Source: Streptomyces sp. NBC_01465 (lineage in GTDB: Bacteria > Actinomycetota > Actinomycetes > Streptomycetales > Streptomycetaceae). From it: a stretch of 64,000 nt of DNA. Below the pieces are notes generated by a model. It saw only the letters and a list, made by a program, of their open reading frames with translations, was not told where the DNA came from and made no database searches. The stretch covers positions 3,782,001-3,846,000 of the forward strand of contig NZ_CP109467.1 of NCBI RefSeq assembly GCF_036227325.1, read 5' to 3'. The translations under genes and the position numbers were made by a program. Positions within the stretch are counted from its first letter, which is position 1, and every line of letters starts with the position of its first letter. Positions 1-64,000 of the stretch are shown piece by piece.

Positions 1-902
1 CGCACCACCGCCCGCAGATCCGTGAGCACCATGGACACCATCGAGGCGACCCGCCCGGCCGCCGCGACCGCCCGCAGCTCTCCCGGCACCACGAGCAGCC
101 CCAGATCCAGCTGCGCCAGCGCCTCCGCCACGCTCTCGTCGACCCGCCGCGGCAGATCCACCACGACCACCCCGCCGCCCCTGCGCGCGGCCGCCAGCAC
201 CGTGCGCATGGCGTCCGGCGCGATCATCACGGCGTCCTTGCGATCCCAGCTCAGCACCCGCAGTGCGTGAAGTTGCGGCAGCGATTCCTCCAGCGCGGCC
301 CCGCCGACCCGCCCCTTGGACCGGGCGAAATCCGGCCACCGCCGCCCTTTCGCCTGCTCTCCGCCGAGAAGTACGTCCAGGCCGCCGCCGAGCGGATCCC
401 CGTCGATCAGCATGGTCCGCTGCCCGCTGCGTGCGGCCGTGACCGCCAGCGCGCAGGCGAGCGTCGACGCCCCGGCCCCGCCGCGCCCGCCGATCACCCC
501 GACGGTCAGCGCCTGCTTCCCGACCCCCTCGGCCACATCGGCGATCCGCTCGACGAGCCAGCCCTCCGCGTCGGGAAGCATCAGCACATGGTCGGCGCCG
601 ATCTCCACGGCACGGCGCCAGACATCGGGATCGTCCTGGTCCTTGCCCACGAGATACACCCCGGGTCTGCGCACGGCACCGCGCACCCGGGACGCCGCAT
701 CGCCGCCGACCAGGATCAGCGGCGCACCCTCCCAGTGGCCCTTACGGTCCGGCACCCCGTGATGGACTTCCGGTTCCGCTCCGGCCGCCGCGCACAGGCG
801 CAGCAGGTCGTCCAGAAGTTCCGCATCCTCGGTGACGATCAGTGGTCCGCCCCTGCGTTCCCCTGCAGTCGACAGACGATCAGGCGTGATGGATCCAGCC
901 AC
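1..902 (-). CDS. ssd: Septum site-determining protein (Ssd/CpaE-like), 3' end outside window
   Basis: MinD/ParA-superfamily protein of the CpaE/Ssd type. In actinobacteria these sit upstream of tad-type pilus or secretion genes and affect septation. The GTG start at 902 opens an N-terminal receiver-like region, roughly residues 1-120, followed by a P-loop-like GGRGGAGAST near residue 145. That loop lacks the usual lysine, as is typical of CpaE-like proteins. A VVVVDLP stretch comes later. The reading frame is still open at position 1, so the C-terminus lies outside the window. The gene is divergent from the HAD phosphatase, with about 450 bp between them. The family assignment is good; a septation role is inferred from homologues. 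Confidence 0.82.
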   Translation of the reverse strand, partial: MAGSITPDRLSTAGERRGGPLIVTEDAELLDDLLRLCAAAGAEPEVHHGVPDRKGHWEGAPLILVGGDAASRVRGAVRRPGVYLVGKDQDDPDVWRRAVEIGADHVLMLPDAEGWLVERIADVAEGVGKQALTVGVIGGRGGAGASTLACALAVTAARSGQRTMLIDGDPLGGGLDVLLGGEQAKGRRWPDFARSKGRVGGAALEESLPQLHALRVLSWDRKDAVMIAPDAMRTVLAAARRGGGVVVVDLPRRVDESVAEALAQLDLGLLVVPGELRAVAAAGRVASMVSMVLTDLRAVV

Positions 903-1356
903 GATCTCCGCCCCCTCTCACTGCGATTGATTCGAGCCGCGAAGTTCGGGCTCGCAATCACCGTGCAGGGATCCTGGATATTGAGTGGATCTTGCTCAAA
1001 AACTGTGGACAAGCGAACGGTTGTGAATATGTCGGCCACTCTTACCGGTGACTTCCGGAGCGCAGCGCAACCGCTACACAACGTGACGAGTCTTGATGGT
1101 CAGAGGAAGGCGCCGGCACGGCGGAGCGCGAAGGAGACCGACGGGAAGAGAAAAGACACCGGAGCCGAAAATGCGTCCGGACATGCGACGACCCCAGCCG
1201 GGGGGGAGAGCTGGGGTCGTCCCCACGGTCGACTCGGGGGGGGAGGAGCCGAACCGGGGTAGCACGGTCGCGAACGATCCGTGACTTCCATGGTGTACCC
1301 GAAGGCCTTCTCAGGCAAACCCACGCGCCACAGAGTACGCCGAATGGTGGGCGCCT
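903..1356. other. Divergent intergenic region between ssd and the HAD phosphatase gene
   Basis: This 454-bp region holds no convincing gene. It must carry the promoters for both flanking genes. Its right half contains a strong hairpin at 1187-1221 and G-rich runs just after it. Short open frames here are arginine- and proline-rich and lack a ribosome binding site, so they look like noise. Confidence 0.6.
1187..1221. terminator. Perfect 12-bp hairpin in the ssd/HAD intergenic region
   Basis: GACGACCCCAGC at 1187-1198 pairs perfectly with GCTGGGGTCGTC at 1210-1221 around an 11-nt G-rich loop. Both flanking genes read away from this point, so it does not end either one. It could lie in the leader of the HAD gene or end an unannotated small transcript. 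Confidence 0.5.
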
Positions 1357-2205
1357 ATGCTCGGCGTCGTGGAAAACCACTCCTCTCCGCGCACCGCAGC
1401 CTTCTTTGACCTCGACAAGACGGTCATCGCCAAATCGTCGACGCTGACCTTCAGCAAGTCCTTCTACCAAGGCGGACTGATCAACCGAAGGGCCGTGCTG
1501 CGCACCGCGTACGCACAGTTCGTCTTCCTCGCGGGCGGCGCCGACCACGACCAGATGGAGCGGATGCGCGAGTACCTCTCCGCGCTCTGCAAAGGCTGGA
1601 ACGTCCAGCAGGTCAAGGAGATCGTCGCCGAGACGCTCCACGACCTCATCGACCCGATCATCTACGACGAGGCGGCCTCCCTCATCGAGGAGCACCACGC
1701 CGCGGGCCGCGACGTGGTGATCGTCTCCACCTCCGGCGCCGAGGTCGTCGAGCCGATCGGCGAGCTTCTCGGCGCGGACCGCGTGGTGGCCACACGCATG
1801 GTCGTCGGCGAGGACGGCTGCTTCACCGGCGAGGTGGAGTACTACGCCTACGGACCCACCAAGGCGGAGGCCGTCAAGGAACTCGCCGCCTCCGAGGGCT
1901 ACGACCTGGCGCGCTGTTACGCGTACAGCGACTCCGCCACCGACGTCCCGATGCTCGCCTCCGTCGGCCATCCCTACGCGGTCAACCCCGACCGCGCGCT
2001 GCGCCGCGAGGCGACGGCCCGCGACTGGCCGATTCTCGTCTTCAACCGTCCGGTCAGGCTCAAGCAGCGACTGCCCGGCTTCCGGATCCCGCCCCGCCCC
2101 GCCCTCGTCGCGGCCGCCGCGGTCGGTGCGGCCGCCGCGACCGCGGGCCTTGTCTGGTACGTGAACCGGGCCGGTCGACGACGCAGTGCATTTGCCCGTA
2201 TTTGA
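1357..2205 (+). CDS. HAD-IB family phosphatase with C-terminal membrane anchor
   Basis: This 282-residue protein has the HAD catalytic set. Motif I is DLDKT near residue 18, motif II is the STSG segment near residue 129, a conserved lysine lies in GPTKAEAV near residue 170, and motif III is SDSATD near residue 192. The spacing fits the SerB-like HAD-IB subfamily of phosphomonoesterases. A hydrophobic alanine-rich helix near residues 248-270 followed by basic residues suggests a C-terminal membrane tail. The homologue in S. coelicolor is, as I recall, annotated as linked to morphological differentiation. The substrate is unknown. Alternative in-frame starts exist close to 1357. Confidence 0.85.
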   Translation: MLGVVENHSSPRTAAFFDLDKTVIAKSSTLTFSKSFYQGGLINRRAVLRTAYAQFVFLAGGADHDQMERMREYLSALCKGWNVQQVKEIVAETLHDLIDPIIYDEAASLIEEHHAAGRDVVIVSTSGAEVVEPIGELLGADRVVATRMVVGEDGCFTGEVEYYAYGPTKAEAVKELAASEGYDLARCYAYSDSATDVPMLASVGHPYAVNPDRALRREATARDWPILVFNRPVRLKQRLPGFRIPPRPALVAAAAVGAAAATAGLVWYVNRAGRRRSAFARI

Positions 2206-2495
2206 ACCTAAAAGTAAAGAAGTGCAGCCAGGGGTTCCGCTTCCCCGCCATCAGGAGTACAAAGGATTCAACGGCCCGCGAGACCAAGGACATCCGAGAG
2301 GATCACCTGAAGACGCAGTAAGGCCCCACGGACCGAGCATGGAAGTTGAGCACCCACGCGACGTCGACCCGTCGATTACGGGCCAGCCGCACCAGGTGAC
2401 GGGCATAAAGAACCCGACCTGATGGGCAACATTCGAGGACGCTTGGTAACTCGGCAGACATGCCAGCGGCGGTACCGATTCCGGTACCGCCGCAA
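2206..2495 (+). ncRNA. Candidate small RNA between the HAD and Fic-like genes
   Basis: The 320-bp gap between a plus-strand gene and a convergent minus-strand gene is less GC-rich than its surroundings. It contains several short hairpins, for example CCCGT/ACGGG near 2370-2384, and ends in a perfect intrinsic terminator at 2467-2494. A 78-codon open frame (2186-2422) crosses it but has poor third-position bias and overlaps the HAD stop, so it is unlikely to be a protein. I recall an abundant conserved small RNA, scr3559, from the equivalent place in S. coelicolor. Identity and exact ends are unverified. Confidence 0.42.
2467..2494. terminator. Intrinsic terminator, perfect 12-bp stem
   Basis: GCGGCGGTACCG pairs with CGGTACCGCCGC around a 4-nt loop, ATTC. 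It lies between convergent transcription from the HAD/sRNA side and the Fic-like gene, so it can serve both directions. Confidence 0.8.
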
Positions 2496-2524
2496 CCCTT
2501 TCCAGGACTTCCCGTCCGACCTCG

Positions 2525-3349
2525 TCAGGCCGCGCCCCGTTGCAGCGCCTCGCAGACGGCCGTCGACTCCCGCACCCCGAGACCCACCGCGCGCCCGCAG
2601 TGCGCGATCCAGGCCGCCATGCCCTCCGGGGTCCCCGACGCATAGCCGTCCAGCGCCGCGACATACGCCGCCCGCCCCAGCTCCGCGTGGCCGACCTCGG
2701 CCGGACAGATCGACTTCGGGTCGAGCCCGCTGCCGATCAGCACGATCCGCTCGGCGGCACGCGCGACCAGACCGTTGTACGAACCGAAGGGGCGCAGCGC
2801 GAGCAGCTCACCGTGCACGACCGCGGCCGTGACCAGCGCCGGCGCCGAGCTCCCCGCGATGATCAGCTCCGCGAGCCCGTCCAGCCGGCCCGCGACCTCG
2901 TCCGCGCCGGGCACCGCGAGCTCCACCAGCGGCTCGTCCACCGGCTCGCCCGCGAGCCGCGGCCGGCCAACGGTGTCCTCCGGGGTCACACCGCCCGCCG
3001 CGACCAGATGCAGCCGGGCCAGGACCCGCAGCGGCGACTGCCGCCAGATGGACAGGAGTTGACCCGCCTCCGCGGTCAGCCGCAGGGCGGCGCCGACCGT
3101 ACGGGCCTCGGCCTCGCCGCTGAAGTCGGTACGCCGCCGTACCTCCTCCAGCGCCCAGTCCGCCCCCGACAGCGCGGCCGACCCGCGCGAGCCGCGCAGC
3201 GCCGCCTCCGCCGTCACCTCGTTGCTGCGGCGCCGCATGACGCGGTGCCCGTAGACCTGGTCCACGGCCTTGCGTACGGAGTCCACGGCATCGCCGACAC
3301 CCGGCAGCGAGCCAAGGGCGGCAAGGGGATCCGTTGAAGACGTACTCAT
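2525..3349 (-). CDS. Fic-fold protein with degenerate catalytic motif
   Basis: This 274-residue protein resembles the Fic/DOC fold seen in actinobacterial proteins often labelled oxidoreductase. The segment that should be HPFxxGNGRxxR reads RPFGSYNGLVAR at residues 186-197. The catalytic His is Arg, the first Gly is Tyr and the first Arg is Leu, while Pro, Phe, Asn, Gly and the last Arg remain. AMP transfer by the classical mechanism therefore looks impossible. The rest is helical and soluble with no membrane segment or signal peptide. It is divergent from the CooC-like ATPase gene, 96 bp away. The fold assignment rests on this motif and its position after a helical bundle. Confidence 0.6.
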   Translation of the reverse strand: MSTSSTDPLAALGSLPGVGDAVDSVRKAVDQVYGHRVMRRRSNEVTAEAALRGSRGSAALSGADWALEEVRRRTDFSGEAEARTVGAALRLTAEAGQLLSIWRQSPLRVLARLHLVAAGGVTPEDTVGRPRLAGEPVDEPLVELAVPGADEVAGRLDGLAELIIAGSSAPALVTAAVVHGELLALRPFGSYNGLVARAAERIVLIGSGLDPKSICPAEVGHAELGRAAYVAALDGYASGTPEGMAAWIAHCGRAVGLGVRESTAVCEALQRGAA

Positions 3350-3445
3350 AGGTAGGGAGGCTACGCGTCCCTACCACCCGCCCCACCTTGGAGTGGTCTT
3401 CTTCACTGACGACACCCACGCACCGCAATCATCCGGCTACCCTTC

Positions 3446-4438
3446 GTGAACATGAAGATCGCTTTCGTGGGGAAGGGCGGCAGCGGGAAGACCACGCTGT
3501 CCTCGCTCTTCATCCGCCACCTCACCGCCAACGAAGCCCCCGTCGTCGCCGTCGACGCCGACATCAACCAGCACCTGGGCGCCGCGCTCGGCCTGGGCGA
3601 GGAGGAGGCAGCCGCGCTCCCCGCCATGGGCGCGCACCTCCCCCTCATCAAGGACTACCTCCGCGGCTCCAACCCCCGCATCGCCTCCGCCGAGACGATG
3701 ATCAAGACGACGCCCCCCGGCGAGGGCTCGCGTCTGCTGCGGATCACCGAATCCAATCCGGTCTACGACGCCTGCGCGCGCCCCGTCCAGCTCGACGACG
3801 GCGTGATCCGGCTGATGGCGACGGGGCCCTTCACCGAGTCCGACCTGGGCGTGGCCTGCTACCACTCCAAGGTCGGCGCGGTCGAGCTCTGCCTCAACCA
3901 TCTCGTCGACGGACCCGAGGAGTTCATGGTCGTCGACATGACGGCCGGCTCGGACTCCTTCGCCTCGGGGATGTTCACCCGCTTCGACATGACCTTCCTG
4001 GTGGCGGAGCCGACCCGCAAGGGCGTGTCGGTGTACCGCCAGTACAAGGAGTACGCGCGGGACTTCGGGATCGCGCTCAAGGTCGTCGGCAACAAGGTCC
4101 GCGACGAGGACGACCTGGACTTCCTGCGCGCGGAGGTCGGCGAGGACCTGCTGGTCACCGTCGGCCACTCGGACTGGGTCCGCGCGATGGAGAAGGGCCG
4201 CCCGCCCCGCTTCGAACTCCTGGAGGCCGACAACCGGCTGGCGCTGCAGGCGCTTCAGGACGCGGCGGAGGATTCGTACGAGAACCGCGACTGGGAGCGC
4301 TACACCCGCCAGATGGTGCACTTCCACCTGAAGAACGCGGAGAGCTGGGGCAACGAAAAAACGGGGGCCGACCTGGCTGCCCAGGTCGACCCCGCGTTCA
4401 TGCTCGGCGAGAAACTGCTGGTCGCCCACTCGTCATGA
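3446..4438 (+). CDS. CooC/MinD-like ATP-binding protein
   Basis: A SIMIBI-class ATPase of 330 residues, close to the CooC/MinD maturation ATPases. The deviant Walker A KGGSGKT is at residues 10-16, DADINQH follows near residue 38, and VVDMTAG marks the Walker B region near residue 167. The GTG at 3446 is preceded five bases upstream by GGCTAC, a possible -10 of a leaderless promoter; ATG 3452 is the alternative. The metal or protein client is unknown. The C-terminus ends inside a 47-bp sequence repeated 129 bp downstream of it, so the present end may be newly acquired. Confidence 0.75.
   Translation: MNMKIAFVGKGGSGKTTLSSLFIRHLTANEAPVVAVDADINQHLGAALGLGEEEAAALPAMGAHLPLIKDYLRGSNPRIASAETMIKTTPPGEGSRLLRITESNPVYDACARPVQLDDGVIRLMATGPFTESDLGVACYHSKVGAVELCLNHLVDGPEEFMVVDMTAGSDSFASGMFTRFDMTFLVAEPTRKGVSVYRQYKEYARDFGIALKVVGNKVRDEDDLDFLRAEVGEDLLVTVGHSDWVRAMEKGRPPRFELLEADNRLALQALQDAAEDSYENRDWERYTRQMVHFHLKNAESWGNEKTGADLAAQVDPAFMLGEKLLVAHSS
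4372..4418 (+). repeat. 47-bp direct repeat, copy 1 (inside the ATPase C-terminus)
   Basis: This stretch is identical over 47 bp to 4548-4594, 176 bp away start to start. In copy 1 it encodes the C-terminal LAAQVDPAFMLGEKL of the CooC-like ATPase, followed by a short unrelated tail and a stop at 4438. Confidence 0.95.
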
Positions 4439-4444
4439 CAGCCA

Positions 4445-4470
4445 CGGCCGTCGGCCGAAACCGACGGCCG
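4445..4470. terminator. Hairpin after the CooC-like gene
   Basis: CGGCCGTCGG at 4445-4454 pairs with CCGACGGCCG at 4461-4470 around CCGAAA. It lies just after the stop codon and inside the segment bounded by the 47-bp repeats. Confidence 0.65.
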
Positions 4471-4547
4471 GAGGCCGGCGCCGCACCTCGAAGCCCGTGA
4501 GGCGCCCCGGCGCCGAACGGTGCGAGGGGTGCAAAAAGAGGAATCTG

Positions 4548-4594
4548 CCTGGCTGCCCAGGTCGACCCCGCGTTCATGCTCGGCGAGAAACTGC
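4548..4594 (+). repeat. 47-bp direct repeat, copy 2 (intergenic)
   Basis: The second copy lies between the CooC-like gene and the convergent deacetylase gene. Read in the same frame it continues as PEFSGAAAS and a stop at 4619-4621. That would be a natural-looking alternative C-terminus for the ATPase. Confidence 0.95.
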
Positions 4595-4600
4595 CCGAGT

Positions 4601-5863
4601 TCAGTGGTGCTGCTGCTTCTTGATGCCCAACTGGTGCGGGTGGGCGGCCAGGTAGGCCGCCCAGCCCTCCTTCGGCTCCTGGGCCACCGAGAGCTTCTGG
4701 AGCTTCTTGATCGTCGACGGGTCCTGCTTGTCCAGCCAGTTCACCAGCTGCTTGAAGGACACACAGCGCACCCCGTTCTTCTTGCAGACCGAGCGGACCA
4801 CTTCCTCGATGGCACGCATGTACGTGCCGCCGTTCCAGGACTCGAAGTGGTTGCCGATGATCAGCGGAGCGCGGTTCCCCTTGTACGCGCGGTCGAAGGC
4901 CTGCAGCAGGCCGTCGCGCATCTGGTTGCCCCAGTACTCGTGCTTCGACGGGTCGCCGTGCACCGTCCCCGACTGGTTGAACATGAAGTTGTAGTCCATG
5001 GAGAGCGTCTCGAACGCCCGGCCCGGCACGGGCACCGTCTGCATCGGGATGTCCCACATGCCCTCGCGCTGCTGCGGCCAGACCTGGGTGCCGACCCCGC
5101 TCGAGTCGTAGCGGAAGCCCATCGTCCGGGCGGCCCGCATCTCGTTCTGCTGGCCCTCCAGGCACGGGGTGCGGCCGCCGACGAGCTCCTGCTCGTAGTC
5201 GAAGGGCAGCGGCTTCTCGTGCTTGAGGCCCGTGGTGGTCTTCCAGGTCTTCACGAAGGACTTGGCCTGGCGGATCTCGCTCTGCCACTCCGGTACGGAC
5301 CAGGTGCCGACCCCTCCGTCGGGCCCACAGAAGTGGCCGTTGAAGTGGGTGCCGATCTCGTTGCCCTCCTCCCAGGCCCCGCGGACCTGTTCGGCGGTGT
5401 TCCGGATCGACTTGATGTCGTTGAAGCCGATGTCGGAGCGGCCCTGGGAGTGCTGCGGCGGGGAGTAGAGGTCGCGCTTCTCGGTCGGCAGCATGTAGAC
5501 GCCGCTGAGGAAGAAGGTCATCGTCGCGTCGCTCTCCTTGGCGACCTTGCGGAAGTGCGAGAAGAGCTTCTGGCTGTCCTCGCCCGCGCCGTCCCAGGAG
5601 AAGACGACGAACTGCGGCGGCTGCTGACCTGGTTTCAGCCGCTCGGGACGCATGAGATGGGGCTGGGCTCCGGTGTTGGCCGTGGAGCCGTCGCCGATGA
5701 GGCGTACCGGCGGCGCGGCCGGGGCCTTCTGGGGCTGGGCCGCGGCTGCGCCCTTCTTCCCCGTGGGGGCCGCGGGCTCCGCGCCGCCCGAGCAGCCTGC
5801 CGCGCCGGCGAGCAGCGCCGTGGAAACCGACCAGAGTGCGATTTTTCGGGTTGTGGCCATCAT
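4601..5863 (-). CDS. Polysaccharide deacetylase-like exported lipoprotein
   Basis: About 420 residues from the ATG at 5863 (a second ATG follows at 5860). A basic start, a hydrophobic stretch and a cysteine in LAGAAGC near residue 24 suggest lipoprotein export, although the residue three before the cysteine is Ala rather than Leu. The proline- and alanine-rich linker leads into a NodB-like fold. FSWDGAG replaces the usual TFDDG, and HFNGH matches the metal-binding HxxxH. It is probably a cell-surface carbohydrate or peptidoglycan deacetylase, or a family member with altered metal use. The C-terminus is rich in His, Lys and Gln. It converges on the CooC-like ATPase gene. Confidence 0.72.
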   Translation of the reverse strand: MMATTRKIALWSVSTALLAGAAGCSGGAEPAAPTGKKGAAAAQPQKAPAAPPVRLIGDGSTANTGAQPHLMRPERLKPGQQPPQFVVFSWDGAGEDSQKLFSHFRKVAKESDATMTFFLSGVYMLPTEKRDLYSPPQHSQGRSDIGFNDIKSIRNTAEQVRGAWEEGNEIGTHFNGHFCGPDGGVGTWSVPEWQSEIRQAKSFVKTWKTTTGLKHEKPLPFDYEQELVGGRTPCLEGQQNEMRAARTMGFRYDSSGVGTQVWPQQREGMWDIPMQTVPVPGRAFETLSMDYNFMFNQSGTVHGDPSKHEYWGNQMRDGLLQAFDRAYKGNRAPLIIGNHFESWNGGTYMRAIEEVVRSVCKKNGVRCVSFKQLVNWLDKQDPSTIKKLQKLSVAQEPKEGWAAYLAAHPHQLGIKKQQHH

Positions 5864-6083
5864 GCGCCCCACCCTTGCCCCTCCGGCTTTACGGACGTGG
5901 AGCGACACAGTCACTGAATCGAGTGAACCATTAGACCATTTGCACCATTTGCCCTGCCCTGCTCTTTACTCTGCATTACGATCCGTTTACCGAGAGTTGA
6001 TAAATCCCGCCGCTGCACGCCGTGACCCACGGCCGCGTCACCACTTGTCCGCGACCGCGCTGCCCCGGAAAAGACGGGAAACC

Positions 6084-8417
6084 ATGTCTGCCTGCGCCCC
6101 CACTCGCACTCGTTCCCGCGCACGTCTGCGCATTCCGCGCTCCCAGCGCCCCCACTCCCCGCCGCCCGGCGGGGACGGCGACGGAAACGGCCGCCGACCG
6201 CGCTTCAGGCTCCGTATCGCCGGAGCCGATCTCTCCGCCTCGATCACCGTCTTCCTGATCGCCGTCCCGATGTCTCTGGGGCTCGCGGTCGCCATCAACG
6301 CCCCGCTGGAGGCAGGCCTCGTCGCCGCGGCCGTCGGCGGGATCCTCGCCGGACTGCTCGGCGGATCCGCCCTCCAGGTCAGCGGCCCCTCCGCCGGACT
6401 GACCGTCGTCACCGCCGAGTTGATCCAGGTGTACGGATGGCGCACCACCTGCGCCATCACCGTCTGCGCCGGTCTGCTCCAGGTCCTCCTCGGCTCGCTG
6501 CGCACCGCCCGCAGCGCACTCGCCGTCTCCCCCGCCATCGTGCACGGCACCCTCGCCGGCATCGGCGTCGCCATCGCGCTGGCCCAGCTCCACATCGTCC
6601 TCGGCGGCACGCCGCAGAGCTCGGCCGTGGACAACGCACTCGCCCTGCCCAGCCAGTTGGCCCGCATCGGCCCCGCCGCCCCGCTCATCGGGGCGCTCAC
6701 CATCGCCGTACTGGTGGGCTGGCCGCGCCTTCCCGGCCGTACGGGCAAGGCGCTGCGGAAGATCCCCGCCGCACTCGCCTCGGTCGTCCTGGCCACCGCC
6801 GTCGCCGCCTTCGCCGCGCCCGGAATCGCCCGCGTGGACCTGCCGTCCTGGAGTTCGCACGCGCTGCCGGAGATGCCGAAGGGGCCGGTCCTCGGCCTGA
6901 TCACGGCCGTCTTCACGGTGATGCTGGTGGCCAGCCTGGAGTCGCTGCTCTCCGCGGTGGCCATCGACAAGCTGAGCGCGGACCGCCCCGGCGCCACCGG
7001 CAAGCGGGCGGACCTCGACCGCGAGCTGCGCGGACAGGGCATCGCCAACGCCGTCTCCGGGCTGCTCGGCGGACTGCCCGTGTCGGGCGGCGCCGTGCGC
7101 GGCACCGCGAACGTACGGGCCGGAGCCACCGGCCGCGCCTCGACCGTGCTCCACGGAGTGTGGGTCCTGCTGGCAGCGGGTCTGCTGGTCACGGTCCTGG
7201 AGTGGATCCCGCTCGCCGCGCTGGCGGCGCTCGTGATGATGGTCGGCATCCAGATGGTCAACTTCGCGCACATCCGCAACGTCCACAAGCACCGCGAGTT
7301 CCTCGTGTACGTGGCCACGGTCTCCGGGGTCGTGCTGCTCGGTGTCCTGCAGGGCGTGGTCCTCGGGATCGCGGTCGCCGTCGGCGTCGCACTGCACCGC
7401 CTCGCCCGGACGCGGATCGTCTGCACGGAGGAGGAGAGCGGGCTCCACCGGGTGCGGGCTCGCGGCCAGTTGACATTCCTCGCTGTCCCCCGGCTGAGCC
7501 GGACGCTGGGACACATCCCTCAAGGAGCGCATGTGGTGGTGGAGTTGGACGGTTCCTTCATGGATCACGCCGCGTACGAGACGCTGCAGCACTGGCAGGA
7601 GGCGCACACCGCCCACGGCGGCCGCGTCGAGGTGACCGGGCGCGCCGGGGGCCGGATCGCCGAGCCCGCGTCCGCCACACAGGGCTGCTGCCGCCCCTGG
7701 ACGCCGTGGCGCAACCACCACTGCGACGACCACCACCCCAGGCAGCGGCCCGCGAGCCGTCAACTGGCCAGCGGTGTGAGCTCGTTCCAGCGCAATACCG
7801 CCCCGCTCGTACGGGAAGAACTGGCGCGCCTCGCCCGCGAGGGCCAGCAGCCCTCCCAGCTCTTCCTCACCTGCGCCGACTCCCGCGTGGTCACCAGCAT
7901 GATCACCTCCAGCGGCCCGGGCGATCTCTTCACCGTACGGAACGTGGGAAACCTGGTGCCGCTGCCCGGCGAGGAGGCCGCGGACGACTCCGTCGCGGCC
8001 GCCATCGAGTACGCGGTGGACGTCCTGCGGGTCGACTCGATCACCGTCTGCGGGCACTCGGGATGCGGTGCGATGCAGGCGCTGCTCAACGCGAGCCCGG
8101 ACGCCCCGATGACCCCGCTGCGGCGCTGGCTGCGGCACGGGCTGCCCAGCCTGCAGCGGATGCGCAGCCGCCACCACTCCTGGGCGCGGATCTCCGGGCG
8201 GCTCCCCGCCGATGCCGTCGAGCAGCTCTGCCTGACCAACGTCGTACAGCAGCTGGAGCATCTGCGGGCCCACGAGTCCGTGGCCAGGCGGCTGGCCGAG
8301 GGCACGCTCGAGCTGCACGGCATGTACTTCCACGTGGCCGAGGCCCAGGCGTATCTGCTCACCGACGCACACGTTTCCGAGCCGGAAGGGATCTTCGCTC
8401 AGGTTGCTCCCGCATAG
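6084..8417 (+). CDS. SulP anion transporter fused to beta-carbonic anhydrase
   Basis: This 777-residue fusion starts at ATG 6084. Residues about 45-430 are a SulP permease with 10 or more hydrophobic helices. A STAS-like domain covers roughly residues 455-525. A beta-class carbonic anhydrase covers roughly 560-777, with zinc and catalytic residues C597, D599, R601, H658 and C661 in the CADSR and HSGCGAM motifs. The fusion implies bicarbonate or sulfate transport coupled to CO2 hydration at the membrane. Between STAS and enzyme lies a short Cys/His-rich linker around residues 533-552. The frame is open far upstream of 6084, but that part overlaps the opposite gene and has no coding character. 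Confidence 0.9.
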   Translation: MSACAPTRTRSRARLRIPRSQRPHSPPPGGDGDGNGRRPRFRLRIAGADLSASITVFLIAVPMSLGLAVAINAPLEAGLVAAAVGGILAGLLGGSALQVSGPSAGLTVVTAELIQVYGWRTTCAITVCAGLLQVLLGSLRTARSALAVSPAIVHGTLAGIGVAIALAQLHIVLGGTPQSSAVDNALALPSQLARIGPAAPLIGALTIAVLVGWPRLPGRTGKALRKIPAALASVVLATAVAAFAAPGIARVDLPSWSSHALPEMPKGPVLGLITAVFTVMLVASLESLLSAVAIDKLSADRPGATGKRADLDRELRGQGIANAVSGLLGGLPVSGGAVRGTANVRAGATGRASTVLHGVWVLLAAGLLVTVLEWIPLAALAALVMMVGIQMVNFAHIRNVHKHREFLVYVATVSGVVLLGVLQGVVLGIAVAVGVALHRLARTRIVCTEEESGLHRVRARGQLTFLAVPRLSRTLGHIPQGAHVVVELDGSFMDHAAYETLQHWQEAHTAHGGRVEVTGRAGGRIAEPASATQGCCRPWTPWRNHHCDDHHPRQRPASRQLASGVSSFQRNTAPLVREELARLAREGQQPSQLFLTCADSRVVTSMITSSGPGDLFTVRNVGNLVPLPGEEAADDSVAAAIEYAVDVLRVDSITVCGHSGCGAMQALLNASPDAPMTPLRRWLRHGLPSLQRMRSRHHSWARISGRLPADAVEQLCLTNVVQQLEHLRAHESVARRLAEGTLELHGMYFHVAEAQAYLLTDAHVSEPEGIFAQVAPA

Positions 8418-8423
8418 GTCTCG

Positions 8424-8439
8424 ATAGGTCTAAACCAAT
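8424..8439. promoter_or_regulatory. dre-like (DasR-type) palindrome upstream of acsA
   Basis: ATAGGTCTAAACCAAT is an imperfect palindrome that closely matches the DasR operator core TGGTCTAGACCA. It lies about 90 bp before the acsA start and just after the previous stop codon. DasR links GlcNAc metabolism with acetyl-CoA supply in some actinomycetes. Binding here is inferred from sequence only. Confidence 0.42.
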
Positions 8440-8525
8440 TTCTTGCCGTGAGCTCTTGTCAGGGAGCGGCACGGGCTGATGAGGTATGACCTGGGACACG
8501 AGGGTTTTGCAGAAAGGGCGATGTC

Positions 8526-10481
<1,956 letters not shown>

Positions 10482-10515
10482 CCCCGTAGCGGCGCGGAAC
10501 AGCGCAGAGCACCCG

Positions 10516-10546
10516 AAGGGCATCCGGCAGCGCGCCGGGTGCCCTT
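10516..10546 (+). terminator. Hairpin terminator after acsA
   Basis: AAGGGCATCCGGC pairs with GCCGGGTGCCCTT apart from one mismatch, about 35 bp after the acsA stop codon. Confidence 0.65.
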
Positions 10547-10693
10547 CCTGCGCATAGGGTGAAGATCACCGGATACCCCCCTGTGTGCACCCGGTAAGGT
10601 GATGGACGCGTCAACATCACGTCAAAAAGGTGCGCCGGGAAGTCTGGTCGGCATGTGTTCTGTGCTGCCCAACCGACCGGAGGTCGCCCCGCG

Positions 10694-12097
10694 ATGACCG
10701 CGCCCGCCCCCAGCAACAACGACGGCCGTAAGGTCCTCGGACGGCTCTCGCTCCCCGAGCGGACGTACGTCGCCGACGCCCTGCGCGCCGAGACCGTCGG
10801 CGGTGTGCTGCTGCTCGTCGCCGCCGTCGTCGCCGTCATCTGGGCCAACGTCTGGGGCGGCAGTTACGAGAACGTCAGCGACTTCCACCTCGGCCCCGGT
10901 TCCCTCGGCCTCGATCTCTCCATCCAGCACTGGGCGGCCGACGGTCTCCTGGCGGTCTTCTTCTTCGTCGCGGGCATCGAGCTCAAGCGCGAACTGGTCG
11001 CGGGCGAACTGCGCGACCCCAAGGCCGCCGTCCTGCCCGTCGTCGCCGCCGTCTGCGGCATGGCGGTGCCCGCCGTGGTGTACGTCGTCGTCAACACCGT
11101 CGGCGGCGGCTCCATGGACGGCTGGGCCGTGCCCACGGCCACCGACATCGCCTTCGCACTCGCCGTACTGGCGGTCATCGGGACCTCGCTGCCGTCCGCG
11201 CTCCGTGCCTTCCTGCTCACCCTCGCCGTCGTCGACGACCTCTTCGCGATCCTGATCATCGCGGTCTTCTTCACCAGCGAGATCAACTTCGCCGCGCTCG
11301 GCGGCGCAGTCGTCGGCCTCGCCGTCTTCTATCTGCTGCTACGCAAGGGCGTACGCGGCTGGTACGTGTACGTCCCCCTGGCCCTGGTCATCTGGGGGCT
11401 GATGTACAACAGCGGCGTCCACGCCACCATCGCCGGTGTCGCCATGGGCCTGATGCTCCGCTGCACCAAGCGCGACGGGGAGCACCACTCCCCCGGCGAG
11501 CACATCGAGCACCTCGTACGACCGCTCTCCGCCGGGCTCGCGGTGCCGCTGTTCGCGCTGTTCTCCGCCGGAGTCGTCGTCGGCGGCGGGGTCCTCGGCG
11601 ATGTCTTCACCAAGCCCGAGACCCTCGGTGTCGTCCTCGGGCTGGTCGTCGGCAAGGCCGTCGGCATCTTCGGCGGCACCTGGCTCACCGCCCGCTTCAC
11701 CCGGGCCGAACTCAACGACGACCTGGCCTGGCCCGACGTACTCGCGGTCGCCTCGCTCGCCGGGATCGGCTTCACCGTCTCGCTGCTCATCGGCGAGCTC
11801 GCCTTCGACGGCGACGAGCTGATGACCGATGAGATCAAGGCATCTGTGCTGGTCGGATCGCTGATCGCGGCCGTCGTGGCCTCCGTTCTCCTCAAGGCCC
11901 GCAACCGCAAGTACCGCGCGCTCTGCGAGGACGAGGAGCGCGACGACGACCACGACGGCATCCCCGACATCTACGAGCAGGACAAACCCGAGTACCACCT
12001 GCGCATGGCCGCGATCTACGAGGGGAAGGCGGCCGAGCACCGGCGTCTCGCCGAACTGGCGGGGGCGGCGGGCGACAAGGGCGAGCGTCCGGCATGA
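10694..12097 (+). CDS. nhaA: Na+/H+ antiporter NhaA
   Basis: A 467-residue member of the NhaA family that exchanges cytoplasmic sodium for protons at the plasma membrane. It has about 12 hydrophobic helices. The paired aspartates in VVDDLFAILI near residue 180 are the ion-binding site of the family. ATG 10694 is preceded by GGAGG; an upstream GTG at 10655 would add 13 unlikely residues. The C-terminus carries an acidic, charged cytoplasmic tail of about 60 residues that is longer than in the E. coli protein. It is followed at 42 bp by the holin-X-like gene on the same strand. Confidence 0.92.
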   Translation: MTAPAPSNNDGRKVLGRLSLPERTYVADALRAETVGGVLLLVAAVVAVIWANVWGGSYENVSDFHLGPGSLGLDLSIQHWAADGLLAVFFFVAGIELKRELVAGELRDPKAAVLPVVAAVCGMAVPAVVYVVVNTVGGGSMDGWAVPTATDIAFALAVLAVIGTSLPSALRAFLLTLAVVDDLFAILIIAVFFTSEINFAALGGAVVGLAVFYLLLRKGVRGWYVYVPLALVIWGLMYNSGVHATIAGVAMGLMLRCTKRDGEHHSPGEHIEHLVRPLSAGLAVPLFALFSAGVVVGGGVLGDVFTKPETLGVVLGLVVGKAVGIFGGTWLTARFTRAELNDDLAWPDVLAVASLAGIGFTVSLLIGELAFDGDELMTDEIKASVLVGSLIAAVVASVLLKARNRKYRALCEDEERDDDHDGIPDIYEQDKPEYHLRMAAIYEGKAAEHRRLAELAGAAGDKGERPA

Positions 12098-12139
12098 TCT
12101 GACATCGGACACGAAGTTGAAGATGAGGGAGAGTCAGTC

Positions 12140-12637
12140 ATGAGCGAGCCTGGCAGCACCGCCGGCACCACCGACCGCAGCCTCGGTCAGCTGGTCGCCT
12201 CGGCGACGGCCGAGATGTCAGCGCTCGTACACGACGAAATCGCCCTGGCCAAGGCGCAGCTGCGGCAGGACGTCAAGCGCGGCGGGATGGGCGCCGGTGC
12301 GATCGCGGCGGCCATCGGGGTGCTGATCTTCTCGCTGCCGATGCTGAGCTTCGCCCTCGCGTACGGATTCCGTACGTGGACCCACTGGAACATGGCGATC
12401 TGCTTCGTCCTGTCCTTCGCCGTGAACGTGCTCGTGGCCGGGCTGCTCGGCCTGATCGGCTGGATCTTCATCAAGAAGGCCCAGAAGGGCAAGGGCCCGC
12501 AGAAGGTCGCCGCCTCGGTCAAGGAGACGACGGCCGTACTGCAGGGCGTCAAGCCGCACCCGCGTCCCGAAGCGGCGCTGGACAAGGTCCTCGACAAGTC
12601 GGCCATCGAGGCGGCGGTCAACACTCCGTCGAATTAA
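12140..12637 (+). CDS. DUF1469 / actinobacterial holin-X family membrane protein
   Basis: A 165-residue protein whose amphipathic N-terminus contains basic and acidic residues. Two transmembrane helices follow, at about residues 50-75 and 82-110, and then a basic KKAQKGKGP segment. This layout matches the DUF1469 (phage holin superfamily III) proteins that occur as chromosomal genes in actinobacteria. No lysin gene is nearby, so a phage role is not supported. It probably forms an operon with nhaA upstream. The start is supported by GAGGGAGAG about 10 bases before ATG 12140. Confidence 0.75.
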   Translation: MSEPGSTAGTTDRSLGQLVASATAEMSALVHDEIALAKAQLRQDVKRGGMGAGAIAAAIGVLIFSLPMLSFALAYGFRTWTHWNMAICFVLSFAVNVLVAGLLGLIGWIFIKKAQKGKGPQKVAASVKETTAVLQGVKPHPRPEAALDKVLDKSAIEAAVNTPSN

Positions 12638-12670
12638 CGGCAGCGCCCCGGCTGTGGCACGCTCGTCAGC

Positions 12671-13597
12671 ATGACCGCCTCCGCAGAATCGGGTTCCGTC
12701 GTACGCCTCGACGGCCCCTGGACCCACCGCGATGTCGCCGCCAACGGTGCGCGCTTCCATATCGCCGAGGCCGGTGACGGCCCGCTGGTGCTCCTGCTGC
12801 ACGGCTTCCCGCAGTTCTGGTGGACCTGGCGGCACCAGCTGCCCGCGCTCGCCGACGCCGGATTCCGGGCGGTCGCCATGGACTTGCGCGGGGTGGGCGG
12901 CAGCGACCGTACGCCGCGCGGTTACGACCCCGCCAACCTCGCCCTCGACATCACCGGCGTGATCCGCTCCCTCGGCGAGCCGGACGCGGCGCTCGTCGGG
13001 CACGATCTGGGCGGCTATCTGGCGTGGACGGCGGCCGTGATGCGGCCCAAGCTCGTCCGCCGCCTCGCCGTCTCCTCCATGCCGCATCCGCGCCGCTGGC
13101 GCTCGGCGATGCTCTCGGACTTCTCGCAGTCGCGGTCGGGTTCGTACGTGTGGGGCTTCCAGCGGCCGTGGCTGCCGGAGCGTCAACTGGTCGCGGACGA
13201 CGCCGCGTTGGTGGGGCGGCTGATGCGGGAGTGGTCGGGTCCCACGCCTCCCGAGGAGGAGGCCGTGGACAGGTACCGGCGTGCGATGACGATCCCCTCC
13301 ACGGCGCACTGCTCGGTGGAGCCCTACCGCTGGATGGTGCGCTCGCTGGCGCGGCCGGACGGGATCCAGTTCAACCGGCGCATGAAGCGGCCCGTACGCG
13401 TACCGACGCTGCATCTGCACGGATCGCTGGACCCGGTGATGCGCACGCGGAGTGCGGCGGGGTCAGGGGAATACGTCGAAGCGCCGTACCGCTGGCGGCT
13501 GTTCGACGGTCTGGGGCACTTCCCTCATGAGGAGGATCCGGCCGCTTTCACCGCTGAGCTGGTCAACTGGCTGAAGGACCCTGAGCCCGACCGGTAG
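12671..13597 (+). CDS. Alpha/beta hydrolase, epoxide hydrolase-like
   Basis: A 308-residue alpha/beta hydrolase. LLLHGFPQFWWTW near residue 40 forms the oxyanion-hole HGxP motif. GHDLGG near residue 114 places an Asp as nucleophile, as in epoxide hydrolases and haloalkane dehalogenases. GLGHFPHEE near the C-terminus supplies the catalytic His. The substrate is unknown. The start has no ribosome binding site but has CACGCT seven bases upstream, compatible with a leaderless mRNA. It converges on the GH4 gene. Confidence 0.82.
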   Translation: MTASAESGSVVRLDGPWTHRDVAANGARFHIAEAGDGPLVLLLHGFPQFWWTWRHQLPALADAGFRAVAMDLRGVGGSDRTPRGYDPANLALDITGVIRSLGEPDAALVGHDLGGYLAWTAAVMRPKLVRRLAVSSMPHPRRWRSAMLSDFSQSRSGSYVWGFQRPWLPERQLVADDAALVGRLMREWSGPTPPEEEAVDRYRRAMTIPSTAHCSVEPYRWMVRSLARPDGIQFNRRMKRPVRVPTLHLHGSLDPVMRTRSAAGSGEYVEAPYRWRLFDGLGHFPHEEDPAAFTAELVNWLKDPEPDR

Positions 13598-13789
13598 CCG
13601 TAGGCGAACGTCTGTCCTGCGAACAGCCAAATGCCTCCCGCATAGGCCAATTGGCTGCCCGAGAGGCGATTACGGACCTTGGGGCACGGGCAGACGTCGT
13701 TGTATGGGCTGGACGCACGACTACGGTGACGCAGCACGCAACCGCCGCTCGGCCACAGGCCTGAGCACCCACGAGAGGGGCGGCCCGCA

Positions 13790-13828
13790 TGATCAGGGGC
13801 ACGATCCCCGCCTCGGAATTCCGCTGAT
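13790..13828 (+). CDS. Possible 12-residue leader-type ORF
   Basis: ATG at 13790 follows GAGAGGGG by about 8 bases and encodes MIRGTIPASEFR before a TGA that lies inside the first arm of a long hairpin. No plus-strand gene follows, so if real it is an orphan leader. It may equally be chance. Confidence 0.2.
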
Positions 13829-13878
13829 CCTCCGGCGCAGGGCGCGCTGGGTCTCGGCGCGGCTGCGCCATCAGCGGA
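13820..13878. terminator. Long bulged hairpin between convergent genes
   Basis: TCCGCTGAT at 13820-13828 and GGCGCAG at 13834-13840 pair perfectly with CTGCGCC at 13863-13869 and ATCAGCGGA at 13870-13878. A 5-nt bulge lies on the left side. It sits five bases beyond the GH4 stop codon and also suits transcription from the hydrolase side. Confidence 0.65.
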
Positions 13879-13883
13879 CCTGA

Positions 13884-15230
13884 CTACGGCCGCACGAGGT
13901 AGCTGAGACCGGGGTGCACGCCCCGGTATCCCTCCAGCAGCCTCCGCGCCACCTTCACGGAATCGACCAGCGGGTGGAGGGCGAACGCCTTTGCCGCCGC
14001 CCGCGCCGATCCGCTCTCCGCCGCTTCCAGGACGCAGCGTTCGACTGCCTTCACGGCGGTCACCAGACCGGCCTCGTGGCCCGTCAGCTGCGACACGGCC
14101 AGCGGGCGCGGGCCGTTCGCGTCGATCCGGCACGGGACCTCGATGACGGCTGCCGCGTCGAGCACGGCGAGGGTGTCGCGGTTGGGGACGTTCAGGATGA
14201 GGGTGGCCGGCTCGTCGCGCGCGATGGCCCGCATCAGGGCGAGCGCCACGTTCTCGTACCCGCCCGACTCCAGGTCGTCCGCGGCCCGTTCGCCCGCGCC
14301 CGACGCCTCGCGGTTCTCCGCCATGTACGTGGCTTCGCGCTCGGCGCGCGTACGGTCCCAGGCGTCCCAGGCCTTCGGCTCCCCGGCAGCCATCTCCTCG
14401 TAGAAATGCGCCTGTTGGGTGTGGAGGAAGGCGCCGCGGGTCTGCTCGGCCTGCTGGTAGGCGGCGACCGTCTCGCGGTTGAAGTAGTAGTAGTGCAGGT
14501 ACTCGTTGGGGACGGAGCGGATCGAGCGCAGCCACTCCGCGCCGAAGAGCTTGCCCTCCTCGAACGACGTGAGCAGCGCCTCGTCCTCGAACAGGCGCGG
14601 CAGGACGTCCTCTTCGCCTACGTACAGACCGCGCAGCCAGCCCAGGTGGTTGAGCCCCACGTAGTCGAGGCGCGCCAGGTCGGGGTCGGCGCCCAGCGTG
14701 CGGGCGACGCGGCGGCCCAGGCCCACCGGGGAGTCGCAGATGCCGATGACGCGGTCGCCGAGGTGGGCGGCCATGGCTTCGGTGACGAGGCCGGCCGGGT
14801 TGGTGAAGTTGATGACCCAGGCGTCGGGGGCGAGCCGGGCCACCCGGCGCGCGATGTCGACGGCAACGGGGACGGTACGCAGCCCGTACGCGATGCCGCC
14901 CGCGCCGACCGTCTCCTGGCCCAGGACGCCCTCGGACAGGGCGACGCGCTCGTCGGCGGCGCGGCCCGCGAGACCGCCGACGCGGATCGCGGAGAAGACG
15001 AAGTCGGCGCCGCGCAGGGCGTCGTCGAGGTCGGTGGTGACGGTGACCTCGGGGGCGTCGGGCACGTCTCCCGCCTGGTCCTTCAGGACGCGGGCGATGG
15101 CGGTCAGCCGGGCCGGGTCGAGGTCGTGCAGGGTGACGTGGGTGACCCGGCCGGGGGCGCGGTCGCGGAGAAGTGCCCCGTAGACGAGCGGGACGCGGAA
15201 GCCGCCGCCGCCGAGAATCGTGAGCCTCAC
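13884..15230 (-). CDS. Family 4 glycoside hydrolase (6-phospho-beta-glucosidase type)
   Basis: A 448-residue GH4 enzyme that uses NAD+ and a divalent metal to cleave phosphorylated or free glycosides by redox-assisted elimination. The dinucleotide-binding ILGGGGFRVPL opens the protein. NFTNPAGLVTEA near residue 140 and the metal-site ICDSP near residue 168 match the family, and LNHLGW near residue 197 supplies the conserved His. The start is GTG at 15230 with GGAAGAG upstream. No PTS or sugar transporter gene is adjacent, so the physiological substrate cannot be read from context. Confidence 0.86.
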   Translation of the reverse strand: MRLTILGGGGFRVPLVYGALLRDRAPGRVTHVTLHDLDPARLTAIARVLKDQAGDVPDAPEVTVTTDLDDALRGADFVFSAIRVGGLAGRAADERVALSEGVLGQETVGAGGIAYGLRTVPVAVDIARRVARLAPDAWVINFTNPAGLVTEAMAAHLGDRVIGICDSPVGLGRRVARTLGADPDLARLDYVGLNHLGWLRGLYVGEEDVLPRLFEDEALLTSFEEGKLFGAEWLRSIRSVPNEYLHYYYFNRETVAAYQQAEQTRGAFLHTQQAHFYEEMAAGEPKAWDAWDRTRAEREATYMAENREASGAGERAADDLESGGYENVALALMRAIARDEPATLILNVPNRDTLAVLDAAAVIEVPCRIDANGPRPLAVSQLTGHEAGLVTAVKAVERCVLEAAESGSARAAAKAFALHPLVDSVKVARRLLEGYRGVHPGLSYLVRP

Positions 15231-15241
15231 AGTTGTCTCTT

Positions 15242-15275
15242 CCTCACGGTTTCGTCCTCACGGTTTCGTCCTCAC
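15242..15275. repeat. 14-bp tandem repeat at the GH4/MarP junction
   Basis: The unit CCTCACGGTTTCGT occurs twice in full plus a six-base partial copy. The repeat covers the end of the protease gene (stop at 15272) and the short gap before the GH4 start. Confidence 0.85.
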
Positions 15276-16477
15276 AGCGCGCAGCCCTCGGTGTCGACCT
15301 GCTGGCCCGCGGTGCGGCCCTGGGCGATGTCCTCGCGGATCTCGTCGGCGGTCAGCGCGTACCCGGTGTGGGCGTCGTCGAGGGACTTGGCGAAGACCAC
15401 GCCGTAGACCTTGCCCTCGGGGGTGAGGAGCGGGCCGCCGGAGTTGCCCTGGCGGACGGTGGTGTAGAGCGAGTAGATGTCGCGGCGGACGGTGCCGCGG
15501 TGGTAGATGTCCGGGCCGCTGGGGCTGATCCTGCCGCGCACGCGGGCCGAGCGGACGTCGTACGCGCCGTTCTCGGGGAAGCCCGCGACGATCGCGCTGT
15601 CGCCGCTGTGGGCGTCGTGGTCGGTGTCGGCGAACTGCAGGACGGGGGCGTGCAGATCGGGGACGTCGAGGACGGCGATGTCGCGCGCCCAGTCGTAGAG
15701 GACGACCTTGGCGTCGTACAGCCGACCCGTCCCGCCTATCTGGACCGTGGGCTCGTCGACGCCGCCGACGACATGCGCGTTGGTCATGACACGGCGCTCG
15801 CCGAAGACGAAGCCGGAGCCTTCGAGGACCTTGCCGCAGCCCTGCGCGGTGCCGACGACCTTGACGATCGACTTACGGGCACGAGCCGCGACGGCGCTGT
15901 TGGCGAGGGCCGGGTCGGGGGCCTGGACCTCGGTGATCGGCTCGTTCGAGAAGGGCGAGAAGACCTGCGGGAAGCCGTTCTGGGCGAGGACCGAGGAGAA
16001 GTCCGAGAACCAGGTGGAGGCCTGCGGGGGCATCGCGCGGGAGACGCCGAGCAGCACCTTGGAGCTGCGGACCTCCTTACCGAGGGTCGGCAGGGTGGTG
16101 CCCGCGAGGGCGGAGCCGATCAGCCAGGCGACCAGGAGCATCGCGAGGACGTTGACCAGGGCGCCGCCGGTGGCGTCCAGGGCGCGGGCGGGCGACCAGG
16201 TGATGTAGCGGCGGAGTTTGTTGCCGAGGTGGGTGGTGAAGGCCTGGCCCACCGAGGCACAGACGATCACGACGACGACGAAGACGACCGTGGCCGCGGT
16301 GGACACCTCGGACTTGTCGGTGAGCTGGTCCCAGACGACGGGCAGCAGATAGACGGCGACCAGACCGCCCCCGAGGAATCCGATCACCGACAGGATGCCG
16401 ACGACGAATCCCTGGCGGTAGCCGACGATCGCAAACCACACGGCGGCCAATATCAGCAGGATGTCCAGGACGTTCAC
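15272..16477 (-). CDS. MarP-like membrane serine protease (CvpA domain plus trypsin-like domain)
   Basis: 401 residues from GTG 16477. The N-terminal third is a CvpA-like region with four hydrophobic helices. The C-terminal part is a chymotrypsin-fold protease outside the membrane, with catalytic His in MTNAHVV, Asp in RDIAVLD and Ser in GNSGGPL. This is the architecture of mycobacterial MarP (acid-resistance periplasmic protease). A cysteine pair that regulates MarP may correspond to Cys in GTAQGCGKV and the C-terminal EGCAL. It lies 13 bp downstream of the Nudix gene, so the two are probably co-transcribed. Confidence 0.85.
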   Translation of the reverse strand: MNVLDILLILAAVWFAIVGYRQGFVVGILSVIGFLGGGLVAVYLLPVVWDQLTDKSEVSTAATVVFVVVVIVCASVGQAFTTHLGNKLRRYITWSPARALDATGGALVNVLAMLLVAWLIGSALAGTTLPTLGKEVRSSKVLLGVSRAMPPQASTWFSDFSSVLAQNGFPQVFSPFSNEPITEVQAPDPALANSAVAARARKSIVKVVGTAQGCGKVLEGSGFVFGERRVMTNAHVVGGVDEPTVQIGGTGRLYDAKVVLYDWARDIAVLDVPDLHAPVLQFADTDHDAHSGDSAIVAGFPENGAYDVRSARVRGRISPSGPDIYHRGTVRRDIYSLYTTVRQGNSGGPLLTPEGKVYGVVFAKSLDDAHTGYALTADEIREDIAQGRTAGQQVDTEGCAL

Positions 16478-16490
16478 GGTCGCCAGCCTG

Positions 16491-17201
16491 TCACGCGCGC
16501 CAGTCGAGCGGGACCTGCTTGGAGCGGTCCCAGGGGAGCTCCCAGCCGGCGTAATGCAGGATCCTGTCGATGACTCCGGCGGTAAAACCCCAGACCAGAG
16601 CCGATTCGACGAGAAATGCGGGGCCGTGATGGCCGCTCGGGTGGACGGCGGTCGCACGGTTGGCCGGGTCCGTGAGATCGGCCACGGGAACCGTGAACAC
16701 CCGGGCCGTCTCGGCCTGGTCCACGGCGCGGACGGGGGTGGGGTCGCGCCACCAGCCGAGCACGGGCGTCACCACGAAGGCGCTCACCGGGATGTAGAGG
16801 CGGGGCAGGACACCGAAGATCTGCACGCCTCCGGGATCGAGCCCGGTCTCCTCCTCCGCCTCGCGCAGGGCGGCACGCAGCGGACCCGTCGTACGGGGGT
16901 CGCCGTCCTCGGGGTCCAGGGAGCCGCCGGGGAAGGACGGTTGGCCGGCGTGGGAGCGGAGGCTGCTGGAGCGCTCCATCAGGAGCAGCTCCGGGCCCTT
17001 GGGGCCCTCCCCGAAGAGGATCAGCACCGCGGACTGGCGGCCGCTGCCGCTCTCCGGGGGCAGGAAGCGGCTCAGCTGCTCCGGTCTGACGGTCTCGGCG
17101 GCCGCGACGACCGGGGCCAGCCAGCCGGGCAGCCCCTCGGCCGTGACCGTGACCGTGCTCCCGTCGAGCCGGCCGTCGTACGTCTCATGTGCGCGCGTCA
17201 T
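16491..17201 (-). CDS. Nudix hydrolase, CoA pyrophosphatase-like
   Basis: A 236-residue Nudix protein with FPGGSLDPEDGD followed by LREAEEETGL, together forming the Nudix box. The FPGG and upstream LLLMERSSSLRSHAGQ region resemble the UPF0035 signature of CoA diphosphatases (NudL/PCD1 type). ATG 17201 is preferred because GGGGG lies upstream; a GTG two codons earlier is possible. It lies between endonuclease III and the MarP-like gene in a minus-strand run. Confidence 0.83.
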   Translation of the reverse strand: MTRAHETYDGRLDGSTVTVTAEGLPGWLAPVVAAAETVRPEQLSRFLPPESGSGRQSAVLILFGEGPKGPELLLMERSSSLRSHAGQPSFPGGSLDPEDGDPRTTGPLRAALREAEEETGLDPGGVQIFGVLPRLYIPVSAFVVTPVLGWWRDPTPVRAVDQAETARVFTVPVADLTDPANRATAVHPSGHHGPAFLVESALVWGFTAGVIDRILHYAGWELPWDRSKQVPLDWRA

Positions 17202-17261
17202 GGGCACCCCCGTCTCTCACAACGCCTGCGGTGGGTCTGATCGTTCCGTACGGGCTCGACC

Positions 17262-18170
17262 TCATCCGGCGCCCAGCGGGGCCGCCGGCTTGCCCGGGTA
17301 GTCCGGCGGGGGCTTGAGCCGCTGGCCGGGCCGGCCGCCCTTCTCGTACTTCAGGAGCTTCTGCGCCTTCTCCGGGTCCGTCTCGCCCTCCCCGTACGAG
17401 GGGCAGAGCGGGGCGATCGGGCAGGCGCCGCAGGCCGGTTTGCGGGCGTGACAGATGCGGCGGCCGTGGAAGACGACCCGGTGCGAGAGCATCGTCCAGT
17501 CCTTGGGCGGGAAGAGGCCGGCGACGACGGCCTCGACCTTGACCGGGTCCTCCTCGTCCGTCCACTTCCAGCGGCGGACCAGACGCCCGAAGTGGGTGTC
17601 CACCGTGATTCCGGGGACGCCGAAGACATTGCCGAGGACGACGTTCGCCGTCTTGCGGCCGACGCCCGGGAGCTTGACCAGGTCCTCCAGGCGGGAGGGG
17701 ACCTCGCCGCCGAAGTCGTCCCGCAGGGCCGCGGAGAGGCCGAGGACGGACTTGGCCTTGGCGCGGAAGAAGCCCGTGGGCCGGAGGATCTCCTCCAGCT
17801 CCTCGGGGACCGCCGCCGCCATGTCCTCGGGGGTGGGGTACTTCGCGAAGAGCGCGGGGGTCGTCTGGTTGACCCTCAGGTCGGTGGTCTGGGCGGAGAG
17901 GACCGTGGCGACCAGGAGCTCGAAGGGGTTCTCGAAGTCGAGCTCGGGGTGGGCGTACGGATACACGTCGGCGAGCTCGCGGTTGATCCGGCGGGCCCGG
18001 CGGACCAGCGCGACGTGCGACTCGGGCTTCGCCGTCTTCGCTTTCGGTTTTCTGGTCGTTTTTGCGGCACTCGAAGGACGGGCGGCGGGTTGTTCGCCCA
18101 CAGCGGAATTGCGGTTCGCTGACACCCGTTCAGCCCCCTTGGCCTGCGCTCTCACCGGCGATTTGGACAC
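17262..18170 (-). CDS. nth: Endonuclease III (DNA glycosylase/AP lyase)
   Basis: A base-excision repair enzyme for oxidised pyrimidines. The helix-hairpin-helix [12 protein letters not shown] contains the catalytic Lys, and VDTHFGRL contains the catalytic Asp. Cysteines in [17 protein letters not shown] form the 4Fe-4S cluster. It is 302 residues long, with a Lys/Ala-rich N-terminal extension of about 50 residues. GTG 18170 has TAGGCT six bases upstream, which fits a leaderless promoter; a second GTG at 18125 is possible. It is divergent from crp. Confidence 0.94.
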
Positions 18171-18357
18171 TCGGCCAGCCTAGAGCCCGGCACTGACATC
18201 CGCCCCGGTCACAGGCAAGGACCACCCCAATCGGCCCCCTGAGGCACAGGTTGTCACTCGCACACGTCAAACTGGTCACAGATCACACTGATATACCCGG
18301 TCCGGCATGATGGGGACAGCCCGTCCCCTGAGCAGCAGGTCGACAAGGAGAGAACTC

Positions 18358-19032
18358 GTGGACGACGTTCTGCGGCGCGCCCCGCTCTTCGCGGCGCTCG
18401 ATGACGAGCAGGCCGCCGAGCTGCGCGCCTCGATGAGTGAGGTGACGCTCGCCCGCGGCGACGCCCTCTTCCACGAGGGCGACCCCGGCGACCGGCTGTA
18501 CGTGGTGACCGAGGGCAAGGTGAAGCTGCACCGCACCTCCCCCGACGGCCGCGAGAACATGCTGGCGGTCCTCGGCCCCGGCGAGCTCATCGGTGAGCTC
18601 TCCCTCTTCGACCCGGGCCCGCGTACCGCCACGGCGAGCGCGCTCACCGAGGTCAAGCTGCTCGGCCTCGGCCACGGCGACCTCCAGCCCTGGCTGAACG
18701 TGCGCCCCGAGGTGGCCACGGCCCTGCTGCGCGCCGTCGCCCGGCGCCTGCGCAAGACCAACGACCAGATGTCCGACCTGGTCTTCTCCGACGTACCGGG
18801 CCGTGTCGCCCGCGCGCTCCTCGACCTGTCGCGCCGCTTCGGCGTGCAGTCCGAGGAAGGCATCCACGTCGTCCACGACCTGACCCAGGAAGAGCTGGCC
18901 CAGCTGGTCGGCGCCTCCCGCGAGACGGTCAACAAGGCCCTCGCGGACTTCGCGGGCCGCGGCTGGCTGCGCCTGGAGGCGCGCGCCGTGATCCTGCTGG
19001 ACGTGGAGCGGCTGGCGAAGCGCTCGCGCTGA
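18358..19032 (+). CDS. crp: Crp/Fnr-family cAMP receptor protein
   Basis: 224 residues from GTG 18358, preceded by AAGGAGAG. The N-terminal cyclic-nucleotide-binding barrel carries GELIGELSLFD and RTATASALT, the phosphate-binding cassette in which Glu and Arg contact cAMP. A C-terminal winged HTH reads LTQEELAQLVGASRETVNKAL. Its length and location beside nth match the global Streptomyces Crp (SCO3571 in S. coelicolor, from memory), which influences germination and antibiotic production. An upstream frame from 18307 lacks coding character. Confidence 0.94.
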   Translation: MDDVLRRAPLFAALDDEQAAELRASMSEVTLARGDALFHEGDPGDRLYVVTEGKVKLHRTSPDGRENMLAVLGPGELIGELSLFDPGPRTATASALTEVKLLGLGHGDLQPWLNVRPEVATALLRAVARRLRKTNDQMSDLVFSDVPGRVARALLDLSRRFGVQSEEGIHVVHDLTQEELAQLVGASRETVNKALADFAGRGWLRLEARAVILLDVERLAKRSR

Positions 19033-19058
19033 GTCCCTCGCGTACGCACGTACGCGGC

Positions 19059-19092
19059 AAGTGGCGCCCCGCCTGTCGGTGGGGCGCCACTT
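19059..19092. terminator. Bidirectional terminator, perfect 12-bp stem
   Basis: AAGTGGCGCCCC pairs with GGGGCGCCACTT around a 10-nt loop, between the convergent crp gene and the SPFH remnant. Confidence 0.85.
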
Positions 19093-19107
19093 CTGTGTTC
19101 CGCGCGG

Positions 19108-19848
19108 CTACTTCTTGGTCCCGTCCACGATCACCGGAGTGCCCGTGCCGGAGCCGCACGGCACCGCGTAGACAGGGTTCTTCTGCGCGGCCTCCTTGTA
19201 CGCCTCGATGCACTGGTTGGTCAGCACCTTGTCGGTGAGCGAGTTGCTGAGGATCTTGTTGGCGCGGGCGATGCCCTCCGCCTCGATCCGCCGCCGCTCC
19301 ACCTCCGCCTTGGCCGTACGCGACGCCTCGACCGCCCGTTCCGTCGACTGCTCCTGCTGGATCTTGCGGTCGATCTGGTCCTGCAGCTTGTCGGAGGGCT
19401 TCACATTGCGCAGGTTGACCGTCGTGACGGCGATCCCGCGCGGGGCGAGCCTGTCCTTGATCAGCTGGGCGATCTCGCCGTTGATCGCCTCACGGCCCGA
19501 GGCGTACCCCTCCACGCTGGTGTGGCGCGCGAAGACGTTCCGTACGATCTCCCGGCTGTCCGGGTAGACCAGCCGCGACTGGATCGCGTCCTCGCTGCTC
19601 GCGAGCCGGTACAGCTCCACTGCCCTGGCCGGGGTCGCCGACCACTTCACGGTCACGTCCACGTAGAGCACGCCACCCTCCGAGGAGCGGACCTCGATGG
19701 TGTCCTTGCCGGAGAGGTTGAGGTCCACGGGCCGGGTGGAGAAGGAAGTGACGTTGGTGAAGGGCGACTTGAGGTGCATGCCGGAGGTCAGCGGGGTGCC
19801 GGCCTTGCCGAAGGTGACCGGGAGCAGCGGGGTGAACGGTGTGCGCGT
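19108..19848 (-). pseudogene. SPFH/prohibitin-family gene lacking its 5' end
   Basis: The frame encodes most of an SPFH (stomatin/prohibitin/HflC-like) domain, with VTFGKAGTPLTSGMHLKSPF near its start, the coiled-coil region rich in Glu, Arg and Ala, and a normal C-terminus. The usual start with its single membrane helix (about 50-60 residues) is absent. Homologous sequence begins immediately after the TAG of the upstream MBL gene, in the same frame. The first available start is ATG 19779, without a ribosome binding site. This fits a deletion that removed the promoter and membrane anchor. Read-through of TAG or translation from 19779 cannot be excluded. Confidence 0.7.
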
Positions 19849-20679
19849 CTAGATCAGACCGTGCTCTCGGAGGTACTCCAGCTGTGCCCGTACGGAGAGC
19901 TCGGCGGCGGGCCAGAGCGAGCGGTCCACGTCGGCGTAGACCTGGGCGACGACCTGCGAGGGGGTCGTGAAGCCGTTCTCCGCGGCCGTCTCCACCTGGG
20001 CGAGGCGGTGTGCGCGGTGGGCGAGGTAGTACTCGACGGCTCCCTGGGCGTCGTCGAGTACGGGGCCGTGGCCCGGCAGCACCGTGTGCACACCGTCGTC
20101 GACGGCAAGGGAGCGCAGGCGGCGGAGCGAGTCGAGGTAGTCGCCGAGGCGGCCGTCGGGGTGCGCGACGACCGTCGTACCGCGGCCCAGGACCGTGTCG
20201 CCCGTCAACACCGCCTGATCCGCGGGGAGATGGAAGCAGAGCGAGTCGGAGGTGTGGCCGGGGGTGGGGACCACACGCAGTTCCAGGCCGCCTGTCGTGA
20301 CGACGTCGCCCGGCGCGAGGCCCTCGTCGCCGAGGGTCAGGGCGGGGTCGAGGGCGCGGACGTCCGTACGCGTGAGGGCGGCGAAGCGGGCCGCGCCCTC
20401 CGCGTGGTCGGGGTGGCCGTGGGTGAGGAGGGTCAGCGCGATGCGCTTGCCCGCGCGCTCGGCGGTGGTGATGACGGCCTTGAGGTGGGTGTCGTCCAGG
20501 GGGCCCGGGTCGATGACGACCGCGAGGTCGGAGTCGGGCTCGGAGACGATCCAGGTGTTGGTGCCGTCGAGGGTCATCGCGGAGGCGTTGGGGGCGAGGA
20601 CGTTGGTAGCGCGGGTCGTTGCCTGCCCGGAGAGCACTCCCCCTCGGGGCTGGCCGGGCAATGCTGCGGCGTCGGTCAT
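19849..20679 (-). CDS. MBL-fold metallo-hydrolase (LACTB2-like)
   Basis: A 276-residue metallo-beta-lactamase-fold hydrolase with THGHPDHAEG near residue 87, TPGHTSDS near 140, a TGD segment near 160 and PGHGP near 205. Together these form the two-metal site of glyoxalase II/LACTB2-type enzymes. A C-terminal winged-helix-like region of about 60 residues follows, as in LACTB2. The substrate is unknown. It ends in TAG, and the truncated SPFH frame starts directly after. The Nudix gene lies 131 bp upstream on the same strand. Confidence 0.82.
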   Translation of the reverse strand: MTDAAALPGQPRGGVLSGQATTRATNVLAPNASAMTLDGTNTWIVSEPDSDLAVVIDPGPLDDTHLKAVITTAERAGKRIALTLLTHGHPDHAEGAARFAALTRTDVRALDPALTLGDEGLAPGDVVTTGGLELRVVPTPGHTSDSLCFHLPADQAVLTGDTVLGRGTTVVAHPDGRLGDYLDSLRRLRSLAVDDGVHTVLPGHGPVLDDAQGAVEYYLAHRAHRLAQVETAAENGFTTPSQVVAQVYADVDRSLWPAAELSVRAQLEYLREHGLI

Positions 20680-20756
20680 TCGAGGGCTCCGTCGGAGTGC
20701 GGGTCACGGGGTGTGGTCTGAACGGTGCGTGGGTCGGCCCGGGGCGTGTGCCCACC

Positions 20757-20775
20757 CGTTCCGCCCTGCGGAACG
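20757..20775. terminator. Short hairpin between Nudix and MBL genes
   Basis: CGTTCCGC pairs perfectly with GCGGAACG around CCT, in the 131-bp gap after the Nudix gene. Confidence 0.5.
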
Positions 20776-20810
20776 ATTGCCCACACGGTGGGTGGGTGGG
20801 TGGGCGGTGG

Positions 20811-21683
20811 CTACGGGTTGGGGCCGATGCGTTTCGTGAATTCTGCGTGGCCCGGCCAGGACAGGGTCAGTTGGCCGTTCTCGAAGCTCGCCCGGGCCAG
20901 GACCGGCGTCATGTCCTGCTCCGCCGCCCCCGCCAGCGCGTCCGCCGCCGTCGCGTACGGCTGGAGTGCGCGCAGGGTGGCCACCGTCGGCGGCATCATC
21001 AGCAGCTCCCCCTTGTCGTAGCCCTCGGCGGCCTCCGCCGGCCGCGTCCAGACCGTACGGTCCGCCTCCGTCGACGCGTTGCGCGTGCGCTGGCCCGGCG
21101 GGAGTGCGGCCACGAAGAACCAGGTGTCGTACCGCTTCGGCTCGAACTCCGGGGTGATCCACCGCGCCCACGCGCCCAGCAGATCGGAGCGCAGCACCAG
21201 TTCCCGCCGGTCCAGGAAGTCCGCGAACGACAGGTCCCGGGCGACCAGGGCCGCACGGTCCGCCTCCCAGTCCTCCCCCGACAGGTCGTCGACCACCGTG
21301 TCGGCGGTCGGGCCCGCGAGGAGCACGCCGGCTTCCTCGTACGTCTCCCGTACGGCCGCGAGGACGATCGCCTGCGCCGAGGCCGCGTCGACGCCCAGGC
21401 GCGCCGCCCAGGCCTCCCTGGCCGGCCCCGCCCAACCGACGGGGCGGTCGTCGTCGCGGGGGTCCACGCCGCCGCCCGGATACGCGTACGCGCCTCCGGC
21501 GAATGCCATGGAGGCGCGTCTGCGCAGCATGTGGACCGCGGGTCCGGACGGCGTGTCACGCAGCAGCATGACCGTCGCGGCCCGGCGCGGCTCGACCGCG
21601 GTGAGCTCGCCGCTGGCGAGCGCGCGGATCCGGTCGGGCCACTCCGGCGGGTACCACTGGCCATTGGCCTGCGTTGAGGACAT
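20811..21683 (-). CDS. Nudix hydrolase with split Nudix box (NUDT19-like)
   Basis: A 290-residue protein. The Nudix motif is interrupted: YPGGGVDPRDDD is followed after about 30 residues by AAVRETYEEAGVLL. An insert within the box is the hallmark of NUDT19/NUDT7-type acyl-CoA diphosphatases. The substrate is therefore probably a CoA derivative or a related diphosphate, by family inference. It belongs to a minus-strand run with RidA upstream and the MBL gene downstream, a conserved Streptomyces arrangement. Confidence 0.78.
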   Translation of the reverse strand: MSSTQANGQWYPPEWPDRIRALASGELTAVEPRRAATVMLLRDTPSGPAVHMLRRRASMAFAGGAYAYPGGGVDPRDDDRPVGWAGPAREAWAARLGVDAASAQAIVLAAVRETYEEAGVLLAGPTADTVVDDLSGEDWEADRAALVARDLSFADFLDRRELVLRSDLLGAWARWITPEFEPKRYDTWFFVAALPPGQRTRNASTEADRTVWTRPAEAAEGYDKGELLMMPPTVATLRALQPYATAADALAGAAEQDMTPVLARASFENGQLTLSWPGHAEFTKRIGPNP

Positions 21684-21731
21684 GGGCGGAGGCTAACCCG
21701 TGTGCCGTACAGGCTCCAGACCCGGCAGAGG

Positions 21732-22202
21732 CTAGGCCTCGGTCAGTTCGACCTGGATCTCGACCTCGACCGGTGCGTCCAGCGGCAGCACCGCGACACC
21801 CACGGCGCTGCGGGCGTGCACCCCCTTGTCGCCGAGGACCTCGCCGAGCAGCTCGCTCGCACCGTTCAGCACACCCGGCTGACCGGTGAAGTCCGTGGCC
21901 GAGGCGACGAAACCGGTGACCTTCACGACCCGGGCGATCCGGTCCAGGTCGCCCGCGACCGACTTCACGGCGGCCAGCGCGTTGAGCGCACAGGTCCGCG
22001 CAAGCTCCTTGGCCTCCTCCGCGGTGACCTCGGCGCCGACCTTCCCGGTCGTCGGGAGCTTGCCCTCGACCATCGGGAGCTGGCCCGCCGTGTACACGTA
22101 CACCCCGGACTGCACGGCCGGCTGGTACGCGGCCAGCGGCGGCACGACCTGCGGCAGCGTCAGGCCGAGCTCGGCCAGCCGCGCCTCGACCGCCCCGCTC
22201 AT
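21732..22202 (-). CDS. RidA-family enamine/imine deaminase-like protein
   Basis: 156 residues from ATG 22202. It is a YjgF/YER057c/UK114 protein of the longer subgroup. The conserved Arg lies in ARSAVGVAVLP, followed by the VEVEIQVEL strand. These trimeric proteins hydrolyse reactive enamines or imines formed by PLP enzymes, and the presence of the Arg supports an active site. The start overlaps the DUF4177 stop by four bases (ATGA), which indicates translational coupling. An open frame extends upstream to 22352 but runs through the DUF4177 gene. Confidence 0.86.
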   Translation of the reverse strand: MSGAVEARLAELGLTLPQVVPPLAAYQPAVQSGVYVYTAGQLPMVEGKLPTTGKVGAEVTAEEAKELARTCALNALAAVKSVAGDLDRIARVVKVTGFVASATDFTGQPGVLNGASELLGEVLGDKGVHARSAVGVAVLPLDAPVEVEIQVELTEA

Positions 22203-22363
22203 GCGGTCTTCTCGCGCTTCAGGTACGCCACGAGCTGCTCGGGGTTGTTCGGCCCGGGCACGACCTGGACCAGCTCCCAGCCGTCCTCGCCCCAGGTGTC
22301 CAGAATCTGCTTCGTCGCGTGCACCAGCAGCGGCACAGTCGCGTACTCCCACTTCTTGCTCAT
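22199..22363 (-). CDS. DUF4177 small protein
   Basis: A 54-residue protein that starts MSKKWEYATVP and contains WGEDGWELVQVVPG. This is the W-E-Y plus G-W-E-L pattern of DUF4177 proteins. It is soluble with no membrane segment. The ATGA overlap with ridA shows it is the first gene of that small operon. The function is unknown. It was found by reading the strand directly because it is very short. Confidence 0.82.
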   Translation of the reverse strand: MSKKWEYATVPLLVHATKQILDTWGEDGWELVQVVPGPNNPEQLVAYLKREKTA

Positions 22364-22378
22364 GTGCCGACTGTAGTC

Positions 22379-22393
22379 GCTGTCACTGACAGC
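22379..22393. promoter_or_regulatory. Perfect palindrome between the DUF4177 and ArsA-like genes
   Basis: GCTGTCA-C-TGACAGC is a perfect 7-bp inverted repeat located between the divergent genes, 16 bp before DUF4177 and about 40 bp before the ArsA-like start. It may be an operator serving both; no regulator is known. Confidence 0.4.
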
Positions 22394-22434
22394 CCCCGGC
22401 TTAGTACCGGGCCCGACTGGTTAGGCTCGAAGAC

Positions 22435-23394
22435 GTGAGCAGGCTCCAGGTGGTCAGCGGCAAGGGCGGCACCGGAAAGACCACGGTGGCCGCAGCCCTC
22501 GCGCTCGCCCTCGCGACCGAGGGCAAGCGCACGCTCCTCGTCGAGGTCGAGGGCAGACAGGGCATCGCGCAGCTCTTCGAGACGGAGGCATTCCCCTACG
22601 AGGAACGGAAGATCGCCGTCGCGCCCGGCGGCGGAGAGGTGTTCGCGCTGGCCATAGACGCCGAGCGCGCCCTCCTCGACTACCTCCAGATGTTCTACAA
22701 ACTGGGCGGCGCGGGCCGCGCCCTGAAGAAGCTCGGCGCGATCGACTTCGCGACGACGATCGCGCCCGGCGTACGGGACGTCCTGCTGACGGGGAAGGCC
22801 TGCGAAGCCGTCCGCCGCAAGGACAAGCACGGCAAGTACGCCTACGACTACGTGGTGATGGACGCCCCGCCCACCGGCCGCATCACCCGCTTCCTGAACG
22901 TCAACGACGAGGTGGCGGGGCTGGCGAAGATAGGCCCGATACACAATCAGGCCCAGGCCGTGATGCGCGTGCTGAAGTCCCCGGAGACTGCGGTGCATCT
23001 GGTGACGCTGCTCGAGGAGATGCCGGTCCAGGAGACCGCGGACGGCATCCACGAGCTGCGCGCCGCGAAGCTGCCCGTCGGCAACATCATCGTGAACATG
23101 GTGCGGCCCACGCTCCTGGACGCGACCGCGCTGAACACCGTCTCCGGCGACCGCCGCAAGGAGGTCGCGAAGGCGCTGACGCGGGCCGGGGTGAGCGGTT
23201 CGGCCAAGCTCGTCTCCCCGCTCCTCGCGGAGGCCGCCGAGCACGCGGAGCGGGTGGAGCTGGAGCGCGAGCAGCGCGGCGTACTGGAAGAGCTGGGGCT
23301 GCCCACGTACGAACTCCCGCTACTGGGCGAGGGGTTGGACCTGGGCGGGCTCTACCGGCTGGCGAGGGAACTGCGGAGGCACGTCACCACATGA
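22435..23394 (+). CDS. ArsA/Get3-like ATPase, first of pair
   Basis: A 319-residue SIMIBI ATPase of the anion-transporting ATPase type, with the deviant Walker A GKGGTGKTT at the N-terminus and YVVMDAPPTG as the Walker B/switch region near residue 145. Arsenite-binding cysteines of true ArsA are not seen. GTG 22435 has TAGGCT seven bases upstream and no ribosome binding site, so the transcript is probably leaderless. It overlaps the second ATPase by four bases (ATGA). The pair next to wblA is conserved in Streptomyces. Its role is unknown, possibly heterodimeric protein targeting or redox chaperoning. Confidence 0.83.
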   Translation: MSRLQVVSGKGGTGKTTVAAALALALATEGKRTLLVEVEGRQGIAQLFETEAFPYEERKIAVAPGGGEVFALAIDAERALLDYLQMFYKLGGAGRALKKLGAIDFATTIAPGVRDVLLTGKACEAVRRKDKHGKYAYDYVVMDAPPTGRITRFLNVNDEVAGLAKIGPIHNQAQAVMRVLKSPETAVHLVTLLEEMPVQETADGIHELRAAKLPVGNIIVNMVRPTLLDATALNTVSGDRRKEVAKALTRAGVSGSAKLVSPLLAEAAEHAERVELEREQRGVLEELGLPTYELPLLGEGLDLGGLYRLARELRRHVTT

Positions 23395-24728
23395 CCATGA
23401 CACCGGCACCCACGCTCGACATCGATCCGCTGATCGACGACCCGGCGACGCGCATCATCGTCTGCTGCGGATCGGGCGGCGTGGGCAAGACGACGACCGC
23501 TGCGGCCCTCGGCGTACGGGCGGCCGAGCGCGGGCGCAAGGCGGTCGTCCTGACCATCGACCCGGCCCGCCGCCTCGCCCAGTCCATGGGCATCGACTCC
23601 CTGGACAACGTCCCTCGACGCGTCGACGGCATCAAGAGCGAGACCGGCGACGGCGAACTGCACGCCATGATGCTCGACATGAAGCGGACCTTCGACGAGA
23701 TCGTCGAGGCGCACGCGGACAAGGAGCGGGCGGCCGCCATCCTGGGCAACCCCTTCTACCAGTCGCTCTCCGCGGGCTTCGCCGGCACGCAGGAGTACAT
23801 GGCGATGGAGAAGCTCGGGCAGCTGCGGGCCCGCGACGAGTGGGACCTGATCATCGTCGACACCCCGCCCTCGCGCTCCGCGCTGGACTTCCTGGACGCG
23901 CCGAAACGGCTCGGGTCGTTCCTGGACGGGAAGTTCATCCGGCTGCTCATGGCCCCGGCGAAGGTCGGCGGGCGCGCCGGCATGGCGTTCCTCAACGTCG
24001 GGATGTCGATGATGACGGGGACGCTGGGCAAGCTTCTCGGGGGCCAGTTCCTGCGCGACGTGCAGACGTTCGTGACCGCCATGGACACCATGTTCGGCGG
24101 CTTCCGTACGCGCGCGGACGCGACGTACAAGCTCCTCCAGGCGCCCGGGACCGCCTTCCTGGTGGTCGCCGCCCCGGAGCGGGACGCGCTGCGCGAGGCC
24201 GCGTACTTCGTGGAGCGGCTCGCGGCCGAGGAGATGCCCCTCGCAGGTCTCGTACTCAACAGGGTCCATGGCAGCGGCGCCGCCCGGCTGTCGGCCGAGC
24301 GGGCACTTGCCGCCGCGGAAAATCTTGAAGAGGCCCGCATTGTGGATCAGGGGGACGGGAAGGCTGGAGTTCGTGACTCAGGCCCCACCGCCGCCTCTCC
24401 CGAGGTCCCCGATGCCGTTGTCCCCGGCGTACGGAGCCCAGAAGTCACCGACGCATCCGCACCCCAAGTCCCCGAGGGCGCCGAAGAGTTGATCCACACC
24501 ACCGATGACGTGCCGACCACGGACGCACTGACGGCGGGCCTGCTGCGCCTGCACGCCGAACGCATGCAGGTGCTCGCGCGTGAACAGCGAACGCGCGACC
24601 GCTTCTCCGCGCTCCACCCCGAGGTGGCAGTGACCGAAGTGGCGGCCCTGCCCGGCGACGTGCACGACCTCGCAGGACTCCGGGCCATCGGCGACCGGCT
24701 CGCGGCCCCTGGTGCTCCACTGGCCTGA
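23391..24728 (+). CDS. ArsA/Get3-like ATPase, second of pair
   Basis: A 445-residue partner of the preceding ATPase. Walker A GSGGVGKTTT lies near residue 30, DPARRLAQS is the switch I-like segment, and LIIVDTPPSRSALDF near residue 155 is the Walker B region. After residue about 310 there is an acidic, Pro/Ala-rich low-complexity insert of roughly 60 residues before a conserved helical C-terminus, so the protein is longer than a simple Get3. Translational coupling with the first ATPase suggests a stoichiometric complex. It converges on wblA. Confidence 0.83.
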   Translation: MTMTPAPTLDIDPLIDDPATRIIVCCGSGGVGKTTTAAALGVRAAERGRKAVVLTIDPARRLAQSMGIDSLDNVPRRVDGIKSETGDGELHAMMLDMKRTFDEIVEAHADKERAAAILGNPFYQSLSAGFAGTQEYMAMEKLGQLRARDEWDLIIVDTPPSRSALDFLDAPKRLGSFLDGKFIRLLMAPAKVGGRAGMAFLNVGMSMMTGTLGKLLGGQFLRDVQTFVTAMDTMFGGFRTRADATYKLLQAPGTAFLVVAAPERDALREAAYFVERLAAEEMPLAGLVLNRVHGSGAARLSAERALAAAENLEEARIVDQGDGKAGVRDSGPTAASPEVPDAVVPGVRSPEVTDASAPQVPEGAEELIHTTDDVPTTDALTAGLLRLHAERMQVLAREQRTRDRFSALHPEVAVTEVAALPGDVHDLAGLRAIGDRLAAPGAPLA

Positions 24729-24758
24729 GCTGGTCGTCCCCGCACCGCATCGGTGGTC

Positions 24759-25106
24759 CTACCCCACGGCGGCGTACGTCTCCTCGAACGCTTCGTCGTC
24801 CACGATGACCGCAGGCAGAATGCCCGCGCTCCGCTCGTACTCCGTCCGCGCGGTCTCGAGCAGCCGGCGCCAGGAGGTGACCGTGGGACGCCTGCGCAGC
24901 AGTGCGCGGCGCTCCCGCTCGGTCATTCCGCCCCATACGCCGAACTCGACGCGGTTGTCGAGCGCATCGGCCAGGCACTCGGTCCGCACCGGACAGCCGG
25001 TGCACACCGCCTTGGCCCTGTTCTGCGCCGCACCCTGTACGAACAGTTCATCCGGATCAGTAGTGCGGCAGGCAGCCTGCGCACTCCAGTCAGTTACCCA
25101 GCCCAT
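24759..25106 (-). CDS. wblA: WhiB-like Fe-S regulator WblA
   Basis: 115 residues from ATG 25106. The four cluster cysteines are C13, C35, C38 and C44, followed by the GVWGG turn and a basic RRALLRRRP segment, which is the complete WhiB-like set. Sequence, size and position between the ArsA-like pair and a class A PBP identify WblA, a pleiotropic regulator that in Streptomyces promotes differentiation and represses antibiotic production. The frame continues upstream to 25163, but family length favours 25106. The cluster is expected to sense NO or O2. Confidence 0.93.
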   Translation of the reverse strand: MGWVTDWSAQAACRTTDPDELFVQGAAQNRAKAVCTGCPVRTECLADALDNRVEFGVWGGMTERERRALLRRRPTVTSWRRLLETARTEYERSAGILPAVIVDDEAFEETYAAVG

Positions 25107-25521
25107 GCCGGCGCCGTCCTCTCCCGAATCGAGGCTCCCCCACGGCGACAGCGGCATATTCACCGCTGCCAGTTGAGGACGTTACGGAAGGTGGGCACAG
25201 CGCAACACCCCCTTCGGGCCCAATCTTGAATGGCCCGAACGGACTATGCGTAAGCGGCAGATCACCCGACGGAGTGAGCCGCGGACATGCGTAACCAACC
25301 CGGACAATAGGGACAGTTGGGTCGCGCTACATGGGACACGGGATGACGCATGGGGCAGATTCGGACATGCATCCACTCGATTCGGGGCGAGTGGAACCAC
25401 ACAGTTGTTGCGTCTGTGACGTCGGGGGGCTTGATACGAAACCGCACTGCTGTGACAGTTGAGTGCAGCTTAGGCCAAGGCATATACGTGTGTCCGGCGA
25501 ATGAGAACGTAGGCTGCCCCC
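25107..25521. promoter_or_regulatory. Divergent wblA/PBP regulatory region
   Basis: This 415-bp region holds no convincing gene and is less GC-rich than the flanking coding DNA. It must carry the wblA promoter on the minus strand. On the plus strand TAGGCT at 25510-25515 lies six bases before the PBP ATG. wblA is known to be under strong developmental control, but I could not assign a specific operator by eye. Confidence 0.55.
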
Positions 25522-27771
25522 ATGGCAAAGAAGCGCTCCGGCGGGGGTCTGACCCAGACCCAGCAGGCCGCCAAATTCCTAGGTGTCGCCGCGCTCTCCG
25601 GGGCCGTGCTGGCAGGCATCGCGCTGCCGGCCTTCGGCACGCTGGGGCTCGCGGCCAAGGGCACGGTCAAGGGATTCGACGACATCCCCTCCAACTTGCA
25701 GACCCCGCCGCTGAGCCAGCGCACCAGAATCCTGGACTCCAAGGGCGGCCAGATCGCCACGGTCTACGAACGCGACCGCACGGTGGTCCCGCTGGCCAAG
25801 GTCTCCCCGTACATGCAGAAGGCGATCGTCGCGATCGAGGACGCACGCTTCTACCAGCACGGCGCGGTCGACCTCAAGGGCGTGCTGCGTGCGGTCAACC
25901 GCAACGCCCAGGAGGGCGGCGCCGCCCAGGGTGCGTCCACGCTGACGCAGCAGTACGTGAAGAACGTCTTCGTCGAGGAGGCGGGCAACGACCCGACCAA
26001 GGTCGCCGAGGCCCAGCAGAAGAGCCTCGGCCGCAAGATCCGCGAACTGAAGTACGCGATCCAGGTCGAGGAGAAGCTCGGCAAGAAGAAGATCCTGGAG
26101 AACTACCTCAACATCACCTTCTTCGGTGAGCAGGCGTACGGCATCGAGTCCGCCGCCCAGCGGTACTTCTCCAAGTCCGCCAAGGACCTCACCCTCCCCG
26201 AGTCGGCGCTCCTCGCCGGACTCGTCCAGTCGCCCAGCCGGTACGACCCGGTCAACGACAAGGAGGAGGCCAAGCTCCGCCGCGACACCGTGCTCAAGCG
26301 GATGGCGGACGTCGGCGACATCACGCCGGCGGAGGAGGCCAAGGCGAAGGCCACCCCGATCCAGCTGAAGGTGACCAAGCCGCGGAGCGGCTGCATCACG
26401 TCGATACAGGGCGCCGGCTTCTTCTGCGACTACGTACGCAAGACCTTCCTGACCGACCCGGCCTTCGGCAAGACCGAGGAGGAGCGGCAGAAGATCTGGG
26501 CAACCGGCGGACTGACCATCAGGACGACGCTCGACCCGAAGAACCAGGCGGCGTCGAACGAGGCCGCGACGTCCAAGGTCAACAAGGACGACAAGATCGC
26601 GGACGCGGTCGTGCAGGTCCAGCCGGGCACGGGCAAGATCCTCGCGATGGCGCAGTCGCGTCCGTACGGTCTGGACCAGAAGAAGCACGAGACGGTGCTG
26701 AACCTCTCCGTCGACAACAAGATGGGCGGCACGTACGCCGGCTTCCAGGTGGGCTCGACCTTCAAGCCCATCACCGCGGCGGCCGCGCTGGAGAAGGGCA
26801 TCAGCCCGAACACGGTCTTCGACACGGACTGGAAGATCGGCCTGCCCGGCGCGAGCTTCCGCACCTGTGACAACTCGCCCGCCGACGGCGGTACGTGGTC
26901 GGTGCAGAACGAGATGCAGACCGAGAAGGGCGCGTTCGACATGACGAGCGCCCTCGGCAAGTCCATCAACACCTACTTCGCGACGCTGGAGCAGAAGGCC
27001 GGCCTCTGCGAGACGGTCACGATGGCGCAGAAGGTCGGTTACATCCGCGGCAACAACAAGCCGCTGATGTTCACGCCGTCCACGACGCTCGGCGGTCAGG
27101 AGTCGACCCCGCTGGCGATGGCCTCGGTGTACGCGACCTTCGCCAACCGGGGGACGTACTGCTCCCCCGTCGCCATAGAGGCCGTGACCGGCCGCGACGG
27201 CAAGCAGATGTCCGTACCGCAGTCGCAGTGCAGCCAGGCGATGAGCACCGACACGGCCGACACCGTCAACCAGATGCTCAAGGGCGTGGTCGAGGACGGC
27301 ACCGGCGCCCAGGCCGGACTCAGCGACCGTGACAACGCGGGCAAGACGGGTACCACCGACGAGCGCAAGAACGCCTGGTTCGTCGGCTACACCCCGAACC
27401 TGTCCACGGCGGTCTGGGTCGGCAGCGACGGCTCGAAGCAGATCCCGATGACCGACATCACCATCGGCGACCAGTACTACGACAAGGTCTGCGGTGGCTG
27501 TCTGCCGGGTCCGATCTGGCGGACCGCGATGACCGGTGCGCTCGGCTCGGACGCCCCGTCCTTCAACTTCATCGACGTCCCCCGCGGCAACACCAAGCCC
27601 GAGGGCGACGACGAGAAGGGCAAGCACAAGGGCGACGACGGCAAGCCCGGCGACACCAACACCCCGGACCCCGGCATCTCCATCCCGGGCCTGACGGTCG
27701 GGGGCACCACGGTCGGCGGCAACGACGCCGGCGGGACCCGCGGGAACGAGAACGGCGGCAACAGAGGCTGA
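25522..27771 (+). CDS. Bifunctional class A penicillin-binding protein
   Basis: 749 residues. A cytoplasmic basic start leads to a single membrane helix near residues 20-45. A GT51 glycosyltransferase domain follows, with EDARFYQHG near residue 110 and GASTLTQQ near residue 140. The transpeptidase domain has the active-site Ser in GSTFKP (about residue 413), SIN near 475 and KTGT near 610. The C-terminal tail is low complexity, rich in Gly, Asn, Asp and Lys, outside the membrane. It polymerises and cross-links peptidoglycan. Start ATG 25522 has no ribosome binding site and TAGGCT six bases upstream. It ends at the terminator at 27793-27830. Confidence 0.94.
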   Translation: MAKKRSGGGLTQTQQAAKFLGVAALSGAVLAGIALPAFGTLGLAAKGTVKGFDDIPSNLQTPPLSQRTRILDSKGGQIATVYERDRTVVPLAKVSPYMQKAIVAIEDARFYQHGAVDLKGVLRAVNRNAQEGGAAQGASTLTQQYVKNVFVEEAGNDPTKVAEAQQKSLGRKIRELKYAIQVEEKLGKKKILENYLNITFFGEQAYGIESAAQRYFSKSAKDLTLPESALLAGLVQSPSRYDPVNDKEEAKLRRDTVLKRMADVGDITPAEEAKAKATPIQLKVTKPRSGCITSIQGAGFFCDYVRKTFLTDPAFGKTEEERQKIWATGGLTIRTTLDPKNQAASNEAATSKVNKDDKIADAVVQVQPGTGKILAMAQSRPYGLDQKKHETVLNLSVDNKMGGTYAGFQVGSTFKPITAAAALEKGISPNTVFDTDWKIGLPGASFRTCDNSPADGGTWSVQNEMQTEKGAFDMTSALGKSINTYFATLEQKAGLCETVTMAQKVGYIRGNNKPLMFTPSTTLGGQESTPLAMASVYATFANRGTYCSPVAIEAVTGRDGKQMSVPQSQCSQAMSTDTADTVNQMLKGVVEDGTGAQAGLSDRDNAGKTGTTDERKNAWFVGYTPNLSTAVWVGSDGSKQIPMTDITIGDQYYDKVCGGCLPGPIWRTAMTGALGSDAPSFNFIDVPRGNTKPEGDDEKGKHKGDDGKPGDTNTPDPGISIPGLTVGGTTVGGNDAGGTRGNENGGNRG

Positions 27772-27792
27772 CAGCTTCAGCTTGTACGTACG

Positions 27793-27830
27793 ACGAAGGG
27801 GCGCCCGGCTCGATCCGGACGCCCCTTCGT
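27793..27830. terminator. Terminator after the PBP gene, 11-bp stem
   Basis: ACGAAGGGGCG pairs perfectly with CGCCCCTTCGT, followed by TCTG. It lies between the convergent PBP and YqeY genes. Confidence 0.85.
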
Positions 27831-27855
27831 TCTGCCCCTGCGGTGTTTCCCGCGA

Positions 27856-28320
27856 TCAGCCCGCGAGGCGCTTCTTCACCTCGGCGGCCACCCTGCCGCC
27901 CTCGGCGAGACCCGCCACCTTCGGGTTGACGATCTTCATGACCGCACCCATCGCCCGCGGCCCCTCGGCGCCCGCAGCCTTCGCCTCCTCGACGGCCCCG
28001 GCGACGATCGCGCCCAGCTCGTCGTCGGACAGCTGCTTCGGCAGGTACTCGGCGAGGAGCTCGCCCTCGGCCTTCTCCCGCGCGGCCGACTCGGCGCGAC
28101 CGCCCTGCTCGAACGCCTCGGCCGCCTCACGGCGCTTCTTCGCCTCCTTGGCGATCACCTTGACGACCTCGTCGTCGGAGAGCTCCCGGGCGGTCTTGCC
28201 CGAAACCTCTTCATTGGTGATCGCGGAGAGCGTCAGCCGGAGCGTCGAGGAGCGCAGCTCGTCGCGCGCCCGGATCGCCTCGGTGAGTTCGTCCTTCAGC
28301 CTGGCCTTCAGCGTGGTCAT
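27856..28320 (-). CDS. GatB/YqeY domain protein
   Basis: 154 residues from ATG 28320. The sequence is the YqeY family: a helical N-terminal bundle (MTTLKARLKDELTEAIRARD) and a tail domain with MGAVMKIVNPKVAG, related to the C-terminal tRNA-binding domain of GatB. As a stand-alone protein its role is unproven; tRNA-dependent amidation is suggested by homology. It is divergent from the metallophosphoesterase and converges on the PBP gene. Confidence 0.88.
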   Translation of the reverse strand: MTTLKARLKDELTEAIRARDELRSSTLRLTLSAITNEEVSGKTARELSDDEVVKVIAKEAKKRREAAEAFEQGGRAESAAREKAEGELLAEYLPKQLSDDELGAIVAGAVEEAKAAGAEGPRAMGAVMKIVNPKVAGLAEGGRVAAEVKKRLAG

Positions 28321-28397
28321 GGGGTCAAGTGTCGCAGGTACGGCGCCCGGGCCGCCCGCGGATTTCCGTGCTCCGGCCCGTCTGCGACGATGGGCGC

Positions 28398-29339
28398 ATG
28401 CGCGCACGCTACGGAGTTCCCCTCAAAGTCACCGCAGGAATCACGGCTGTTGGCGCGGCCGGCATCGCCTACGCCGCCGGTTTCGAGGCACGCTCGTACC
28501 GCCTGCGCAGAGTGACGGTCCCGGTCCTCGCGCCCGGCGCGCGCCCGCTCCGCGTCCTCCAGGTCTCCGACATCCACATGGTCGGCGGCCAGCGCAAGAA
28601 GCAGCGCTGGCTGCAGTCCCTGGCGGGTCTGCGCCCCGACTTCGTGGTCAACACCGGCGACAACCTCTCGGACACCGAAGCGGTCCCCGAGGTGCTGGAC
28701 GCGCTGGGCCCGCTGATGGAGTTCCCGGGCGCGTACGTCTTCGGCTCGAACGACTACTACGGCCCCATGTTCCGCAACCCGGCCCGCTACCTCCTCGAGA
28801 AGGTCCAGGGCAAGACGGGCCTGAACGGCAACCCGCCCGCGGTCAACGTCATCCACAACCCCTGGGAAGACCTGCGCGACGGCTTCGACCAGGCGGGCTG
28901 GCTCAACCTCACCAACACCCGCGGCCGCCTCAAGCTCGACGGCGCGGAGATCGCCTTCACCGGCCTGGACGACCCGCACATCAAGCGCGACCGCTACGCC
29001 GAGGTCGCGGGCGGCCCCGAAACGGGCGCCGACGTCTCCATCGGCGTCGTCCACGCCCCGTACCTCCGCGCCATCGACGCGTTCACCGCCGACGGCTACC
29101 CCCTGATCCTCGCGGGCCACACCCACGGCGGCCAGCTCTGCATCCCCTTCTACGGCGCCCTCGTCACCAACTGCGACCTGGACACCAAGCGGGTGAAGGG
29201 CCTCTCCACCCACAGCACATCCCCCTCCACGCGCTCCTACCTGCACGTCTCGGCAGGCTGCGGCACCAACCGCTACACCCCCGTCCGCTTCGCCTGCCCG
29301 CCCGAGGTCACCCTGCTGACGCTCACCGCGCGCGACTGA
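28398..29339 (+). CDS. YkuE-like calcineurin-type metallophosphoesterase
   Basis: 313 residues from ATG 28398. The metal-site motifs run in order: SDIHMVGG, NTGDNL, the GSNDYYG segment in place of GNHD, and AGHTHGGQ. An N-terminal hydrophobic stretch near residues 8-28 anchors or exports it. The third motif has Ser-Asn-Asp where many relatives have Gly-Asn-His-Asp, a common variant in Streptomyces. The substrate is probably a cell-envelope phosphoester, by family. Start support is GACGAT six bases upstream with no ribosome binding site. Confidence 0.85.
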   Translation: MRARYGVPLKVTAGITAVGAAGIAYAAGFEARSYRLRRVTVPVLAPGARPLRVLQVSDIHMVGGQRKKQRWLQSLAGLRPDFVVNTGDNLSDTEAVPEVLDALGPLMEFPGAYVFGSNDYYGPMFRNPARYLLEKVQGKTGLNGNPPAVNVIHNPWEDLRDGFDQAGWLNLTNTRGRLKLDGAEIAFTGLDDPHIKRDRYAEVAGGPETGADVSIGVVHAPYLRAIDAFTADGYPLILAGHTHGGQLCIPFYGALVTNCDLDTKRVKGLSTHSTSPSTRSYLHVSAGCGTNRYTPVRFACPPEVTLLTLTARD

Positions 29340-29364
29340 TCACTGCGCCCCTACGGTGGGGAGC

Positions 29365-30078
29365 ATGGTCGCGCCACTCCCCACCGCCGTCCCACCGGCA
29401 GCCGTCGTCCCCCCGCACCGCCACCCGTACGCGGCAGCCTTCCGCGCGCTGATCTGCGCGGCGGCGGTCACCGGCATCGTGATCGACCTCTTCCTGGTCA
29501 GCCCCGGCCAGCTCCTGAGCTACTTCACGATCCAGTCGAACATCCTGCTCGCGCTGGCCTGCGGCATCTCCGCGTACCGCGCCTGGACGGGCAGCCCACC
29601 GCTGCCGGCCTGGGTCACCGGCGGCGCGCTCCTCTTCATCTGCATCACGGGCCTGGTCTACAACCTGGTGCTGCAGGGCGACCCGGCCGTCCCGACCCCG
29701 ACCGGCTGGAGCCAGGCGGCCAACGTCCTCCTCCACATGGTCACCCCCGCGGCGGCCCTCCTGGACTGGCTCCTGTTCACACCCCCCGGCGGCCTGCGCC
29801 CCCGCCACGCCGGACTGTGGCTGCTCTACCCGCTCGCGTATTTCGCCTTCGTCCTGGTCAGGGGCGCCCTCATGTCCCCCGGCGCGAAGGCCCGCTACCC
29901 GTACCCGTTCCTGGACGTGGAGCAGCACGGATACGCGGGGGTGCTGGGCAATGCGGTGATCTACGGCCTGATCTTCTACGCCCTGGCCCTGGCGATCGTC
30001 GGCCTGGACCGGATCCGCCCGTACCTGCACGGCAGCGAAAACCGGATTTCGTCTACGGCCACCGGTCCGCTAAAGTAA
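29365..30078 (+). CDS. Pr6Pr-type integral membrane protein
   Basis: A 237-residue protein with six predicted hydrophobic helices, between residues 30 and 220. The pattern [12 protein letters not shown] near residue 52, the Asp-containing [15 protein letters not shown] segment, and [13 protein letters not shown] match the Pr6Pr family of unknown function. The N-terminus is proline-rich. TACGGT lies seven bases before ATG 29365. It is the last chromosomal gene before tRNA-Pro. Confidence 0.78.
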
Positions 30079-30107
30079 TCGATGTCGCCGCGTGAGCGGG
30101 CGGACAT

Positions 30108-30181
30108 CGGGGTGTAGCGCAGCTTGGCAGCGCGCTTCGTTCGGGACGAAGAGGTCGTGGGTTCAAATCCCGCCACCCCGA
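30108..30181 (+). tRNA. tRNA-Pro, anticodon CGG
   Basis: The 74-nt cloverleaf has acceptor arms CGGGGTG/CACCCCG with discriminator A. The anticodon stem CTTCG/CGAAG holds loop TTCGGGA, anticodon CGG at 30142-30144. The T arm contains GGTTCAAATCC. CCA is not encoded. The 3' part from 30140 is duplicated at 50082-50126, so this gene is the integration site of the element and stays intact after insertion. Confidence 0.95.
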
Positions 30182-30184
30182 CAG
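30140..30184 (+). repeat. Attachment site attL (45-bp direct repeat, 3' half of tRNA-Pro)
   Basis: The sequence from the anticodon loop through the end of the tRNA plus three bases is identical to 50082-50126. Bases flanking each copy differ. It marks the left boundary of the integrated element. Confidence 0.93.
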
Positions 30185-30196
30185 AGAAACACCAGG

Positions 30197-30232
30197 TCAG
30201 GCCCGGTACTGAGAGATCAGTGCCGGGCCTGA
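30197..30232. terminator. Terminator supplied by the element downstream of tRNA-Pro
   Basis: TCAGGCCCGGTACTGA pairs with TCAGTGCCGGGCCTGA (one G-U pair) around GAGA. It lies 12 bp inside the element and would end the tRNA transcript. Confidence 0.82.
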
Positions 30233-30252
30233 TTTGCGTTCGGGGGCCAATT

Positions 30253-30292
30253 TGGGAGCCATTTGGGAGCCGACTTCGAGATGCGGCTCCCA
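30253..30292. promoter_or_regulatory. Left-end TGGGAGCC repeats (putative integrase arm sites)
   Basis: TGGGAGCC occurs at 30253-30260 and 30264-30271, 11 bp apart start to start, with an inverted copy at 30285-30292. The same pair with the same 11-bp spacing lies near the right end at 49958-49976, which suggests recombination-protein binding. Confidence 0.6.
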
Positions 30293-30467
30293 GAAGGAGA
30301 GTTCCAGGAGCTGGAGCTCCACCCCAACTGGCTCCGCGCACGTCGCCGTTCCGGCCGAGTCAACGCCACCCTAGGGACCTCACTCGCCATCCGTTTCGGG
30401 CAAGGCATCAGCGGCGGAATATTTCGTGCTACTGTTTCGTGGACTGATATGAGGCGGTGAGAAGCGC

Positions 30468-31577
30468 ATGGCAGCGGTCAGGCAGGAAGCACAGCCGGGG
30501 ATGCTCGTGTTGGCACGAGAGTCCCGGGGGTTGACCCAGGTAGAAGTCGCAGCCGCCATGACTAAGGCGTCTCAGGGGGAAGCGACTCCTGTGTCCCAGG
30601 GCTACGTGAGCCGTGCAGAAGCAGGGCGACTCGTCGTTAGTGACGAACGTCTGGCCCTATATGCCGCCGCCCTTGGATATCCTCCAGCGCTGCTCTGCCT
30701 GGACCCACAGGTGAGCGGCATTGGGGTGGGCTTGGTTCATCACCGCAAGAAGGCGTCCCTGTCCACGTCTGCCCTACGCCGCGTCCACGCTCACCTAGCC
30801 CTGGCCCGACTGCAGTTGGACGGCCTCACAGCGGAGGCAGGCGTGCCTGAGGAGCCGTCGCGCTTCGTAAGGGTCCCGTTGAACGACCTCGTGACCCCTA
30901 AGGACGCAGCACGCCGGGTCCGCCGGGAATGGAACATGCCGCCCGGCCCCGTGCTCGACATGGTTGGGGTAGCGGAGAGCGCTGGCGCCCTCGTACTCAC
31001 CGAAGACTTGGACAGCGACCTGTTGGACGCCGTGAGCCAGTGGCCCGAGGGGCGACAGCCGCTCCTGCTGGCCAACACTCGCACCCCCGGAGATCGTCGC
31101 CGCTTCAGCATCGCCCACGAGTTGGGGCACATGGTGATGCACCCGGTACCCGGGGCAGCGTCCACACAAGAGAAGCAGGCAGACGCCTTCGCCGCAGAGT
31201 TCCTGATGCCGGCCGCCGATATCCGAGCGTCCTTCTCAGACGGGATCGACCTATCTGGGCTGGCGGATCTCAAACGCACTTGGGGCGTTTCAATGTCGGC
31301 TCTCCTGCGCCGTGCCCAGACACTCAACACCATCAGCGAATGGCAGTACCGCACCCTGATGATCGAGATGTCAGCGCTCGGCTACCGGACGACAGAGCCG
31401 GTCGAGGTGCTCCCCGAACACCCTCAGCGAGTCGCCGCCCTCGTGCAGCACTTGCTGACTATTCGCCAGATGCCTCTTGAGGAGGCGGCAGCGTGTGCCC
31501 ATCTCCTCCCGGAGGACTTCCAGCGCCTATACGTCGATGGCGCCGACTCATCATCGATCCCAGCCACTCGAAGGTGA
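30468..31577 (+). CDS. XRE-HTH plus ImmA/IrrE metallopeptidase regulator
   Basis: A 369-residue protein. An N-terminal XRE-type HTH covers residues about 10-75 (RGLTQVEVAAAM, then VSQGYVSRAE). An ImmA/IrrE zinc-peptidase domain follows, with HELGH in FSIAHELGHMVMH near residue 222 and the third ligand Glu in DAFAAEFLMP. Such proteins cleave or relieve partner repressors on stress or element induction; in this fusion the HTH may be its own DNA anchor. The stop is two bases before the next gene's ATG, so the two form an operon. The gene is less GC-rich than core genes. Confidence 0.85.
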   Translation: MAAVRQEAQPGMLVLARESRGLTQVEVAAAMTKASQGEATPVSQGYVSRAEAGRLVVSDERLALYAAALGYPPALLCLDPQVSGIGVGLVHHRKKASLSTSALRRVHAHLALARLQLDGLTAEAGVPEEPSRFVRVPLNDLVTPKDAARRVRREWNMPPGPVLDMVGVAESAGALVLTEDLDSDLLDAVSQWPEGRQPLLLANTRTPGDRRRFSIAHELGHMVMHPVPGAASTQEKQADAFAAEFLMPAADIRASFSDGIDLSGLADLKRTWGVSMSALLRRAQTLNTISEWQYRTLMIEMSALGYRTTEPVEVLPEHPQRVAALVQHLLTIRQMPLEEAAACAHLLPEDFQRLYVDGADSSSIPATRR

Positions 31578-31579
31578 CC

Positions 31580-32803
31580 ATGAACGAGCCCTCGTCCTCG
31601 CTGCCCCGTCCTCGCTCCGATCTGACCGAGCCTCCCGACGCCGCGAGCCAGGTAGGGCAGTCGGAAGGCATGAGCCAGCTGCGCGGCCGCATGCTGATCC
31701 AAGTCAGTACCTTCCGCCTCAACTATGTTCAGGCGCACCTGGACCCCGGCCGAAGCGGACTCGTCCTGTGCGGAGAAGACGCAGTGAAGAAGGCTGGCAC
31801 CCTACGCTTCAAAGAGGGCTTCGACAGCCCGCTCCTGATCGACCCGGCTGTGTACGAGACTCGCGTCGCAACAGAAGACGATCCGTTCCCGTACGAGATC
31901 GAGCCCACGCTGTTCCTCGATGACCCCCTGGAACTTGCCTTGGCCGAGCAACGCGATGCCGGCGCGACGCTCGCTATGACACCCACGGGCTACATCAGGG
32001 CCGAAGACTCGGACGCCCTTCGTGCGGCCGTAACCCGCGTCCTGGAACTTGACGACCCAACAGTGGTCTTCGCTGCCCCTGTCGATGTCGCCTGGTTGCG
32101 CGACGAAGAGTCGACTCGCCAGCTCATCGCCTATTTGCGCATGCTCAAGGGCCCTAAGGCGATCATGCTGGGCGGACAAATGGATCCCCTCGGCCGATAC
32201 GCCAAAGCCGTAACCCATCTCAAGCGGCTCGTCGAGGAAGTTCCCGACGCGGCACTCCTGCGTACCGACCTCGCAGCCTTCGGCGCCCTGGCCGCTGGTG
32301 CAGCCTTCACTGCTTTCGGCACGAGTAGCCGCTACCGGCACATCGTCGCACCAGGCGAAAAGGCACAGACGAACAAGCGCATCCCTGTCAGGTCTCCGCA
32401 CGTTCTCTTCCCCGAGTTGATGGCGTTCTTCCTGGGAGAGACGATCGCCAAGCGCTACGGTGGCGCGGACACACCGGTCTGTTACTGCGCGTCCTGCGCT
32501 GGTAACCGCGCTCTGGATGCCTTTACGAGCAATCGCGGCGACCTGCCGGCCTCGGCGGCCGCTCACAATGTTGCGGTCCTCATGGAGTGGCTTCGCACCC
32601 TCGCCGCTGCCGAACCCGGACTCGCTCGTCAGCAGTGGTGGTACGACCGCTGCCGGACAGCCCTGGATCAGTACACGGTGATCAACGCGTCAATCCGGCA
32701 ACCGGGCGCCTTCAAGTCCCCTGCCCAACTGGACCGCTGGGCCCTCGAAGCACCCGAGCAGCTCGCCACCGATCAGAAGGCGGAAGCTGACCGGAGCCGC
32801 TGA
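31580..32803 (+). CDS. Protein with tRNA-guanine-transglycosylase-like zinc motif
   Basis: 407 residues from ATG 31580, preceded by GAAGGTG. Cysteines C301, C303 and C306 plus H329 reproduce the CxCxxC...HN zinc site of TGT/DpdA-type enzymes. LLIDPAVYE near residue 97 resembles the substrate-binding TDSGGFQ strand. The region that should carry the nucleophilic Asp (FDCVxPTR in TGT) reads like TAFGTSSRYRH, so that Asp is not evident. It is probably a TGT-fold relative; whether it modifies nucleic acid is unknown. It is co-transcribed with the XRE-ImmA gene, and its last 31 bases overlap the convergent gene. Confidence 0.5.
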   Translation: MNEPSSSLPRPRSDLTEPPDAASQVGQSEGMSQLRGRMLIQVSTFRLNYVQAHLDPGRSGLVLCGEDAVKKAGTLRFKEGFDSPLLIDPAVYETRVATEDDPFPYEIEPTLFLDDPLELALAEQRDAGATLAMTPTGYIRAEDSDALRAAVTRVLELDDPTVVFAAPVDVAWLRDEESTRQLIAYLRMLKGPKAIMLGGQMDPLGRYAKAVTHLKRLVEEVPDAALLRTDLAAFGALAAGAAFTAFGTSSRYRHIVAPGEKAQTNKRIPVRSPHVLFPELMAFFLGETIAKRYGGADTPVCYCASCAGNRALDAFTSNRGDLPASAAAHNVAVLMEWLRTLAAAEPGLARQQWWYDRCRTALDQYTVINASIRQPGAFKSPAQLDRWALEAPEQLATDQKAEADRSR

Positions 32804-33411
32804 TATAGGTCCTCGACGAACCACCAGGCCGCAGCGGTGTGTCGAGGCGGCCTGTACTCCTCCGGCTCCAGGACCAGCTCAACGTCACGTCCTGAGGCAA
32901 CGAACACACCGATTCCGTAGAAGTCAGCTTCCACCAAAGCTTCATCCAGACGAGCTGGCCTGCGATCCAGCAGCACAGCCCGGCGACAGAAGGGCGCGAA
33001 GCGACCAGCCTTCTCGAGCCCCTGACGCAAGCTGGCGGCGCGGACCACAGCAAGATCCACATGCACGGGACGCACAGCCTGCCTGGCCACGGTCTTCCGG
33101 CTGCGCTCAGCGGCCCCAGCTGGCAGGGCCCGGACAGCACGCCGCTCTTTTGGACCCAGCGTGTCCATTGGGACAGCAATGCCCACAGGCAGAGCCAGCA
33201 GAGACTCCAGATCGGCCATGTGAGCCAACGGCGCAGCTGAACTTCGCTCTCGCCGTGCGTGCTCAGCTGCGTCCAGTCGGTAGAAGCAAAGGGCCTCGAC
33301 CCCGCAGATCGACACGACCTGCGCCTGGCTCCCCGGCTCCAGCAGCGCGCGGGAGGCCACTCGCACAGAACCGTCCACTGCGGTATTCGCCAAGGTCACC
33401 ATGGCCTCCAC
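32773..33411 (-). CDS. Hypothetical protein convergent with the TGT-like gene
   Basis: A 212-residue soluble protein that I do not recognise. It has a basic central region (residues about 85-125) and a C-terminal VFVASGRDVELVLEPEEYRPP followed by WWFVEDLYQRL. No signal peptide or membrane helix is seen. The start is GTG 33411 with GGTGAGGCAGG upstream; ATG 33402 is an alternative. Codon use is that of the element rather than the core. It overlaps the 3' end of the TGT-like gene by 31 bp. Confidence 0.6.
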   Translation of the reverse strand: MEAMVTLANTAVDGSVRVASRALLEPGSQAQVVSICGVEALCFYRLDAAEHARRERSSAAPLAHMADLESLLALPVGIAVPMDTLGPKERRAVRALPAGAAERSRKTVARQAVRPVHVDLAVVRAASLRQGLEKAGRFAPFCRRAVLLDRRPARLDEALVEADFYGIGVFVASGRDVELVLEPEEYRPPRHTAAAWWFVEDLYQRLRSASAF

Positions 33412-33650
33412 CCTGCCTCACCAGGCACCGGCCGCAAACAGCGGCCCTCGCCATTCATCCAACCGGTACCGGCACGACTCCACCTGCCAAACCGCTCAAG
33501 CAGCGCCGTGGACACTGCTCCGGGCGGGTTCATTGTCTGAGCATCCCGCTGAAAGTGAGCCACCGGGCCAGGTAAAGCCCTTCTCCCACCCGGCAGCCTC
33601 CGCTTCGTGTACTGGTGTCCTCGCACGCCTCCTGGATGGCTACGTCTGCC

Positions 33651-35168
33651 TTATGAGAGCCCTACCCGCCGCGCCTTCAAGAGCGAGTCCAGCGCCCCTA
33701 CCGGCGACGTGGTGCACATCGCGAGCCGCGCGTCGAGCGCTGCTTCCCACTGTGCAGTGAGGCCAGCTACGAGACGCCGGCGCATGCCGACGGTGACGTG
33801 GGCGTAGCGGGCGGAGACCGAGCCGTCGATGTGGCCCATGCGTTCGTCCATGAGGACTTTCTCGGTGCCGAGGTCCTCCATCATCGTGCGGTGGGTGTGG
33901 CGCAGGCCGTGGGGTGTGAGGCCCTTGGCGATCGGGAGCCAGCAGGCGTCGGCCCGAGCGGCGGCTCCTCGGCCTCGGGCCGGGATGCCGGGCCATGGTT
34001 CACCGAGGATCGGTACCGGGCGGGCCTCCTGAGGGGCCTTCTTCGGGTACCAGCCTGAGACTGCCGGAGTGAACAGCCAGGTGGCGAAGCCGTTTCGGCG
34101 CCAGTGGGCCGCGTGCTCGGATGTGGTGCCGCCGCGCACGAAGGCGAGGTCCTGGATCGCCTGCTCCACCTGGGCGCGCTTCGCCTCCGAGACGCGGTCG
34201 GGGTGGTTGAGGACGTTCGAGACCGTACCCGTGGAGACTCCGGCGCGGCGAGCGATGTCGATGAGCTTGGCGCCCTGGTGGCCGCCGGTACGCGCCGCGC
34301 CCTGGCCTCGGAAGACGTATGTCCTGCCGTGGCAGGGGCAGGGCGTCGGCTTCGTACGGGCGATGTGGTTGAAGACCAGGGCGGACAGCCAGTCCGTCGA
34401 GTCGATGGTGCGGTAGCTGTCGTCCTTGGGCGGGCAGCGCACCAGCTCGCCGGTGTCCAGCTCGTACAGCTGCCACTCGACACGGAAGGAGTTGCGTCGG
34501 ACGAACTCCGTTTCCAGGCCGACGATTTCACCCCAGCGCTTGCCGGTGTAGCCCTTGAGGACCGTGGCGACGAACTCGTCATCCCGGCCGGAGAGCAGAG
34601 CCGCCCGCTCGGCGGTGAGCAGGATGCCGAGCGCGTCGGTGACGACCTTCTCCGGGCCTCGGTCGCGCGAGCGGCCTGCGCGCTTGCCTCGACCTCGGCG
34701 ACGGGCTGCCGGGTTGGACGTGAGCAGGCCCTCGTCGATCGCGTCCTCGAAGATCAGATGGAGCGTGGAACGCCAGGTCTTGACGCTGGAGGCCGCGTAC
34801 ACGGCTCGCTCCTTCTTCTCCCACAGCTCGACGTCCGTGCGCAGAATGCCCGCAATCGCCTTGTCCTCGAAGTCGGGGAGCAGGTGCTCCTCGATGTGGC
34901 GCTTGTAGTTCTGCATCGTCGAGGCGGCCAGGTCCTGCGCCTCGTACCAGCGGCTCGCGTACTCGCCGAAGGTCTCCTGGCCTAGCGTCGGATCGCGCCA
35001 GTCGCCACGCCGGAATTTGTTCTCCGCCTCGCTCGCCGCGCGCTGGGCTTCGCCCTTGGTGGCGAACTTCAGCGGCTTGTCGTCCTCGCCGACGACCGTG
35101 AGGTGTTTGCCGGGCGCGATCTTGTAGCGGCCGCGCCAGTAGTTTCCGCGCTTCTCGCCGAAACCCAT
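33651..35168 (-). CDS. int: Tyrosine integrase with embedded LacI-type HTH
   Basis: A 505-residue site-specific recombinase. A SAM-like core-binding domain covers residues about 65-150. The catalytic residues are R211 (TGKRWGE), H420 and R423 (HGLRHT), H446 (MGHIDG) and nucleophile Y455 (SARYAHVT). Residues about 301-347 form a complete LacI-family HTH with its hinge, inserted in the catalytic domain between R211 and H420. This is more than the usual integrase needs. It is the only integrase in the element and should use the tRNA-Pro repeat. Its gene is followed upstream by the excisionase-like gene, 27 bp away. Confidence 0.92.
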   Translation of the reverse strand: MGFGEKRGNYWRGRYKIAPGKHLTVVGEDDKPLKFATKGEAQRAASEAENKFRRGDWRDPTLGQETFGEYASRWYEAQDLAASTMQNYKRHIEEHLLPDFEDKAIAGILRTDVELWEKKERAVYAASSVKTWRSTLHLIFEDAIDEGLLTSNPAARRRGRGKRAGRSRDRGPEKVVTDALGILLTAERAALLSGRDDEFVATVLKGYTGKRWGEIVGLETEFVRRNSFRVEWQLYELDTGELVRCPPKDDSYRTIDSTDWLSALVFNHIARTKPTPCPCHGRTYVFRGQGAARTGGHQGAKLIDIARRAGVSTGTVSNVLNHPDRVSEAKRAQVEQAIQDLAFVRGGTTSEHAAHWRRNGFATWLFTPAVSGWYPKKAPQEARPVPILGEPWPGIPARGRGAAARADACWLPIAKGLTPHGLRHTHRTMMEDLGTEKVLMDERMGHIDGSVSARYAHVTVGMRRRLVAGLTAQWEAALDARLAMCTTSPVGALDSLLKARRVGLS

Positions 35169-35195
35169 GTATCCCTCCCCTGCTTCGTCGTCGTG

Positions 35196-35573
35196 CTAGG
35201 CCGCAGTCCCAAACTGGCTCTGACGCGCTCGGCGCGGTGGCCGGGCGCGGAGACGGGCCGTGGGAACGGCGGGCGACGAAGGAGGCTGTGGAGCAGCGGA
35301 CTTGACGGCAGGAGCCGCTTTCGCTGCCCCTTGCTGCGGGAGGGCAGGGCGGGCCTCGTTCATTCGGATGATCTCCGCGAGGTGCTCGCCGGTGAAGCGG
35401 TACGCGCGGCCGACGCGGGTGAAGGGGATGAGCCGACGACGGGCCCGGTCCTTGACCCACCAGGCGGAGCAGCCGAGTACGTCGGCGACTTCCTCGGGGA
35501 CATAGAGGCGCGGCAGGGCGACCTCGGCGTCCGAGGTCGGAACGGAGGCAGGGGGTATTGCGGGTTGGCGCAA
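35196..35573 (-). CDS. xis: Excisionase-like MerR/HTH_17 DNA-binding protein
   Basis: A 125-residue protein with a winged HTH at residues about 22-70: LYVPEEVADVLGCSAWWVKD, then RRLIPFTRVGRAYRF. It has a long basic, Pro/Ala-rich C-terminal tail. This layout is typical of AICE excisionases (HTH_17 domain). It lies 27 bp upstream of int on the same strand, which supports a directionality role. Confidence 0.8.
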   Translation of the reverse strand: MRQPAIPPASVPTSDAEVALPRLYVPEEVADVLGCSAWWVKDRARRRLIPFTRVGRAYRFTGEHLAEIIRMNEARPALPQQGAAKAAPAVKSAAPQPPSSPAVPTARLRARPPRRARQSQFGTAA

Positions 35574-35707
35574 GGAGGGAGTCCTCTACAGGTCTTGGCG
35601 GGCATGGGGGCGCGGCAACGCCGACCCGCCGGTCGATCGCTAGGGATGTGGATGAGCTGCCCGGCCTGGGGGGTTTGCGGGCCCAGGTCGGGAGGGGGTG
35701 CCGGAGG

Positions 35708-36220
35708 CTATGCCTGGTCGGCGGGGTGGGCGTCGCGGTCACCGGGCGGAGGGCCGTGCATCTTCAGCATGGTCTTGCTGGCCTCCTCCGCGATGGCGCT
35801 CTGGACCATGAGGTCGGCTTCCTCGCGGATGTCGGGGTGCTCGGCGAGGTAGGCGTCGAACGCGTCGCGCGCCTGCGCGAAAGCCATGTTGGCTCTCTGG
35901 GTCGCGCGGAACGCGTCCACGACCTCGTCGATGAGTTCCATGGCACGGGCCTTGGCGGCCAGCTGCGGCGGTCCGATGAGGTTGCGCAGGTCGATGCCGA
36001 GGACCTCGGCGAAGCCGATGGCGTCGTCGAGGTTGATGCGGCGCTTGCCGTTTTCGATCCGCCAGACCGCGGACGGGTTCATCTCGAAGCCGGCCTCGTT
36101 GAGCCGGTCAGACAGAGCGTTGGTGCTCCAGCCGCGCGCCTCGCGCTCCACCCTGATACGGGTTGCGACGTTCGCCTCGCCGCTGAGCAGGACGCCCTCG
36201 GACGTTTCTTCCTCCGCCAC
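35708..36220 (-). CDS. XRE-family transcriptional regulator of the element
   Basis: 170 residues from GTG 36220, preceded five bases upstream by AAGGAGG. The HTH occupies residues about 18-75 (RIRVEREARGWSTNALSDRL, then SAVWRIENGKRRI). A helical C-terminal region follows and may dimerise. It is divergent from the DUF3631 gene, across a region with repeated TGCA-type motifs and a perfect palindrome. It probably represses its own promoter and the element's transfer or replication-type genes. Confidence 0.82.
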   Translation of the reverse strand: MAEEETSEGVLLSGEANVATRIRVEREARGWSTNALSDRLNEAGFEMNPSAVWRIENGKRRINLDDAIGFAEVLGIDLRNLIGPPQLAAKARAMELIDEVVDAFRATQRANMAFAQARDAFDAYLAEHPDIREEADLMVQSAIAEEASKTMLKMHGPPPGDRDAHPADQA

Positions 36221-36249
36221 CGGCACCTCCTTCCGTTCGTAGCGATGCA

Positions 36250-36319
36250 CTGCGCTTTGCAGCACAGCCTAAACAGTAGCATCGCTACTGCGAGATGCAA
36301 AACACTTCTGCGATCTGCA
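36250..36319. promoter_or_regulatory. Operator region: three CTGCGnnnTGCA repeats and one palindrome
   Basis: CTGCGnnnTGCA occurs at 36250-36261, 36288-36299 and 36308-36319; the last two are 20 bp apart. The perfect palindrome CAGTAGC-ATC-GCTACTG lies at 36274-36290. All are between the divergent XRE and DUF3631 genes, where a repressor would act. Confidence 0.65.
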
Positions 36320-36394
36320 ATTCGTGTGGCATAGTGGTGGCATCCCCACCCCACCGACCTCAGGAGTCCGCACGCCCGCACGTCACATGAAAGA

Positions 36395-36417
36395 AGCCCC
36401 CGGCGATGCCGGGGGCT
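36395..36417 (+). terminator. Hairpin in the leader of the DUF3631 gene
   Basis: AGCCCCCGGC pairs perfectly with GCCGGGGGCT around GAT. It lies downstream of the divergent promoter region and about 90 bp before the DUF3631 start, so it may attenuate the plus-strand operon. Confidence 0.6.
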
Positions 36418-36506
36418 CAAGCGCAAACCTCTCAACCGCCATCCCTAGCGATCAACCTGCGGAGACCGGGATTGCCGTCCCATATGGCCCGCAAGCAGAG
36501 GAGCTG

Positions 36507-37709
36507 ATGCCCAGTATGACCGATGCCCAGCCGAATACGCCATCCCTTCCCGACGACACCGCCTCGTCACCACCGCTATCCGAGGGGGCGCAGATCGTGG
36601 ACGACCTGCGGGCGCAGATCAAGCGGTACGTGGCGATGCCGAGCGAGGAGGCCGTCACGGCGGTGGCCTTGTGGGTCGCGGCGACGCATCTGCAGCATGC
36701 GTGGCAGCACGCGCCGCGTCTGGCGATCGTCGCGCCGGAGAAGCGGTGCGGTAAGTCCCGCCTGCTGGACGTGGTCACCGAGACCGTGCACAACCGGCTG
36801 ATCACGGTCAACGCCACCGCGGCGGCGATCTTCCGGTCAATCGACGGGGACGACCCGCCGACGCTCCTGGTCGATGAGGCCGACACCATGTTCAGCACCA
36901 CCAAGGCCGCGGAGAAGAACGAGGAGGTGCGCGGCCTGATCAACGCCGGACACCAGCGCGGTCGCCCCACGCTCCGGGTGTCTGGGCCGGAGCACCAGGT
37001 GCAGGAGTTCCCCACCTTCGCGATGGCCGCGCTGGCTGGGATCGGCGACCTGCCGGACACGATCATGGACCGTGCGGTGGTCATCCGGATGCGCCGCCGC
37101 GCGGCGGGCGAGAAGGTGGCGTCCTTCCGCACCGGCCGGGACACCCCCGCCCTTAACGCGATTCGCGACCGCCTCCACGCCTGGCTCCAGCCGCTGTACG
37201 CGCAGGCCATGGAGATGGAGCCGCCGATGCCGGTCGAGGACCGCGCAGCCGACACGTGGGAGCCGCTGATCATCGTCGCCGACCTCGCCGGAGGCGACTG
37301 GCCGATGCTGGCCCGTACCGCGTGCCGCGCCATGACCGACTACGAGGCCGGCCAGGACGAGGAGGGCGGCCTGCGCACCCGCCTCCTGACCGGCATCCGC
37401 CGCGCCTTCACCGCCGTCGGCGACCCCGCCGTGCTGAGCACGAAGCACCTGCTGGAGTCCCTGAACGCGGACAGGGAAGCACCGTGGGCGGAGTACGGCG
37501 CCAACGGCCTGACCCCGCGTGGCCTGCAACTGCTCCTGAAGCCCTACGGCATCGGCTCGGCCAACCGCCGCTTCCCCGACGGCACCCAGGCCAAGGGCTT
37601 CGCGCGCAACCAATTCCTCGACACCTGGGCGCGCTACTGCCCCAAGCCGAAGGCTGCAGACGCGCCCACCTCAGCGGCCGACGGTCCGCTGCCCGGCACC
37701 GCAGCCTGA
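36507..37709 (+). CDS. DUF3631 ATPase-like protein
   Basis: About 400 residues. A Walker A-like APEKRCGKSRLLD lies near residue 77 and TLLVDEADTMF near residue 122 is Walker B. The RGRPTLRVSG, IGDLPDTIMDRA and RMRRR segments then match DUF3631 proteins found in actinomycete integrative elements and phages, often beside primase genes. A helicase- or primase-associated role is inferred. ATG 36507 has GAGGAG three bases upstream; ATG 36516 is equally possible. Expression probably depends on the XRE repressor. Confidence 0.8.
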   Translation: MPSMTDAQPNTPSLPDDTASSPPLSEGAQIVDDLRAQIKRYVAMPSEEAVTAVALWVAATHLQHAWQHAPRLAIVAPEKRCGKSRLLDVVTETVHNRLITVNATAAAIFRSIDGDDPPTLLVDEADTMFSTTKAAEKNEEVRGLINAGHQRGRPTLRVSGPEHQVQEFPTFAMAALAGIGDLPDTIMDRAVVIRMRRRAAGEKVASFRTGRDTPALNAIRDRLHAWLQPLYAQAMEMEPPMPVEDRAADTWEPLIIVADLAGGDWPMLARTACRAMTDYEAGQDEEGGLRTRLLTGIRRAFTAVGDPAVLSTKHLLESLNADREAPWAEYGANGLTPRGLQLLLKPYGIGSANRRFPDGTQAKGFARNQFLDTWARYCPKPKAADAPTSAADGPLPGTAA

Positions 37710-37809
37710 CTCGACGCCACTCGCATCACTCGTCCCCGCGCAGGTCAGCGCGGGGACGAGTGAACAGCCCGCAACGAGTCGTCTCGACATCACCACGCCA
37801 CTCGTACCT

Positions 37810-38991
37810 GTGCTGACCAGGCACGCGACGAGTGGTACGAGTCCCCGCACCCCACGGCGGCCACGCCCTGCCCACCTCTGCGCCGAGACCGCCACCCCAA
37901 GCCCACCTGGAGCACCCCGCTTGCTTGCACGCATCACCGCCCTGCTCGGCCGAACTGATTCGCATCAGCATCGCCCCGCTGCCGATCCTGGAAATGACCG
38001 CCGGGCAGGCGCACACGCCACCCTCGTCCTCGGCCTGATTGCCGTCGTCCTCATGGCCTTCCGGGTCTCGTGGAACGCGCTGTCCGACGTGGCCCGCGCC
38101 ATCGGCGCCGATCCCACCGCCGCCCTGCTCTACCCGATCGTGGTCGACGGACTCATGGCCCTCGCGCTCATCGCCACGCTCGTGCTGACCGGCCCCGACC
38201 GGACATTCGCGCTACGGGTACTGGCGACCTACACCATCGCCAGCCTCCTGCTGAACTACGTCCACGGGCTCATACCGACCCTGCACACCGAGTCGACCCG
38301 GCTGGGTCGACTCACCAGCTGGGAGCCTGCGAACTGGGCCCTCGTACTGCTGGCCACGTCACTCCCAGTCGGGTCGATCTACTTCGGCTCGGACCTCGTG
38401 GCAAAGGTGCTGCACCACCAGCACGAGTCGGCCGACTCGGCCCAGTCGGTCAGCCGGCAACGAGAGGAATCCGCTGGCCATCGCGCCAGTGAGCAGGCCG
38501 CACCGCCGCTGGCCGACCAAGCCGAACCGGTCCCCGAGGAGCCGTCCGAGTCGACCTCCCTGAAGGTCGACGAGGCACACATGACGGGATCGACCGGAGC
38601 CGACGAGTCGGCCCTCACTGCCCGACCGCCCCGGTCGACCACCATGGCGAAGTCGACCGAAGCCACCCCGCACGAGACGACCGGTCGGCGTCTCACCAAC
38701 ACCGAGTCGACCACCGACCGGCGACGCACCGACGCCGAAGTGCTCGCTGAAGGCCGCCGCCTGACCGCCGACTGGAACGACGACCAGTTGACCGCCAAGC
38801 GCCTGCGCAGCGAACTGCGGATCGCCCAGACGCGCGCCGGCGCCGTGCGCGACCAACTGCGGGCCGAGCGCGCCAGTCGGCCCGAGCCTGTCGCGTACGA
38901 CGGCTTCGGGGGCGAGCGTCTCGACATACCCGACGACGCCACCATCCAGCAGCAGAGTGCAGCCGCCGTAGCCCCCTCCGCCACCGCCTGA
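37810..38991 (+). CDS. DUF2637 spread-type membrane protein
   Basis: 393 residues. Four hydrophobic helices lie between residues about 70 and 205, with VSWNALSDVARAIG after the first and LYPIVVDGLMALA next. This is the DUF2637 pattern common in Streptomyces plasmids and AICEs, where such proteins are linked to intramycelial spread. A disordered Ser/Thr/Glu-rich stretch follows, then a charged helical C-terminus (ELRIAQTRAGAVRDQLRAER) that resembles an HTH. The start is uncertain between GTG 37810 and TTG 37921. Confidence 0.78.
   Translation: MLTRHATSGTSPRTPRRPRPAHLCAETATPSPPGAPRLLARITALLGRTDSHQHRPAADPGNDRRAGAHATLVLGLIAVVLMAFRVSWNALSDVARAIGADPTAALLYPIVVDGLMALALIATLVLTGPDRTFALRVLATYTIASLLLNYVHGLIPTLHTESTRLGRLTSWEPANWALVLLATSLPVGSIYFGSDLVAKVLHHQHESADSAQSVSRQREESAGHRASEQAAPPLADQAEPVPEEPSESTSLKVDEAHMTGSTGADESALTARPPRSTTMAKSTEATPHETTGRRLTNTESTTDRRRTDAEVLAEGRRLTADWNDDQLTAKRLRSELRIAQTRAGAVRDQLRAERASRPEPVAYDGFGGERLDIPDDATIQQQSAAAVAPSATA
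38289..38712 (+). repeat. Cluster of GTCGAC hexamers within the DUF2637 gene
   Basis: At least seven GTCGAC sites occur in about 420 bp, three within CGAGTCGACC. They encode repeated Glu-Ser-Thr runs in the disordered segment. The density is far above the rest of the window, so it may be either a protein repeat or an iterated DNA-binding motif. Confidence 0.45.
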
Positions 38992-39010
38992 CCCAGCGCT
39001 CGCACCGGTC

Positions 39011-39042
39011 GCCCCCTCCGTGCCGACCCGCAAGAGGGGGGC
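39011..39042. promoter_or_regulatory. Inverted repeat upstream of mobC (possible oriT component)
   Basis: GCCCCCTC at 39011-39018 faces GAGGGGGGC at 39034-39042 (one extra G) around a 15-nt spacer. It lies in the gap before the MobC and relaxase genes, the usual place for a transfer origin. No nic consensus was recognised. Confidence 0.35.
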
Positions 39043-39097
39043 ACCGTGCCCACATACAGCGAACACTCGCCCCCAGCACTCCACGGAGAAACAGCCC

Positions 39098-39748
39098 ATG
39101 CACGACCCGCACCACGAACTCACCACCACCCAGCCGGAGATGATCACCGGCCTGAACAGCGCAGCAAGGTATCCCGCTGGACCGTCCACAGGCCGGTCCT
39201 ACGGGGAAGCCTCCGCCCCGGGGGTGGCGGAGGCACTCGGGCACCAGGGGGTGCCCGAGGAGAAGCAGTCCGCCGACGCCGATCCCGCCGCGCCGTTGCC
39301 GCGTGCCGCCGACGTCGCCGCTCTGCACCGTGTCGCCCAACGTCGCAAGCCCGACCCGAGCGGCCGGCGCAAGGAGCGCGTCGATGTCCGCTACAGCGTT
39401 GAGGAGAGGGACGCCATCCTCGCCAAGGCCACGTCGCTGAACCTCAGCGGCGCCCACTACGTCGCCGCCGTCACCCTGGCCCACGTGGAAGGTGACCTCA
39501 CCGTGCCCGGCCAGCGCACTCAGCTGGACGACTACATCGACGAGCTCAACGCCCTGCGCCAACAGGTCGCCCGCATTGGCCGCAACGTCAACCAGATCGC
39601 CACGAAGCTCAACTCCGGCGGCCATCCGCACCCTGGGGACAGCGCCCTCCTCGCCCAGACCGACCGCACCCTGGACGCGGTCGGTGAGGCTGTGCGCCAC
39701 ATCGCGGCAGCCGCGAACCAGGCCGTCAGCCACAAGGCGGCCCGATGA
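39098..39748 (+). CDS. mobC: Mobilization relaxosome protein MobC
   Basis: 216 residues from ATG 39098. The N-terminal half is disordered, then RVDVRYSVEERDAILAKA resembles a ribbon-helix-helix. LRQQVARIGRNVNQIATKLN near residue 155 is the MobC signature, and a C-terminal helical region follows. MobC proteins bind near oriT and help the relaxase nick. It overlaps the relaxase gene by four bases (ATGA), so the two are translated together. Confidence 0.88.
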   Translation: MHDPHHELTTTQPEMITGLNSAARYPAGPSTGRSYGEASAPGVAEALGHQGVPEEKQSADADPAAPLPRAADVAALHRVAQRRKPDPSGRRKERVDVRYSVEERDAILAKATSLNLSGAHYVAAVTLAHVEGDLTVPGQRTQLDDYIDELNALRQQVARIGRNVNQIATKLNSGGHPHPGDSALLAQTDRTLDAVGEAVRHIAAAANQAVSHKAAR

Positions 39749-41436
39749 TCGCGAAGATCACCGGCGGCAAGGACACCGCCAACCTGATCCGCTACCTCTA
39801 CAACACGAAGAAGAAGGGCCACACCGACCCGCACCTGGTCGCCTCCTGGGATGGCTTCGCTCCCGACCCCGGCCGCGCCGATGACTTCGACGCCACCAAG
39901 CGGGCTCTCGTCGCCGACCTCGACCTGCACGTCAAGCAGGCCGAGCGGCTCGGCCGCGCGCCCGAACGCCATACGTGGCACTGCTCGGTCCGCGCTGCCA
40001 AGACCGACCGCATCCTGAGTGACGAGGAGTGGGGCGACACCGCCCGCCGCGTTGTCGCCGCCACCGGCATCGCTCCGGAAGGTGATCCGGACGGCTGTCG
40101 CTGGGTCGCCGTCCGCCACGCCGACGACCACATCCACATCGCCGCCACCACCGTCCGCGCCGACCTGCGCACGGCACGCCACTGGAACGACTACCTCACC
40201 GCCGACCGTGAACTCGCTGCCATTGAGAGGGAGTACGGCCTGTTCCAGATCGTGCGTGGGGATCGCACCGCCGCGAAGCGGCCCACCCGCGCAGAGCAGG
40301 AGAAGGCCAAGCGCGCGGGACAGACCCGCACCGCCCGCGAACGCCTGCGCACCACGGTGCGTACCGCCGTGGCTGCCGCCACCAGCACTGAGGAGTTCGT
40401 CTACCTGCTGGAGCACGCCGATGGCGTGCTCGTGGACGTCAAGCACTTCCCGTCCGGGGATGTACGCGGCTACACGGTCGCCCTCGAAGGTGACGTCAAC
40501 GGCACACAGGAACCGATCTGGTACTCCGGCTCCGAACTCTCCCCGGACCTGTCCTTTCCCAAGATCCGAAAGCGCCTCGACGCCACCGAGCCGAAGCAAG
40601 GCCCACGCAAGACCAACCCATGGCACCAAGCCACCGCCGTAACGGAACGCATCCCCAACCGCCTTGAGCGCGGCGAGGATGCAGCGGCTCAGGCCCACCT
40701 GGCCGCCCTCGGTGAAGCCCTTGACGCCCTGCCCCTTCGCGCACCCCAGGCGATTCGGCCCCAACTCATGCAGGCAGCTGAGGTGTTCGAGCGCGCCACT
40801 CGCTCCCGCATCCAGGCCGAGCACCAGCACGCCCGCGCCCTACGCGGCGCCGTGCGAGCCATGGTCCGCGAGCCCGCCCCCAAGGACGGCGCCCTCCTGG
40901 CGATGTTCCTCGACGCCGCGATCCTCGCCGTCATCGCCGCCGCCCGCTGGCACCAGCTCCGCCATCACGACCAACAGGTGGCCGCAGCCCACCAGACCCT
41001 GGTCCATCTGCAGGCTGCCTACGAGCAGACAGCCACCGCACCGCTGACCGCGCTCGCCCAGCGCCGCCCACCCACGCAGGTAGTGGAGCGGCACATCCTC
41101 CTCATCCGGCAGACAGTGCCCGATCACGCGGAACAGGTACTGGAGGATCTGGCCTTCGACGCACTCACAGCCGTGCTCGCGGACGCCGAGAAGGCCGGCC
41201 ATGACCCGAAGCAGCTCCTGCAGCAGGCCGCCGACCAGCGTGCGCTGGACGATGCCCGCCGCCCCGCGCGAGTCCTGACCTGGCGCGTCGAACGCCTCAG
41301 CACGAGGTCGGCGCCCAGCACCCGCGCTCGTGCGGCACAAGCACAGAGTGCGGCACGCCGTCCGAGCATGACGGTGTCGTCGCCACTGGCTACTCCGGCG
41401 CCACCGCCACCGCCGTCGCAGGCGCGGCGACGCTGA
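39745..41436 (+). CDS. Relaxase (mobilization nuclease)
   Basis: A 563-residue protein that should nick oriT and lead single-stranded DNA into a recipient. The N-terminal IRYLYNTKKKG offers the catalytic Tyr. The HADDHIHI segment near residue 130 is the metal-binding histidine motif of MobA/MobL-type relaxases. Its C-terminal half is helical with a possible hydrophobic segment (residues about 385-400) and a Pro/Arg-rich tail. It forms a unit with mobC. A relaxase is unusual for a Streptomyces AICE, where TraB normally acts alone. Confidence 0.88.
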   Translation: MIAKITGGKDTANLIRYLYNTKKKGHTDPHLVASWDGFAPDPGRADDFDATKRALVADLDLHVKQAERLGRAPERHTWHCSVRAAKTDRILSDEEWGDTARRVVAATGIAPEGDPDGCRWVAVRHADDHIHIAATTVRADLRTARHWNDYLTADRELAAIEREYGLFQIVRGDRTAAKRPTRAEQEKAKRAGQTRTARERLRTTVRTAVAAATSTEEFVYLLEHADGVLVDVKHFPSGDVRGYTVALEGDVNGTQEPIWYSGSELSPDLSFPKIRKRLDATEPKQGPRKTNPWHQATAVTERIPNRLERGEDAAAQAHLAALGEALDALPLRAPQAIRPQLMQAAEVFERATRSRIQAEHQHARALRGAVRAMVREPAPKDGALLAMFLDAAILAVIAAARWHQLRHHDQQVAAAHQTLVHLQAAYEQTATAPLTALAQRRPPTQVVERHILLIRQTVPDHAEQVLEDLAFDALTAVLADAEKAGHDPKQLLQQAADQRALDDARRPARVLTWRVERLSTRSAPSTRARAAQAQSAARRPSMTVSSPLATPAPPPPPSQARRR

Positions 41437-41469
41437 CACTCCCTCCGTGCGCTGTACTTGAATTCGTCG

Positions 41470-42048
41470 CTATGCGGCTTCGACTCCAGGTGCGGCGCCG
41501 GGTGCGCTTGTCCCGACTCGGGACAACCGCTCTGCCCACACGGTGGCTTGGGCCAGGTGCTCGGCCTGCAGCCCGACATGCGGGTCGGGCTGGATGAGAA
41601 GGGTCGCCATGCCACGGGCGGTGCGTTCGGCGGCCCATGTGTGGTCGAGGCCGGTGAAGTCGTCGTCGATCCAGATCGCGGGTGCATCGCCCAGCCACGT
41701 GTCGACGTAATCCCGCTTCCACAGGTAACCGTTCGGGTGGCTGGTGGTGATCTGCGGGCGCGGGAGGTCGACGTACGGCAGCGGCGGCAGGCCCAGAAGC
41801 GGGCCGATCAGAGTGGTGGCGTCCCGGCGCCAGCTGGTGCACCAGATCGGGCTGACCGTTCCGTTTCGGAACACGTCCATGAGCAGGCGCCCGTGGTCGG
41901 GGTTGAGCCAGATGGCAACGGGGTCGTCAGCGCTGCGGCCATCGGGTACGACATCGTGCCCTACGTGAGTGGCCGGAGTGGTTCCGTCGTCGTCCGGGAA
42001 CGGTATGAGGACACCGTCTATGTCGAGGAGCAGGTAGGGCTGGCGCAT
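41470..42048 (-). CDS. HAD-like phosphatase (Swiss-army-knife RNA-repair type)
   Basis: A 192-residue protein with DIDGVLIPF at residues 9-17 (motif I), WCTSWRRDA near residue 69 (motif II), a Lys in LWKRDYVD, and WIDDDF near residue 127. This spacing matches the small HAD domain found with RNA-repair enzymes and in many Streptomyces proteins of unknown role. It is likely a phosphatase, with a nucleic acid or nucleotide end as one possibility. It is the last gene of a four-gene minus-strand run. Confidence 0.7.
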   Translation of the reverse strand: MRQPYLLLDIDGVLIPFPDDDGTTPATHVGHDVVPDGRSADDPVAIWLNPDHGRLLMDVFRNGTVSPIWCTSWRRDATTLIGPLLGLPPLPYVDLPRPQITTSHPNGYLWKRDYVDTWLGDAPAIWIDDDFTGLDHTWAAERTARGMATLLIQPDPHVGLQAEHLAQATVWAERLSRVGTSAPGAAPGVEAA

Positions 42049-42076
42049 CGGTTCCTCCAGGGGAGCTGGAGCGGGG

Positions 42077-42769
42077 TCAGAGCTTGCGGGCGGTGATCAG
42101 CAAGGTGGTGGGCCAGCGGCCGTGGCGAGCGTCGTGGAACTCCTGAGCTGAGGTGAGCCAGAAGCCCGCGCGGGAGAGGTGTGTCTCCCAACGGCCGGCG
42201 TCGAAGTCCCATCGAGCGACAGGGAGTCGGGTGCGGTCCGGGAGCATCACGTGATCACGACGTGGCCGATCGTCCGCTGAGGGACGGCGGCCTCCACGCT
42301 CGGGGTGGGGCACCGTGAAGGCCAGGATCCGGCCGGGCTTCACGTGCTGGGCTATCGCCGGGAGCAGGAGTTCGGGTGCGACCAGGCCGACAGCGCCGAA
42401 GACCGAGTAGATGGCGTCGAACCGCTCGTCACTGGCTTGCAGGTAGTGCAGAGCGTGGCCGGCAACGAAGGTGAGGTTGCTGAGACGTCCATAGTGGGAG
42501 CGAGCTCGGCGGACTTGAAGGCCCACGAGGTCGAGGCCGGTGACGTGCGCTCCGTGCCGGGTGGCGAGGTGGGCGGCGTTGTGGCCGGGGCCGCAGCCGA
42601 GTTCGAGCAGCCGCTTCCCGGCCAGGTCGGGGCCGAGTATCTCGGCGCCGGGGCCGCTGCCGGGCCTGGTGGTCCATTCCATCCTGGCCGGTACGGGAAG
42701 TGGTTCGGCGGGGCGAGCGGTGCGCTGGAGTGCGTGCGCGTGCCAGGGGGATGCCTGAGCGAGCGACAT
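42077..42769 (-). CDS. Class I SAM-dependent methyltransferase
   Basis: A 230-residue protein with motif I LLELGCGPGHNAAHLA near residue 54, the acidic loop VTGLDLVG near residue 76 and FDAIYSVFGAVG near residue 117. The fold and size suggest a small-molecule methyltransferase; no target-recognition domain for DNA or RNA is present. The methyltransferase stop and the HAD start are separated by 28 bp, and its own start adjoins the APH-like gene's stop, so co-transcription is likely. Confidence 0.82.
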   Translation of the reverse strand: MSLAQASPWHAHALQRTARPAEPLPVPARMEWTTRPGSGPGAEILGPDLAGKRLLELGCGPGHNAAHLATRHGAHVTGLDLVGLQVRRARSHYGRLSNLTFVAGHALHYLQASDERFDAIYSVFGAVGLVAPELLLPAIAQHVKPGRILAFTVPHPERGGRRPSADDRPRRDHVMLPDRTRLPVARWDFDAGRWETHLSRAGFWLTSAQEFHDARHGRWPTTLLITARKL

Positions 42770-43681
42770 CTAGACCTCCAGGAGCCGGAGGGCATCGGTG
42801 AGATGGCGGCGTACGACCTTGATGTACGCGGGGTCGGTGGCCGGGTCGTTGATCCAGCGGATGGCCTGCTCCATGAACCACTCCACCGCCCACACCCGGT
42901 GCCAGCCCAGCGCCCATTTCTCAGCGGGGAGACCACCGCGCTCGGCAAGGGCGTCGGGAGTGCCGCCTTCGGCGACATACGTCTCCAGGAAGACACGCAG
43001 ACGTGTGGGGTCGGGCTCCTCGAGGGTGCCGTGCCAGCCGGCGAGGTCGAGCAGGCCAGGGCCGGTGAAGGCGCGGGCGAAATCCAGGAGCCGCCAGCCG
43101 CGTTGGCCGATGTGGAGGCTGGTTGGGTGGAACTCGGAGTGCACCCAGCCGAACGGCTCCGTCATCGCTCCCGCCGAGCGAGCCTCGGCGGCCTGAACCA
43201 GCCGGTCGAGCGCACCCTCGACGTCGTCCGCATCCTGCCACCGCTCGGCCTTTCGGAGCTGGTCGAGGTGGTCCAGTGCGCGGCTGGGCAGGGATCGCAG
43301 GGCTTGCTGGTCGAAGAGGGGCAGGGCCGGCGCGCTACGTGTGCGGTGCAGGACCACGGCTGCGGCGGCGCCGTCGAGGTCGTCGGCGTCACGGATGGGG
43401 GTGCCGAGGTCCTCCAGCAGCATCCCCAGCCAGCCGTCCAGTGTCGCGGAAGCGTGGACCTTCGGGACCGGAACACCGAGGGTATGAGCGAGGCGGAGGG
43501 CTTGGTCCTCACTGTCGAAGGGCTTCTTGGCGTACTTGAAGATGGCGGTGGAGCCGTCGGAGAGTGTCAATCGTTCGACGCCGGACATGGACCAGACGCG
43601 CACCTCGTCGCGCGCTACGGCGGACTTGCCAGTGGCGGTCAGCACGTTGTCCAACAGTTCGGCGTTGAGGTTCGCGTCCAT
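42770..43681 (-). CDS. Aminoglycoside-phosphotransferase-like protein with altered catalytic loop
   Basis: A 303-residue protein of the APH/choline kinase fold. The catalytic loop that is HGDxxxxN in active enzymes reads HSEFHPTSL at residues 181-189, so Asp is Glu and Asn is Ser. LLDFARAF keeps the metal-binding Asp of the following motif. N-terminal TAIFKYAKK includes a plausible ATP-binding Lys. It could be a weak kinase, a binding protein, or a kinase with changed chemistry. It is directly followed by the methyltransferase gene. Confidence 0.7.
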   Translation of the reverse strand: MDANLNAELLDNVLTATGKSAVARDEVRVWSMSGVERLTLSDGSTAIFKYAKKPFDSEDQALRLAHTLGVPVPKVHASATLDGWLGMLLEDLGTPIRDADDLDGAAAAVVLHRTRSAPALPLFDQQALRSLPSRALDHLDQLRKAERWQDADDVEGALDRLVQAAEARSAGAMTEPFGWVHSEFHPTSLHIGQRGWRLLDFARAFTGPGLLDLAGWHGTLEEPDPTRLRVFLETYVAEGGTPDALAERGGLPAEKWALGWHRVWAVEWFMEQAIRWINDPATDPAYIKVVRRHLTDALRLLEV

Positions 43682-43753
43682 CAGGGACTCCTGTGGTTGA
43701 AGGCGTCCGGGGCGGGCGAGAGTGCCGGCCCGCCCCGGAGCCGGGCGTACGGG

Positions 43754-44512
43754 CTATGCGGCGGGTGCTACCCGGTGGGCGTAGACCTGCTCGATCCAAC
43801 CGGCCTTGAACTCGGCAAGGTCGTCACGGAAGTTGGCCATCGACGCACCGTAGGGCGCGACGACTCCACCGGACTGATCCGGCACGGACTGGCAGCCGTG
43901 CACGAGCCGCCCGCCGAGCGCGGCGTGGGCCTTGATGGACTCGATGCGGCGGTGCTCGTTGAACCAGCCGCCGTGGTAGACCTCGTCCAGCAGGCCACCC
44001 ATCTCCACGTCCAGATCGAAGACGACGGAGGTCGCTGCGGGGAAGAACCAGCACGGGCCGACGTTGGAGATGTGCCCGTCCAGCTCGACCTTGTTCAGCG
44101 CCATCAGCGTGGCCGCCTCACGCAGCATCCGCAGATGCTCGGCGGTGATCTGTGGCAGGCCGAGCGAGGCGAGGTGCTCCTCCCGGAACAGATACGCGTA
44201 CACCTCGTACGCGATGGACAGCACACGGGCCGCGTCGGAGGTGGACTCGCTGTGCTGCTTGATGAAGTCGAGCGCGAGCTGCTCGACGGCGCTCTCGGTC
44301 GTCTCCTCCACCTCCAGGAGCTGGGACTTGACCAGCTCCCAGTCGGCGACGAGCCAGCTGTTGGACTCGAAGCGGAAGAAGTACTCGGCCGGGTCGATGG
44401 TGATGCGCCGGCCCTCGACCTGGATGCCGGGCAGGCGACTCCAGCGCTCGTCGAAAGCCTCGGGGAGTTCGACCGTGATGGCCGTGCGGGTTGCGATGTC
44501 GATGGTGGTCAC
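43754..44512 (-). CDS. Unknown conserved-type protein, first gene of minus-strand cluster
   Basis: 252 residues from GTG 44512 with GGAGA upstream. The upstream frame to 44677 is proline-rich and unlikely to be translated. I do not recognise a domain. The protein is soluble, acidic and helical, with PAEYFFRFESNSW near residue 45, VGPCWFFPAATSVVFDLD near residue 160 and YHGGWFNEHRRIE near residue 190. It is divergent from the XRE-TPR regulator and separated from the APH-like gene by 72 bp. It is the least understood protein of this island. Confidence 0.62.
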   Translation of the reverse strand: MTTIDIATRTAITVELPEAFDERWSRLPGIQVEGRRITIDPAEYFFRFESNSWLVADWELVKSQLLEVEETTESAVEQLALDFIKQHSESTSDAARVLSIAYEVYAYLFREEHLASLGLPQITAEHLRMLREAATLMALNKVELDGHISNVGPCWFFPAATSVVFDLDVEMGGLLDEVYHGGWFNEHRRIESIKAHAALGGRLVHGCQSVPDQSGGVVAPYGASMANFRDDLAEFKAGWIEQVYAHRVAPAA

Positions 44513-44743
44513 CGGGGTCTCCGTCTCTGTTCGGCCGGGCTCGGGCACAGGAATGACCGAACCCGAAGCGGGCGTACGGAACTTGGGAGCCGCCCGGCCA
44601 AGTGGGGAGCCTGGATTCACGGTCGGACCTGGAACCGTTCCGGGCGGCTGATGATTAGTGAACCTGCCATCACGCACAGTGGGTACGGTGAAGGGCAGTT
44701 GAAGTGGTATACGCGGTTTACAGCCCTAGACACGGAGGCGATC

Positions 44744-46099
44744 GTGGCAGCGCAGAGAGCCCCCAACTCCCGCCTGCGCGATGTCATCGACGCCATCGGC
44801 TGCACATACGAGGCCCTGGCGAAGGACGTTCGGCGCATCGCCGCCGAGAACGGCGAGATCATCCAGACCAACAAGTCGGCGATCTCCCACTGGGTGAACG
44901 GCACCCGCCAGCCCAGCGGCCGGACCAGCCGATACCTCGCCGAAGCGCTGACCCGCCGCACCGGCCGCATCGTCACTCTGGCCGAGATCGGCCTGGGCAC
45001 GGTGGACGGTAACGAACAGGACGAGGGCGACCCGGTCCTGGCGGTGACCGATCTGGGCCGCGCAGACGTCGAGCGCCACCACTACCTCGCGGTCGCCACC
45101 TTCACGACTGCGGGCGTCGCCATGCCGCTCGCGTACGACCACGAGGCCACCGCCCGCATGCTCCGAGCCCGCACCGGCACCACGCTGGTCGGCGCGGAGG
45201 ACGTGGACGTCGTACGCCAGATCACCGCAGCCTTCAGCGCAGCCGACGAACGCCTCGGCGGCGGCCACGGTCTGACCACTGTCACCGCCTACCTCGCCGA
45301 CACCGCCGCCCCGATGCTCCGCGGGCGCTTCACCGCCGAGCCGTTACGCCGGGCAGCCTTCGGTGCCGTTGCCGAACTCGCCTACCTGGCAGGCTGGAAG
45401 CATCACGACCTCGGTCAGGAAGGCGCCGCCCAGCGCTACTACCGAGTCGGCTACCAGCTCGCCTGCGAGGCCGACCCGCACGGTCACGCCGCCTGGATGA
45501 TGCGAGCCCTCGCCCACCAGGCGCTCAGCCTGAAGCAACCCCACCACTGCGTCGACCTCGCCGAAGCAGCTCTCTCCCAGGGCACCGGTCACATCGACGG
45601 ACAGACCGAGGCCCTGCTCCACATCACGCACGCCCGCGCCTACGCGGCCACCAACGAGAAGCCCGCCGCCGCACGCGCCCTGCTCGCTGCCGAGGACGCC
45701 CTCCTGCGCGATGACGGCCCCCAGCCCAGCTACTCCCGCGTCAGCGGCCCGGCCGCCGGCACCGTGGCCAGCCACACCGCCCGCACCCTGACCGACCTCG
45801 CCGATCACGTCGGCACCGAGCAGCAGCACCGCGATGCCTTGGTGCGTTGGGACCCGGTGAAGTACAAGCGCGTCCACGCCCTGACCTACGCCGACCTGGG
45901 CGACAGCCTCGCAGCCCAGGCCCGCGCCGACGAGGCTGTCGCCGCCTGGTCGCAAGCTCTCACGCTCATGGAGGGCATGACCTCCGACCGCACCCGTAAG
46001 GCAATCACGTCACTGCGGTCCACTCTCGCGATCTACCAACGTCGCAAAGTGCCCGGGGCTACCGAACTCGCCCGCCGTGCGCGCGAAGCACTCGCCTAA
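44744..46099 (+). CDS. XRE-type regulator with TPR-like helical domain
   Basis: 451 residues from GTG 44744, preceded by GGAGG. The N-terminal DNA-binding region (RLRDVIDAIGCTYEALAKDV, SAISHWVNGTRQPSG) covers residues 10-75. The rest, about 370 residues, is a series of helix pairs like those of TPR-containing Streptomyces regulators, with EALLHITHARAYAATNE and LTYADLGDSLAAQARADEA. It probably controls the divergent four-gene run and the Nudix gene 33 bp downstream. The open frame extends far upstream to 42305 but is antisense to real genes there. Confidence 0.82.
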   Translation: MAAQRAPNSRLRDVIDAIGCTYEALAKDVRRIAAENGEIIQTNKSAISHWVNGTRQPSGRTSRYLAEALTRRTGRIVTLAEIGLGTVDGNEQDEGDPVLAVTDLGRADVERHHYLAVATFTTAGVAMPLAYDHEATARMLRARTGTTLVGAEDVDVVRQITAAFSAADERLGGGHGLTTVTAYLADTAAPMLRGRFTAEPLRRAAFGAVAELAYLAGWKHHDLGQEGAAQRYYRVGYQLACEADPHGHAAWMMRALAHQALSLKQPHHCVDLAEAALSQGTGHIDGQTEALLHITHARAYAATNEKPAAARALLAAEDALLRDDGPQPSYSRVSGPAAGTVASHTARTLTDLADHVGTEQQHRDALVRWDPVKYKRVHALTYADLGDSLAAQARADEAVAAWSQALTLMEGMTSDRTRKAITSLRSTLAIYQRRKVPGATELARRAREALA

Positions 46100-46132
46100 C
46101 ATGCCAGCAACCGGCCGATGAAGGGACGCACA

Positions 46133-46636
46133 GTGGCGCAACCGACCACCGACGACCAGCCCAAAGCCCTCAAGCCCGCACTCGAATCCATGACCCTGCT
46201 GGTCGCCGGCGTCATCGTCCACGACCAGGCCACCAACCGCGTCGTGCTCCTGCAGCGCAGCGAGAACGCGAAGTTCGCTCAGGGCATGTGGGACCTGCCC
46301 GTCGGCAAGAGCGAACCCGGCGAACCGATCCCCGAAACCGCGGTACGCGAGCTCTACGAGGAGACCGGCCTGACGGTGAAGGCCGAGTCCCTCAAGGTCG
46401 CCCACATCATCCACGGCGCATGGGGAGTTGAAGCCCCCAACGGCTTCCTTACCGTCGTCTTCGTTGCCCATGAGTGGACCGGCGAGCCCGAGAACCGCGA
46501 GCCGCGCAAGCACGCCCAGGTCCGCTGGGTCGACGCCGCCGCCATCCCCGAAGAGTTCGTGGAAACCACCGCGAGCGCCCTCCACCGCTACCTCGACGGA
46601 GGCCCGGAAGTCTCCCTGAACGGCTGGGATCAGTAG
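46133..46636 (+). CDS. Nudix hydrolase of the element
   Basis: About 167 residues from GTG 46133, which has GAAGGGA seven bases upstream; ATG 46118 is the alternative. The complete Nudix box is present: GKSEPGEPIPETAVRELYEE followed by TGL. The preceding FAQGMWDLPVG places it among MutT-like enzymes that hydrolyse nucleoside diphosphate derivatives. It lies directly downstream of the XRE-TPR gene and belongs with the divergent HAD, methyltransferase and APH-like genes as one cargo island. Confidence 0.82.
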   Translation: MAQPTTDDQPKALKPALESMTLLVAGVIVHDQATNRVVLLQRSENAKFAQGMWDLPVGKSEPGEPIPETAVRELYEETGLTVKAESLKVAHIIHGAWGVEAPNGFLTVVFVAHEWTGEPENREPRKHAQVRWVDAAAIPEEFVETTASALHRYLDGGPEVSLNGWDQ

Positions 46637-46683
46637 CCGCTTGGGCGGTCAGTGCCCGAGGTAGCGCAGACCGTCCTCCGCTC

Positions 46684-47277
46684 TCAGCCCGGGGCTCGGA
46701 GCGATTCGAGAGCCGCATCGACGGTGCGGCTCAGGGAGCGTGCGTCGGCGCCCGCTCGCGACCGCATGTTCACCCCGTACGCGAGCAGCGCGAGCAGATC
46801 AGCCGCCGACGCCGGATCGACTGAAGACGCCAACTGCCCATCCTTTCTTGCGGTTTCGAGCGCGGTGCGTAGCGCGTCGCACAGCCCCTTGTGGTGCCGG
46901 TCGAGGACGGCCCGCACCTCCAGGTCGTCGCTCTCCACGCCCGCGTGCGCGTTGGACACCAGGCAGCCCCAGCGCGCGTGCTCTCCCGACGTACGCGCGC
47001 CGATCAGGCCGCGGAAGAAGTCCGCGACCGCGGGCAGCCCCCGCCCGTCCTCGGCGAGCTGCCGGAAGACGGGCTGCGAGCGAGCCGCCACATAGCGATT
47101 CAGCGCGGCGAGGTAGAGCTGCTGCTTGCTGCCATACGTGGAGTAGAGGCTGGAGCGGTTGAGCCCCGTGGCGTTCACGATGTCCTGCACGCCGGTGGCT
47201 GCCACGCCCTGCTTCCAGAACAGGCGGACCACCGTCTCCAGGGTCGCGTCCGGATCGAAGTGCTTGATGTCCGCCAT
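46684..47277 (-). CDS. TetR-family repressor
   Basis: A 197-residue protein. The N-terminal HTH reads TGVQDIVNATGLNRSSLYSTYG followed by a YGSKQQLYLAAL helix, the standard TetR form. The C-terminal ligand domain has a CLVSNAHAG segment with a single Cys. It is divergent from the peroxiredoxin-like gene, and the gap contains two mirrored operators, so autoregulation and control of that gene are very likely. The inducer is unknown. Confidence 0.9.
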   Translation of the reverse strand: MADIKHFDPDATLETVVRLFWKQGVAATGVQDIVNATGLNRSSLYSTYGSKQQLYLAALNRYVAARSQPVFRQLAEDGRGLPAVADFFRGLIGARTSGEHARWGCLVSNAHAGVESDDLEVRAVLDRHHKGLCDALRTALETARKDGQLASSVDPASAADLLALLAYGVNMRSRAGADARSLSRTVDAALESLRAPG

Positions 47278-47293
47278 GCCTCACCTCACCACC

Positions 47294-47356
47294 AACTTGG
47301 AACAGTAGTTTCAAGATACCGCCCAGGCCGCTATCTTGAAATGAGCGTTCCAAGTT
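47294..47356. promoter_or_regulatory. Double TetR operator
   Basis: AACTTGGAAC (47294-47303) is the exact complement of GTTCCAAGTT (47347-47356), and TTTCAAGAT (47309-47317) of ATCTTGAAA (47333-47341). Each half is itself a dyad near TTGGAAC-N4-GTTTCAA, giving two mirror-image operators between the divergent tetR and peroxiredoxin-like genes. Confidence 0.78.
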
Positions 47357-47405
47357 ATGGGGCGGGCCCTTCCACCTGCCCCCACACAGGAAGGACACCG
47401 CCCTC

Positions 47406-48053
47406 ATGACCCTCAACGCAGAACTGCGCGCCTTCTACGAAGCCCGCCAGCAGCAGATCCCCGCCGAGATCCGCGAGATCATGCAGCGTGCTGGCGTCGA
47501 ACTCGCCGCCTCCGGCCAGATTGACCACGCCCTCACCGCCGGGGCGCAGGCCCCGCGCTTCACGCTGCCCTCCGCGACCGGCGAGGCCGTCGGCCTCGAT
47601 CAACTCCTCACCCAGGGCCCGGTCGTGCTCACCTTCTACCGCGGTGCCTGGTGCCCGTACTGCAATCTCGCGCTGCGCTCGCTGCAGCAGCACCACGCCG
47701 ACATCACCCACCGCGGTGCCCAACTCGTCGCCGTTTCCCCGCAGATCCCCGACGAGTCGCTGTCCCTGACCGAGAAGCACGCTCTGGACTTCACTGTCCT
47801 CAGCGACGTCGGTTCCGACGCCGCCAAGGCGTACGGCCTCGCCTTCGACCTGCCGGACGACCTCGCCGCCGTCTACGACAAGCTCGGCTTCGACCTCCAC
47901 CGGGTCAACGGCGGTCACCCGCGCACCCTTCCGGTCCCCGCGACGTACGTCATCGACCAGAGCGGCACCGTCCGCTGGGCGTTCGCCGACACCGACTACA
48001 CCAAGCGCGCCGAACCGGCCGACATCCTCGCCGCGCTCGACGCCCTGCGCTGA
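47406..48053 (+). CDS. Peroxiredoxin-like (AhpC/TSA) protein
   Basis: A 215-residue thioredoxin-fold protein. FYRGAWCPYCN places C83 and C86 as a CxxC at the active site, as in peroxiredoxin-like proteins of this group. A helical N-terminal 45 residues precede the fold, and the C-terminal LPVPATYVIDQSG carries the cis-proline. It probably reduces peroxides or quinone-type oxidants. Regulation by the adjacent TetR protein through the double operator is expected. Confidence 0.85.
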   Translation: MTLNAELRAFYEARQQQIPAEIREIMQRAGVELAASGQIDHALTAGAQAPRFTLPSATGEAVGLDQLLTQGPVVLTFYRGAWCPYCNLALRSLQQHHADITHRGAQLVAVSPQIPDESLSLTEKHALDFTVLSDVGSDAAKAYGLAFDLPDDLAAVYDKLGFDLHRVNGGHPRTLPVPATYVIDQSGTVRWAFADTDYTKRAEPADILAALDALR

Positions 48054-48064
48054 GGTGCCGTCTG

Positions 48065-49027
48065 TCAGGCAGCCGCCCGGGTTTGATTGAAGGTGCGTCG
48101 GTAGGCGCCGGGTGTGGTGCCCAGATGTGCCCGGAAGCGGCGGCGCAGGTTGACTGCCGAGGTGAGTCCGACGCGGGTGGCGATGGCCTCGACCGGCAGG
48201 TCGGTCTGCTCCAGCAATACGCGTGCTGCGTCGAGGCGCTGGCGCAGCAGCCACTGCCCCGGGCTGACGCCGAGCTGTTCGCTAAAACGCCGGGCGAGGG
48301 TCCGGGTGGACAGTCCGGCTCGTTCGGCGAGCCGGTCCAGGGTCAGCGGAGAGTCGAGGCGGGACGCGGCCCACTCAAGGAGGGGCGCCAGTGACTCGTC
48401 CGTCCTCGCCGGGGCGGGTTGTGCAGCGTACTGAAGTTGGCTGCCCTCCCGGTGCGGGGGCAGGACCATGTTCCGGGCGATCTGTGCGGCGTAGGCGGCG
48501 CCGTGGTCGCGGCGCACCAGGTGAAGGCACAGGTCGATGCCCGCGCCGGTTCCGGCGCTGGTGGCCACGTCGCCGTGGTCCACGTAGAGCACGTCGGGGT
48601 CGACCTCGACGTGGGGGAAGGTGGCGGAGAGCCGGTCCGCGTGGCGCCAGTGGGTGCTGGCACGGCGACCGTCGAGCAGTCCCGCATGGGCGAGGACGAA
48701 CGCCCCCGTGCAGATGGCGACGATCCTGGCCCCGCGCGTGTGGGCGGCCTGCAGCGCCGCGATGACGGTCGGCGGCACCGGCGCGCTGGGCGGCTGCCAG
48801 CCGGGGACGATCACGGTGTCCGCCTCCTCCAACGTCTCCAGCCCCGTGTCGACGAGCATCGGGTAACCGACAGTGGTCCGCAGCGGTCCGGGGCGCTCGG
48901 CACAGATCCGGAAGCTGTAGCGGGCGGGCTCATCCGGCAGGACGGTCCCGAAGACCTCGGCAGCGCAGCCGAGCTCGAAGGGCGACTGCGGCGGATTGAG
49001 CAGGGCCACCACCCGGTGAAGACGCAT
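48065..49027 (-). CDS. GlxA-type AraC-family regulator with DJ-1/PfpI domain
   Basis: A 320-residue protein. A DJ-1/PfpI-like sensor domain covers residues about 5-180, with VAICTGAFVLAHAGLLDGRR around the nucleophile-elbow Cys. A C-terminal AraC double HTH covers residues about 215-310 (LDRLAERAGLSTRTLARRF). Such regulators often control oxidative or nitrogen catabolic genes. It is divergent from the alpha/beta hydrolase gene 70 bp away and converges on the peroxiredoxin-like gene. Confidence 0.88.
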   Translation of the reverse strand: MRLHRVVALLNPPQSPFELGCAAEVFGTVLPDEPARYSFRICAERPGPLRTTVGYPMLVDTGLETLEEADTVIVPGWQPPSAPVPPTVIAALQAAHTRGARIVAICTGAFVLAHAGLLDGRRASTHWRHADRLSATFPHVEVDPDVLYVDHGDVATSAGTGAGIDLCLHLVRRDHGAAYAAQIARNMVLPPHREGSQLQYAAQPAPARTDESLAPLLEWAASRLDSPLTLDRLAERAGLSTRTLARRFSEQLGVSPGQWLLRQRLDAARVLLEQTDLPVEAIATRVGLTSAVNLRRRFRAHLGTTPGAYRRTFNQTRAAA

Positions 49028-49097
49028 GGCAAGAATGTACTCCTAGGTGTCTTTCAGGACTCTCGGCAGGAAGATCGACTCCGGTCACAGTGGTCCC

Positions 49098-49940
49098 ATG
49101 AGTGAAACCACCGACACCACAGCGGTCAGGAGCGCGGTCCGGGTCGACGGCGAATCTGCCAGCTACCTGACCGCCGGACGGCAGGACGGCCGACCCGTGC
49201 TGCTCCTGCACGGCACGTACTGGAGCCGCGTCTGGCTCCCGGTACTCGACCACCTCGCCGACGCGGGGCTGCGGCCCCTCGCGGTCGACCTCCCCGGACT
49301 CGGGCGCTCGGGAGGCGAACTCACCCTGGAAACAGGTGCCGTCCCCGCCCTCGCAGACTGGGTGGCACGCTTCGCCTCTTCGCTGCAACTCTCCGGGCCG
49401 ATCGCCGTAGCGGGTCATGACATCGGCGGCGCCGTCGCCCAGCACCTCCTCGTCCATGATCAGCTGGACGTGTCCCGGTTGGCCTTGGTCAACTCGGTCA
49501 CCTACGACTCCTGGCCCGTGTCCAGCGTGGCCCGCTTCCGAGACCCCGAGGTCGTCGCCGCGACCACCGCCGACGAGATCCTCACCGCCCGCCGGCAAGC
49601 CGTGACCCAAGCGCTGGCCGATGCCGCCACCGAGCAACGGATTACGGACTATCTTCACCCGTGGACCGATGAACGGGTCCGCCGCTCCTGGATGGCGATG
49701 GTGGGCGCGGCCGACAACCGCTACACCCGCGATGCCGTCCCCGCCCTGCGCCAGAACACGACACCCAAGCTGCTGGTCTGGGGCGAGGACGACGACTTCC
49801 AGAAGGTGGAATACGCCGAGCGGTTCGCCTCGGAGATGCCGCACACCACCCTCATACGTATCCCGGATGCGGGCCACATCCCCACAGAGAACGCTCCTGA
49901 CCAGATCGGCCGCGTGCTCGCCGGCTTCTTCACGGCGTAG
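49098..49940 (+). CDS. Alpha/beta hydrolase, last gene of the element
   Basis: 280 residues from ATG 49098. VLLLHGTYWSRVW near residue 36 gives the oxyanion region. AGHDIGG near residue 116 has Asp as nucleophile, as in epoxide hydrolase/dehalogenase-type enzymes. DDDFQKVEYAERF and IPDAGHIPTENAP supply the acid and His. It may be the target of the divergent GlxA-type regulator. The stop lies 17 bp before the right-end TGGGAGCC repeats. Confidence 0.85.
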   Translation: MSETTDTTAVRSAVRVDGESASYLTAGRQDGRPVLLLHGTYWSRVWLPVLDHLADAGLRPLAVDLPGLGRSGGELTLETGAVPALADWVARFASSLQLSGPIAVAGHDIGGAVAQHLLVHDQLDVSRLALVNSVTYDSWPVSSVARFRDPEVVAATTADEILTARRQAVTQALADAATEQRITDYLHPWTDERVRRSWMAMVGAADNRYTRDAVPALRQNTTPKLLVWGEDDDFQKVEYAERFASEMPHTTLIRIPDAGHIPTENAPDQIGRVLAGFFTA

Positions 49941-49957
49941 AGGCATGACGGCCGCCC

Positions 49958-49976
49958 TGGGAGCCGACTGGGAGCC
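49958..49976. promoter_or_regulatory. Right-end TGGGAGCC repeats (putative integrase arm sites)
   Basis: TGGGAGCC occurs at 49958-49965 and 49969-49976, 11 bp apart as at the left end, and is followed by the same GACTT. It lies about 105 bp inside the right attachment repeat. Confidence 0.6.
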
Positions 49977-50081
49977 GACTTGCTCCCCAAGCCCCTTCCA
50001 CACCATGCGAGACCGATCAGGGCCACACTCCTCACCAGGCGAAACGCTATTTCCGCAGGCAAGATCACCAACCGAACCTCA

Positions 50082-50126
50082 TTCGGGACGAAGAGGTCGT
50101 GGGTTCAAATCCCGCCACCCCGACAG
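50082..50126 (+). repeat. Attachment site attR (45-bp direct repeat)
   Basis: An exact copy of 30140-30184: the anticodon-loop-to-3'-end part of tRNA-Pro. No complete tRNA precedes it, so it is the displaced 3' end and the right boundary of the element. Confidence 0.93.
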
Positions 50127-50135
50127 CCAAAACAG

Positions 50136-50175
50136 CAGGTGAGGGGCTTACGGTTCGCCGTAAACCCCTCACCTG
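50136..50175. terminator. Original tRNA-Pro terminator
   Basis: CAGGTGAGGGG and TTACGG pair with CCGTAA and CCCCTCACCTG around TTCG, with one C/A mismatch, followed by TTTT. Directly after attR, it is the tRNA terminator that was pushed away by the insertion. Confidence 0.85.
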
Positions 50176-50225
50176 TTTTGCGTGGCCGGTCTCCGCCCGG
50201 ATCAACGTGATGGCAGGGCGCACCA

Positions 50226-50990
50226 TCAGCCGAACTCGGAATCGTCCGCCTCGTCCTCGTACGGCTGACCAGCCGCGGACCGCCGCGCCATGTTGTCCGC
50301 CCAGGCGCGGGCCCACTCGCGCAGCTGGCTGATGGTCGCCTCATCCAGCCCGTACGCCGCGAATTCGCTGTCGTCGATCCAGTCGGCACCGACCAGACGG
50401 GCCTGCAGCTCGGCAGGCCCGAAAGGCGAGTCGGGGCGAGCATGACGGCGGCCGAACTCTTCCAGGTCGGTAGTGGTCCAGCGGCGGGAAGCTGCGTAGA
50501 CATCGATGAAGTCCCGGGCGACGCCACGCTCGGCAATGGCACGGACCTTGGTGCCCACCACGTCCTGTTCGGAGAGAACGGGGCCATACGAGGTGGAAAC
50601 GGCCGGTCGCCAGAACATCTCCTTGAGGATGTCGACCTCGCACTCCTCGCCAGTGGCCGGGTCAGTGGCCAGGAATCGGGCCGACAGCGGTGCGACCTCT
50701 ACCACCTCAACCCCCCACCCGAGACCGGTCAGCCCCTCACCCAGGACGCGAGCAATGTCCTCCATGGGAGCGGGGTTCTCCGTGGCGACGTCCAGATCCT
50801 GGCTGGTGCGGGAGACCAGTTCGTGTGCCTGGACCGCATAACCGCCAGTCAGGACAAGCGGATACGGAGCACCGAGAGCGAGGACGTCCTTGAGCAGCCG
50901 GCGTGCAGCTCCGGCATGGACGGCTTCTTCACGCGACGGCAGCTCGCACCGTGGTGGCGCGCAGCTCTGGGAAGGCGCCTTCCCAGACAT
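50226..50990 (-). CDS. AbiEii/AbiGii-type nucleotidyltransferase-like protein
   Basis: About 254 residues if started at ATG 50990. The start is unsure because the frame stays open far upstream. LVLTGGYAVQAHELVSRTSQ followed by DLDVAT gives the GG...DxD nucleotidyltransferase motif. CEVDILKEMFW, VVGTKVRAIAERGVARDFID and FGPAELQARLVGAD follow the AbiEii-type layout. AbiEii proteins are toxins of abortive-infection systems that modify tRNA. No AbiEi antitoxin of classical type is evident; a 99-codon frame precedes it. Confidence 0.7.
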   Translation of the reverse strand: MSGKAPSQSCAPPRCELPSREEAVHAGAARRLLKDVLALGAPYPLVLTGGYAVQAHELVSRTSQDLDVATENPAPMEDIARVLGEGLTGLGWGVEVVEVAPLSARFLATDPATGEECEVDILKEMFWRPAVSTSYGPVLSEQDVVGTKVRAIAERGVARDFIDVYAASRRWTTTDLEEFGRRHARPDSPFGPAELQARLVGADWIDDSEFAAYGLDEATISQLREWARAWADNMARRSAAGQPYEDEADDSEFG

Positions 50991-51228
50991 CCCGCACGGT
51001 GCTGCCGATGAGCGTCCTAAGGACTGGCCACAGGGTAAGGAGGAGGTCGGCGTTGAGGTAGCGGCACAAGTCATCGCGCATGCCCTCGGCAAGGACCGTC
51101 CGGTAGAGCCCCATCCGCAGCCGCGGCTGATCGAGGTCGAAGGCCCGGAGCCCTGGCGTGAGGTCGCCTCGCCTGCCTCGGGCTTCTGGCGCGGAGCGCA
51201 CCAGGGCAGGGACACGCTCAATGCCCAC
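50929..51228 (-). CDS. Small protein upstream of the AbiEii-like gene
   Basis: 99 residues from GTG 51228, in a different frame from its neighbours. It includes RMGLYRTVLAEGMRDDL, ADLLLTLWPVLRTL and DVWEGAFPEL, with coding character much better than the other frames across the same DNA. It overlaps the likely AbiEii start by about 62 bp. I know similar short proteins placed before AbiEii-like genes in Streptomyces but cannot name the family. It may be the antitoxin-side partner. Confidence 0.55.
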   Translation of the reverse strand: MGIERVPALVRSAPEARGRRGDLTPGLRAFDLDQPRLRMGLYRTVLAEGMRDDLCRYLNADLLLTLWPVLRTLIGSTVRDVWEGAFPELRATTVRAAVA

Positions 51229-51707
51229 ACGTCGCCTGTTTGGTGAATCCCTTGGTCGTCGACGTCGTGGTCGCCGTCCCCATAAGGGTCCGGATCGTTG
51301 ATGACGAATATCCGGGCGCCGGACTCGGGAACGCGATAGCGATGGACGTCACCCGAGAGATCGTCGGGCTCGACCGTGCGCCCCAGGGAAAGGATCACGG
51401 TCCGCAAGTCCTCGAACCGAACACGGGACGCGAAATCGCCGTACTCCCGTGTCAGGGGCGGCGGAACAAGGAGGCCGTGGATCAGCCGGTGGATCTGGAC
51501 AGCGAACCCGGTACAGGACATGACGCCTTCGGGATCCGAGAACGAGAGTTCCACCAGACCGTAGTCCCGGCGCAGCGTTCCCCTGCCGCGATCGTCGATG
51601 CAGTCCGACCCCATTGCGGCTTCCCACTCGGCCGGGTTGGATCCGATGCCGGTCCCGAAGACGTCGCAGTGCGCGGCGACGTGTGCGTAGAAATCCAGCT
51701 CGGACAC
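51159..51707 (-). CDS. Hypothetical protein without its own stop (frame runs on into AbiEii)
   Basis: GTG 51707 is preceded by AGGGGAG and opens a good coding frame of about 160-180 residues (SELDFYAHVAAHCDVFG; GARIFVINDPDPYGDGD). Coding character fades near 51200, where the 99-codon frame takes over, yet no stop appears until 50226. The lower boundary given here is therefore arbitrary. A frameshift or loss of the stop codon are the simplest explanations. The function is unknown; the acidic sequence resembles small immunity-like proteins. Confidence 0.5.
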
Positions 51708-51883
51708 CCGTTGAGCTCCCCTGGGCCGGTCTTGCGTACGGCCGCAGCCTAGCGTTGGCGCTCTTCGTGTGATGAACGGACTCGTCTCGGAGCGGCAAGG
51801 CCGCCTTCTGGGCATTTCGTGCCTAAGTGAGATGAAACGTTGCGGCAGGTGCCGCACACCCGCTCACCGGAAGAAGCCCCACC

Positions 51884-52396
51884 GTGAACTCTCGTTCGCT
51901 CGCCCGGATCGCCGTCACCTCCATCTCCCTGCTGGCAGTCGCGCTGCCCAGTGCGGCCGCCCACGCCGCGCCGAAGGACGCCTGCTGGCGGTACCAGGCG
52001 ACCGTCAACCGCCACCAGGACCGCATCGCCGAGCTGGACGCGCAGATCGACCCGGTCGCGAAGAAGATCGAGCAGCTGGACCACGAGTACCAGGACGCCA
52101 ACGGCGCCGCGGAGTACTACGCGACCGTCTGGGGCGAGGCCCGTGACTGGGTCGGCTACCTCGAGGAGGACGAGTCGGGCGAGTTCTCCGCGGCCGACTA
52201 CCGCGACGCCGTCGCGAAGCGGGACGAGGCGCGCAAGCAGCTGGACAAGGCCAACGCCGCCGAGCGCAAGGCGTATGCCGCGCTGAACGGTGTCAGCCAG
52301 GACCCGAAGGTGGTCGAGGAGCGCGCCAAGAGCCAGAAGCTCCTGGTCCGCGCCGAGAACGCCCTCGCCAAGTGCGAAGCGAAGCCGTCCGCCTGA
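51884..52396 (+). CDS. Secreted coiled-coil protein
   Basis: 170 residues from GTG 51884. A signal peptide (MNSRSLARIAVTSISLLAVA) ends at an AHAAP cleavage site near residue 29. The mature protein is almost wholly helical, with heptad-like charged segments DAQIDPVAKKIEQLDHEYQ and KRDEARKQLDKANAAERKAY. One Cys lies near each end (CWRYQ and KCEAK), which could form a disulfide. No known domain. It is followed by a very strong hairpin at 52415-52448. Confidence 0.75.
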   Translation: MNSRSLARIAVTSISLLAVALPSAAAHAAPKDACWRYQATVNRHQDRIAELDAQIDPVAKKIEQLDHEYQDANGAAEYYATVWGEARDWVGYLEEDESGEFSAADYRDAVAKRDEARKQLDKANAAERKAYAALNGVSQDPKVVEERAKSQKLLVRAENALAKCEAKPSA

Positions 52397-52414
52397 CGGT
52401 TCGTATCCTGCGGC

Positions 52415-52448
52415 CGGGCCCGGTACCGATCAGTCGGTACCGGGCCCG
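52415..52448. terminator. Perfect 15-bp bidirectional terminator overlapping the LysR stop
   Basis: CGGGCCCGGTACCGA pairs perfectly with TCGGTACCGGGCCCG around TCAG. The last codons of the convergent LysR gene (stop at 52430) lie inside the hairpin. Confidence 0.88.
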
Positions 52449-53347
52449 AGCTGTGTCACCGGTGGGGGCGACTCCGCCGATGCCCGCAGCAGCAGGTCGC
52501 AGAGCGCGACGGCGGTGTCCGAGGGCTCGGTCGCGGTGAGGACGACCTGGTCGGCGGTGGTCGAAGGTCCGGTGAGGGGGATCACGCGCAGGCCGGGCGG
52601 CTGGTGGTCGAGGGCGGATTCGACGGTGATGCCGATGCCCGTCCCCGCGGCGACATGCGCGGCGATCGCCTGCACGCTGTCGGCGGTTCTGATGATGCGC
52701 AGGTCGGCTCCGTCGATACGGAATGCGGCCAGAAGCCGGTCGCAGAGACCGCTGTTGATCTGGTGCGGCCAGGTGAGCAGGGCCGTGGTGGACAGTTCGG
52801 ACGCGCTCAGCTCGGCGCGCCCGGCCAGCGGGTGGGTCTCGGGTACGAGTGCCATGAACCTCTCGGTGGACAGCACCCGTGCCCGTACGCCGCTGACGTC
52901 GCCCGTCGCCCAGCCGATGCCCAGACCGATCGTCTCCGCCCGCAGGGCGGTGAGCTGGGCCGTGGTCGCCATGGACTCCGGCACGATCGTCACGTCGGGG
53001 AAACGGTCGCGGAGTTGCGGCAGGCAGCACAACAGCAGTTGGTCGCAGGTGTACGCGGCCTGGGCCACGACGAGGGTCGTACGGGCCTGGTCGCCGGCGG
53101 CCAGGGAGCGTCCGCGCTGCTGGAAGCGGCGCAGCTGGGCCAGGGCGGCGCGGGCGTCGGGCAGCAGCGCTTCGCCGAGATCGGTCAGGGACACCCGGCG
53201 GCTGGTGCGGTGGAACAGCCGCCCGCCCAGGGTGCTCTCCAACCGCCTGACGGCATCGCTGACGGTGGGCTGCCCCCGGTGCAGGCGCGCGGCGGCGCGG
53301 CCGAAGTGGAGTTCTTCCGCGACGGCGACGAACGATTCCAGTTCCAT
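52430..53347 (-). CDS. LysR-family transcriptional regulator
   Basis: 305 residues from ATG 53347 (GTG 53356 is possible). The N-terminal winged HTH reads FVAVAEELHFGRAAARLH then PTVSDAVRRLE. The C-terminal effector domain is of normal length. It is divergent from the flavodoxin-fold gene with 144 bp between, so it is probably its regulator; the inducer may be a quinone or electrophile. Two Cys in CDQLLLCCLP are not a recognised sensor. Confidence 0.9.
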   Translation of the reverse strand: MELESFVAVAEELHFGRAAARLHRGQPTVSDAVRRLESTLGGRLFHRTSRRVSLTDLGEALLPDARAALAQLRRFQQRGRSLAAGDQARTTLVVAQAAYTCDQLLLCCLPQLRDRFPDVTIVPESMATTAQLTALRAETIGLGIGWATGDVSGVRARVLSTERFMALVPETHPLAGRAELSASELSTTALLTWPHQINSGLCDRLLAAFRIDGADLRIIRTADSVQAIAAHVAAGTGIGITVESALDHQPPGLRVIPLTGPSTTADQVVLTATEPSDTAVALCDLLLRASAESPPPVTQLGPGTD

Positions 53348-53491
53348 CCTGTCCACGGGGCCAGGCTAACGCGATCGATCGGTGCGGCCGATCGCTGCAT
53401 GCCGATCTTCGGCGTTGATGCCCTGCCGTGCGCGGGTTGTGATGGGTCGGCACGCAGGGTTCGACCTACGACCGAAAGCAGTGAAGAGCGT

Positions 53492-54202
53492 ATGACGGGC
53501 AATGACACAGTCACGGTGACAGTGGTCCACCACTCCGTACACGGGCACACCAGGGTCCTGGCCGAGCACCTCGCCGACGGGGCGCGGCGGGTGCCGGGCG
53601 CACAGGTGCATCTCGTCGAGATCCGGCCCGAGGACGTCGTCGAGGGCCGTTGGCACGACGCGGAGGTACTGGCGCTGCTCGAGCGCTCCGACGCGATCGT
53701 CTTCGGCTGCCCCACGCTGATGGGCAGTGTGTCCGCGGTGTTCAAGGCGTTCATGGAGGCGGCCTTCACACCGTTCATCACGCAGGCGTGGAAGGACAAG
53801 CTGGCCGGAGCGTTCACCATGTCCGCCTCGCAGAGCGGCGACAAGCTGACGGTCCTGGAGCAACTGGCCGTCTTCGGCGCGCAGATGGGCATGCAGTGGA
53901 TCGGCGTGGGCGACATGCCGGGCAACAACTGGAGCGGTGGCTCCCGCGACGATGTGAACCGGCTGGGCTCGTGGCTGGGCCTGATGAGCCAGAGCAACGC
54001 CGACCAGGGCCCGGAGCAGGCCGGATCGCCCGGCGACCTGATCACCGCGGAGCGGTACGGCGAGCGCATCGCCCGGCTGACGCAGCGCTGGGTCAACGCG
54101 GTGCCGTACGAGACCTCCCGGATGACCGAGCACGAGGCCCGCGCCCTGTCCGCGTCCCTGAGGGAGACGGACGGCGCACCGGCAGCGCTGACCGGCGCCT
54201 GA
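53492..54202 (+). CDS. Flavodoxin-family NAD(P)H:quinone oxidoreductase (WrbA-like)
   Basis: A 236-residue flavodoxin-fold protein. HHSVHGHTRVLAEHLADGA is the FMN phosphate loop region, FGCPTLMGSVSA near residue 72 and MSASQSGD near residue 108 complete the flavin site. GGSRDDVNRLGSWLGLMSQS resembles WrbA. It likely reduces quinones with NAD(P)H. Its divergent LysR neighbour suggests inducible expression. Confidence 0.85.
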   Translation: MTGNDTVTVTVVHHSVHGHTRVLAEHLADGARRVPGAQVHLVEIRPEDVVEGRWHDAEVLALLERSDAIVFGCPTLMGSVSAVFKAFMEAAFTPFITQAWKDKLAGAFTMSASQSGDKLTVLEQLAVFGAQMGMQWIGVGDMPGNNWSGGSRDDVNRLGSWLGLMSQSNADQGPEQAGSPGDLITAERYGERIARLTQRWVNAVPYETSRMTEHEARALSASLRETDGAPAALTGA

Positions 54203-54258
54203 GGCGCTGAAACCGTTCTGAAACCGCCGTGAACCGGGTCGGTCGCACTCTCTTCCGT

Positions 54259-55218
54259 ATGACGACAACGACCAGCCCACTCGCCGTCTCGGCCACCGGG
54301 CTCCGCAAGTCCTACGGCGAGAAGACCGTCCTCGACTCCATCGATCTCCGGGTTCCTGCGGGGACCGTCTTCGCTCTCCTCGGGCCCAACGGGGCTGGCA
54401 AGACCACCGTCGTCCAGATCCTCTCCACCCTCATCGGCGCCGACGCGGGGCAGGTGCGGGTGGGCGGGCACGATCTTGTGCGGGAGGCCGACGGGGTGCG
54501 GGGTGTCATCGGGGTCACCGGGCAGTTCTCCGCCGTCGACGGGCTCATTACCGGTGAGGAGAACATGCTTCTCATGGCCGATCTGCACCATCTCCCCAGG
54601 GGCGAGGGGCGGCGGGTCTCCGCCGAGCTGCTGGAGCGGTTCGATCTGCGGGAGGCCGCCGGGCGCCCCGCCTCCACCTACTCCGGGGGGATGCGGCGGC
54701 GGCTCGACATCGCCATGACCCTGGTCGGCAGTCCGCGCATCATCTTCCTCGACGAGCCGACCACCGGGCTCGACCCGCGCTCCCGGCACACCATGTGGGG
54801 CATCATCCGCGAGCTGGTCGCGGGTGGCGTCACCGTCTTCCTCACCACCCAGTACCTGGACGAAGCCGATGAACTCGCCGACCGCATCGCGGTGTTGAAC
54901 GACGGGAAGATCGCCGCCGAGGGGACCGCGGCGGAGCTCAAGCGGCTGGTGCCCGGGGGGCATGTGCGGGTGCGGTTCGCCGATCCGGTGGCGTACGAGC
55001 ATGCGGCGGGCGCCCTGCGGGAGGTCACGCGGGACGACGGGGCGCTGTCGCTGACGGTGCCCAGCGACGGCAGCCAGCGTGAGCTCCGCTCCATCCTCGA
55101 TCGGCTCGACGCCTGTGACGTACAGGCCGATGAACTCACCGTGCACACCCCCGACTTGGACGACGTGTTCTTCGCCCTCACCAGTCGGACCGCCGCCGAG
55201 AAGGAGACCGTCCGATGA
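54259..55218 (+). CDS. ABC exporter ATPase, DrrA-like
   Basis: 319 residues from ATG 54259. It has Walker A GPNGAGKTT near residue 45, Q-loop TGQFSAVDG, signature YSGGMRRRLDIA, Walker B IIFLDEPTTGLDPRSR, and H-loop in TTQYLDEADEL (Gln in place of His). The C-terminal extension of about 90 residues, with HTPDLDDVFFALT, is the DrrA-type regulatory domain seen in daunorubicin-resistance exporters. It overlaps the permease gene by four bases. Confidence 0.92.
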   Translation: MTTTTSPLAVSATGLRKSYGEKTVLDSIDLRVPAGTVFALLGPNGAGKTTVVQILSTLIGADAGQVRVGGHDLVREADGVRGVIGVTGQFSAVDGLITGEENMLLMADLHHLPRGEGRRVSAELLERFDLREAAGRPASTYSGGMRRRLDIAMTLVGSPRIIFLDEPTTGLDPRSRHTMWGIIRELVAGGVTVFLTTQYLDEADELADRIAVLNDGKIAAEGTAAELKRLVPGGHVRVRFADPVAYEHAAGALREVTRDDGALSLTVPSDGSQRELRSILDRLDACDVQADELTVHTPDLDDVFFALTSRTAAEKETVR

Positions 55219-56009
55219 GCAGCCTCGCCCTGACCCTGCGCGACTCGTCCACCATGCTCCGCCGCAATCTGCTGCACGCGCGGCGCTATCCGTCCCTCAC
55301 CCTCAACGTCCTGCTCATGCCGATCGTCCTGCTGCTGCTCTTCGTGTACGTCTTCGGGGACGTGATGAGCGCCGGAATCGGCGGGGGCGGTGCGGACCGC
55401 TCGCAGTACATCGCCTATCTGGTCCCCGGCATCCTGCTGATGACCATCGGCGGGACCGCCGTCGGCACCGCGGTGTCCGTCTGTATGGACATGACCGAGG
55501 GGATCATCGCCCGCTTCCGCACCATGGCGATCTCCCGCGCCTCCGTGCTCGTCGGGCATGTCGTCGGCAGTGTGCTGCAGACGCTGGCCGCCCTGGTGCT
55601 CGTGCTGGGCATCGGGCTCGCCATCGGGTTCCGGCCGGGCGCCACCGTACTGGAGTGGATCGCCGCCGCCGGGCTGCTCGCGGGGTTCAGTTTCGCGCTC
55701 ACCTGGGTCGCCGTCGGGATGGGGCTGGCCAGCCCGAATCCCGAGGGTGCCAGCAACGTCGCCATGCCGCTGATGATGCTGCCGTTCCTGTCGAGCGCGT
55801 TCGTGCCCGTAGATGCCATGCCGGGGTGGTTCCGCTGGTTCGCCGAGTACCAGCCGTTCACCCCCGCCATCGAGACCCTGCGCGGTCTGCTGCTCGGCAG
55901 CGGGATCGGCAGCGACGGGTGGCTGGCCGTCGGGTGGTGCGTGGCCCTGACCGGGCTCGGCTACTTCTGGTCGAAGGCGCAGTTCAACCGCGAGCCCACC
56001 GCTCGCTGA
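55215..56009 (+). CDS. ABC-2 type exporter permease, DrrB-like
   Basis: A 264-residue integral membrane protein with six hydrophobic segments, including LTLNVLLMPIVLLLLFVYVF. The ABC-2 signature YLVPGILLMTIGGTAVGTA and VRARISR-like EGIIARFRTMAISRASV coupling helix are present. It should form an exporter with the ATPase before it. The end overlaps the convergent AfsR-like gene by 26 bp. Confidence 0.92.
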   Translation: MSSLALTLRDSSTMLRRNLLHARRYPSLTLNVLLMPIVLLLLFVYVFGDVMSAGIGGGGADRSQYIAYLVPGILLMTIGGTAVGTAVSVCMDMTEGIIARFRTMAISRASVLVGHVVGSVLQTLAALVLVLGIGLAIGFRPGATVLEWIAAAGLLAGFSFALTWVAVGMGLASPNPEGASNVAMPLMMLPFLSSAFVPVDAMPGWFRWFAEYQPFTPAIETLRGLLLGSGIGSDGWLAVGWCVALTGLGYFWSKAQFNREPTAR

Positions 56010-59000
56010 CCTCGCGCAGTGCGGCCGCCTGCAACGCGTCGCGCTCCAGGGCGGCGTACTCCGACACCGCGTCGGCGTACGCCGCCCCGTCGGCGTCCTC
56101 CACGGCCCGCCGAGCCCGATCGGCCGCCATGGGCGGGAACTCCCGCAGTACCCCCAGACGTTCACCGAGTGCCATCAGCCGTACGGCCGACACATCACCC
56201 TCCGCGAGGCCCGCCAGGCCGAGCGCCAGCAGCACCGTGCCGTACACGGGCACGACCGCCGGGTTCCCCGCCCCGGGTTCTTCCGCCAGCAACTCCCGCA
56301 TGCGGTCGCGAAGTTGGACGGCCAGGTCCGCCACCGGCTCCATCCGGCCCTGCCCGGCGTGCGCAGCCACCGCCGCCGACTGCACCTGCAGCGCCCACGG
56401 GTTGAGGAACGGATCGGCGGGGTCCGGCGATCTCCTCTCCCGCACGCGCTCCACGGCCTGCCGCCACAGGCCGAGACCGGCCTCGGTGAGACCGCGGGCC
56501 AGCGCGATCTCCGCCCGTGCCGCCAGATCCGGTGCGAAGACCAGCATCGTCTCCGGCTGCGGGTCGAGGGCCGCCAACTCCAGCCAGTACTCCGCCTCGT
56601 CGACCTCCCCGCGCTGCAGACAGGCCAGCACCAGGCCCCAGCGGACACCGATCGCATCCGACCAGGCCCCGAACCCGTCGAGCGCGGCCAGGGCCGCCCG
56701 CAGATGGCCGTACGCCTCCTCGCCGCGCCCGGTCTGCAGACACAGCTCGCTGATCCGGCCCAGGCTGATCATCTTCGTCGCCGGATTGGCCAGCGGCGCC
56801 AGGGCACCGAGCGTTCTGCGGGCTGAGGCCAACGCCCGCTCCACGTCGCGCTCGTACTGCCATACGTAGCTGGCGACGCACTCCGCGACGCCCGCGAGCA
56901 GCGGCTCGTCCGCGTCGCACAGCTTCTGCAGGATCGCGTACTCCGGCGGCCGCATGCCGGGGACCGCGCACAGGACGACGGCCAGTGCCCGCAGCAGTGT
57001 GTCCGGCGGAGCGGGCGGCAGGCGGCGCAGGGTGACGAGGTGACGCACCGCGTGCGGACCTTGGCCCATGAAGAGGCTCGCCGCGCAGATCACCGCCGCG
57101 CTCCGTGCCGTATCGACGTCTTCGGCGCCGGGGCGGAAGTGGGAGAGCGGGCCACCCGTGTCGGCGGCGAGGGCCGTGAGCCGCGTGTGGTGGGAGTCGG
57201 TGCCCCACAGCGTGGCGAGTACGGCGGTGACCGCCGCGGTGGTGGGGCCGTCGGTGCGGGTCAGCGCGTGCCGCAGCGCCAGGACGAGGTTGTCCTGCTC
57301 GGCCCGCATCCGGAACAGGGCGGGCAGCGGGACACTGCCGAAGGGCACCTCGTGGTGCGTACGGCCGAAGTCCCGCGCCCAGGCGAGGAATCGGGCCGTG
57401 GCGGCCTCCCCGTCGCCCGCCTGTTCGCGCCGGGCCGCGCTGAACTCCCGCACGGTCTCCAGCATGTGGAAGCGCACCCCGGACGGGGTGTCGGACGCCC
57501 TGATCAGGGACTGGTCGGCCAGCTGTTCCAGGAGCAGGAGGGTGTCCCCGTCACCGCCTTCGGCCAGTACGCGTTCCGCCGCGTCCTCCGCGAAGCCGCC
57601 GGGGAACACCGAGAGCGCGGCCAGCGCCGACCGCCCCCGGGGCTCCAGCAGATTCCAGCTCCACTCGACGACCGCGTGCAGGGTGCGGTGCCGCTCGGGC
57701 GCGTCGCGCGCACCGCCGCGCAGGAGCGCGAACCGGTCGCCGAGGCGGCGGGCGATCTCGGTCACGGACAGCGCGCGCACCCGCGCCGCCGCCAGCTCCA
57801 CCGCCAGCGGAAGTCCGTCCAAGTGGCCGCAGAGTGCCGCGACTTGATCCTGCGGCAGCTCCACGTCCGGGCGGGCGGACCGCGCCCGCTGGGCGAAGAG
57901 TTCGACGGAGGTGGCGAGGCTCAGCTGCGGCAGCGCGTACAGGGACTCCGAGGTCAGGCCGAGCACGGCCCGGCTGGTGGCGAGCACGCGTACGTCCTTC
58001 GACCGTGCCACCAGCGCCTGTACGAGGTCGGCGGCGCCCGCGACGACCTGCTCGCAGTTGTCGAGCACCAGCAGGGCGGGCCCGCTGCCCAGCGTGGAGA
58101 GGATGCCCGCGACACGATCCCCCGCGAAGGGCCGGCTGTCCCCGACGCCGATCGCCGAGGCCACCTCCTCGACCACGTCGCCGTCGGCGCCGACCCCGGC
58201 CAGCGGCACGAAGTGCACGACGCCCTCTTCGGCGGCACGGCCCACGGCGTGCGCGAGCCGGGTCTTGCCGAGACCGCCGGGGCCGACGACGGTGACGACC
58301 CGCGCGGTCCGCAGCAGCCCGGCCACGGCGGCGACATCCGCGTCCCGCCCGAGCAGCGGATTGGGGTCGTGCGGTACGCCGCGGAGCACCACGGGCGTCC
58401 CGGCCCGCAGCACCTCCTGGTGTACGGCCCTGAGCCCGGCGCCCGGATCGGCGCCGAGCTCGTCCCGCAGCCCCCGCCGGTAGGCGTCGTACCGGCTCAG
58501 CGCGGCGGCCGGACCGGCGGTCGACGCGACGCAGCGCAGCAGCTCCGCCAACACCTCCTCGTCGCGCGGGAGTTGGTCGGCCACCAGGGCCAGCGGTCCC
58601 GCCGCCTCCTCCCGCCGCCCGCTCCGGGACAGGGCCAGCGCCCGGGTGCGTACGAGCGACCTGTGGGCTGCGGACCGTGCGGTACGCAGCGCGACCACCG
58701 GATCGTGCAGGTCCTCCGCGGCTCCTACGGCGACCGCCCCGTCCCAGAGCGCGAGGCCCGCTTCGGCCTCCGCGAGGGCGCCCGTATGGTCGCCGGAACG
58801 CGTCAGCTCCGCACCGGCCGCCTCGTGCAGCAGCAGTGCGGAGCTGTCGACCCGGGTCTCGTCCAGCGCCAGCCGGTACCCCGTCGGCGTACTCACGATC
58901 AGCTCGGCCCCCAGTTGCGACCGCACCCGCGAGACCAGCACCTGCACCGCCTTGCCGGGGTGCTCGGGCCGCGCGTCCGGCCAGAGCCCCTCCACGAGCC

Positions 59001-59124
59001 GGCCGGTGGTGCAGCCGGCCCGCACGTCGTCGGCCAGCAGTGCCAGCAGTCCGCGCAGCCGGGGCGCGGTGACGTCCTGCCCGCGGAGGGCGACTCGGGG
59101 CAGCAGGGTCAGCTCGGTGGTCAC
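55984..59124 (-). CDS. AfsR/SARP-type regulator with BTAD and NB-ARC domains
   Basis: A 1046-residue regulator from GTG 59124. The N-terminal OmpR-like HTH (RLVEGLWPDARPEHPGKAV) and BTAD domain cover residues about 1-245. The P-loop GPGGLGKTRL near residue 280 starts the NB-ARC ATPase, with LLVLDNCE and LPLAVELAAARVRAL further on. The C-terminal half is helical repeats. Such proteins activate secondary-metabolite genes. It starts 34 bp after the AhpD-like stop and converges on drrB. Confidence 0.88.
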   Translation of the reverse strand: MTTELTLLPRVALRGQDVTAPRLRGLLALLADDVRAGCTTGRLVEGLWPDARPEHPGKAVQVLVSRVRSQLGAELIVSTPTGYRLALDETRVDSSALLLHEAAGAELTRSGDHTGALAEAEAGLALWDGAVAVGAAEDLHDPVVALRTARSAAHRSLVRTRALALSRSGRREEAAGPLALVADQLPRDEEVLAELLRCVASTAGPAAALSRYDAYRRGLRDELGADPGAGLRAVHQEVLRAGTPVVLRGVPHDPNPLLGRDADVAAVAGLLRTARVVTVVGPGGLGKTRLAHAVGRAAEEGVVHFVPLAGVGADGDVVEEVASAIGVGDSRPFAGDRVAGILSTLGSGPALLVLDNCEQVVAGAADLVQALVARSKDVRVLATSRAVLGLTSESLYALPQLSLATSVELFAQRARSARPDVELPQDQVAALCGHLDGLPLAVELAAARVRALSVTEIARRLGDRFALLRGGARDAPERHRTLHAVVEWSWNLLEPRGRSALAALSVFPGGFAEDAAERVLAEGGDGDTLLLLEQLADQSLIRASDTPSGVRFHMLETVREFSAARREQAGDGEAATARFLAWARDFGRTHHEVPFGSVPLPALFRMRAEQDNLVLALRHALTRTDGPTTAAVTAVLATLWGTDSHHTRLTALAADTGGPLSHFRPGAEDVDTARSAAVICAASLFMGQGPHAVRHLVTLRRLPPAPPDTLLRALAVVLCAVPGMRPPEYAILQKLCDADEPLLAGVAECVASYVWQYERDVERALASARRTLGALAPLANPATKMISLGRISELCLQTGRGEEAYGHLRAALAALDGFGAWSDAIGVRWGLVLACLQRGEVDEAEYWLELAALDPQPETMLVFAPDLAARAEIALARGLTEAGLGLWRQAVERVRERRSPDPADPFLNPWALQVQSAAVAAHAGQGRMEPVADLAVQLRDRMRELLAEEPGAGNPAVVPVYGTVLLALGLAGLAEGDVSAVRLMALGERLGVLREFPPMAADRARRAVEDADGAAYADAVSEYAALERDALQAAALREVSERWARG

Positions 59125-59158
59125 CCGTGCAGACTAGCCAGCGGGTGCGGGGCCGCCT

Positions 59159-59632
59159 TCAGGCGAACTGGCCGGGCACGTAGTCGCCCGCGGGCAGTCG
59201 CACGAGGACGTTCAAGCGGTTGTAGGCGTTGATGATGGCGATGAGGGAGACGAGCGCGATGAGCTGCTCCTCGTCGTAGTGCTTGGCGGCGTTCTCCCAG
59301 ACCTCGTCCGGTACGCCGCCGGCCGCGTCCGCGATGCGGGTGCCCTGCTCGGTCAGTTCCAGGGCCGCGCGCTCGGCGTCGGTGAAGACCGTGGCCTCCC
59401 TCCAGGCGGCCACCAGGTTCAGCCGGGTCTGGGTCTCGCCTGCGTGTGCGGCGTCCTTGCTGTGCATGTCGGTGCAGAAGGCGCAGCCGTTGATCTGGCT
59501 GGCGCGGAGCTTCACCAGCTCCTGCGTGGCGTGCGGCAGCTCCGTACGGGTGACGGCGGCGCCGGCCGAGTTGATGTGGCGCAGGACCTTGGCGCCGACC
59601 GGGCTGGTGAAGGGGTTCAGTCGAGCTTCCAT
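59159..59632 (-). CDS. AhpD-like carboxymuconolactone decarboxylase-family protein
   Basis: A 157-residue all-helical protein. C50 and C53 in NGCAFCTDMHSKDA are the redox CxxC with following His typical of AhpD-like alkylhydroperoxidases. ALELTEQGTRI and EEQLIALVSLIAIINAYNRL complete the family pattern. It may reduce peroxides with a thiol partner. The AfsR-like gene follows at 34 bp, so the two may be co-transcribed. Confidence 0.88.
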   Translation of the reverse strand: MEARLNPFTSPVGAKVLRHINSAGAAVTRTELPHATQELVKLRASQINGCAFCTDMHSKDAAHAGETQTRLNLVAAWREATVFTDAERAALELTEQGTRIADAAGGVPDEVWENAAKHYDEEQLIALVSLIAIINAYNRLNVLVRLPAGDYVPGQFA

Positions 59633-59847
59633 CGTGGGCTCCTCAGTGGTTTCTGTTGGCTACACCCCTTTGACGGAACGGACCGGCCGAATGTGACGGG
59701 CCCCGGTGACCTGCGGACTCCGCGCATCCGGGTGACGCGGCAGGGAGATGCGCGGCTGGAAGTGACGCCTCGTCAGCAGGCGTCGTGCCGGGGCGCGGGG
59801 TGTGCTCGGGAGGTAGTCCCCCGTTCGCTTTCGCCGGAGGTTCCCCC

Positions 59848-60513
59848 ATGCGTTCCACCGAATCCGGCAGCGAGGGGATCGCGCGCCGCGGCCTGATGGC
59901 GGCTGCGACCACCATGGCCCTCTGCCTGGGCATAGCCATGATCAGCAACGGCGCCTCGGCGGACGGGCCCCCGCCGCAGCCGGGCGCCGCCCAGGCCTTC
60001 GACAGCTCGGCCCCTTCGGGCGGCGAGTCGCGCGTCGCCCCGATGGCCCCGTCCGTACCGCAGCGCGTACGGATCCCGGCGCTCCACCTCGACGCCCCCC
60101 TCACCGGCCTCGGCCTGGACGACGAAGGTCGTCTCACGGCGCCGCCCGAGGACGACCGCAATCTCGCCGGCTGGTACGAGGACGGCACCACCCCCGGCGC
60201 CACCGGCACGGCGGTCGTCGCCGGCCATGTCGACACCCACGAGGGTCCGGCCGTCTTCTACGGGCTCGGCGCCCTCAAGAAGGGCAACACCGTCGACGTC
60301 GACCGTGCCGACGGAACCACCGCCGTCTTCACGATCGACGCCATCGAGGTCTACGCCTCGGACGACTTCCCCGACAAGAAGGTCTACGGCCGCGCCGCCC
60401 GCCCCGAACTGCGCCTGATCACCTGCGGCGGCGGCTTCAGCAAGGCCAAGCAGGAGTACCTGGGCAATGTCGTCGTCTTCGCCCATCTCACCGGGAAGAA
60501 GCCGCGCGCCTGA
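59848..60513 (+). CDS. Class F sortase
   Basis: 221 residues from ATG 59848, with CGGAGG seven bases upstream. A Tat- or Sec-like N-terminus with a hydrophobic helix (residues about 15-37) is followed by a proline-rich linker. The sortase barrel has catalytic H127 in AGHVDTH and C193 in LITCGGGF. Class F sortases are single-domain enzymes of actinobacteria with unclear substrates. No LPxTG-type protein is adjacent. It overlaps the convergent MFS gene by 26 bp. Confidence 0.88.
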   Translation: MRSTESGSEGIARRGLMAAATTMALCLGIAMISNGASADGPPPQPGAAQAFDSSAPSGGESRVAPMAPSVPQRVRIPALHLDAPLTGLGLDDEGRLTAPPEDDRNLAGWYEDGTTPGATGTAVVAGHVDTHEGPAVFYGLGALKKGNTVDVDRADGTTAVFTIDAIEVYASDDFPDKKVYGRAARPELRLITCGGGFSKAKQEYLGNVVVFAHLTGKKPRA

Positions 60514-61687
60514 ACCCGTGCGTGCGCGCCGCCAGCACCACGATCAGAACCGGCACCAGGAGTACGAGCACGCTCCGGGGCAGCGAGGCGGCGCCGGCCG
60601 CGTCGAGGAGGATCCCGCCGGCCACACCCCCGGCGGCCATCGCCGCGTTCCAGAGCGTGACCAGCATCGCCTGCGCCGCGTCCGCGGACTCGCCGCCCGC
60701 GTCGGCCGCGGCGGTCTGCAGCAGGGTGGGGATGCCGCCCCAGCCCAGGCCCCAGAGGGCGGCCGCCACGTAGACGAGGGCGGGGCTGTCGGAGAGTACG
60801 GCCAGCAGGGCGGCGGCCGCCCCGACCAGGACCGTGCCCGCGAGCGTCAGCGCACGGAGGTGGCGGCTGATCGTCGCGCCCACGATCCAGATGGAGAGGA
60901 GGGAGGCGGCGCCGAAGGTGAGGAGGACCAGGTCGGTCGCGTCGCCCATGCCGATGTGGTCGAGGAAGGCGGCGACGTACGCGTACAGGATCGTGTGCGC
61001 CAGGACGAAGACCAGGGTGACGAAGAGGACCGGGGTCACTCCGGGGATGCGGAGGGTGTGGAGGAGCGGGCTGTTCTTGCCCGACTGGCGCTGACCCGGG
61101 AAGTCGGGGACGGCTGCTGTGATCCAGGCGAGCAGGGCGGCGGTCAGTCCCGTCATCGCCAGGAACGCCGTCTGCCAGCCGACCGCCTTGCCGAGGAACG
61201 TCCCTGCGGGGACACCGAGGGAGAGGGCGAGGGGGATGCCCGCCATGGCGATCGCGATCGCCCTGCCCTGGAGGTGCGCGGGGGCGAGCCGGCGGGCGTA
61301 ACCGGCGAGGAGCGCCCAGGCCACGCCCGCGGCCACTCCGGCGACGAAGCGGGCCGCCATCGTGAGGGCGTAGTCGGAGGAGAGGGCGGTGACCGTGTTG
61401 GCGGCGGCGAAGCCCGCCATCGCGGTGAGGAGGAGGCGCTTGCGGCGCCAGCCTGAGGTGAGGGCGGAGAGCGGGATGGCGGTGAGGGCGGTGCCGATCG
61501 CGTAGACCGTCACCGTCTGGCCGGTCGCGGACTCGCTGACGTGGAGGTCTGCGCTCATCGCGGGGAGGAGGCCCGCGGGGAGCGTCTCGGTGAGGCTGGT
61601 GATGAAGACGGCGGTGGCGAGGGCCAGGAGGGCGGGGAGGGGGAGTGTGCGGGGAGGGGTGTGCTGTGGGGTGAGGGTGCTGGTCAT
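60488..61687 (-). CDS. MFS transporter, drug/sugar-efflux type
   Basis: A 399-residue protein with 12 hydrophobic segments. The first cytoplasmic loop carries the GWRRKR motif after LTAIPLSALTS, as in AraJ/YdhP-like MFS exporters. The N-terminal TETLPAGLLPAMSADL is the usual beginning of that subfamily. It lies 28 bp downstream of the SDR-like gene on the same strand, which suggests joint expression. The substrate is unknown. Confidence 0.87.
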   Translation of the reverse strand: MTSTLTPQHTPPRTLPLPALLALATAVFITSLTETLPAGLLPAMSADLHVSESATGQTVTVYAIGTALTAIPLSALTSGWRRKRLLLTAMAGFAAANTVTALSSDYALTMAARFVAGVAAGVAWALLAGYARRLAPAHLQGRAIAIAMAGIPLALSLGVPAGTFLGKAVGWQTAFLAMTGLTAALLAWITAAVPDFPGQRQSGKNSPLLHTLRIPGVTPVLFVTLVFVLAHTILYAYVAAFLDHIGMGDATDLVLLTFGAASLLSIWIVGATISRHLRALTLAGTVLVGAAAALLAVLSDSPALVYVAAALWGLGWGGIPTLLQTAAADAGGESADAAQAMLVTLWNAAMAAGGVAGGILLDAAGAASLPRSVLVLLVPVLIVVLAARTHGFRRAASSR

Positions 61688-61715
61688 GGCTGCTTCTGTC
61701 CTTTGGGTGCTGGGG

Positions 61716-62207
61716 TCAGAACTGGCTTGTGGCGATGGGGAGTTGGGCGCACGTCGTGTACGGGGCGTCCGCCGCCAGGAAGAGTGCGGCGCGGGCCGCA
61801 GCGTCGGTCCTGGCCGCGTGGCCGCAGTCGGGGGCCACGGCGTTGACGCGGATGCCGTGGGCGGTGAGTTCGGCGGACAGTGCGCGCAGGGCGGGGCGAG
61901 GAGTGGCCTGCGTGAAGACGACCGCGGCGCCGTCTCGGAGGACGGGGAGCAGGGCCAGGACTATCTCGCGGCCTGCGGGGAGGAAGAGGTAGTCGACGGT
62001 GGGGGCGAGGGTGGCGATGGCTGTCGGATCGGTCCGGTCGGACGTCAACACCTGTGCGCACGGGCCCAGTTCGGCTTCTGTGCGGGTAGGCGTGCGGGTG
62101 GTCACGAGGATCTTGGCGCCGCCCTCGATCAGGCGTTTGGCGATGGCGAGGCCCAGGCCCGTCGCGCCGTCGACGACGACCGCTGTTCTGCCTCCGTACT
62201 TGGTCAT
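61716..62207 (-). CDS. Short SDR-like protein with altered catalytic residues
   Basis: 163 residues from ATG 62207, well below the 240-260 of a normal short-chain dehydrogenase. The cofactor motif is DGATGLGLAIAK. The later ALRALSAELTAHGIRVNAVAP matches the classical SDR helix and strand. Aligning that helix places Gln where the catalytic Tyr should be and Arg where Lys should be. The central part is shortened. It may bind NAD(P) without dehydrogenase activity. It is divergent from the AfsR-like gene. Confidence 0.72.
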   Translation of the reverse strand: MTKYGGRTAVVVDGATGLGLAIAKRLIEGGAKILVTTRTPTRTEAELGPCAQVLTSDRTDPTAIATLAPTVDYLFLPAGREIVLALLPVLRDGAAVVFTQATPRPALRALSAELTAHGIRVNAVAPDCGHAARTDAAARAALFLAADAPYTTCAQLPIATSQF

Positions 62208-62301
62208 GCGGCCGAGCGTGCCCGGGGGTGCTTCGGGCGGGCTGATGGTTCGCTGACGGTTCGCCGACCGGCCTCTGAGCAGGGCTGTGTACGGTGGCGC
62301 C

Positions 62302-64000
62302 ATGCGGTTCGGGGTGCTGGGTACGGTGGCGGTGTGGGGCGGGGACGGGGAGCCGGTCAGGGTTCCCGAGGTGAAGGTCAGGGCGCTGCTGGCCGACCTG
62401 TTGACGCATGAGGGGCGGGTCGTCTCCGCCGACCGGCTCATCGACGACCTGTGGGGCGAGGAGCCGCCCGGCCGCCCCGCCAACGCGCTGCAGGCCAAGG
62501 TCTCCCAGCTGCGACGGGCGCTCGGGCGCGACCGGGTCGTCCACCAGGCGCCCGGCTACCGGCTGCGGATCGACGCGGCGGACGGGGATCTGCTGGACGT
62601 GGAGGAGTTCCGGGCGCTGGTGGGGCGGGCCCTGCGGGAGGATGATCCGCGGGCGCGGGCGGGGTTGTTCGGGGAGGCGCTGGGGGTGTGGCGGGGGGCC
62701 GCGTACGCCGACTTCGCCGACGAGGAGTTCGTACGGGCTGCTGCGGGGCGGCTCGCGGAGGAGCGGGTCTCGGCGGTGGAGGAGCGGGCGGAGGCGCTGG
62801 TCGAGGCGGGGGAATTCGGGTTGGTGGGCGCGGAGTTGGCGGAGCTGGTGGGGGTGCATCCGCTGCGGGAGCGGTTGCGGGCGGTGCAGATACGGGCGCT
62901 GTATCTGGCGGGGCGGCAGAGTGAGGCGCTGGCCGCGTATGGGGAGGTGCGGGGGCGGCTGGCCGAGGAGTTGGGGGTTGATCCGGGGGTGGGGCTTGTT
63001 GCTCTGTACGAGGGGATTCTGCGGCAGGATCCTGGGCTTGGTCCTGGGGCGGGGATTCTGCGCCAGGGTCCGGGATCGGCTCCTGGGAGCATGTCCCCCA
63101 ACCCGCCCCTTCCCGAAACTTGGGCTCCCGCCCCAGACCCCGGGCCCCGGTGGGCGGGGGCTTCGCCCCCTGCGCCCCCGATTCGGGGGCTCCGCCCCCG
63201 GACCCCCGCTCCTCAATCGCCGGAGGGGCTGAATTTGGCCGGTGCGCGCTCGAATTTTGCGGGCACAGAGATCGCCCGTGTCGGCTTCGCCCCGCTCACC
63301 CCTCTGATCGGCCGCGCCCAGGCACTCACCTCGGTCTCCCAACTGCTCCTCTCTCACCGCCTCGTGACCCTCACCGGGCCCGGCGGCGTCGGCAAGACCC
63401 GGCTTGCGGTTGCCGTCGCCGGGGAGTCGCAGGCCGACGCCTTCCCCGACGGGGTTCACCTCGTCGAGTTCGCCGGGCAGCGCGGCGACCTCGCCCAGCT
63501 CGTCTCCGACTCGCTCGGGCTGCGCGACGACACCTCCGCACCGCGCGCCCCCGAACTCGCCCTCGCCGACGCCCTGCGCGAGCGTCGGGCCCTCCTCGTC
63601 CTCGACAACTGCGAACACGTCGTCGACGCCGCCGCCGACCTCGCCGGCCTCCTCCTCCATTCCGCCCCCGGCATCCGCGTCCTCGCCACGAGTCAGGAGC
63701 CGTTCGGGATCGCCGGTGAAGCCGTCTTCCTCGTCGAGCCGCTGCCCGAGCGCGACGCCGTACGGCTCTTCGCCGAGCGCGCCGGCGCCGCCGCACCCGG
63801 CTTCTCGCTCGACAGCGGCAACGAGCGCTCCGTCACCGAGATCGTGCGCCGCCTCGACGGCATTCCGCTCGCCCTGGAGCTCGCTGCCACCCGTGTACGC
63901 GCCCTGGGTGCACAGGAGTTGGCGGTCCGGCTCGGCGACCGGTTCCGTGTCCTCACCTCCGGGCGGCGCGGTGCGCCCGCCCGGCAGCAGACGCTGCGCG
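62302..64000 (+). CDS. AfsR/SARP-type regulator, 3' end outside window
   Basis: The frame from ATG 62302 is still open at the window end. The OmpR-like HTH (RLIDDLWGEEPPGRPANAL) and BTAD domain occupy residues about 1-250, and the NB-ARC P-loop GPGGVGKTRLA lies near residue 358, followed by LLVLDNCEHVV. Between the two domains, residues about 265-313 are encoded by a GC-rich dispersed-repeat-like sequence. TACGGT six bases before the ATG suggests a leaderless transcript. It is divergent from the SDR-like gene. Confidence 0.88.
   Translation, partial: MRFGVLGTVAVWGGDGEPVRVPEVKVRALLADLLTHEGRVVSADRLIDDLWGEEPPGRPANALQAKVSQLRRALGRDRVVHQAPGYRLRIDAADGDLLDVEEFRALVGRALREDDPRARAGLFGEALGVWRGAAYADFADEEFVRAAAGRLAEERVSAVEERAEALVEAGEFGLVGAELAELVGVHPLRERLRAVQIRALYLAGRQSEALAAYGEVRGRLAEELGVDPGVGLVALYEGILRQDPGLGPGAGILRQGPGSAPGSMSPNPPLPETWAPAPDPGPRWAGASPPAPPIRGLRPRTPAPQSPEGLNLAGARSNFAGTEIARVGFAPLTPLIGRAQALTSVSQLLLSHRLVTLTGPGGVGKTRLAVAVAGESQADAFPDGVHLVEFAGQRGDLAQLVSDSLGLRDDTSAPRAPELALADALRERRALLVLDNCEHVVDAAADLAGLLLHSAPGIRVLATSQEPFGIAGEAVFLVEPLPERDAVRLFAERAGAAAPGFSLDSGNERSVTEIVRRLDGIPLALELAATRVRALGAQELAVRLGDRFRVLTSGRRGAPARQQTLR
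63096..63235 (+). repeat. Streptomyces-type dispersed GC-rich repeat inside the AfsR-like gene
   Basis: The region contains hairpins GGGGGCTTCGCCCCC near 63156-63170 and GGGGGCTCCGCCCCC near 63185-63199. CTCCTCAATCGCCGGAGGGG follows, a string I recognise as common in Streptomyces intergenic repeats. Here it is read in frame as a proline-rich linker. Confidence 0.65.

Follow-up and report, generated by a model that had tools for sequence, protein, structure and literature searches.

A protein with the zinc site and the predicted fold of tRNA-guanine transglycosylases (TGT), encoded by gene B, and the product of a convergent gene, C, form the core of a three-gene module, B with C being a more constant unit than B with the regulator gene A that precedes it in the window (the whole stretch of DNA analysed, 64,000 nucleotides from a soil Streptomyces whose genome around it is a single contig of 9.14 Mb). 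The explanation that we tentatively prefer is a mobile cassette for stress or defence, with a fused CapH/CapP-like switch of the RmrA family (A) controlling a TGT-fold protein of altered chemistry (B) that acts together with C; that the module acts on nucleic acid, or in defence or counter-defence, is what we infer from its composition and setting. The features are located as follows:

30108-30182, tRNA-Pro(CGG)
30140-30184, plus strand, attL core in the 3' half of tRNA-Pro(CGG), an exact 45-base repeat of 50082-50126
30416-30455, plus strand, conserved promoter/operator-like block upstream of A, from the alignment of upstream stretches
30468-31577, plus strand, gene A (369 aa), an XRE helix-turn-helix fused to an M78 (ImmA/IrrE) metallopeptidase, RmrA/CapP-like
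31580-32803, plus strand, gene B (407 aa), a predicted TGT-fold protein with a TGT-type zinc site, starting two bases past the stop of A
32773-33411, minus strand, gene C, the conserved convergent partner of B
33651-35168, minus strand, tyrosine integrase of the element (ORF and domain matches)
35196-35573, minus strand, excisionase-like HTH_17 gene of the element (domain match)
39020-41436, plus strand, MobC/NikA-like and relaxase genes of the element (domain matches)
50082-50126, plus strand, attR core of the element, an exact 45-base repeat of the attL core

The three open reading frames lie where the first-pass annotation had placed them, with a gap of two bases between A and B and an overlap of 31 bases between C and the end of B, and its view that they belong to mobile DNA was borne out by an integrative element of about 20 kb carrying at both ends the exact 45-base repeat shared with tRNA-Pro(CGG). 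The trio is found just inside attL, between that site and the integrase. The same gene order occurs in L002 with an integrase 84% identical to that of the window, and a search restricted to this integrase matched one of 28 loci, plus a partial match in L066. The integrase itself carries a LacI-type helix-turn-helix (PF00356, residues 302-344, 3.4e-15) between its N- and C-terminal integrase matches, while a 1264-aa ORF downstream of the relaxase (42305-46099) had no match in Pfam. A word of 12-13 bases, TGGGAGCCGACT(T), is repeated near both att sites (30264-30276, 49958-49969, and 49969-49981), perhaps representing arm-type sites of the integrase. Elsewhere in the window, a 6C RNA on the minus strand (1183-1258) scored barely over the Rfam gathering score.

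Linkage was surveyed in 45 loci, namely the window, 27 loci of species genomes, one plasmid and 16 further genome stretches, some of them duplicates (L015/L071, L019/L072, and L022/L076). C adjoins B in 43 loci and was not found in the other two (L081 and L083), whose B is about 30% identical, while A was found in 26 and is missing from 19, the contig end of L084 being too near for certainty. The trio proposed in the first-pass annotation was thus upheld in that its genes are conserved together, and had to be revised in that the steady unit is B with C. Among the 27 genome loci found with B, C is convergent in 27 and A is upstream in 20. The Arthrobacter plasmid pAAG24-80 (L001) carries A, a B with 26% identity and a C-like ORF, which served as its own query in the 45-locus count of C; this ORF (6786-7397, minus strand) is unannotated, encodes 203 aa, abuts B and shares 19% identity with C. 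When the search started from C, it was present in 11 of 147 genomes of the order, its own included, and B lay beside it in 10 of the 11. The sole C relative seen without B alongside (L110 152-676) is 37% identical, and the sequence on its B side contains no B.

On the tree of B, the presence of A requires five changes, at least three of them on well-supported branches, and nine A-less rows (seven distinct sequences) form one clade in whose genomes the B frame is open. Split or cut copies of B number three among the A-less loci (L026, L027, and L028), and L085 adds another together with a broken A; the stop seen in L077 lies where the gene ends. The frame comparison also listed one in-frame stop for the match of G061 and for that of G237, both A-bearing, neither stop being seen by tblastn, and listed two for G216. 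Where computable, dN/dS was 0.10-0.25 for A, B, and C, with dS above 0.9 except for the pairs window-L002 and L012-L021. Additionally, a small gene, D, absent from the window, lies directly upstream of C on the same strand in 15 of the 45 loci (e.g., L008 7878-8207); it had no match in Pfam, and we read its product as a winged-helix-like protein.

The closest relatives of B come from Streptomyces. As expected in the first-pass annotation, the predicted model of B is a TGT-type TIM barrel with a zinc domain, and in structure comparison the TGT likeness spans most of the protein. The TGT-like zinc ligands already recognized there, C301, C303, C306, and H329, are kept in 107, 108, 107, and 108 of 109 relatives, respectively, so that the site is not due to chance. 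The suspected change around the nucleophilic Asp was also seen, since at position 245, which strand order and spacing rather than superposition place at the nucleophile (end of strand 8), the 109 relatives have A (89), S (16) or G (4) and no acidic residue. TGT enzymes are known as covalent base exchangers, and B, which has the predicted TGT fold, was not filed as a TGT because it departs from them at the putative nucleophile. On the other side of the balance, R228, D230, R253, and H254 are invariant (109/109) and D88 is D in 102 relatives, E in four and a gap in three, its placement on the Asp of TDSGG(Y/F)Q coming from a weak HHalign alignment. All five residues sit at or just past the ends of the barrel strands in the predicted model, and two of this set are altered in the L080 copy.

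None of the 52 rows of B and its relatives matched the Pfam TGT family (PF01702) at E<=0.5, and the host genome gave no TGT match and no QueC match, the QueC search being positive in 12 of 14 control genomes. The DpdA model touched one of the 52 rows at E 0.0037, which may be chance, since the unrelated DinG model scored better (0.0016). Comparison of B with the DpdA of phage 9g gave no convincing sequence match, the same method scoring TGT against 9g DpdA weakly too. In the viral library BFVD, the best structural match to B was A0A5J6TRS2 of Gordonia phage Powerball (E 5.2e-6). Altogether, B may represent an undescribed type of nucleic-acid enzyme in which the usual catalytic residue was seemingly lost and a new conserved set was gained.

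Judged by its sequence, A is a member of the known RmrA/CapP-like class of regulators. The fusion of a helix-turn-helix with a metallopeptidase noticed in the first-pass annotation is supported by Pfam (HTH_3, 1.5e-6; Peptidase_M78, 1.4e-20) and by an HELGH motif. A matched 14 PADLOC RmrA models (best 1.6e-58), the NCBIfam spr1629 repressor/antitoxin model at 95 of 335 bits, which is under the cut-off of that model, and, as the only solved relative at E<=0.001, the CapP chain 7t5t (3.2e-5). Alignment of the stretch 5' of A in 15 loci uncovered a block that stays conserved while its flanks are unrelated. The pattern precedes A in 23 of the 26 A-bearing loci and in none of the 19 A-less loci, a count that is not independent because the pattern was built from 15 of those loci; it is missing in L001, L023, and L085, the contig of the latter beginning inside A. 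The 9.14-Mb genome has a single copy of the 16-base core, which is not at the integrase or transfer genes, and no occurrence of the reversed core pattern. This block fits a putative operator or promoter for A.

Relatives of A (37-39% identity) without B were found in three loci. In two of these, the A relative comes after a protein of 213 or 203 aa, the two proteins sharing 46% identity, and before AriA/PtuA-like or HNH genes. Weak relatives of these two proteins, 206 and 227 aa long, stand ahead of A-like genes in two phages (blastp E 8e-5 to 0.03). Since different proteins precede its relatives, A belongs to a partner-changing class. L094 (4022-8404) and L095 (3773-6442) each show a protein of about 210 aa, then an A-like XRE-M78 gene, then AriA/PtuA-like ATPase or HNH genes, and the first two could be an undescribed RmrA-type pair. 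Regarding the A-less loci, L019 adjoins a DUF4011/MTES_1575 helicase (PDC-S37) and a 280-aa protein, a pair that recurs by size in L072 and L075, whereas L074 adjoins a Vsr gene, L080 a NACHT protein, and L024 and L026 what we read as a transporter or transposase. The helicase, Vsr and NACHT neighbours hint that A-less B-C loci may lie in defence islands.

The first-pass annotation left C as an unknown gene; it proved to be conserved and perhaps has a catalytically dead PD-(D/E)XK fold, as a weak structural match indicates. Many of its homologues start at a position corresponding to the ATG at 33402 (209 aa). Its top structural neighbours are PaqCI, NucS/EndoMS, and SPO1766, several of which we take to be members of the PD-(D/E)XK superfamily. 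The D...(D/E)xK active site was sought in the alignment of C homologues, which has no conserved Lys and no catalytic acid, the place of the acid being given by our own alignment to the motif. The inserted segment of residues 57-115 reads like a winged helix.

In the cassette that we favour, the trio would be cargo of the integrative element, serving as a switchable accessory function for stress or against phages. The XRE domain of A would bind the block before its own gene and keep the A-B operon low, until activation of the peptidase half led to cleavage of the repressor and B was made; by analogy with CapH+CapP, the trigger could be single-stranded DNA arising when phages replicate or when DNA is damaged. 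Because B and C persist where A is missing, A would be the switch rather than the sole antidote. B would bind nucleic acid and act on a base without the usual covalent-Asp exchange, using D88, R228, D230, R253, and H254 as a rebuilt active site, the simplest chemistry being that of a hydrolytic glycosylase or of a transferase whose base is not preQ. C, encoded nearly always tail-to-tail with B, would work together with it, most likely as a subunit that binds DNA, has a nuclease fold devoid of catalytic activity, and either targets B or restrains it.

The main rival is a toxin-antitoxin of the RosmerTA type, in which B would be a new RmrT-like toxin with the TGT fold (e.g., removing bases from RNA or DNA), neutralized and repressed by A until phage infection frees it. 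We regard this as unlikely, although it agrees with the RmrA matches of A, the two-base spacing, the block upstream of A and the swapping of partners, with other proteins of about 203-227 aa preceding the A relatives without B and the phage A-like genes; the available text of PMC10440598 likewise pairs RmrA antitoxins with diverse toxins. However, the 19 loci without A argue against strict dependence of B on RmrA, B is open in the A-less clade, neither B nor its 51 aligned relatives matched a PADLOC RmrT model, and the description of RosmerTA in that text leaves no room for C, the steadier partner. More improbable is an ImmR/ImmA-like role of A in regulating the element, with B-C serving its maintenance or transfer rather than defence. 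The position between attL and the integrase, the shared order in L002 and the regulation of such elements by ImmA-type proteins, mentioned in the available part of the same source, are in its favour, but the integrase searched for was matched in only one of 28 loci and partly in L066, and the block core is unique in the genome, away from the integrase and transfer genes.

A reduced Dpd-like or restriction-modification system, in which host DNA would receive a modified base through B, while C would be the nuclease cutting unmodified DNA and A would exert control, seems very unlikely given the doubtful DpdA touch, the genome without a QueC or TGT match, the putative nucleophile position without an acidic residue, the lack of DpdB- or DpdC-type matches among 17 scanned ORFs and the lack of a conserved Lys in C. 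Eukaryotic TGT has an accessory subunit, and B could similarly be a catalytically inactive TGT-fold protein that only binds tRNA or DNA. The apparent loss of the nucleophile points in that direction; nevertheless, the invariant residues and the nearly invariant D88 look like a working active site in the model, with the L080 copy as an exception, and we give this reading equally little weight.

A clade of B spread over several actinomycete families, in which the nucleophile is apparently lost and a new set of residues is invariant, would extend the abilities of the TGT fold. It also provides RmrA/CapP-type switches with a candidate effector that can be tested, and gives structural access to two gene families that are tightly paired and lack annotation. 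The literature searched yielded no report of the B-C pair. A bolder version, which we hold as doubtful, is a new base-acting conflict system in which a TGT-fold clade would have given up the covalent Asp mechanism and would act on nucleic-acid bases through a rebuilt D/R/D/R-H site, being the effector in a mobile cassette that has a one-protein CapH-CapP-like sensor as its switch and a dead nuclease-fold partner.

Compared with known systems, B shares with TGT (bacterial Tgt and archaeal ArcTGT 1iq8) the TIM barrel and the C-x-C-x2-C...H zinc domain, and its D-x3-Y may correspond in place to TDSGGY, as a weak HHalign alignment has it; B differs in having no Pfam TGT match, no Asp at the putative nucleophile position, and GGQ-DPL, RTD, and RH motifs in place of those of TGT, in a host without a QueC match. 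C weakly resembles PaqCI, NucS/EndoMS, and SPO1766 in structure, but has the inserted segment and lacks the conserved Lys and catalytic acid. TGT-family proteins are on record in defence loci, in the BRC systems (available text of PMC12839542), so far as that text goes sharing with B and with the DpdA of the Dpd DNA 7-deazaguanine systems an occurrence in accessory, conflict-type loci. The cassette, in contrast, had no DpdB-, DpdC-, HerA- or BREX-type companion among the 17 scanned ORFs of the element, a set made up of the larger ORFs and, on the minus strand, those up to 36.3 kb. Dpd was set aside as the class of the module because partners and precursor are lacking, and RosmerTA because no RmrT match was obtained and A is often absent. 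The cassette resembles RosmerTA, as outlined in the accessible part of PMC10440598, in having an RmrA-type XRE-M78 protein beside a partner gene, and differs in its third gene. CapH+CapP, which control immune operons according to the available text of PMC13373217, likewise place an HTH repressor and an HExxH peptidase at an operon; in the cassette both functions are fused in A and the downstream gene is not a known immune operon. By analogy, the module may function as an effector operon under a switch of the CapH/CapP or RmrA type.
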